Below are positions 1 to 33,573 of a stretch of 33,573 bases of DNA, piece after piece; positions within the stretch are counted from its first letter, which is position 1; each line of letters starts with the position of its first letter. The DNA lies in IMG/VR virus record IMGVR_UViG_3300022752_000230, positions 1 through 33,573 of that record. The stretch is one strand, 5' to 3'. A model generated the notes under the pieces. The model did not search any database. It was not told where the DNA came from and saw nothing but the letters and a program-made list of their open reading frames with translations. The position numbers and the translations under genes were made by a program. The DNA comes from a virus.

Positions 1-159
1 GATTCTATCGATTTTAATATGCAAAGTGATCTAAGTATTGAGGAGATGTACAGAATAGAAGATGAAATCGTAGAAGACTTTTTAATAGTGATGGATTACA
101 TAAAAATGGTCTCTTTAGCGAAAAAGTCGCTAGATGATAAATGTTTGAAAGATACATAA
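1..159 (+). CDS. C-terminal part of an unrecognised phage protein (cut by window start)
   Basis: Frame 1 is open from the first base to a TAA at 157-159 and gives 52 residues. The segment is acidic and probably helical (IEEMYRIEDEIVEDF), with a basic end (AKKSLDDKCLKDT). I do not recognise the family. Its place just upstream of gp5 suggests a late structural or assembly gene, because T4-like phages keep other baseplate genes there. I compared it from memory with T4 UvsY and saw no likeness. Only 27 bases separate its stop from the gp5 start, so the two are probably cotranscribed. That it is a gene is fairly sure; its function is unknown. Confidence 0.6.
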   Translation, partial: DSIDFNMQSDLSIEEMYRIEDEIVEDFLIVMDYIKMVSLAKKSLDDKCLKDT

Positions 160-186
160 CTAGAGATCATTTTTCATAAACGCACT

Positions 187-2832
187 ATGTTAAAAAACTT
201 TGAAGGCTTAGACGGTTTCGTGTGGTGGAAAGGCGTAGTAGAGGATCGAATGGACCCTCTAATGCTAGGTCGTGTTCGTGTACGCATTTTTGGACTACAC
301 ACCGAAGATAAGAGTCAAATACCGACTGATACTCTACCTTGGGCTCAGGTTTGTTTACCAATCGATCACGGAAACAATGTCGTAGGACTCAGGGAAGGTG
401 ACTGGGTTTTTGGCTTTTTTATGGATTCTACGATATGTCAAATGCCTTGTGTGATAGGTATGATACCAGGCATACCGACACAACCAGCATCACCAAACAT
501 AGGTTTTAATGATCCAACTACCATTGAGCAATTAGGTGATGTTCCTAGACCGCCAGAATTTGGTACATCATATGATTTTGGTTCTAACTTTTTGTTGGGA
601 TTGCAAGATGCATCGAACGTTTCATTAAATAAAACTTTAGCTGATATTAGACCAAAAGTTTCAGTCAAAAACAGACCACTAATAGACAATTTCTCGCAAC
701 AGCTATCAAAATTCGATCAAAAGTCATTGTTCAACCTATCTCAATTTATGTTGCAAGATCCCGCCGGTGGATTAAACCTGTTAGCACAGGATAATAAATC
801 AAAAAATTACGATAATATCATCAATACAATAGGACTAGATTCTGTAGGAAACCTGTCAGATGAAAACAGAAAGTCTGTAGCAGATGGTTTAGGCATAGTA
901 TTGCGACAATTATCAACAAATCCTAGTCTGCAACAAAATTTAAAAAGTACGCTACAATCCGAAGTTACTAATAGGTTGACATCCTTTGTCAATAACATAA
1001 TACCAACAGAAGTTGCACAATCACTTTCTACTCTAGGCCCTGCGAGCAATATCAATTTAATTTTATCGAATTTACAAAATGGTGGAAAATTTGATGTTGC
1101 TAATTTATTTAATGGTAACATCAACGGAACAATTACAGACGTGATTGGTAAATTGTTACCAATCAATAATCCACAAGAAATGATATCCAAATTAGGAAGA
1201 GATACCGCAAATAGTATTGCTAAATTTCTGGGTTTGGATTTTGGTTCAAATGATGAAGAATGGGTTCCTATCGAATTTGAAAATGAGAGAACCAAAAATG
1301 AACCTTTTAGAAATGAAAACAAACTACCAATACAGGGTTCCGGTGTAGGCGTACTAACTAAAAAATTCGATATAAGCACCTTCCCTTACGACATAAACAA
1401 TGATAACGTCTACGATAATACTGATGCAGAACTATTAATACAGCAAACCAGACGTGATCAAAGTGGCGAACAGGGCGAAGGCGAATCGACATACAACACG
1501 CCAATCTACTCTGCGAGTCGATATCCACTCGAACCATTTCTAAATGAACCAATTACATCCAGATTAGCAAGAAATCAAAAGATAGAAGATACTATAGTTG
1601 CCAAAAAAACTGCGAATGTCTCCTCTTTCTCTGCGGCATCATATGATCCCGTAAAGAATATGGGTCTAAATGCATTCTTCTTTCCTAGACTAGCGGGTGC
1701 ACCAAAATTAAAACCGGACGGCGAAACAAAAGATCAATTGCCAGTAGAAGGCGAACCGTTTGATGAACCGCCTACACCATATGCGGCGAAGTGGCCATAC
1801 AATCACGTATATCAATCGGAGTCTGGTCATTATATAGAAATTGATGACACGCCAAAAGCGGAAAGACTACACTGGTATCATAGATCTGGTACGTTCAGGG
1901 AAATGCATCCGGATGGAACACTAGTAGATAAATGTATCAATAAAATGTACACAATATCTGTTGGTGATATGTTTATTGCCAGCAATAAAAACATACATTT
2001 AACTTCCGATGAATCCACTAAAATAAAAGCAGAAACAGAATTAACAATAGAATCCGGTTCAACTACAATATCAACCGGCGGATTGTCCATAAAATCTGGC
2101 ACAACATTCCAAGAAATGGAAGGTGGACACGCACAAAAAATCTCAGACAACAAAGAAGTGGAAATTGGTGGTGATTACATATTGAAAGTTGATGGTAAAG
2201 TTAAGATTATTGCAGACAATATAGCATTTGATTCATTAAGCTATATTTCAATGAGAGCCGCATCGTCAATCGTATTTGAATCTCCTGTTATTGGAAACAA
2301 CACAGCTTCATTCAATGTTGCCGGTATAGCTAATTTGTTTCCCACCTTTTCTCCTTTATATACGCAAAATTTAGAACCTCCATTTATACCTGAAGTTGAC
2401 GACAAAAAGGAAGAACCAGTCGCATCAAATTTTAAACCTGGATTCATAATCAGATTTTCAAACGGTGATTATGATCCGACACAATCAAACTATTTGTACA
2501 AACCAAAGGCAGATAGTGATGGCAAGCCTGTTGTTCTCGTACCGCCTGGTAATGGTCCTATCGTAATGTATGAAGCGTTGCCGACCGGACAATTAGAAAC
2601 ATTCGATTTAAAATATGCACATGGACCTGGCGACACGGTGACTTGGCAAGTCACGGCACCGAAACATAGAAGAGGTAATGTCATCGAAAGACCTAGGTTT
2701 GCCGGTAATGCTAACGGCGGCAGAGATCATTATAGATTTTCAAAATATGCCAAAGATTATCCAAAACAATTTATAATAGCCGACAATACTCGTGAATTCT
2801 TAGTATATGATGGTAAAATTAGACATGATTAA
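187..2832 (+). CDS. gp5: gp5-type baseplate hub / central tail spike protein, no lysozyme domain
   Basis: This is the trimeric spike at the tip of the tail tube, which punctures the outer membrane. Residues about 8-100 form the gp5 OB fold (GFVWWKGVVEDRMDP, then LGRVRVRIFG). Residues about 125-360 are helix-rich and replace the T4 lysozyme domain; I see no T4-lysozyme-like catalytic region. Residues 402-417 hold a dockerin/EF-hand-like loop (DINNDNVYDNTDAELL). Residues about 538-585 carry the conserved entry to the beta-helix (SGHYIEIDDTPKAERLHW). Residues 588 to about 705 are short repetitive strands of the spike. Residues 750-881 are an extra C-terminal domain I do not recognise. At 881 residues it is longer than T4 gp5 (575). 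The start at 187 fits the family N-terminus, although the ribosome binding site is weak. It overlaps the next gene. Confidence 0.9.
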   Translation: MLKNFEGLDGFVWWKGVVEDRMDPLMLGRVRVRIFGLHTEDKSQIPTDTLPWAQVCLPIDHGNNVVGLREGDWVFGFFMDSTICQMPCVIGMIPGIPTQPASPNIGFNDPTTIEQLGDVPRPPEFGTSYDFGSNFLLGLQDASNVSLNKTLADIRPKVSVKNRPLIDNFSQQLSKFDQKSLFNLSQFMLQDPAGGLNLLAQDNKSKNYDNIINTIGLDSVGNLSDENRKSVADGLGIVLRQLSTNPSLQQNLKSTLQSEVTNRLTSFVNNIIPTEVAQSLSTLGPASNINLILSNLQNGGKFDVANLFNGNINGTITDVIGKLLPINNPQEMISKLGRDTANSIAKFLGLDFGSNDEEWVPIEFENERTKNEPFRNENKLPIQGSGVGVLTKKFDISTFPYDINNDNVYDNTDAELLIQQTRRDQSGEQGEGESTYNTPIYSASRYPLEPFLNEPITSRLARNQKIEDTIVAKKTANVSSFSAASYDPVKNMGLNAFFFPRLAGAPKLKPDGETKDQLPVEGEPFDEPPTPYAAKWPYNHVYQSESGHYIEIDDTPKAERLHWYHRSGTFREMHPDGTLVDKCINKMYTISVGDMFIASNKNIHLTSDESTKIKAETELTIESGSTTISTGGLSIKSGTTFQEMEGGHAQKISDNKEVEIGGDYILKVDGKVKIIADNIAFDSLSYISMRAASSIVFESPVIGNNTASFNVAGIANLFPTFSPLYTQNLEPPFIPEVDDKKEEPVASNFKPGFIIRFSNGDYDPTQSNYLYKPKADSDGKPVVLVPPGNGPIVMYEALPTGQLETFDLKYAHGPGDTVTWQVTAPKHRRGNVIERPRFAGNANGGRDHYRFSKYAKDYPKQFIIADNTREFLVYDGKIRHD

Positions 2833-3148
2833 AAAATTAAACAAAACACTTATAATATCGCTACTCATCATTCAATTTTTGGATATGAATTTTACATATT
2901 TTGGTATATTAAACCACGGATCTGTGGAAATCGAAGGTAATCCATTAGTTAAATTTCTCTGCTATCACCTTGGTGCAATGTTTGGATTATCTCTGGTAAA
3001 ATCATTAGCACTATTCGTATTGTCTTATGCATATCATACAGAATCGATATTGAACAGTAAATTTTTATTTACGTCACTTTTTACAGTCAATTCTTTCTAT
3101 GTTTATGTAATGTTCTGTTGGTCATACTATTTTTTGATCCTAGTATAA
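2807..3148 (+). CDS. Small integral membrane protein, DUF5658-like
   Basis: The 113-residue product is very hydrophobic, with three or four membrane segments (about residues 13-32, 50-76 and 86-113). The first segment and the loop after it (FLDMNFTYFGIL, then EIEGNPLVKFL) match the pattern I associate with DUF5658 membrane proteins: an aspartate within the helix, then a glycine-asparagine-proline turn. Function is unknown; a role in lysis, exclusion or envelope contact is speculation. It overlaps the end of gp5 in another frame. The start is uncertain: ATG codons at 2807, 2810 and 2825 are all possible, and 2825 would leave an 8-base overlap with gp5. Its stop codon lies inside the late promoter of the next gene. 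Confidence 0.72.
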   Translation: MMVKLDMIKKLNKTLIISLLIIQFLDMNFTYFGILNHGSVEIEGNPLVKFLCYHLGAMFGLSLVKSLALFVLSYAYHTESILNSKFLFTSLFTVNSFYVYVMFCWSYYFLILV

Positions 3149-3151
3149 ATA
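3144..3151 (+). promoter_or_regulatory. T4-type late promoter (TATAAATA) for gp25
   Basis: This is an exact match to the T4 late promoter box TATAAATA, which is read by the phage sigma-like factor gp55 with clamp help. It overlaps the stop codon at 3146-3148 and ends 37 nt before the gp25 ATG. By T4 spacing, transcription should start about six bases after the box. It would drive gp25, gp6 and the gp7-position gene, which have no other box between them. Confidence 0.75.
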
Positions 3152-3169
3152 AAAGTCGTAAGACTTTTA
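3150..3169 (+). terminator. Hairpin overlapping the late promoter upstream of gp25
   Basis: TAAAAGTC and GACTTTTA form a perfect 8-bp inverted repeat around a GTAA loop, followed by the T-rich AGTTTAGG. The first bases of the stem overlap the last bases of the TATAAATA box. A transcript starting after the box would contain only part of it, so it most likely acts on RNA coming from upstream as a weak terminator or processing site. The stem is AT-rich and the T-run is poor, so termination is not certain. Confidence 0.45.
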
Positions 3170-3188
3170 GTTTAGGCATCAATAGTTT

Positions 3189-3596
3189 ATGGCTCTAGAA
3201 AAAAGAAGATATAGCGATTTAGATCTATCTTTCACTCCACATCCAGACACAGGCGATTTGATACCACTTAGAGGTGATAGGGCCATCGCAAGAGCTGTTC
3301 GACAAATTGTATCTACTAATTTTTATGAAAAGTTTTATAATCCATATTTCGGTGGAAATGTAATTTCTCAATTGTTTGAACAGTACGATTCACAGACAGA
3401 ACACATCATAAAAACTAAGATTCAAGAGGCCATTCGTGATTATGAACCTAGAGTTAAAATACAATCAATACAGGTTATGTCTCCACCATCAAAAAATCTG
3501 CTAAATCAAAATACTTTGGTGTTACAAATTCAGTTCTACATAGTTGGAGAAACCGAATCGAAGCAGATTACATTTTCACTAAAAAGGGTCCGATAA
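3189..3596 (+). CDS. gp25: gp25-like baseplate wedge protein
   Basis: gp25 is the core wedge protein that joins the gp6 ring to the first sheath ring and templates sheath assembly; relatives occur in type VI secretion systems (TssE) and contractile pyocins. The 135-residue length matches T4 gp25 (132). The signature EPR motif is present at residues 86-88 (DYEPRVKI), after the conserved NPYFGGNVISQLFE region at about 51-64. The gene has its own late promoter 37 nt upstream, a weak ribosome binding site, and its TAA directly abuts the ATG of gp6. Identification is secure. Confidence 0.93.
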   Translation: MALEKRRYSDLDLSFTPHPDTGDLIPLRGDRAIARAVRQIVSTNFYEKFYNPYFGGNVISQLFEQYDSQTEHIIKTKIQEAIRDYEPRVKIQSIQVMSPPSKNLLNQNTLVLQIQFYIVGETESKQITFSLKRVR

Positions 3597-5420
3597 ATGA
3601 CAATCAAAAAGTTCACTGAATTGGATTTTCAGCAGATTAAACAAAATCTCAAAGATTTTTTAAGAAATCAACCAGAGTTTCAGGATTACAATTTTGAAGG
3701 TTCTGGAATAAACTTGCTATTAGATGTTCTTGCATATAATACAGGTTACAACGCATTTTATTCAAATATGATTGCCAACGAGTCTTTTCTAGATACTGCC
3801 ATATTGAGAAATAATGTGATTTCAAGAGCTAAATCTTTGGGTTATATTCCAACTAGCATTAGGGCACCTTATGCAAAAATTAATATAACAGTTAAATTAC
3901 CTAGTTCGGACTTTTCACAATTCCCCGAGTATATAATAGTACCACTACATCACGAGTTTACCGCCAGATCTTCCAATCAACCAGTACAACTCTATACAGT
4001 TGATAGAGTTGTTCTTCCAAAAACAACGTTAGTTGGTGGCGTACAGCAATATTCCGGTGAGGTGAATATCTATCAAGGTAAAAAAATAACTCACAAATTT
4101 ACTGTAGATAATGAATTAAATTCAACTCAAAGATTCATTTTGCCAAATGCTAATATAGACAGTACAAAACTTTTTGTTACTATATTACAAAACTCAGGTG
4201 TTGCACAAGGAGACACTTGGACTTTAGCAAAGGATGTAACTGAAGTTGGTCCTAATGACAATGTTTACTTTCTACAAGAAGCAGATAATGAATTTTTGGA
4301 ACTCTACTTTGGTGACGGGTTTATAGGAAAAAAATTAATAGATGGCAACCAAATCTCTGCAACATATTTTGTAACTGACGGTCCATTATATCACGGATTG
4401 AATAAGTTTAACACTATCAGCTTGACTGCGCCAAGTAGCGTTACTATTCCACCACAGTACATATCAATAACCACACTAGAATCTTTGAGAAATGGTTCAG
4501 ATAAAGAAACTATAGAAAGTGTAAAATTTAAAGCACCATTATATTATGATACACAAGCTAGAGCAGTGACAAAATCCGATTACGAGACTTTACTAATTAA
4601 AGACTATCCGCAAATAGAACACGTTAGAGTATGGGGAGGTGAGGACAATTCACCACCAAAGTATGGTGTTGTTTTTGTTTCTGCCAAACCAAAGAATGGA
4701 TTGACCTTTAATACAATAGAAAAAGAATCTATTATTAATACAATTATTAGACCTAGAAATATGGTCGCTATTGAAGTTGAAATGGTAGATCCAGAGTATA
4801 TGAATATTGGCATAGAAACTACGGTTAGATTTGAAGGCAGAAAAAATAGCAAATCTTCTGGTCAAATAGAAAACTCCGTTAGAGAGTCGATAAATAAATT
4901 TGCGTCAGACAAGTTGAGTGGATTTGATACTACCTTTAGATATAGTGCGCTTTTGAGATATATCGATCAAGCCGATGATTCAATAACCAGTAATATCACT
5001 TCGGTCTACTTGAAATATGCCGTAACTCCACCATTTAATGTGGCAGTTCAATATAATTTTTCATTCCAATCTTCGCTGGATTTGGGTGATGTACTACATG
5101 ATATAAGAACAATAAAAAGTTCTGGATTTATATACAACGGTTTTGAAACATTTATAACCGACGATGGTAATGGAAAACTATTTGCGTACAGACTGTTCGG
5201 TTCAAATAAAATTATAGTAAATGACAACATAGGTTCCATAAATTATGAAACTGGAGCAATTCAAATATCTAACCTAATTATACAGGGATTGAGTGATGGT
5301 GGTAATAAACTATATTTCTATGCTACGCCATCGAATGGTGATTTTTTCGCAAGTAGAAATAGAATGTTATTAATTGAACAGACCGATGTAAAAGTTAAAG
5401 TTATTAATGAGAATAGATAA
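3597..5420 (+). CDS. gp6: gp6-like baseplate wedge protein (baseplate J family)
   Basis: gp6 dimers form the inner ring of the baseplate and drive its change from dome to star. The 607-residue product is close to T4 gp6 (660). The N-terminus carries the family signature at residues about 35-85 (NFEGSGINLLLDVLAYNTGYN, then ANESFLDTAILRNNVISRAK). Residues about 320-366 carry the second conserved block (QARAVTKSDYETLLIKDYP, then EHVRVWGGED). The C-terminal part is beta-rich. Translation is coupled: the ATG follows the gp25 stop directly, with AAAGGG at about 3583-3588 as ribosome binding site. The last base of its stop is the first base of the next ATG (TAATG). Confidence 0.93.
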   Translation: MTIKKFTELDFQQIKQNLKDFLRNQPEFQDYNFEGSGINLLLDVLAYNTGYNAFYSNMIANESFLDTAILRNNVISRAKSLGYIPTSIRAPYAKINITVKLPSSDFSQFPEYIIVPLHHEFTARSSNQPVQLYTVDRVVLPKTTLVGGVQQYSGEVNIYQGKKITHKFTVDNELNSTQRFILPNANIDSTKLFVTILQNSGVAQGDTWTLAKDVTEVGPNDNVYFLQEADNEFLELYFGDGFIGKKLIDGNQISATYFVTDGPLYHGLNKFNTISLTAPSSVTIPPQYISITTLESLRNGSDKETIESVKFKAPLYYDTQARAVTKSDYETLLIKDYPQIEHVRVWGGEDNSPPKYGVVFVSAKPKNGLTFNTIEKESIINTIIRPRNMVAIEVEMVDPEYMNIGIETTVRFEGRKNSKSSGQIENSVRESINKFASDKLSGFDTTFRYSALLRYIDQADDSITSNITSVYLKYAVTPPFNVAVQYNFSFQSSLDLGDVLHDIRTIKSSGFIYNGFETFITDDGNGKLFAYRLFGSNKIIVNDNIGSINYETGAIQISNLIIQGLSDGGNKLYFYATPSNGDFFASRNRMLLIEQTDVKVKVINENR

Positions 5421-8400
5421 TGTCACAATCTATAACATGCACTGGCATAAGTTCTGGATTTTCATCATCAAACCATGTGATGGTTGGTGTCGTTAAACCA
5501 TCCTCAATTTCGACAGCTTCTGTCGTTAGCTCACCAAAGGTTAATTTACAAAATTTAGTTCCTTCTTCAATTGCTTCCGGAGAAGTTCACGGTTCTCCTA
5601 CCGTCATAAAACAACCGAGACAAATTCAAAGCATAGCAAAAATAGTTAAGCATAGATTGCCACAATATGTTCAATCTGATTTTCCTAGATTTATAGATTT
5701 TCTAGAAAAATATTACGAATGGATGGAAATCAGAGGCAATGCTTTAGGATTAAGTAAAGATCTACCTAGATTGCAAGATCTTGACACAACTGAAGACCCA
5801 TTTTTACATTCACTTCAAAAAGAAGTGATGTCTAGATTTCCTAAAGAATTATACGTAGATCCTGCAAATCCAAACAATAGAGTTAAGATACAAAATGCCA
5901 TAAAAAACATTGTGCAATTTTATGGTGCAAAAGGAACAGAAAGAGCATACAAATATTTGTTTAGATTAATATTAGGTGCTGAAATTGATTTCTATTATCC
6001 TCGTGTGGATATGCTCCGACCATCTGATGGAAAATGGATTCAAAACTATTCTGTTAGAGTTGAGATGCCAACCAATTCGGCAGATACTCCATTTGCATTC
6101 ATCAATAAAAAAATAATTGGGCAAAATAGTCAAAGTTCCGCATTTGTTGAATATGCCATAAAACTTGAGATAGGTTTAAATGTAGTATACGAGTTATTTT
6201 TAAATAGAAGTTCAATAACGGGAGAATTCTATCCTGGCGAGACTCTATACTCCGATGAGGCTCCAAACGTTTTCGCAAATCCTGTAACTTGCGTAACTGG
6301 TTTTAAATTATTCGACAAAGGTTCAAACTATTCCATAGGAACTGAGATAGTCAGTAATTTTCAAAACTTTAATATTCAAGATTTTAAGGCCACTGTATCC
6401 ACGGTAAATACTTTAGGTAATGTAACAAAAGTTGATATTGTTTCTCCAGGGTTTAAAATACCACCAACAGCATTTAGTGAAGTAAAAATTGGTGAAAGAA
6501 CTTACAACAATATATTAGTTTACGAACCGGATGGTGATAATCAATTACACATAATTCCTCAAGTTGGTACAATAATAAAATATAAAGGATATTTCTTAAA
6601 TGATGATGGAAAATTAAGTGATGCAAAATTTATACAAGATAGTTTTTACTATCAACAATTTTCTTATGTAATCAAGGTTAGTGAATCTTTTGACTTTTAT
6701 GAATCTTTTGTTAAAGATTTAATTCATCCATCCGGTTTAAAATTATTTGGAAACTTTTTAAGTGAAAACTTTATTTCAAGTGGAGCGAAAGTACAAAATA
6801 ATTTACAGATTACTTGGCACAACGAAGTTGAGTATAATGATATTTCATTTAAACCGCTAGATGTAGAATTAAAATTAGAAGTCGATCCTAACATACAACC
6901 TGAACTCGATGAATATCAACTAGAAAGTCTAGTCAGATACAGAAATGGTGCATCATTAAACAGCATCGATAGATTTAAATTTACATATAAGCCAAATGGC
7001 GGAAATGATGAAGATAGATTGTTATATTCTGGCAATTCAAATTATTGGAAAACCGATTTTGCAAATTATCAAATAAAAGATTTCTTTGATATCATTGTTG
7101 GTGATTTTTGGATGAAACCTTGGTTAAGAACCAAGATACAACCAGAACCAATTTTAAAAGATCCTTTATGCGATACTGCATCACCCTTTCCTAGTGGATC
7201 GAAGAAGTTATTTACTATCAACATTTACACGCAAGAAATATTTGGAATTCCTTCAGTATTGAGTGGTGCAACATCGATTTTAACTTCATCTATAAATTCT
7301 AATGAACAGTTTGGTAGTGTCAATATAGATCTTGGTCTATCTCCGATAGTTTTGCCTCCCGAAGAAACTTTGTATACTTGGGGATATATTGCAAATGGAA
7401 CCCTACCAAGATTACAATCGACTCCAATAAATGAAGACAATTTAATACCATACTCAGATGTTATACTAAAAGGAGGATTTGGTAGTGGCGAATTGTTGAT
7501 GGCACTCAAGCAAGATGGACAACTATGGGAAGATAATATATTTGCCGGTTTAACATTTAATAGAGATTCAAATTTTGTCAAAATTACAGGCGTTCAGTAC
7601 GTTGGGGGAGGAAATTACGGAAATGCCGGAATTAAAGATGACGGAACATTGTGGCAATGGCCTCATTATGTTTGGTACGAACCTTCCACGCATACCGCAC
7701 CAACCTTATTGAATGCCGATACTGATTGGGTAAGTCTTGACAGCGGAATTAATCACTTTTTAGCACTAAAGTCTGATGGAACCTTGTGGTCGTGGGGTCG
7801 AAACCATGAAGGTCAGCTTGGTGATGGAACAACTGTAGATTCAATAACGCCAATTCAAGTAGGCACTGATACAGATTGGTCTTTTATAGCGGCAGGTGGA
7901 TATGCGTCATTTGCAATTAAAAATGATGGAACACTTTGGAGAATCGGAACGATCATAACAAAGGTTTTAATCGATCCTACTTGGTTTAAGTCATCTCACT
8001 ATGCGTGGGGTCAATTCATGAATGATTGGTCGATTAATTATGGAAATATTAATACTATAGGAACATTTCAATTTACCACTGCTATAGATATACCGACAAG
8101 TGGAACATATAACTTTCAATATGCTGCCGATAATCTCGGATCTTATAGCATAGCAGGACAGACTTGGACTTCTTCAAATAATTTCGGTTCAAGTTCAAAC
8201 ATATCTATCACTTTAACCGCCGGAACGCATGTTCTTGTAGCTTCTTATATCAATGAACCACATCCGAATCCCGACAATCCAAGTGGAATAGCAATAAAAA
8301 TAACCGACGAATCTAATAATGTAATTTGGACAACTCTTGACTATCTAAACGAACAACAAGGTTTTAATTGCATTAATGTCTCAACTTCAAGTGGACACCA

Positions 8401-11050
8401 TTTAGCTATAAAATCGAACGGAACTCTGTGGGCATGGGGAGATAACACCACAGGTCAATTAGGTGATGGTACTACAATTTCAAAAACTCAACCAATTCAA
8501 ATTGGCACCGATAGTGATTGGACGGAAATTGCTACAGGATTTTCATACGGTGCTGCATATTCATATGGGATAAAATCAGACAAGTCATTGTGGGGTTGGG
8601 GTTCGGGTGCTAGACTATTGAGCGATTCTCCTTCCACGAACATTAGCACAATACCCCAAAGGCTCACAACATATTTAAAATGGAATAGAATACAAACACA
8701 CGCATTTCAAAGTGGTGGAATTTTAGATGTAACATCACCTAAACCTATTTTTTGTAATGGTATAAGTACAGGAGAAGCATTCGGCTCTACCATACAACTA
8801 GATGTCGAACCCGTATTAAGTTCATATGGAGTAGGTTGGAACGCCAATGGCCAACTTGGAGTAACATCTGTTGGTGCGACTTCGATCACGATTGGAATAT
8901 CCTCCATTAGTGAATATTCTCAAGTTTCCGCCGGAGAACGAAATACACTATTCATCAAAATCGATGGAACACTTTGGTCATGTGGAAGAAACGTAGGAGC
9001 AATTGGTAATGGTAGTTTTGATGATGTTACCGTTGCACCAGCGATACAAATTGGAATCGGATATACTTGGAAAGCGGTCAGTTGCGGATATCAGTATGCT
9101 CTTGCAATTCGTGAGGACGGCACACTATGGGCTTGGGGACAAACTTACAATACCGGATCATTAGGAGATGGTACAAGCAATCCTAGTGCATCACCAATTC
9201 AGATCGGAACCGATACAGATTGGACAAAAATATTTGCCGGTGAATTTCACAACATGGCAATAAAATCCAATGGAACACTTTGGGGATGGGGATATAATGC
9301 TTACGGACTATTAGGCGATAATACTACTAGCAGTCGAAACGTTCCTACTCAGATCGGCAGCGACACAAATTGGGACAAGATAGCACTAGGAGATCGACAC
9401 ACATTAGGAATTAAAACTGACGGAACACTTTGGGGATGGGGATATAATGATAGCGGACAGGTTGGAGATGGAACAAGTGGTACTTCAAGATTAATACCAA
9501 CACAAATAGGAGTTGACACAGATTGGAAAACTGTTACGGCAGGTTACTTTCACAGCGTTGGACTAAAAACCGATGGAACACTTTGGTCGTGGGGATATGG
9601 AGCTAACGGCGGACTTGGACAAGGAAATACTACTACATATCTTTCTCCTACACAAATTGGAAGCGACACGGATTGGGAATATTTGGCACCGGAGTCAAGT
9701 GATCATCATCACGCAATAAAATTAGACGGAACCGTATACGCCTGGGGTGTAAATTCTAATTACCAATTAGGAGATGGCTCTTCAACTGGTCGATTGTCTC
9801 CCGTTCAAATTCCTACACCAGATAATATAGTGCACATTGCGAGTGGCGGATATCATACAATTTTCTTAGTCGATTCCAATGTTCCGTGGCAGGGTGTAAT
9901 TTCATCTGGTATTGAATCCGGAGAGGCCTTTGGACAAACTCAATTATTAGGTTCTAATGGTTTATTATACACTTGGGGTGATGCACGTTATGGTGTGCTC
10001 GGAAACGGTACATATCAAACTGATGCGCTAGATGCTGATGTATTGAGTCCTACCGTAATTAGTAGTGGGGTAAAATGGAAAGATATTTCCGTAGGTTCCC
10101 AACATATGATTGCGCTAAAATTGGACGGAACACTATGGTCTTGGGGATTAAACACCAACGGACAGTTAGGAAAAGGTACAACCACAAACAATAATGCAAA
10201 TGGAACTCCTGTACAAATAGGAAGTGATAGTAACTGGATTTCTGTCTCGGCAGGTGACAATCATAGTCTTGCAATTAAAAGCAATGGAACAATCTGGGCT
10301 TGGGGCGCCGGTTTATATGGTCGATTGGGAGTAGGAGATACAAGCGGAAGAACTTCACCTACTCAGATAGGAAGTGATAGTAACTGGATTTCTGTCTCGG
10401 CGGGTTCGTTACACACACTTGCAATCAAAGCTAATGGAACTCTTTGGGCATGGGGGAATAATGATAACGGTCGTCTTGGTGATAATAGTACCACTCAAAG
10501 AAATTCGCCAGTTCAGATAGGAGCGTCCACAAACTGGATGAAAGTTTCCGCAGGTAATTCACACACCGTAGCATTGAAAAGTGACGGAACGCTTTGGTCT
10601 TGGGGGTATAATGCTTACGGCCAACTCGGCGATGGTACAACAACACAAAAAACATCTCCGATACAAATAGGAACCGATACCAATTGGAAAGAAATATATG
10701 CAGGAAATCAATATACATTTGCAATTAAAAATAATGGAACATTATGGGCTTGGGGTTGGAATAACTACAGAGTGTTTGGAAACGGAACAACTACCAATTC
10801 GCTCGTTCCTATACAAATAGGTTCTGATACCAATTGGAGATTAATTGAAGGTAGAGATTTATCGACATTTGCTATTAAAACGGACGGCACACTATGGGCG
10901 GCTGGATACGACAATGGTGAGTCGCCTCTAGGACTGGGCGTACGTCAAAATACTAACGTATTAACATTTACTCAAATAGGAACCGATACTGATTGGTTAT
11001 TAATATCAGGCGGTGGTCAAGGACAGGCGGCCGCAATTAAACGTAATTAA
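5420..11050 (+). CDS. Baseplate wedge protein at the gp7 position fused to three RCC1-type beta-propellers
   Basis: The N-terminal third resembles the gp7-position wedge protein of T4-like cyanophages: residues about 73-210 hold HRLPQYVQSDFPRFIDFLEK, NIVQFYGAKGTERAYKYLF and EIDFYYPRVDMLRPSDGKW. From residue 651 to 1876 it is an array of RCC1-type repeats (pattern LWxWGxNxxGQLGDGT, PxQIGxDTDW, AGxxHxLAIKxDGT). I count 21, in three groups of seven: about 651-1108, 1132-1486 and 1515-1876. Each group is preceded by a short segment with an SGEAFG-like motif (residues 624-632, 1115-1122, 1498-1505). A PA14-like beta domain is inserted at about 852-981. The wedge role is inferred from the N-terminus and gene order. 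The propellers are probably surface decorations for binding a host or another virion part; nothing suggests the nucleotide-exchange role of eukaryotic RCC1. Start fixed by 1-base overlap with gp6. Confidence 0.85.
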   Translation: MSQSITCTGISSGFSSSNHVMVGVVKPSSISTASVVSSPKVNLQNLVPSSIASGEVHGSPTVIKQPRQIQSIAKIVKHRLPQYVQSDFPRFIDFLEKYYEWMEIRGNALGLSKDLPRLQDLDTTEDPFLHSLQKEVMSRFPKELYVDPANPNNRVKIQNAIKNIVQFYGAKGTERAYKYLFRLILGAEIDFYYPRVDMLRPSDGKWIQNYSVRVEMPTNSADTPFAFINKKIIGQNSQSSAFVEYAIKLEIGLNVVYELFLNRSSITGEFYPGETLYSDEAPNVFANPVTCVTGFKLFDKGSNYSIGTEIVSNFQNFNIQDFKATVSTVNTLGNVTKVDIVSPGFKIPPTAFSEVKIGERTYNNILVYEPDGDNQLHIIPQVGTIIKYKGYFLNDDGKLSDAKFIQDSFYYQQFSYVIKVSESFDFYESFVKDLIHPSGLKLFGNFLSENFISSGAKVQNNLQITWHNEVEYNDISFKPLDVELKLEVDPNIQPELDEYQLESLVRYRNGASLNSIDRFKFTYKPNGGNDEDRLLYSGNSNYWKTDFANYQIKDFFDIIVGDFWMKPWLRTKIQPEPILKDPLCDTASPFPSGSKKLFTINIYTQEIFGIPSVLSGATSILTSSINSNEQFGSVNIDLGLSPIVLPPEETLYTWGYIANGTLPRLQSTPINEDNLIPYSDVILKGGFGSGELLMALKQDGQLWEDNIFAGLTFNRDSNFVKITGVQYVGGGNYGNAGIKDDGTLWQWPHYVWYEPSTHTAPTLLNADTDWVSLDSGINHFLALKSDGTLWSWGRNHEGQLGDGTTVDSITPIQVGTDTDWSFIAAGGYASFAIKNDGTLWRIGTIITKVLIDPTWFKSSHYAWGQFMNDWSINYGNINTIGTFQFTTAIDIPTSGTYNFQYAADNLGSYSIAGQTWTSSNNFGSSSNISITLTAGTHVLVASYINEPHPNPDNPSGIAIKITDESNNVIWTTLDYLNEQQGFNCINVSTSSGHHLAIKSNGTLWAWGDNTTGQLGDGTTISKTQPIQIGTDSDWTEIATGFSYGAAYSYGIKSDKSLWGWGSGARLLSDSPSTNISTIPQRLTTYLKWNRIQTHAFQSGGILDVTSPKPIFCNGISTGEAFGSTIQLDVEPVLSSYGVGWNANGQLGVTSVGATSITIGISSISEYSQVSAGERNTLFIKIDGTLWSCGRNVGAIGNGSFDDVTVAPAIQIGIGYTWKAVSCGYQYALAIREDGTLWAWGQTYNTGSLGDGTSNPSASPIQIGTDTDWTKIFAGEFHNMAIKSNGTLWGWGYNAYGLLGDNTTSSRNVPTQIGSDTNWDKIALGDRHTLGIKTDGTLWGWGYNDSGQVGDGTSGTSRLIPTQIGVDTDWKTVTAGYFHSVGLKTDGTLWSWGYGANGGLGQGNTTTYLSPTQIGSDTDWEYLAPESSDHHHAIKLDGTVYAWGVNSNYQLGDGSSTGRLSPVQIPTPDNIVHIASGGYHTIFLVDSNVPWQGVISSGIESGEAFGQTQLLGSNGLLYTWGDARYGVLGNGTYQTDALDADVLSPTVISSGVKWKDISVGSQHMIALKLDGTLWSWGLNTNGQLGKGTTTNNNANGTPVQIGSDSNWISVSAGDNHSLAIKSNGTIWAWGAGLYGRLGVGDTSGRTSPTQIGSDSNWISVSAGSLHTLAIKANGTLWAWGNNDNGRLGDNSTTQRNSPVQIGASTNWMKVSAGNSHTVALKSDGTLWSWGYNAYGQLGDGTTTQKTSPIQIGTDTNWKEIYAGNQYTFAIKNNGTLWAWGWNNYRVFGNGTTTNSLVPIQIGSDTNWRLIEGRDLSTFAIKTDGTLWAAGYDNGESPLGLGVRQNTNVLTFTQIGTDTDWLLISGGGQGQAAAIKRN
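7973..8362 (+). other. PA14/GLEYA-like domain inserted in RCC1 blade 5
   Basis: Residues about 852-981 of the 5420 protein break the RCC1 rhythm between an LWRIG strand and an AIKSNGT strand. The insert has the look of a PA14-type jelly roll: a W-rich start, FQFTTAIDIPTSGTYNFQYA, AADNLGSYSIAGQTW, then SITLTAGTHVLVASYIN. Domains of this kind often bind sugars in adhesins. The insertion boundaries are clear to within a few residues; the family assignment is by pattern only and could be another beta sandwich. Confidence 0.5.
10217..10401 (+). repeat. Perfect 35-nt direct repeat, one propeller blade apart
   Basis: The 35 bases at 10217-10251 recur exactly at 10367-10401, 150 bases downstream. 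They encode the IGSDSNWISVSAG part of two adjacent blades (second and third repeats of propeller 3). Other blades in the array match at the protein level with many synonymous changes, so this pair reflects a recent blade duplication or local conversion. Confidence 0.85.
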
Positions 11051-11056
11051 ACAATA

Positions 11057-11063
11057 CTAAATA
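11057..11063 (+). promoter_or_regulatory. Late promoter-like box (CTAAATA) for gp8
   Basis: CTAAATA, in the context TACTAAATAATG, differs from the T4 late box mainly at the first positions; CTAAATA forms are described for T4-like cyanophages. It ends 31 nt before the gp8 ATG, in the same spacing class as the other late boxes here. The leader RNA would start near 11069. Confidence 0.55.
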
Positions 11064-11073
11064 ATGACATAAT

Positions 11074-11092
11074 AACATTTTAAGGAAATGTT
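11074..11092 (+). promoter_or_regulatory. Leader hairpin presenting the gp8 ribosome binding site in its loop
   Basis: AACATTT (11074-11080) and AAATGTT (11086-11092) form a perfect 7-bp stem around the loop TAAGG. The Shine-Dalgarno AAGGA (11082-11086) lies in the loop and the first base of the right arm. The ATG follows two bases after the stem. If the promoter box is right, the hairpin lies almost at the 5' end of the mRNA, where it could tune initiation or protect the end. The stem is AT-rich and its stability is unmeasured. Confidence 0.5.
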
Positions 11093-11094
11093 CG

Positions 11095-12747
11095 ATGGTT
11101 GCAATAATAACTAATAAATTTCGATTCATGCAGGCTCGCATATTTAAAGATGCGATAGAAGACTCTTCTGTAGGTGCAGATACGCATTATTTATTTGTAA
11201 GTAGACCACAACCGTGGAACACAGCAACCACCAACGCCGATTTAATACCCGATGTTCCGGAAGATACGCTATACAGTGAAAGAAGAATTTGGGACGGAAT
11301 GATGGGTCTCAAAAAAATTACACCTAATAATTCTTCTTTTGTTATCCCTAGATGGAATTGGGACGCAACAGGAAATACAGTTTATGTTGCATATTCTGAC
11401 CAAGATCCGCACATATTCGAGCATCCAACTTCCAGTGAAGTTACGAGCGGAAATGCCAATGGTTACACGCCAGGAAACATTTATGCAATGAATCAATATT
11501 TTCAAGTTTTTAAATGTTTGTCCAACAATGGCGGCGTTAAATCTACAATAGAACCCGTAACGGATGAAAGTAATCCTTTGCTAGTTATAAGTTTAGCTGA
11601 TGGTTATAGGTGGAAATATATGTACACCATACAAACTGGCGATGCATTAAAATATTTAACCGATCATTGGATGCCAGTCAAAACTCTAGAGTCTGACGAT
11701 GGTTCGGCACAATGGGATGTACAGCAAGGTGCTCAAAATAATGGAGTAATAGATTCCATTCAAGTCATCAATGCCGGAACACAATATAATAGAGTTTTAA
11801 ACACAACTACTGTGAGTAGTATAGGATTAGTGGGACCAAATCAATCCATTTCAACAACTAGCTCTTCTGCCGTTACCAACAATGGATGGTATGCAGGAGC
11901 TACTGTGTGGATAGTATCGGGGACCGGAGCAGGAAGTTCTTCCAAGGTTATAAGTTATCTAGGATCTACTAAAGAATTCGTTCTAGAATCTACATTATCT
12001 ATAGATTTAACTTCTCAATTTCAAGTTTTGCCTACAGTAAATATCACCGGCGATGGTACGGGTGCTAGAGCAAAGGCAAATGTAAATTTTTCATCACCAA
12101 ATGGAATAACATCGGTATCATTAATTAATGCAGGAACTGGTTATTCTTACGCAACCGCAACTGTTACCGGAGCAAATAGCGGAAGTAATTTGGCACAGGT
12201 CGTTGTTGTTTTACCACCAAGTCAGGGTCACGGTGCAGATCCTGTCGAAGAATTGGGCGGACACTATGTTATGCTCAATGTCGATTTAACTTACTCAGAA
12301 GGTTCTGGCGATTTTCCAATATCAAATGATTATAGACAAATTGGCATTATTAGAAATCCAGAAACATTCGGATCTTCTGGAACAATTTTTTCAGGGTCGA
12401 CAGCAAGTGCCAGTTCGAGACTCACTGTTACCTCGACATCAAGTACCTTTGCTCTTGATAGTATATTGGTAGAGCAAACGCCAGGGGTCGCACAGGGTTT
12501 CTTAATAGAGGTATTAGATAACGGTACTAATAAAGATTTAGTATTTGTCCAAATACCAGAAACTGGTTACGAAAACTTTAATGTAGGAAACTCGGTAATT
12601 TCTGGAAGTGCTTCTGCCACAATTAGCGCAATAGTGAATCCAGAAGTCCAAAAATATAGTGGCGACATAATTTATTTTGAAAATCGTAGACCTATTTTAA
12701 GATCGCCAGATCAAACTGAAACCATAAAAGTTATTATAGAATTTTAA
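11095..12747 (+). CDS. gp8: gp8-like baseplate wedge protein
   Basis: gp8 is a dimeric wedge protein on the outer part of the baseplate. The N-terminus (IITNKFRFMQARIFKDAIE, HYLFVSRPQPW, WDGMMGLKKI, FVIPRWNW) and the stretch ADGYRWKYMYTIQTGDALKYL near residue 190 match the gp8 family of T4-like cyanophages. So does the C-terminus (YSGDIIYFENRRPILRS, ending KVIIEF). At 550 residues it is longer than T4 gp8 (334). The extra length includes a beta insert at about 245-310 (VSGTGAGSSSKVISYLGSTK) and repeated VINAGTQY / LINAGTGY strands. It has its own promoter box and a good ribosome binding site (AAGGAA) in a hairpin loop. Confidence 0.87.
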   Translation: MVAIITNKFRFMQARIFKDAIEDSSVGADTHYLFVSRPQPWNTATTNADLIPDVPEDTLYSERRIWDGMMGLKKITPNNSSFVIPRWNWDATGNTVYVAYSDQDPHIFEHPTSSEVTSGNANGYTPGNIYAMNQYFQVFKCLSNNGGVKSTIEPVTDESNPLLVISLADGYRWKYMYTIQTGDALKYLTDHWMPVKTLESDDGSAQWDVQQGAQNNGVIDSIQVINAGTQYNRVLNTTTVSSIGLVGPNQSISTTSSSAVTNNGWYAGATVWIVSGTGAGSSSKVISYLGSTKEFVLESTLSIDLTSQFQVLPTVNITGDGTGARAKANVNFSSPNGITSVSLINAGTGYSYATATVTGANSGSNLAQVVVVLPPSQGHGADPVEELGGHYVMLNVDLTYSEGSGDFPISNDYRQIGIIRNPETFGSSGTIFSGSTASASSRLTVTSTSSTFALDSILVEQTPGVAQGFLIEVLDNGTNKDLVFVQIPETGYENFNVGNSVISGSASATISAIVNPEVQKYSGDIIYFENRRPILRSPDQTETIKVIIEF

Positions 12748-12772
12748 TTTGTATATGATACACTATACAAAT
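12747..12772 (+). terminator. Inverted repeat just after gp8
   Basis: ATTTGTATA and TATACAAAT form a perfect 9-bp stem with an 8-base loop, starting on the last base of the gp8 stop codon. There is no T-run after it, so it may be a weak terminator, an RNA-processing or 3'-protecting hairpin, or a DNA site. The intergenic region 12748-12860 holds this repeat and the promoter box at 12823, and I see no gene in it. Confidence 0.4.
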
Positions 12773-12822
12773 AATATTCTAGAACATAAAAATCTACTAA
12801 AAATAATCTCGGTTATTATCGA

Positions 12823-12829
12823 CTAAATA
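12823..12829 (+). promoter_or_regulatory. Late promoter-like box (CTAAATA) for the DUF4815 gene
   Basis: CTAAATA in the context CGACTAAATATAAC lies in the longest intergenic gap of the window and ends 31 nt before the ATG at 12861. No further box is seen until 25246, so it should serve 12861 through 25250. Confidence 0.55.
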
Positions 12830-12860
12830 TAACAAAATCACACTTTAGCGGAATTTTATT

Positions 12861-15800
12861 ATGACCGACATAAAAGATAAACTCAAAAATGCGCCTTACT
12901 TTGATGATTATTCTGAGGATAAAGATTTTTATCAAATACTATTCAGACCTCGATTCGCCGTACAAGCAAGAGAATTAACACAACTACAGACCATATTTCA
13001 AAAACAAATCGATAGAATGGGAAGGCACTTCTTCAAAGAAGGTGCTATGGTCATACCAGGATTGTCTTCTTATGATACAAATTACACATATGTAAAAATT
13101 TATGTCAACGGAGGTGGTTACGATAACAGTAATTACTTTAAAGATGATTTAGCAATAAAGTCTACTTTTATTGGCGGTATGCTTTACAGCTCAACAGGTG
13201 TTAATGCCAAAATAGTTAATTATACATCGCCAGATAATAATGGCATTGTCAGATTATACATCAAATATACTTCAGCCGGCGATCCTTCTACGGGTGGTAT
13301 ACCAGGTACTCTAAAGACTTTTCTATCTGGAGAGGTTCTTCATTTAAACAATCCTGAAATGTTAGAGACTGGAATAAAATTGAAAGTAATTGAAGACCAA
13401 AGTTGCATCGGTGTAGGTACGGGAGCTAACATAAATTCTGGTGTTTATTTCACCAATGGATATTTTGCGGCAGTCAAGCAACAGTCAATAGTTATTGCAC
13501 CAGAAGAAACGTTTCCTACGGCAAGCATTGGATTGTTGGTAGAAACTTCTATAGTGACATCAGAAGAAGATGAAAGTTTGTTAGATAATGCACAAGGTTC
13601 GCCAAATTATGCAGCTCCTGGTGCACATCGACTAAAAATCGATCTAACACTAATTTCAAAAGAAATCGACAGAATCACAACCAAAAAGTTGACAAGTAAC
13701 AATTTCATTGAATTGATAAGGTTGATCGACGGTATCCCACAAACGCCACCATCTGATCGAACTGATTACAATTTAATCAGAGATGAAATGGCTCGAAGAA
13801 CATTCGACGAATCTGGAAACTATTCTTTGAAACCATTCATCGTCGTGTGTAATGAATTTTTAAACGAAGGCGGTGGAAAAGGTATCTACACTAGGGATAT
13901 GCTGAAGAGAAAAAGCTCAACAGTCGCTAGGGAAGTTGGTAAGGATCTTCTGGGTTTAGATAGTTCACATCCATATAATGGTGAATTTTTGCCCGGAGCA
14001 AGTGAGCAGGAATTTTTAGCAGCTTGTCGTGACCGTGTGGTATATGACATAGATCCAGGAAAGGCATACGTTAATGGTTACGAAATAGAAAAGCTATCAT
14101 TAAGTAGAATTGTAGGCAGGAAAGCCGTCGATTATCAATCGAGTAATTTAGAGGTTTGTTCCGGACCAAAAGGTCCGTATGTTTTAGTAAATAATGTTGA
14201 AGGTTTGCCCGCAATAGCTTGGGGTAATTCAGAGTTTGCATCAACGAATGAATCTTTTGCCAAAATGTTACTATTCAGTAGACGCAAGGCGTTTATGAAT
14301 AGTACCAACGTACCAATATCACCAGCGAAAGTGAGCACCGAATATGACGTTCGTGTTGCTAGTACCGCAAACATCACAAGTCTTTCAGGACTTCTCACCA
14401 TTGACGGCGTATCGCTCGTTGCTGGTGATAGAGTTCTTGTAAAGAATCAGACCGACTCTTCAAAAAATGGCATTTATGTAGTCGTGAACCCTGGATCATG
14501 GACCAGAATTTCCGACATGGCAGTAGATCAAACCGTAACAAATAAATCGATATATGTTAAGGTTGGTTCTGATGGCACTGTAAACAAAAACAAGAATTTC
14601 ATACTCAATTCAAAAGATTCCACCAGTAAATCCATAGTAGGTTCCCTTAAAATAGGTACATCCAGTTTACAATTTGAAGAAAATACAGAGATAGGTACAC
14701 CCGAAAAAACTTTTGAGTCATTATATTGTATAGGAACCGCCAGACCAATATTCTTTTCTTATGATTCACAAGACGAAACCGGCGGTGCTAAGTATTCATT
14801 ACACTTGATGGATATTCAAATGAAAGATGGTTACACATTTGATAATGTGCAATCAATATATCAAAGTTCTGTTGGTTCTGGACCCACATCAACCGGCACA
14901 TTCTTTTGTGATGCAGTATTGTTTGAAGATCCGCTAATAGGAACAACAGTATCAACAACCGCCACATTTATTGATAAAGCCGTCACGGGTAAAAAGTCAT
15001 ATTGGAGAACAGATCCATCGCAACAACTATCCAAGAATGACTGTTTGGTGCATACGCCAGATGTTGATCCCGAATCAGGACTGCCGCCAGGAGAATCTAC
15101 TTATTTTTACGTTCTTAATTCTCCATTAACTAACGCAAGTTTTAGCGCAGAAAAATCAAAGAATGTTGCACTTACAGATGTTTCAATTTCCAAAGCATAT
15201 TCTGAACTTGAAAATCAACATTTATCTAATTTATTTGCTGTAATGCCCAAAGGATACATCAAATCTATAGATCAAACTGAATTACTATATGAAACACAAA
15301 TGTTGTTTGTTTTGGCACCAACGGATGATAAAATTACGATTTCATTGAACAGAGGAATATTTACGTCATACAACTCAACGGAATGGTTTTTCTGTAGTAA
15401 AGGCACAGGAGAAAAATTAACTCCCGCACAAAATGGTGTAACGATTACTACTACATCTAGCGGTAATGGACAAGCGGTTATAGAATTTTATGAAACTACT
15501 CCTGGCGATTCCATAGTTTGTATAGTTCCGGTTGCCATAGAAGGTGACATTGCCGGAGGACCTAGAATCAAAACATTAAAATTGGGTAGCTATCAAAATA
15601 GTTCGCTCGGATCAAACTTCAAAATAGCAGGGAGCGTAACTAATACAGATTTGAGCAAGGTAATGCTTGACAAAGAGGATGTGATAAAAATAAAAGCCAT
15701 TTATATGGCGGCAGATTTCTCAACAGATCCTACATCACTTGATTTGGACATATCCGATAGATATGAATTGGACAATGGACAAAGAGATATGTTTTATGAC

Positions 15801-18800
15801 ATTGCTTCGATCTCTCTCAAGAAAGGCGCACAACCACCAACGGGAAAAATAGCTGTAGTTTTTGATAGTTATGAACACGGAAGCGAAGGTACATATTTTT
15901 GCGTAGAATCATATATCAGAGAAGGTGGTGCTGCCGTTTCAATTTTTGATATACCAAAGTATGAATCCTCAGATGCCGGATTCATATATTCATTGAGAGA
16001 TGTTTTAGATTTTAGATCGACCAAAGACGCCGATGGTACATTCAAGGGCAAAATAAGTTACATACCAAATCGTACAATTTACCTGAAATTTGATTATTAT
16101 TTACACAGAAAGGATAAGTTGTATATAAACAATGCTGGCGAATTTAAAATAAAAGAAGGTATTCCTGCCTTTCAGTCTGTTTTGCCGGACGATCCTTTAG
16201 ATGGTATGGTAATAGCAGAATTGACATTACCCGCATTGACTGAAGATGCAAAGGGTATATTCGTCTCACCTAGAGAAAATAGACGATATACGATGCGTGA
16301 TATTGGAAAAATTGAAAAAAGAATAGAAAGACTTGAATATTACACATCATTGTCGTTGTTGGAAAAAGATACAGCATCTTTAGTTACCAAAGATGCCAAC
16401 GGAGACGATAGATTTAAACACGGATTTTTGGTAGATAATTTCAAAACACACGCCGTTGGTGACGTGAACAATTCTGATTACGTTTGCTGTGTAGATCCAA
16501 ATCTTGGCAATCTAAGGCCGGCATTTGTCGAAAGATCCGTTTTACTTAGTGAGATAAAACCTTATCAAAATAACATATCAGGATTTGACAAAAATATAAC
16601 AGAAGTCGATAGAGTTGGATACATCAAAAAGAAAAATCTATTGATGTTGCCATATGAAAGTCAAGTCACAATTTCACAAAGATTAGCATCTTCGTCAATT
16701 AATGTGAATCCATATAATATGATATTTCACACTGGCAAAATGACTATGACACCAGATAATGACGTTTTCAAGACAACAAATCAGTTAGAATCGGCCATAG
16801 TAAAATTAGACACAGGATTGGCAGATGCATTAAGTGATCTTACAAAAGGTTTAGGTACGGTTTATGATAATTTTCAACAAACTGATTGGGTTACTACAGA
16901 AGGACAGCCGGAAACAATGAAGTTTCCTCCAATACAAGTTCCTGCGTTCAATGACAAAGGAAAACCAAATGAATTAATGAAATGGCAGCAAAAACTTGCG
17001 GCTAAAAACAAAAAACTACAAAACTTATACAGAACAAGGGCCGAACTACTTGGTCAGGTAGGAAATAACAAAAACGACAAAGGATTAAAAGATACTAATA
17101 AAGATATAAAAAGTTTAGAAAAAGAAATTTTATCTCTTGAGAGAAATCCTCCTCAGGCCACCTGGCCTGCGGCCAGATTTAATTATACAAGAACCACGTC
17201 TACTAGTGACTTGACCGCTAGAGGCAAAAGGTTCTCAACAACAACAGAAGAATCGAAAACTTCTTTGGGTTCTTCGGTGAAGAATGTTACTGTAGCCGAG
17301 TATTGCAGAAGTCAGATAATTCACGTTTCCGCCAAAGGGTTGAAGCCTAATTCGGCGATGTATGCATTTTTTGATGGGTTGGATGTAACGCATTTGTGTA
17401 TACCAAAATCCGCAGGTTCGGAAATAGTTATGCCAATACCAGAAAGGGATACACCGACATTATACAAGGTCAGGGATGTCGAAGATACAAATACTAAAAA
17501 GAAATATCCTGCTATGAAAGGTACAGGGACAAGTACAACGGTGTACTTCAATCCAAACACAGAAACGGGAAATGATGCAAACGCAGCGGGTGCATATCCA
17601 CTAAAGGCCGATCAAAAAGGAAATCTAGAATTATACTTTTTCTTACCCAATGGTATAGAAACATCTCTACACTCATCCTCCGGTAGTACCAAATTTACGG
17701 CGGATCAATATAATCCAAAGATTAGAACGGGTAGTAGAACATTTAAACTATCGGATTCAAGGCAAGATATTTCCTCAGAAGAAAGTTCGAGGGCATCAAA
17801 AAAGTTTGAATCTTCTGGTATTATTCAAGATCTTCAAGAAAAAATCTTGTCAACACAAAACGTTGAAGTTTCGGTAGAATATGATGAACAAGCCACAATT
17901 TATACAGCGGTGAACTCAAGTATTAACTTAGGTAAAGCCTATTTTAGAGATCCTATAGCAGAAACTTTCGTGATTAACTCGCCGGGTGGTTGTTTTATAT
18001 CCGGTGTTACATTATATTTTAGATATACACCAAGGTATAAAAAAAATACAGCAATTCCAAGCAGTGGTGGAATTCCAGTTGTTCTTGATATCAGAGAAAC
18101 CGGTCTTGGAGTACCTGGACCCAGAGTTATACCTGGATCTCGTGTTAGTTTAGATCCAGATGAAATTGTTATTAACGAGGTAGAATTTTCTAGTGTAACC
18201 GAAGGTAAACAGGATGGTGGAGAAGGTATACTCACGGTGAAAGTACCTATAAAAGATGAAAATGGTGATGTTATCGCAGATAAAACAATAGAACAGCAAG
18301 TTTTTCAATCCAATGGTAATAGGCAGTTAATTTGGGACCCCAAATTGCAAAAAATGTTGACAATAAATGCGAATAATCGATTTCAAGAATTTGGTGATGT
18401 TGATCAATTATCTGCCTCGAATGTAAATTCTTTCGTCGGCACTTATTTTGAATTTGACTATCCAGTTTACATACAAGATGGTACTTCTTTTGCAATTGTA
18501 ATAACAGCACTATCGGATGAGTATGAAGTTTGGTATGCAACTAATAATCAATATATAGCGGGTACGGCGAGTGACATAGTTAAGGGAACGGAATCATATG
18601 CTGGCGAATTTCTCAAATCTTCAAACTCGGCAACTTGGAGCGTGGTGGAAGCCTCTGACTTGATGTTTCAAATACATCAAGCGAAGTTTGACATAGAACA
18701 GAGACCTCTTATTACTTTTGCCAATGAACAAATACCATTTGATTTGTTGCCAAAAAATCCATTTAAAGTTGAGGCGGGTTCTAGCATAATAAAAGTTAGA

Positions 18801-20705
18801 CATAAAAATCACGGAATGAGAAATAGACTTAATGACATCAAAAAGCCAAGAGTTAAAATAATGGGGGTAACTTCAAATGTAGGTGGTATAGATTCAAAGT
18901 ATATTAACACAGAATCGGAAGATTCTGTAAATAAGTATCACGAGGTGGTAGTTTTAGACTTTGATAGTTATGCTATAGACGTTGGAGTAGATGCAACCAC
19001 AACAAACTATTCGACTGGTGGTGATTTAATTCTTGCTACAGCCGATATTCAAGTTGATGAAATGAAATTTGGTATTAATGATATTATACTTGAAGGTACA
19101 GTCGTAGATTATTCATATAGAATTTGTTCTGGATCTGGTGTACACGGCGATTCTACAAATGAACCTTATGTTTTACCTTTGGAAGAAGAGTTTGAATTTT
19201 GTCAGAAAAATAACGTGATTAAATTTCAATCGCCAAAATTAATATGTGGTAGAGCAAACGAAGGTGAATGGACTATAGACTCTACATTTAATGGAATAAT
19301 GAACACACCAGGCGTTGAAGATAATCCAACACTTTCAAAAGTAGGTGCGTCAAAAAGTTTGTTTGTGCAAGCAACGCTATTGAGTCAAAATGAAAATTTG
19401 ACTCCTATAATCGATGTGGAGAGAGTTACTTGCAACATAATAGGAAACAAAGTATCAGATCCAGGTCTCGTTGGACCTGAAACTTTGTCAAATCCAAATA
19501 CTTACAAAAGTTTTACGGAACCCACGGACTATGTTTTCTTTGGATTTAAACTAGATTCAACAGTAACACTTGGCGCTTCAAATCAAATTACTGTAGCAGA
19601 CAAGAACAATTTTCACGTAGGCGGTTATGTTTTGATACAAGGTGTAACTGCAAAAAATCTAAGAAAAGTTGTAAGCGTATCAACTACAGGAAATACAATA
19701 ACAGTTGATAAGAATTGGTCTATAAATTCTGGTGAGAGTGTACAGTGTTATTCATCTGCACTAGATGTATGGAATTTTGCAGACGAGGCATATCCTGTTG
19801 CGTCTAATGTACCAATAACGGTTACGGGAAATTCATTCACAATCAATAATTCTGGTGCAATTGCCGCATTAGCTGAAATTCCTAAACAATCTCTGATTAA
19901 ATTAACTTCACCAAATAAAACTCCAATTATTACAAGGGTTGTTGATTCGATAATATCACTACCCAATTTAAAAATAACAGTTGAAGATGGTATTAATCTG
20001 TCTACGCTAACTGCAAGTGATGTTACAATTTATCTGTATGAAGATATAGTAACTTGCACAGGATTCGGTTCTACCGGAAACGCATCCTATGATGTGGCAA
20101 GAAGTGTAGGTAAATCAGTTTTGGCAAACATGAAACCAGGACAGTACATAAAGGTAATGAATTCTGGTACGGGCAAAAATGATTCAACTTATGAAATTTC
20201 TAGAATTGAAGAATTATTAGATGATCCGATATCAAAACAATATAAGTTACAAATAGAAGTTAAATTTGATGTTCAAACCGATCTTTCGCCTACGAACATA
20301 ACGGTTTTGGGCATTGAAGACTTCTTCTCAGGCGAAACTGCTATAGGAGCAACTTCGCCGTGTAATTATATCACAAAGAGGGTGATTTTGAAAAACCCTT
20401 CTACTGCATTAAAGGTAAACTTCTTAGGTTGCATACAAGACGGACAAAGCGTAACCGTTTACGCAAAACTTTCTGGACCTGATGATCCTAGAACGTTCGA
20501 TGACATTCCTTATATTGAAATGAATCCACTAAATCTAAAATTACCAACTGCGGCTAGTGATGATGTAACATTCTCATACTATGAATACGAAGAAAGATTA
20601 TTACCACAATTTACTGCCTTTGCCATCAAATTGGTACTGAGTGGAAATAATTCAAGTAAACCAGTAAAGGTTAAGGATTTACAGGTAATAGCATTGGACG
20701 AATAA
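12861..20705 (+). CDS. Very large DUF4815 baseplate / tail-fibre-linking structural protein
   Basis: The N-terminus (DKDFYQILFRPRFAVQAREL, TQLQTIFQKQIDRMG) is the DUF4815 signature of a virion protein found in T4-like cyanophages and pelagiphages directly after gp8. Later family blocks are visible: RRYTMRDIGKIEKRIERLEY with SLSLLEKDTASL (about 1145-1185), AKGLKPNSAMYAFFDGLDVT, RTGSRTFKLSDS, VLDIRETGLGVPGPRVIPGS, RHKNHGMRNRL and, at the C-terminus, FAIKLVLSGNNSSKPVKVKD. Residues about 1370-1430 are a charged coiled coil. An extra domain is inserted at about 494-610. Its gene position suggests the outer baseplate to which fibres attach, the place of T4 gp9/gp10; this is inference. At 2614 residues it is the largest protein here. 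The ATG follows a GCGGA-like ribosome site; the stop is one base before the next ATG. Confidence 0.85.
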   Translation: MTDIKDKLKNAPYFDDYSEDKDFYQILFRPRFAVQARELTQLQTIFQKQIDRMGRHFFKEGAMVIPGLSSYDTNYTYVKIYVNGGGYDNSNYFKDDLAIKSTFIGGMLYSSTGVNAKIVNYTSPDNNGIVRLYIKYTSAGDPSTGGIPGTLKTFLSGEVLHLNNPEMLETGIKLKVIEDQSCIGVGTGANINSGVYFTNGYFAAVKQQSIVIAPEETFPTASIGLLVETSIVTSEEDESLLDNAQGSPNYAAPGAHRLKIDLTLISKEIDRITTKKLTSNNFIELIRLIDGIPQTPPSDRTDYNLIRDEMARRTFDESGNYSLKPFIVVCNEFLNEGGGKGIYTRDMLKRKSSTVAREVGKDLLGLDSSHPYNGEFLPGASEQEFLAACRDRVVYDIDPGKAYVNGYEIEKLSLSRIVGRKAVDYQSSNLEVCSGPKGPYVLVNNVEGLPAIAWGNSEFASTNESFAKMLLFSRRKAFMNSTNVPISPAKVSTEYDVRVASTANITSLSGLLTIDGVSLVAGDRVLVKNQTDSSKNGIYVVVNPGSWTRISDMAVDQTVTNKSIYVKVGSDGTVNKNKNFILNSKDSTSKSIVGSLKIGTSSLQFEENTEIGTPEKTFESLYCIGTARPIFFSYDSQDETGGAKYSLHLMDIQMKDGYTFDNVQSIYQSSVGSGPTSTGTFFCDAVLFEDPLIGTTVSTTATFIDKAVTGKKSYWRTDPSQQLSKNDCLVHTPDVDPESGLPPGESTYFYVLNSPLTNASFSAEKSKNVALTDVSISKAYSELENQHLSNLFAVMPKGYIKSIDQTELLYETQMLFVLAPTDDKITISLNRGIFTSYNSTEWFFCSKGTGEKLTPAQNGVTITTTSSGNGQAVIEFYETTPGDSIVCIVPVAIEGDIAGGPRIKTLKLGSYQNSSLGSNFKIAGSVTNTDLSKVMLDKEDVIKIKAIYMAADFSTDPTSLDLDISDRYELDNGQRDMFYDIASISLKKGAQPPTGKIAVVFDSYEHGSEGTYFCVESYIREGGAAVSIFDIPKYESSDAGFIYSLRDVLDFRSTKDADGTFKGKISYIPNRTIYLKFDYYLHRKDKLYINNAGEFKIKEGIPAFQSVLPDDPLDGMVIAELTLPALTEDAKGIFVSPRENRRYTMRDIGKIEKRIERLEYYTSLSLLEKDTASLVTKDANGDDRFKHGFLVDNFKTHAVGDVNNSDYVCCVDPNLGNLRPAFVERSVLLSEIKPYQNNISGFDKNITEVDRVGYIKKKNLLMLPYESQVTISQRLASSSINVNPYNMIFHTGKMTMTPDNDVFKTTNQLESAIVKLDTGLADALSDLTKGLGTVYDNFQQTDWVTTEGQPETMKFPPIQVPAFNDKGKPNELMKWQQKLAAKNKKLQNLYRTRAELLGQVGNNKNDKGLKDTNKDIKSLEKEILSLERNPPQATWPAARFNYTRTTSTSDLTARGKRFSTTTEESKTSLGSSVKNVTVAEYCRSQIIHVSAKGLKPNSAMYAFFDGLDVTHLCIPKSAGSEIVMPIPERDTPTLYKVRDVEDTNTKKKYPAMKGTGTSTTVYFNPNTETGNDANAAGAYPLKADQKGNLELYFFLPNGIETSLHSSSGSTKFTADQYNPKIRTGSRTFKLSDSRQDISSEESSRASKKFESSGIIQDLQEKILSTQNVEVSVEYDEQATIYTAVNSSINLGKAYFRDPIAETFVINSPGGCFISGVTLYFRYTPRYKKNTAIPSSGGIPVVLDIRETGLGVPGPRVIPGSRVSLDPDEIVINEVEFSSVTEGKQDGGEGILTVKVPIKDENGDVIADKTIEQQVFQSNGNRQLIWDPKLQKMLTINANNRFQEFGDVDQLSASNVNSFVGTYFEFDYPVYIQDGTSFAIVITALSDEYEVWYATNNQYIAGTASDIVKGTESYAGEFLKSSNSATWSVVEASDLMFQIHQAKFDIEQRPLITFANEQIPFDLLPKNPFKVEAGSSIIKVRHKNHGMRNRLNDIKKPRVKIMGVTSNVGGIDSKYINTESEDSVNKYHEVVVLDFDSYAIDVGVDATTTNYSTGGDLILATADIQVDEMKFGINDIILEGTVVDYSYRICSGSGVHGDSTNEPYVLPLEEEFEFCQKNNVIKFQSPKLICGRANEGEWTIDSTFNGIMNTPGVEDNPTLSKVGASKSLFVQATLLSQNENLTPIIDVERVTCNIIGNKVSDPGLVGPETLSNPNTYKSFTEPTDYVFFGFKLDSTVTLGASNQITVADKNNFHVGGYVLIQGVTAKNLRKVVSVSTTGNTITVDKNWSINSGESVQCYSSALDVWNFADEAYPVASNVPITVTGNSFTINNSGAIAALAEIPKQSLIKLTSPNKTPIITRVVDSIISLPNLKITVEDGINLSTLTASDVTIYLYEDIVTCTGFGSTGNASYDVARSVGKSVLANMKPGQYIKVMNSGTGKNDSTYEISRIEELLDDPISKQYKLQIEVKFDVQTDLSPTNITVLGIEDFFSGETAIGATSPCNYITKRVILKNPSTALKVNFLGCIQDGQSVTVYAKLSGPDDPRTFDDIPYIEMNPLNLKLPTAASDDVTFSYYEYEERLLPQFTAFAIKLVLSGNNSSKPVKVKDLQVIALDE
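14340..14690 (+). other. Fibre-type repeat domain inserted in the DUF4815 protein
   Basis: Residues about 494-610 (VRVASTANITSLSGLLTIDG, then GDRVLVKNQTDSSKNGIYVV and GSWTRISDM) match a small beta domain that is widespread in tail fibres of unrelated phages. Here it sits between two parts of the DUF4815 protein, before the AR-P-I-F strand near residue 628. It looks like a module picked up from a fibre gene; borders are approximate. Confidence 0.65.
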
Positions 20706-20706
20706 T

Positions 20707-20973
20707 ATGACTAAAGAGATTTTTCTAAAAGTTAAGGATCAAAACAGTCTAGTTCGTGACACTAGGAGTAATGCCATACTCAATGTCGATGAAGTTGAAT
20801 ACGAAAAATATCGTTATATGAAAAATGTTAGACAAAGGCAAAACTTAGAAAAACAAATACAAAAAGATGAGATAAATACTCTACAGCAAGATGTTGAAAA
20901 TATAAAATCAGAATTATTTGGTATGAAGGATCTTTTATTACAAGTTTTGGAGAAACTAAATGGCAGAAATTAA
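20707..20973 (+). CDS. Small coiled-coil protein, conserved neighbour of DUF4815 genes
   Basis: The 88-residue product begins with a short conserved-looking stretch (LVRDTRSNAILNVDEVEYEK) and continues as a long charged coiled coil (about 33-85) with heptad-like hydrophobic spacing (LEKQIQKDEINTLQQDVENI). Proteins of this form, with an S-N-A-(I/V)-(L/I)-N-x-D motif followed by a coiled coil, commonly follow the DUF4815 gene in T4-like cyanophages. It may be a minor virion component or an assembly factor for the fibre base. It starts one base after the previous stop and overlaps the next gene by 14 bases, so translation is probably coupled. Confidence 0.75.
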   Translation: MTKEIFLKVKDQNSLVRDTRSNAILNVDEVEYEKYRYMKNVRQRQNLEKQIQKDEINTLQQDVENIKSELFGMKDLLLQVLEKLNGRN

Positions 20974-21187
20974 AGTTCCCGATTACGCCACCGTAAAATT
21001 ATGGTGGGAAAAAACAAATGAATTGGGAGTTGCGATAGGCGATCTTGATCTTTTGGACATTAGGATTAAAACTGATCCTAATTTTATTGCAGCAGCGGAA
21101 CCAAACTTAGTTTCTGCAATCAATTCAATTTTCTCCTCACTAGAGAACGATAGATTATTACTTGCTAGAGCAATAGCGATGAGCTAA
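20960..21187 (+). CDS. Small hypothetical protein with NLVSAIN motif
   Basis: The product has 75 residues, predicted mostly helical. Its second half (NLVSAINSIFSSLENDRLLL) contains the NLV-AIN motif that often occurs in short helical segments of tail fibre proteins. I do not know a function; a small virion or fibre-assembly part fits the context. GGAG at 20949-20952 is a good ribosome binding site for the ATG at 20960. The 14-base overlap with the gene before and the 12-base gap to the next suggest one translational unit of small proteins. Confidence 0.7.
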   Translation: MAEIKVPDYATVKLWWEKTNELGVAIGDLDLLDIRIKTDPNFIAAAEPNLVSAINSIFSSLENDRLLLARAIAMS

Positions 21188-21199
21188 TAGGAAAAATAT

Positions 21200-21544
21200 A
21201 TGGCAATAAACAGCAATTTTAAAAATGCAAATTTGAAAGATGTTGGTGCTTCTTGGCAAACGTTATACACGGCGCCTAGTGGTAAGACTAGTTATTTTAT
21301 CCATATTAGTGTCGCATCCATAAATGGTGGTGGTCAGGTTTCTGTTAGAGTTTATGATAGTTCCGCTAGTGTGTCAACATACACCGTAAAGGGCGCACCA
21401 GTTCCAGAAGGAAGTGCTTTGCCTTGTTTGATCGAAGGTAATAAATTAGTTTTAGAATCTGGAGATTATGTTGAAGTTAAATCCGAATCCGCTGGTATTT
21501 TATTTGATGTGCAAAGTTCTTTAATAGAAGACGTAAACACATAA
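21200..21544 (+). CDS. Small beta-sandwich virion protein (hypothetical)
   Basis: This 114-residue protein is almost all beta strand (TLYTAPSGKTSYFIHISVAS, VSVRVYDSS, KGAPVPEGSALPCLIEGNKL, DYVEVKSESAGILFDVQSSL). The pattern of a T-x-Y-T-A-P-xx-x-T-x-Y-x-x-x-I start, a P-(V/I)-P-x-G-S turn and a G-D-x-(V/I)-x-V end is that of small virion proteins common in T4-like marine phages. They are likely decorations or fibre-associated capping proteins, but their place in the virion is not known to me. The ribosome binding site AGGA (21189-21192) is good. Confidence 0.72.
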   Translation: MAINSNFKNANLKDVGASWQTLYTAPSGKTSYFIHISVASINGGGQVSVRVYDSSASVSTYTVKGAPVPEGSALPCLIEGNKLVLESGDYVEVKSESAGILFDVQSSLIEDVNT

Positions 21545-21554
21545 GGATGAAATA

Positions 21555-24140
21555 ATGAGTTACATAGGAAATGCAAAATCGCCTCTAATTTTTGGTCCAA
21601 ATACCAGAGATGATATTGTACCTGATGGTACAAAAACAATTTTTGATTTATCACAAGAAGTGCCAGGCGGTTATGAAGAAAACATAACCGTAATTAGACA
21701 GAAATACATTACTAGATCGGTAGTAAAAAATACAACAAATTTAGTTTTTGAAAATAATGTTTTAGGTGATCAAATTTCAACAACAGATCAAGATTTAGCA
21801 GCAGCATTATCAAGATTTGCTCCTGGCGATTTTTTAATAATTGCTGGTCCATCATCCGTTGATAGCTTAGGAACTTATGGAGTTACAGCGGTAGATTATA
21901 ATGGAACTGATATTTCTATAACAGTCGATGGAAATATATTACCAGCAGATAGCGGTGATGTAAACGTAGAAATAATTCACGGATATTATGACAATTGGGA
22001 AGTTCTACAACCAGGAACAGATTACACAATTTCTGGTATAGGATCTTTATATAATAAACAAATTGGATTTAGTTCAGCACCAAAAGAAGAAGAAAAAATT
22101 TATGTTCTTCACAGGGGAGAAGCGACATATAATTTTGTTCCTACTGCCGGTTCTGTGGGTCCAGATCAATTACAACAAAATCTTAGAAATTTTGTAGTTG
22201 ATAGACATACCGGAACGGGTTCACAATTTAATTTTTCACTTTCACAACCTGCAATAGATTCTAAGTCATTATTAGTTACCGTTGATGGTGTGATAGTAGA
22301 TGGTGATAGTTTAGGATTCTCTTCAGGAACTTGGTCTTTGACAGAAACTTCATCGGGTTCTGGAATTTTCGACAGAATAACATTTGATGTTGCACCCGCT
22401 GTTGGTAAAATAATAAGAATTCTACACTTAGGATTCTCTACAGTTTCCAGAAGAGCACTATACTCGCCAAATCAAAGTGCACTGGTAGTTCCTCCTAGTT
22501 CGGTAGGTTCTTATGAACTACAAAATGATTCAGTAAGCACTGCAAAATTAGTAGATGGTTCAGTCATTTCAAGTAAAATTGCCGACGATGCGGTAAATGG
22601 CAGTAAAATTTTACTGAATAACAATCAAGCATTAAGATCAAAAAATTCCTCTGGAACTGCCGTTGATTTGGTAAAATTGAATACGTCAAATTCTGTGGTC
22701 TTAACATCACCAACAAACTTTAGTATTAATGGTGATATCATTCCAGCATCGCCAAAAGATTTGGGTACTACTGCAAACCCATTTAAAGAATTACATTTAA
22801 ATGGCCCAATTAAAGTTGATGAATCCGTTGTTGGTCAATCGATCACCATCGATTCGGGAAATATATCAACACCTACACTAAACGTTACTGGCGATATAAC
22901 AGTTGGTGGAGTTGTAGATGGAGTTGACATATCAGATCTAGAAGATAGAGTACAATTACTTGAGTTTGGTTTTCCTATAGGTGGTATAATACAATTTGGT
23001 GGTGAAACCGCACCGCCAGGTTGGTTATTATGTGATGGATCAAGTTATTCGTCTAGCTTGTATCCTTCGTTATATAGCGTTATAGGAGTAAAATATGGAG
23101 GCGTTGCCGGAACAAGTTTTAATGTTCCAGATTTAAGACGAAGAATTCCTATCGGTAAATCTGCATCAGCACCTACGAATATTCTGGGCGCAACGGGTGG
23201 GCAGTTTGATCATATTCACGAATTGCCCGATCATACACACGATGACTCACACACTCATTTAGTACCTGCTCATCATCACGAACATAACATATCAAATGGA
23301 TCAAATTTAGCCATTACTGTAAATTCTGGTGATCATAGTACGTCAATATTACACAAACATTCCTCATTTCCAACATCGGCATCGCAGGGATCTCACGAGC
23401 ATTTTCTGGGTAACGTAGGTGATACATCTGACATTACCAGAAAAGTTTTCGCATCATCGGAACAATTGACAGCAACCTATACGGGGGTGTCGCCTGCTAG
23501 AAATCCTGCACACACTCACGGAATATCAGGAACCACTAGTGCAAATTCAGTTAGTCATACACACGCCGCCGATGCAATTACGGAAGCCGCAACTGGACTT
23601 GCAAATCATACACACTCCGTTTCAACAATTGCCATTGAACGTGCCGGAAGTATTGGTTCATCGAGCAGTTATCACTTTGTGATCGGAACCGTAAATAGTG
23701 GATTGCCTTACAATAAAAATTTAAGAGACAATTCGGCGAATTATGATGGAGATCACGATCACGATTTAACAGTAACAACTACAACAGAAAGTGCTACACA
23801 TACACACAACTTATCTTCCACGACAATAAGCACAACAGGTTCTACACACGATCACGTAGTAAGGGGTACGGTACCAAAAGAAAATACGTCTAACCACCAG
23901 CATGAGATAGATATTCCTCTATTTACTGGTAATAGCTCAAGTAACGGAGAGCATACTCATCCAACAGGATCTTTCACTGGTAAGATAGGAAAGGTTACAG
24001 GAGGCGTTTCTGGTGATAGTAATATCACATCTTTAGGTAGATCTACAAATACCACAGGACAGATTTCTGCGCCAGGGCCCGGAACAAGTTTCTCCGCAAA
24101 CCCACCATACATAGTATTAAATTATATTATAAAGATTTAA
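21555..24140 (+). CDS. Short tail fibre / collar-domain receptor-binding protein with histidine needle
   Basis: The N-terminal half contains two to three copies of a fibre beta domain (for example LLVTVDGVIVDGDSLGF, then ITFDVAPAVGKIIRILHLG). Linkers of the form SVSTAKLVDGSVISSKIADD follow. A strand repeat typical of trimeric fibres comes next (INGDIIPASPKDLGTTANPF). Residues 473 to about 533 are the phage tail collar domain (APPGWLLCDGSSY, SFNVPDLRRRIPIG). Residues 553-802 hold 16 overlapping H-x-H triplets. In T4 gp12 and gp37 such triplets coordinate metal ions in a trimeric receptor-binding tip. The protein is likely the gp12-like fibre that locks the phage to the surface. It ends in a conserved-looking NPPYIVLNYIIKI strand, so it seems complete. 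AAGGA at 21543-21547 is the ribosome binding site. Confidence 0.82.
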   Translation: MSYIGNAKSPLIFGPNTRDDIVPDGTKTIFDLSQEVPGGYEENITVIRQKYITRSVVKNTTNLVFENNVLGDQISTTDQDLAAALSRFAPGDFLIIAGPSSVDSLGTYGVTAVDYNGTDISITVDGNILPADSGDVNVEIIHGYYDNWEVLQPGTDYTISGIGSLYNKQIGFSSAPKEEEKIYVLHRGEATYNFVPTAGSVGPDQLQQNLRNFVVDRHTGTGSQFNFSLSQPAIDSKSLLVTVDGVIVDGDSLGFSSGTWSLTETSSGSGIFDRITFDVAPAVGKIIRILHLGFSTVSRRALYSPNQSALVVPPSSVGSYELQNDSVSTAKLVDGSVISSKIADDAVNGSKILLNNNQALRSKNSSGTAVDLVKLNTSNSVVLTSPTNFSINGDIIPASPKDLGTTANPFKELHLNGPIKVDESVVGQSITIDSGNISTPTLNVTGDITVGGVVDGVDISDLEDRVQLLEFGFPIGGIIQFGGETAPPGWLLCDGSSYSSSLYPSLYSVIGVKYGGVAGTSFNVPDLRRRIPIGKSASAPTNILGATGGQFDHIHELPDHTHDDSHTHLVPAHHHEHNISNGSNLAITVNSGDHSTSILHKHSSFPTSASQGSHEHFLGNVGDTSDITRKVFASSEQLTATYTGVSPARNPAHTHGISGTTSANSVSHTHAADAITEAATGLANHTHSVSTIAIERAGSIGSSSSYHFVIGTVNSGLPYNKNLRDNSANYDGDHDHDLTVTTTTESATHTHNLSSTTISTTGSTHDHVVRGTVPKENTSNHQHEIDIPLFTGNSSSNGEHTHPTGSFTGKIGKVTGGVSGDSNITSLGRSTNTTGQISAPGPGTSFSANPPYIVLNYIIKI
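23211..23960 (+). other. Segment coding 16 H-x-H metal-binding triplets
   Basis: The codons for residues 553-802 of the collar fibre include HIH, several HTH, HHHEH, HKH, HEH, HDHDH, HDH and HQH. Many CAY-ACN-CAY words recur across 750 bases. In trimeric needles each H-x-H triplet from three chains can make an octahedral iron or zinc site. The T4 gp37 tip carries seven such iron sites; here there could be more. Confidence 0.7.
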
Positions 24141-24143
24141 AAT

Positions 24144-25250
24144 ATGGCAAAGTATCTAGGTTCGGGAGCAGCATACGGAGTTTTTGAGAAACAAGTTATT
24201 TCTCCAGACGGTCTTACGACTGAATTTACACTAACATATCAAGTTGGACATTCATCTTCGATTTTAGTTATTAGTGATGGTGTCGTACAAGAACCAAACT
24301 TTTCATATGGTTTAATTGAAGGCGGAAGAAAAATTGCATTTTCATATCCTCCACTACTCGGCGAAAGAATTTATATTGTTTATTTGGGTAGAGAAATTTC
24401 TGTTCCCGCTGTTTCGGGAAATTATTGTTTACGAATACGATTAGAAGCGCCAACTTTGAATGGAAGTACAACAACATTCGATCTTTCTAGTTTAGGATTT
24501 TTACCTACTGATCTTGGACTATTAAGAGAAGAAGGTATGACGGTATTTTTAAATAAAATACCTTTACAGTTTGGAAGTGATTGGACCTTGAATGTTTCGC
24601 CAGATTTTAAAGTCGGAAATACAATCATATTCAATTCAGCACCAAGCGTGACCTCTATAGTTGACATTTATGTGCACGCAGTAGAAAGATCTGATATCAA
24701 AACAGTGGATACAGCTAGTATAACAGGAGATAAACTAGCAAATAATATAACCATAGGAAGTCCTTCAAATAAATGCGAAGCAATATATGTAAAAAATTTA
24801 GTTGCGGATAATCCTATAGTTTATATCAATTCTTCACAAATTGAGCTAAAAACACATTCAGGTTTTACACAATCCAGTCATCACATTTTAACTAATGCAG
24901 TAATGACTACCGATTCATCACCAACAATACTTTGGAACTTTGAATTGCCGAATGTTCCATCTGGTGTTGCAAATTCAGCAATTTGGTTTGAAGTTGATAT
25001 GGTAGGATTGAATGTAAGTGTTGATGAAAATTGTTGGATAAACATAAAGGGCGGTGCCAAGAGAAATGTAATTGCAACCTCTTTAGTTGGTATACAACAA
25101 AACATATTTGGTACGGACAGTTCTGATTATAATGCATTCGTACAAGTATCAGGTACTAATGTACAAGTTATGGTAGTTGGACATCCAACCAACACAGTAC
25201 ATTGGGCAGCTACAATTAGATATCAGGCAATCACTTCTGTCGCACTATAA
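24144..25250 (+). CDS. Fibre-like adhesin with two N-terminal adaptor repeats
   Basis: This 368-residue protein starts with MAKYLGSGAAYGVF, similar in style to the start of the collar fibre (MSYIGNAKSPLIFG). Two copies of the same fibre beta domain follow: ILVISDGVVQEPNFSYG with IAFSYPPLLGERIYIVYLG, and MTVFLNKIPLQFGSDW with IIFNSAPSVTSIVDIYV. After a helical SITGDKLANNITIG linker the C-terminal 150 residues form a beta sandwich (VMTTDSSPTILWNFELPNVP, VDMVGLNVSVDENCW) that resembles small C-terminal heads of tail fibres. It probably caps a fibre or acts as a second receptor-binding protein. The ATG is 3 bases after the previous stop, with no clear ribosome site, so coupling is likely. Confidence 0.75.
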   Translation: MAKYLGSGAAYGVFEKQVISPDGLTTEFTLTYQVGHSSSILVISDGVVQEPNFSYGLIEGGRKIAFSYPPLLGERIYIVYLGREISVPAVSGNYCLRIRLEAPTLNGSTTTFDLSSLGFLPTDLGLLREEGMTVFLNKIPLQFGSDWTLNVSPDFKVGNTIIFNSAPSVTSIVDIYVHAVERSDIKTVDTASITGDKLANNITIGSPSNKCEAIYVKNLVADNPIVYINSSQIELKTHSGFTQSSHHILTNAVMTTDSSPTILWNFELPNVPSGVANSAIWFEVDMVGLNVSVDENCWINIKGGAKRNVIATSLVGIQQNIFGTDSSDYNAFVQVSGTNVQVMVVGHPTNTVHWAATIRYQAITSVAL

Positions 25251-25259
25251 ATAGAAGTG
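25232..25259 (+). terminator. Inverted repeat spanning the end of the 24144 gene and the next late promoter
   Basis: CACTTCT (25232-25238) and AGAAGTG (25253-25259) are a perfect 7-bp inverted repeat. The loop contains the stop codon and most of the TATAAATA box. An alternative pairing of GCACT with AGTGC is also possible. There is no T-run. It can form only in RNA read through from upstream, so it may end or process that RNA while the box starts a new one. Confidence 0.4.
25246..25253 (+). promoter_or_regulatory. T4-type late promoter (TATAAATA) for the first S74 fibre
   Basis: This is an exact TATAAATA that includes the stop codon at 25248-25250. It ends 34 nt before the ATG at 25288. The ribosome binding site AGAGGG (25276-25281) lies downstream in the predicted leader. 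Confidence 0.75.
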
Positions 25260-25287
25260 CAAATAACATTGTAGCAGAGGGATTACT

Positions 25288-28200
25288 ATGTCCAGAAATA
25301 AAGGGATTAATAAACTTGTAGTTAGTGATGATACGACACCATCATTACAAGAATTGCCAGTTCTTGCCAGTGAAACGCTAGGTGTTTTCGTACATAGCAC
25401 AAACTCCACAATACCTTCAAAATTATTTCTATCGCAAGGTACGGCAACCCAAGCTAGTTTTTCCAGAATTGAATTTGATACAGATTCCGGATTAGGAATT
25501 TTTACCGATGTACCGTTTGTTTCTTCTCACGATGCCAGTATAAAGTTTAAAGCACGAGGAACTGACTATTGGAAAATAGAAGGGGTCAATGGTTCATCTG
25601 GCGATTTGTTACCTCTGATCAACAATCAATTAAAGATAGGACGCTCTGGCTTCAATCTAGCTGAAACATTTTCTAGAAAGATTACCTCAGATAGCACACT
25701 AGCTCTAGCAGCCGGCGGCGCAACAAAATGGAATCTAGATAGCGGAGGAAACTTAATACCTTCTACTGCCAATAGTCAAAATTTTGGAGCTACTAGTACT
25801 GCATTATCCCAGATTTTTGGAAATCAATTAAATTCTGGAACTGGACAAGCATTATATCTTGGTTCAAATGGCGGTGCTTATCAATGGCGCATAGCAAATG
25901 GAACAAATGCAGCATTCATACCAAATTCAACTTATGACATTGGTGCATCGGGAAGTAGGGTAGGAAAACTCTGGGGAACTGATATTGATATTACGGGAAC
26001 TATAAACTCAGGCGGATTTTCATCTTCTGGTGATGTCATCACAAATTCCATTAGAACAATAGGAACATCAGATAATCTTGTAATTAAAACTGGCACGGGA
26101 TTTGCGGAAAAGGTAAGAATAACATCGACTGGTAAAGTAGGCATAGGCACAACATCTCCGTATGCTAGTCTTGATGTTGCTAGTAGTCTTCAGATTGGAA
26201 ATAGTGCAACTTCTTCAAATAACTTTCATATAACTGCCGAATCTACCGGAGCGTTACAGTTTTGGAATGGTAATTATGGAACAGGTACTGAGCTAATGCG
26301 AATAACATCGGGAGGTAACGTTGGCATTGGAACATCAAGTCCGGTAACTGCATTAGATGTGGTCGGGACAACCACCATTGGAGGTGCTACTTCGGGATTC
26401 ATCCTCAATTTAGGAAGAGGCACCGCATTCGGTCGTCAGGGGTATTTGGCCGGGGATGGTACGAATATTGAATTCAATAACCAACAAAACGGCATCATGT
26501 ATTTCTCGACGAACAATGCCGAACGGATGCGAATTGCTGCGAACGGGAGTGTTGGCATTGGAACAACTAACCCCCTAGATCGGCTCGATGTTTCTAGTGG
26601 CGCAGGCACTTTCCGGACCCGCATTCGCAATACTACGGCAAACGAAGCATTTTTACTTTTCCAGAACACGACCACTGGGACGACCACGGGTGATGGGTTT
26701 TTATGCGGCATTGATGCCGGCGCCGCAGTCTACGTGTGGAATCACGAAAACAACGTCATGCTTTTCGGCACGAACAATACAGAGAGGATGCGAATTGCTG
26801 CGAACGGGAATGTTGGTATCGGAACTACAAATCCACTAACAAAATTACACATACGAGACACAGCGCCAATCGTGCGATTGGAGGATGCGGACACTGGTAG
26901 TTTTTCTACAATAAGTGCAGATTCAGGTGCAGGAAGTTTGTTTATTTCCGCCGACGAAGGAAATGCACAAAGCAACACTTTTATAGTTCTGAAAACCGAC
27001 AATATTAATAGGGCCACCATTGGCAGTACGGTGATGGATCTCACCACATCATTACAAGTGGCAGGAAGTGTTACATCCGCCAGTTTAATCGTTGATACAT
27101 CTTTAAATTCACTGGGTGCTGGCGAATCCTCTCTCATAGTATCGGGAAGCGGAAATAAAGAGAGGCTTGCCGCAAGACACTATGGAAATGGAGATCCTGG
27201 CTTTCTTGGTGAGCGATATATGGGTACGGTAGGAAGTCCTACGGCCGTAACAATTGATCAGTCTCTAGGGTTTTTTGGTGGTCGTGGTTACAACGGAACT
27301 GGACTGTCCAGTACGTCTGGACTTTTTGGTGTTCGTGCCGCCGAAACGTTCACTGCAATTGCACAGGGAACCTATTTAACGTTTGAAACAACGCCTATTG
27401 GATCGACCACCAGGCAGACACGAATGGTAATAAGTTCTAGTGGTAATGTGGGTATAGGTACGAATAATCCTTTATATACTTTACATGTTAATGGCAATGC
27501 TTACTGTGGTAGTGGATTACATGTAGTAGGAGCACCCCAAACTAATAGTCAAGGTGCACATATTGGTTGGAATTTAGATGACGGCGGCGGTGGCACTTGG
27601 TTCATGAACAATAGAGGAACAGGTGGAGGTGGTTTTGTATTTGTAAATAAGTTGGGCAGCGACTTGCCAAATCAAAACATTATAGCACAAATTGGATCGA
27701 CTGCGGCTCAATTACCCCAAGCACTCGATCTAGGCAAGATAATACCAGCGAACGGAACTGAAATAAATACTTATATCGATTTCAATTCACGTCCTACAGA
27801 TCTTGTTCCAGATTATTCCGCAAGAATTATCAGTCTAGGTGCTAATATCAATAGTGATTATCCTTCTGAAAATTTTATGTTAATAGCTAGAACGTCTTAT
27901 ACTAATCAGTATAGATGGCCTGGTATTAGATTGAGACTAGAAACTCGTAATAATAATACAAACCGTTGGGATGATCGAACAATAGTCTTTCACAGTAGCA
28001 CCAGTAATACACAGTTACCTAGACCATTTTTTGCACCAGCAACAGATAGTGTAGGACTAATAGATCTCGGCACACAATCACAATATTGGGGAAATTTATA
28101 CGTAGATAATATCTTCTACAGAAATAGTTCAGGTTCTTTTGTGGGAATTGGATCGTCGGTTATTGATGATCCAACAACCGATTACATAGATCCAAATCCT

Positions 28201-28515
28201 TCCGATATTAGATTAAAAAATAATATACAAGAAATTCAAAATGCAAAATACATAATAAATTCAATCAGACCTACAGAATTTACTTGGAAAAGTAATGATC
28301 AAAAATTTGCAGGATTTATTGCACAAGAATTGAATGAAGTTTTACCACACGGAGTTGTTCAAGGTAGTGATATGTCGATATCCGAAGATGATTCAGAATT
28401 TGAACCTTGGAAGATTCATACTTCCATTGTTATTCCATATTTGACTAAAGCTCTACAAGAAGCATTTGTTGAAATTGCAGAATTAAGAAAAGAGATCGAA
28501 AAGTTAAAGTCATAA
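25288..28515 (+). CDS. Long tail fibre with C-terminal S74 self-cleaving chaperone domain
   Basis: The N-terminus binds an unknown partner. It is followed by three degenerate strand repeats (WKIEGVNGSSGDLLPLINN; WNLDSGGNLIPSTANSQNFG; WRIANGTNAAFIPNSTYDIG) and five copies of the G-x-VGIGT-xx-P-xxx-L-x-V motif typical of marine phage fibres. Residues 972-1075 are an intramolecular chaperone of the S74 family (PSDIRLKNNI, KFAGFIAQELNEVLP, PYLTKALQEAFVEIAELRKE). The domain helps the fibre trimerise, then cuts itself off at the Ser of S-D-(I/V)-R-L-K; here the predicted nucleophile is S972 and the basic residue K977. A segment of about 440 bases inside the gene is much richer in GC. Own late promoter; good ribosome site. 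Confidence 0.85.
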   Translation: MSRNKGINKLVVSDDTTPSLQELPVLASETLGVFVHSTNSTIPSKLFLSQGTATQASFSRIEFDTDSGLGIFTDVPFVSSHDASIKFKARGTDYWKIEGVNGSSGDLLPLINNQLKIGRSGFNLAETFSRKITSDSTLALAAGGATKWNLDSGGNLIPSTANSQNFGATSTALSQIFGNQLNSGTGQALYLGSNGGAYQWRIANGTNAAFIPNSTYDIGASGSRVGKLWGTDIDITGTINSGGFSSSGDVITNSIRTIGTSDNLVIKTGTGFAEKVRITSTGKVGIGTTSPYASLDVASSLQIGNSATSSNNFHITAESTGALQFWNGNYGTGTELMRITSGGNVGIGTSSPVTALDVVGTTTIGGATSGFILNLGRGTAFGRQGYLAGDGTNIEFNNQQNGIMYFSTNNAERMRIAANGSVGIGTTNPLDRLDVSSGAGTFRTRIRNTTANEAFLLFQNTTTGTTTGDGFLCGIDAGAAVYVWNHENNVMLFGTNNTERMRIAANGNVGIGTTNPLTKLHIRDTAPIVRLEDADTGSFSTISADSGAGSLFISADEGNAQSNTFIVLKTDNINRATIGSTVMDLTTSLQVAGSVTSASLIVDTSLNSLGAGESSLIVSGSGNKERLAARHYGNGDPGFLGERYMGTVGSPTAVTIDQSLGFFGGRGYNGTGLSSTSGLFGVRAAETFTAIAQGTYLTFETTPIGSTTRQTRMVISSSGNVGIGTNNPLYTLHVNGNAYCGSGLHVVGAPQTNSQGAHIGWNLDDGGGGTWFMNNRGTGGGGFVFVNKLGSDLPNQNIIAQIGSTAAQLPQALDLGKIIPANGTEINTYIDFNSRPTDLVPDYSARIISLGANINSDYPSENFMLIARTSYTNQYRWPGIRLRLETRNNNTNRWDDRTIVFHSSTSNTQLPRPFFAPATDSVGLIDLGTQSQYWGNLYVDNIFYRNSSGSFVGIGSSVIDDPTTDYIDPNPSDIRLKNNIQEIQNAKYIINSIRPTEFTWKSNDQKFAGFIAQELNEVLPHGVVQGSDMSISEDDSEFEPWKIHTSIVIPYLTKALQEAFVEIAELRKEIEKLKS
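26381..26820 (+). other. GC-rich mosaic module within the fibre gene
   Basis: Hand counts give 33/60, 31/60 and 35/60 G+C for 26401-26460, 26521-26580 and 26581-26640, against 19/60 at 25801-25860. Codons rare elsewhere in the window (CGG, CGC, GGG, CCC) are frequent here. The frame stays open and the protein keeps the VGIGT repeat pattern, so this looks like a fibre segment taken from a phage of higher GC. Borders are approximate. Confidence 0.75.
26525..26809 (+). repeat. 24-nt perfect direct repeat flanking part of the GC-rich module
   Basis: The 24 bases at 26525-26548 are repeated exactly at 26786-26809 and encode RMRIAANG before the VGIGTTNPL motif. The repeats are 261 bases apart. They would let the enclosed segment be lost, duplicated or swapped by homologous recombination without breaking the frame (261 is divisible by three). 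Confidence 0.8.
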
Positions 28516-28518
28516 ATA
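28511..28518 (+). promoter_or_regulatory. Late promoter-like box (CATAAATA) for the second S74 fibre
   Basis: CATAAATA differs from the T4 box only at the first base and contains the stop codon of the gene before (28513-28515). It ends 32 nt before the ATG at 28551. A small inverted repeat follows directly: ATTGA and TCAAT, 28519-28533, 5-base loop. Confidence 0.6.
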
Positions 28519-28550
28519 ATTGATAAACTCAATCGTCTTCGGTACTTGAT

Positions 28551-31500
28551 ATGCCTAGAACAGAAATTAAATCTTCTACAATTGCAAATTTTGAAGTCAA
28601 AAGAGAAGACATAAACACATCCGAAAGTGGAAGTGCTGTTATAACAAAAATTATAGCAGGTTCAGGCATAACAATAACTAATTCAACTGGCGCAGATCAA
28701 GGTACCGGCGATGTAACAATATCATCTGGCGGCGGAACAATAAACGATCTCAATGGTCAAAGTGGTGCATCACAAACTTTTGCAACAGGAACATCTGGCA
28801 CAAATTTCAACATCTCATCCGCATCAAACGTACATACATTTAATATACCAGACGCATCATCTACTAATCGAGGTTTAATAACAACTGGCGCACAAACAAT
28901 TGCAGGTTCAAAAACTTTTAGTAGCAATATTATAGGTTCAATAACCGGAAGTGCAAGTACACTAACAAATGCAAGAAATATCACAGCAACTGGTGATGCA
29001 TCTTGGTCGGTTTCTTTTGATGGTTCAGCAAATGCATCATCAGCATTAACCTTAGCAACTACTGGCGTTTCTTCGGGAACATACAAGTCCGTTACCGTTG
29101 ACACAAAAGGACGTGTCACCGCAGGAACAAATCCAACCACACTAAGCGGGTATGGAATTACGGATGCTATTCCATTATCACAAAAAGGCGCAGTAAATGG
29201 TGTTGCGACTTTAGATTCTTCTGGTTTTGTAACTTCTTCGCAATTGCCAAGTTATGTCGATGATGTCGTTGAGTATGCAAATTTGGCAGGATTTCCTGTA
29301 ACTGGCGAAACTTCAAAAATTTACGTTGCTTTAGATACAAATAAAATTTATAGATGGTCAGGTTCGGCTTATATAGAAATTAGTCCTGTCGCAGGAAATG
29401 CAGATACGGCGACTAAGTTGGCCACTGCAAGAAGTATTTCTGCAACTGGTGATGCAACTTGGTCAGTTTCTTTTGATGGTTCTGCAAACGTATCATCTGC
29501 ATTGACTTTAGCGACAACCGGAGTTTCCGCAGGAACATATAAATCCGTTACAGTTGATACTAAAGGTCGTATTACGGCTGGAACAAATCCTACAACTTTA
29601 AGTGGTTATGGCATTACAGATGCACTATCAAATAGTAGTACATCAACACAAAGTGGATATTTCGGTGATATCTTTTTGTATGACGATTCAACGCCTTCTC
29701 ATTACTTGGGAATCACAAATAGCGCAAACTTGACGGCAGCTAGAACGTTAAGTTTAAACGTAAATGATGCAAATAGAATTATCAGTTTATCTGGTGATTT
29801 AACAGTATCTTCGGCGGCCACAATTTCTGGAACCAATACAGGCGATCAAACAATCACATTAACTGGCGATGTGACTGGTTCGGGAACTGGTTCTTTTGCG
29901 ACAACACTTGCGAATTCGGGAGTTACTGCTGGAACATATACAAAATTAACTGTAGATGTAAAAGGTAGAGCAACAGTAGGAGCCACATTATCGGCTTCTG
30001 ATATTCCATCACTCGATGCATCAAAAATAACATCAGGACAATTAGGTATAGCAAACGGCGGCACAGGACAATCAACTGCACAGACCGCCATAAATGCCTT
30101 AACTCAAGTTTCTTCCGCAACAAATGAATACGTATTAACAAAAGATACTACTACTGGAAATGCCATATGGAAACCAGTTTCTGTCAGTGGTTTTATTAGT
30201 TCTATAAACGGATTAAGTGATAGTTCTCAAACATTTGCGACAGGAACATCAGGAACAGATTTTAATATTTCATCCGCTAGTGGTACGCACACATTTAATA
30301 TTCCTAGTGCTTCAGCTACGAACAGAGGATTAATAACAACTGGCACACAAACAATTGCCGGCGTAAAAACTTTTAGTGATGCAATAGCGATTGGTACAAC
30401 TCCTTCAGCAACTGGTCATATTAGATTACCGAATAATCAATCGATCAGTTCAAGAAACGCCGCCAATTCAGCGGACGTTGAAATAGTTAAATTGGACTCA
30501 AATAATAGAGTTTCGCTTGGTGCAGTTTTGCAGATGAATAACCGAGAAATCATCGGTGTCAATTCAATAGAACAAAACACATCAACAAATTGGAAATTAG
30601 ACAATTCAGGAAATGCTTACTTTGCAGGAAATGTTAGCATAGGTACAACAACATTTGGCCCTAAGTTAGACATAAATGGCAGCCTCTTGAGAATAGCTAA
30701 CGGATCAACGGGTTATGGATATTCTCAGTTTGGTAATTCAGCAACGACAACACAAAACTGGCATATAGGTTCAGAAGGTGATGGAACTTTTAGAATTTAT
30801 AATACAAACTTTGGTAGCGGAGTAGAAAGATTAAGAATAACATCAGGTGGTGATGTCGGAATAGGAACTTTAACTCCAGGTACAAAATTAGATGTATCTG
30901 GATCTATAAGATCGTCAAGTCAATTAATTTCAACCGTAGCAACTGGAACGGCTCCACTTTCAGTTACCTCTACGACTAAAGTATCAAATTTAAATGCAGA
31001 TTTATTAGATGACCAGACTGGTTCTTATTACTTAGATTATAATAATTTTACAAATACTCCAACCATTGGCAACGGAACTTTAACTCTTGCAGTTTCTGGA
31101 ACGGGACTTAGTGGTTCTGCATCATTTACCGCCAATCAAACCGGAGCAACAACTTTTACTATTACTTCAAATGCTACAAGTGCAAATATCGGAAGTACCA
31201 TTGTAGCTAGAGATGCTTCTGGCAATTTTAGTGCTGGAACTATAACAGCGAATTTAACAGGACTTGCAAGCGGTGCAACCACTGCTACGTATTTGAATAC
31301 TGCCGCTTCATCCAGCACAGCGGATAATATAACCACTAGAGTCAATTCTGGATTTTGGGAAAGTAATAGCGCAACGACCGGCGAAGGGTGGCCAGAAACA
31401 ACAAATAATTGGTACCACTTACTGTGTAGTACACATAGTAATGCCGGAAATTATTACTCAATGCAATTTGCTGGTAGTTTTTTTGATAGCGATGCATTGT

Positions 31501-32339
31501 ATTATAGAGCGACCGCCGGAAGTGGTACTACAGCTTGGAATAGAATATGGCATTCAGGAAATGATAATTTATTAGGAAGATCGACTAATGTTGCGGATAC
31601 TATAGTTAGAAGAGATATTAATGGTAGTTTCGTTACAAGTAGCATAATATGCATAGATTCTTTAAAATTTTCTACTACTGGACCTAGAATAGAAAACTCA
31701 TTAGGTGCTTTAGCTTTCAGATCAAATGAATATTCCGATACGCTTTGTGCAACAATGGGAGATTATGAACTTAGTGCTTACCGTATAGGTACGGATACAT
31801 TAAATATATACGCAGGATCGGGAGCATTTCCTGGAAATGGTTCATTAAGAATTTCAATGACTCCGGATACTGGTGGATTTTATAATAATTATTTTCCGGC
31901 AACCACATCACACAGTTGGTTCTTTAACAGACAATCAAGTGGTTCGGGTGAAATTAGATTCATTAACGGTACGAATGGAGTTAGACTGACTACAGGAGCA
32001 ACTGGGTGGTCAGCAATCTCGGATGTGAGATTGAAACAAGATATTGAAAAATTAAAAGAATCAAAAAATATAATTTTGAATTTGAATCCAGTTCAATACA
32101 AATTTAAAAATAATCAAGACAAATTATTTGCAGGATTTATAGCACAAGAGGTGGTAGATATTATTCCCGAGGCAGTGATCGTGGGAGATGATGCAGAACC
32201 AACTGTCGAAAATGAAAAATATTTTAATTATTGGGGCATAACCCCCGATATGATCATACCATATTTGACTAAAGCTCTACAAGAAGCATTTGAAGAAATA
32301 CAAAAATTGAAAGAAAGAATTGAAATTTTAGAATCATAA
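28551..32339 (+). CDS. Long repetitive tail fibre with C-terminal S74 chaperone domain
   Basis: The 1262-residue protein starts with MPRTEIKSSTIANFEVKRED, shared with the next fibre. The shaft repeats several known fibre motifs. The SSQTFATGTSGTDFNISSAS block with RGLITTG-TQTIAG-KTFS occurs twice. The TGDATWSVSFDGSANVSSAL block with VTVDTKGRVTAG and LSGYGITDA also occurs twice. Single blocks are LPSYVDDVVEYANLAGFP, ISSRNAANSADVEIVKLDSN and LRITSGGDVGIGT. Residues 1157-1262 are the S74 chaperone (ISDVRLKQDIEKLKESKNI, KLFAGFIAQEVVDIIPEAV, PYLTKALQEAFEEIQKLKER); the predicted nucleophile is S1157. Paralogous to the 25288 protein at the C-terminus and to the 32374 protein at the N-terminus. There is no clear ribosome binding site, so the start rests on the shared N-terminus. 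Confidence 0.83.
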   Translation: MPRTEIKSSTIANFEVKREDINTSESGSAVITKIIAGSGITITNSTGADQGTGDVTISSGGGTINDLNGQSGASQTFATGTSGTNFNISSASNVHTFNIPDASSTNRGLITTGAQTIAGSKTFSSNIIGSITGSASTLTNARNITATGDASWSVSFDGSANASSALTLATTGVSSGTYKSVTVDTKGRVTAGTNPTTLSGYGITDAIPLSQKGAVNGVATLDSSGFVTSSQLPSYVDDVVEYANLAGFPVTGETSKIYVALDTNKIYRWSGSAYIEISPVAGNADTATKLATARSISATGDATWSVSFDGSANVSSALTLATTGVSAGTYKSVTVDTKGRITAGTNPTTLSGYGITDALSNSSTSTQSGYFGDIFLYDDSTPSHYLGITNSANLTAARTLSLNVNDANRIISLSGDLTVSSAATISGTNTGDQTITLTGDVTGSGTGSFATTLANSGVTAGTYTKLTVDVKGRATVGATLSASDIPSLDASKITSGQLGIANGGTGQSTAQTAINALTQVSSATNEYVLTKDTTTGNAIWKPVSVSGFISSINGLSDSSQTFATGTSGTDFNISSASGTHTFNIPSASATNRGLITTGTQTIAGVKTFSDAIAIGTTPSATGHIRLPNNQSISSRNAANSADVEIVKLDSNNRVSLGAVLQMNNREIIGVNSIEQNTSTNWKLDNSGNAYFAGNVSIGTTTFGPKLDINGSLLRIANGSTGYGYSQFGNSATTTQNWHIGSEGDGTFRIYNTNFGSGVERLRITSGGDVGIGTLTPGTKLDVSGSIRSSSQLISTVATGTAPLSVTSTTKVSNLNADLLDDQTGSYYLDYNNFTNTPTIGNGTLTLAVSGTGLSGSASFTANQTGATTFTITSNATSANIGSTIVARDASGNFSAGTITANLTGLASGATTATYLNTAASSSTADNITTRVNSGFWESNSATTGEGWPETTNNWYHLLCSTHSNAGNYYSMQFAGSFFDSDALYYRATAGSGTTAWNRIWHSGNDNLLGRSTNVADTIVRRDINGSFVTSSIICIDSLKFSTTGPRIENSLGALAFRSNEYSDTLCATMGDYELSAYRIGTDTLNIYAGSGAFPGNGSLRISMTPDTGGFYNNYFPATTSHSWFFNRQSSGSGEIRFINGTNGVRLTTGATGWSAISDVRLKQDIEKLKESKNIILNLNPVQYKFKNNQDKLFAGFIAQEVVDIIPEAVIVGDDAEPTVENEKYFNYWGITPDMIIPYLTKALQEAFEEIQKLKERIEILES
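29325..29485 (+). repeat. Block shared with the downstream fibre paralogue (copy 1)
   Basis: Positions 29325-29389 (65 nt) and 29427-29485 (59 nt) are identical to 33349-33413 and 33451-33509, with the same spacing of 4024 bases. The 37 nt between the two patches and the flanks on both sides differ, largely at synonymous sites. This is a pattern of gene conversion rather than of simple duplication. Confidence 0.85.
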
Positions 32340-32342
32340 ATA
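32335..32342 (+). promoter_or_regulatory. Late promoter-like box (CATAAATA) for the third long fibre
   Basis: CATAAATA contains the stop codon of the gene before (32337-32339) and ends 31 nt before the ATG at 32374. The arrangement TCA-TAA-ATAATxGA is nearly the same as at 28510, so the promoter seems to have been duplicated together with the fibre gene end. Confidence 0.6.
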
Positions 32343-32350
32343 ATAGAAAC

Positions 32351-32369
32351 AAATCTTATCAAAGGATTT
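32351..32369 (+). promoter_or_regulatory. Leader hairpin enclosing the ribosome binding site of the third fibre
   Basis: AAATCTT (32351-32357) can pair with AAGGATTT-type bases at 32363-32369 (7 pairs, one of them T-G) around the loop ATCAA. The Shine-Dalgarno AAAGGA (32361-32366) is partly inside the right arm, so folding would lower its access. The ATG is four bases after the stem, much as for the hairpin before gp8. Confidence 0.35.
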
Positions 32370-32373
32370 TAAT

Positions 32374-33573
32374 ATGTCCAGAACAGAAATTAAATCGATA
32401 CAAATTAAAGACCAAGAAGTCAAAAGAAGTGATCTAAACGATACGGTTTCTGGCCAAGCTGTAGTTAAGCGATTGATTGCTGGTACTGGCATAACACTGT
32501 CATCAACTGGTATCGATACGGGAACTGGTGATGTTACTATTTCATCCTCAGTTGAGGGTGGTATAACATCAGTCAATAGTTTAACTGCATCGACACAAAC
32601 ATTTGCAACAGGAACATCTGGAACAGATTTTAATATTTCATCCTCGACAAGCACACATACATTTAACATACCAGATGCATCATCCAGCAATAGAGGATTA
32701 ATAACTACTGGCACACAAACGATAGCAGGAACAAAAACATTTTCAAGCACAATTTCAGGTAGCATAGACGGAAACTCAGCAACTTCTACCAAATTGGCAA
32801 CAGCAAGAGATATTTCTGTAACTGGCGATGCCACTTGGTCTGTTTCTTTTGATGGATCAGCAAATGCATCCGGTTCACTAACACTTGCGAATTCAGGTGC
32901 AACTGCTGGAACATATAGATCTGTGACTGTAGACGCTAAGGGTCGTGTAACCAGCGGTACTAATCCCACTACATTCAGCGGTTACGGAATTAGTGATACA
33001 AGTGCAAACCTTGCATCAGCAATCACTGATGAGACGGGATCTGGCTCTTTGGTATTCGCAACTTCACCAACTTTAGTAACGCCAATTTTAGGAACTCCAA
33101 CTTCTGGTACATTAACAAATTGTACTGGTTATACTTTTGCAAACATATCTTCAAAACCAACAACGTTAAGTGGTTACGGAATTACCGATGCTGTAGCATC
33201 ATCCGAAAAGGGTGCAGTAAATGGCGTTGCTACACTAAACGCTTCGGGATTGGTTCCTTCATCACAGCTTCCTAGTTATGTCGATGATGTTCTCGAATAT
33301 GCAAATCTTGCTGGATTTCCAGTTAGCGGAGAAACTGCAAAAATTTATGTTGCTTTAGATACAAATAAAATTTATAGATGGTCAGGTTCGGCTTATATAG
33401 AAATTAGTCCTGTTGCTGGTAATTCCGACACCGCTACAAAACTTGCCACAGCAAGAAGTATTTCTGCAACTGGTGATGCAACTTGGTCAGTTTCTTTTGA
33501 TGGTTCTGCTGATGTATCTTCCTCATTGACTTTAGCAAACTCTGGCGCAACTGCTGGAACATATAGATCCGTG
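32374..33573 (+). CDS. Long tail fibre, N-terminal 400 residues (cut by window end)
   Basis: The frame is open from ATG 32374 to the last base. The start MSRTEIKSIQIKDQEVKRSD and the block VVKRLIAGTGITLSS with GTGDVTISS parallel the start of the 28551 fibre, so they probably dock on the same partner. Fibre blocks follow in a similar order: SLTASTQTFATGTSGTDFN, RGLITTGTQTIAGTKTFSS, TGDATWSVSFDGSANASGSL, LSGYGITDA, LPSYVDDVLEYANLAGFP. An extra SLVFATSPTLVTPILGTPTS segment at about residues 227-246, another common fibre motif, is absent from the paralogue. AAAGGA at 32361-32366 is the ribosome binding site. A C-terminal S74 domain is likely beyond the window but not seen. Confidence 0.83.
   Translation, partial: MSRTEIKSIQIKDQEVKRSDLNDTVSGQAVVKRLIAGTGITLSSTGIDTGTGDVTISSSVEGGITSVNSLTASTQTFATGTSGTDFNISSSTSTHTFNIPDASSSNRGLITTGTQTIAGTKTFSSTISGSIDGNSATSTKLATARDISVTGDATWSVSFDGSANASGSLTLANSGATAGTYRSVTVDAKGRVTSGTNPTTFSGYGISDTSANLASAITDETGSGSLVFATSPTLVTPILGTPTSGTLTNCTGYTFANISSKPTTLSGYGITDAVASSEKGAVNGVATLNASGLVPSSQLPSYVDDVLEYANLAGFPVSGETAKIYVALDTNKIYRWSGSAYIEISPVAGNSDTATKLATARSISATGDATWSVSFDGSADVSSSLTLANSGATAGTYRSV
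33349..33509 (+). repeat. Block shared with the upstream fibre paralogue (copy 2)
   Basis: This is the second copy of the two perfect patches (33349-33413 and 33451-33509), collinear with 29325-29485 in the 28551 fibre. They encode the VALDTNKIYRWSGSAYIEIS part and the ARSISATGDATWSVSFDGSA part of the shaft. Confidence 0.85.

Follow-up and report, generated by a model that had tools for sequence, protein, structure and literature searches.

The gp8 baseplate wedge gene of this virus record (33,573 bases; the whole stretch analysed is referred to here as the window) is probably expressed from an ordinary T4-type late promoter and ribosome-binding site, and the hairpin that can be drawn around that site is best regarded as incidental and lineage-restricted. 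CTAAATA at 11057 would start an mRNA near 11069, the 26-base leader would present a standard TAAGGA 8 bases ahead of the gp8 ATG, and the hairpin would be a by-product of the A+T-rich arms flanking this Shine-Dalgarno sequence. The stem would be too weak for control of initiation, with ribosomes opening it while binding, and we infer that it has no effect on initiation. The gene, the box, the Shine-Dalgarno sequence and the hairpin itself are all demonstrably present (Table 1).

Table 1 Features at the start of gp8 in the window.
Feature	Position	Strand	Basis or details
Gene in gp7 position, 1876 aa, RCC1 repeats	5420..11050	+	ORF and domain matches
T4-type (Aeh1-like) late promoter box CTAAATA	11057..11063	+	Exact match, 38 bases before gp8 ATG
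Putative late transcript start (+1)	11069	+	12 bases past box start, Aeh1 spacing
Hairpin 5′ arm AACATTT	11074..11080	+	Sequence, fold
Shine-Dalgarno TAAGGA	11081..11086	+	Drawn loop 11081-11085; 11086 belongs to the 3′ arm
Hairpin 3′ arm AAATGTT	11086..11092	+	Sequence, fold
gp8 baseplate wedge gene	11095..12747	+	550 aa; phrog_438 E 5.6e-106 (full length), PF09215 Phage-Gp8 E 4.3e-18

Gene 8 and its late promoter

The phrog_438 and PF09215 matches agree with the sequence-only reading, which had called the gene following the hairpin gp8; on these matches it is the gp8 of a T4-like phage, and is taken to be a structural gene. It is preceded, in order, by a gp25-like gene (PF04965), gp6 (phrog_219) and a long gene occupying the gp7 position. 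The latter ends 44 bases upstream of the gp8 start codon, so that run-on transcripts from it would also carry the gp8 leader. In T4, gene 8 overlaps the 3′ end of gene 7.

The product of the gp7-position gene matches PF25390 (E 8.6e-166), with 13 RCC1 stretches and a short match to a baseplate-wedge family (PF23786). RCC1 repeats are also present in a matching 1873-codon frame of a relative with a 156.9-kb genome, G001 (L097-L104; ~34.3-38.4 kb and 107.9-110.9 kb), and in three further consecutive frames of the same genome (514-519 codons each). No RCC1 repeats were found in the 48.5-kb record of the relative at 70% protein identity nor in the records of L008, L010 and L033.

CTAAATA occurs twice in the window (11057-11063 and 12823-12829), more rarely than expected by chance (shuffle mean 8.74, both strands), and in each case an ATG (11095 and 12861) lies exactly 38 bases downstream of the first base of the box. 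According to PMC1524935, the putative late promoter of the T4-like Aeromonas phage Aeh1 is CTAAATA, from -12, while that of T4 is TATAAATA at -13 to -6. Both boxes of the window resemble the Aeh1 late promoters described there in sequence, in lying ahead of late genes and in standing 12 bases before the start of transcription, the +1 being putative in each case. Aeh1 spacing places the gp8 +1 near 11069 and hence the hairpin at +6 to +24, in keeping with the earlier suggestion that the hairpin begins about five bases from the mRNA 5′ end. These matches support a candidate Aeh1-type late promoter before gp8, with the hairpin at the start of the predicted mRNA. Unlike the Aeh1 pattern, the window also has TATAAATA boxes before the genes at 3189 and 25288 and a CATAAATA box before the gene at 28551. 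The late box of the gene at 25288 lies inside an inverted repeat (GCACT...AGTGC; 25242-25260).

Among 63 distinct 60-nt gp8 leaders from related loci (same-species loci included), 38 contain NTAAATA at -60 to -22, although some of these matches may be due to chance, the DNA being A+T-rich.

Sequence, predicted fold and chance expectation of the hairpin

At 11074-11092 the two arms form a perfect 7-bp Watson-Crick stem around the 5-base loop TAAGG, and CG separates the end of the hairpin (11092) from the gp8 ATG (11095), exactly as had been read from the letters. TAAGGA, which we take to be the Shine-Dalgarno sequence from its match to the consensus, ends 8 bases before the ATG. The description of TAAGG as a loop is right for the sequence as drawn but not for the best fold, in which an eighth, wobble pair (U11081-G11085) reduces the predicted loop to AAG: A11082, A11083 and G11084 remain unpaired, but G11085 and A11086 are for the most part in base pairs. 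With this pair in place, the Shine-Dalgarno sequence would not be freely displayed.

The stem contains a single G-C pair. Predicted folding energies of the 19-mer are -3.0 kcal/mol at 37 °C, with a z of -5.45 relative to its own shuffles, and -5.9 kcal/mol at 20 °C. Placed in a 50-base context, the hairpin has a z of -1.43, with 21 of 200 shuffles folding equally well or better. When the 31-nt leader was dinucleotide-shuffled 20,000 times, hairpins of at least 7 bp arose in 400 shuffles (with GG in the loop in 86), and with the Shine-Dalgarno sequence held fixed the chance of a stem this long is 0.2% for the window gp8 leader. The excess over chance is modest. As 16 leaders in the window and 218 in G001 (simple ORF rule) were equally open to inspection, a single such case is unsurprising.

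No Rfam match was found at E up to 1 in 10900-11300, and assignment to a described RNA family was rejected on that basis. The whole window has 30 perfect hairpins of at least 7 bp (loops 3-8), compared with a mean of 16.5 (range 11-21) in 10 shuffles, a surplus to which repeat arrays or local composition may contribute.

Conservation among relatives

The relatives compared were the best 80 of at least 593 confirmed gp8 relatives, plus a few from other searches. From 82 loci tried, 67 were kept, after removal of 12 with a low-scoring start when compared to the window N-terminus and three without a start; together with the window these gave 68 leaders, 60 of them distinct at 45 nt, with a recognisable Shine-Dalgarno sequence in 49 of the 60 and none in 11. 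L009, L010 and three named phages were left out of this set, the leaders of the named phages being viewed and folded only. A scan of genome contigs with gp8 returned no relative, and a search of a phage collection for closely similar DNA returned no match.

Five readable same-species contigs (L002-L006) have a leader identical to that of the window letter for letter, hairpin included, while differing from it at 93-105 positions in 2153 columns. L003-L006 are 0-5 bases apart and 69-73 from L002, so that the five contigs represent two lineages beside the window, three in all, and with so few lineages the conservation argument for function is weakened. A scan that required the box, its ten next bases and the start codon but set no condition on the hairpin recovered these five contigs again and yielded no sequence with a changed stem.

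Identity of the leader in six of six sequences from three lineages speaks for a lineage-specific cis element, in which the weak hairpin tunes gp8 initiation, for example by lowering it at low temperature, and for which the leader is conserved; such an element has only a small chance of being the explanation. Against it, the same-species alignment has no variable column throughout 11027-11150, a block of 124 bases covering the end of the gp7-position gene, the promoter, the ribosome site and the first 18 gp8 codons. This block is far wider than the hairpin, and the identity is therefore not attributable to the stem.

L019 (70% protein identity), the sole intermediate relative among the matches listed, has a box and a Shine-Dalgarno sequence with changed arms. 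In the alignment, five of the seven column pairs are standard (three G-U, one changed on both sides), two are broken and four bases are inserted; this pair count is no better than that of shuffles (267/500), yet higher than with the partner slid. The 23-nt L019 segment has an MFE of 0, and forced pairing would cost +12.8 kcal/mol. Judged from this one relative, the retained pairs do not amount to the compensatory change that marks a conserved RNA element. Stem conservation thus holds in L002-L006 and breaks down in L019, where pairing is lost, an outcome in close relatives that the sequence-only reading had itself named as telling against its proposal.

A Shine-Dalgarno sequence in the loop of a perfect stem of at least 6 bp was seen in one of the 60 distinct gp8 leaders (that of the window; set drawn from the best 80 of at least 593), the chance expectation over the 49 Shine-Dalgarno leaders being 0.74 for stems of at least 6 bp and 0.21 for those of at least 7 bp. 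The hairpin is absent from the examined relatives outside the species.

Other leaders of the same phage group

G001 leaders were defined by a simple ORF rule on eight separate pieces, genes across piece borders being missing. Four of its 218 leaders, gp8 included, have the Shine-Dalgarno sequence in the loop of a stem of at least 6 bp. The pattern used for late-box-like leaders was loose and some matches are due to chance; among the 22 leaders so identified, two have the Shine-Dalgarno sequence in such a loop (gp8 included), and in four, including those of gp8 and gp25, the 45 nt upstream of the start codon contain a perfect 6-bp hairpin of any kind. A loop-borne Shine-Dalgarno sequence is not a rule in G001.

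These counts also bear on the idea that a 5′-terminal stem, about five bases from the transcript end, shields late mRNA from decay. The position relative to the putative +1 would suit such a role, but a stem of -3.0 kcal/mol that has a single G-C pair is weak, and most G001 late-box-like leaders are without one of this kind, making protection from decay very unlikely.

In the window, the gp25 late leader contains a perfect 8-bp hairpin (TAAAAGTC-GTAA-GACTTTTA; 3150-3169), which shares the final bases of its late box. It is broken in nine of ten relatives' contigs, by one shared variant with uncompensated changes, and is kept in G001. Its loss without compensation indicates that perfect hairpins in such leaders can be incidental; perfect short stems arise or vanish in these A+T-rich leaders. 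The gp8 leaders of L051, L067 and L081 have a hairpin of the GTGAA...TTCAC type (6-7 bp) between a late-box-like sequence and the Shine-Dalgarno sequence, which looks to lie within the coding end of the upstream gene.

Accessibility of the ribosome-binding site

Opening TAAGGA in the late transcript is predicted to cost 1.69 kcal/mol at 37 °C and 2.65 kcal/mol at 20 °C. Extending the transcript upstream by 100 or 200 bases, as in read-through RNA, gives 1.91 and 1.68 kcal/mol, respectively, at 37 °C, and 2.57-2.64 kcal/mol at 20 °C. Over a broader stretch, from -15 to -7, the cost at 37 °C is 2.96 kcal/mol, compared to a median of 1.95 kcal/mol for 63 gp8 leaders, ranking 12th highest (11 of the 62 others cost more). 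The value for the window leader is not outside those of other gp8 leaders but falls in their upper fifth, a rank that weakens the claim that its opening cost is unremarkable. L019 has a cost of 3.84 despite lacking the hairpin, its leader folding otherwise.

The near doubling of hairpin stability at 20 °C would fit an element that tunes initiation by temperature, but an opening cost within the range of other gp8 leaders argues against one. A recently evolved RNA switch at the species level, with a hairpin that responds to temperature and displays the Shine-Dalgarno sequence setting the gp8 dose, is very unlikely. In the MS2 coat data tabulated in PMC9894550, hairpins of -6.6 and -7.9 kcal/mol retain 80-100% of expression and one of -9.5 kcal/mol gives 20%; these values, from E. 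coli at 42 °C, are a rough guide only.

Comparison with known leader systems

The inhibitory hairpins of T4 gene e, soc and I-TevI, as described in PMC3014915, resemble that of gp8 in being initiation-region structures at genes with their own late promoter, but differ in that the Shine-Dalgarno sequence or AUG is held in the helix. Late transcripts of T4 gene e are without the 5′ arm, whereas the gp8 hairpin lies entirely downstream of the putative start. A switch of the gene e type was rejected, the arm at 11074-11080 being downstream of the putative +1 (11069) and the opening cost being alike in late and read-through RNA.

Precedents for a lineage-specific cis element are T4 genes 25 and 38, for which PMC3014915 describes hairpins in the initiation region that aid initiation, the gene 25 one being restricted to close T-even phages. 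In these genes the stem is placed after the Shine-Dalgarno sequence and before the AUG, bringing together two elements otherwise 22-27 bases apart. At gp8 no such shortening takes place, as the gap of 8 bases is already normal and the Shine-Dalgarno sequence is inside the hairpin, and a split site of the gene 25/38 type was rejected.

Repression of translation was also considered, with the phage's RegA, a CsrA-like protein of the host or one of the phage's structural proteins binding the hairpin or its GGA loop as an operator. G001 encodes a RegA homologue (PF01818, E 1.2e-42), but the T4 RegA sites described in PMC3014915 are without apparent structure and the repressed genes named there are early and middle ones. 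When compared with the features of RegA operators (an unstructured A+U-rich site, the AUG and a 5′ poly(A) tract), the gp8 leader is A+U-rich with an AUG, and is predicted to be structured. Like CsrA/RsmA sites, it has an ANGGA-like core at a loop over the Shine-Dalgarno sequence, AAGGA fitting the ANGGA part of the CsrA-type ANGGAN loop (site definition from PMC7652899). However, the register is wrong for an ANGGAN hexaloop, which would have one closing pair (U11081-A11088) with U11080-U11089 unpaired, and the GGA is partly paired, its last A lying in a pair of the predicted fold. With this register, and with no csrA found in the two phage records searched (G001 and the 48.5-kb G002), a CsrA-type site was rejected; the site is also not kept in L019. 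An operator at gp8 is very unlikely.

Implications

The sequence-only reading had proposed that a loop-borne Shine-Dalgarno sequence can favour initiation or serve as an operator. The weak fold, an opening cost within the gp8 range, the loss of pairing in L019 and the absence of such a loop from all 59 other distinct leaders (from the best 80 of at least 593) leave a functional reading unsupported. Points against an incidental hairpin are the same-species identity, the low chance of so long a stem with the Shine-Dalgarno sequence fixed, the z of the 19-mer, the upper-fifth opening cost and the five of seven pairs in L019. No title on a loop-borne Shine-Dalgarno sequence at a phage gene 8 was seen in the literature covered, which takes in few of the subscription journals.

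If the gp8 start is ordinary, as is probable, the hairpin matters little, and the window would represent a T4-like phage that has a standard ribosome site before gene 8 and late promoters of the Aeh1 type. Were the stem to act, it would illustrate how a few bases can tune the dosage of a baseplate part inside a single phage species.
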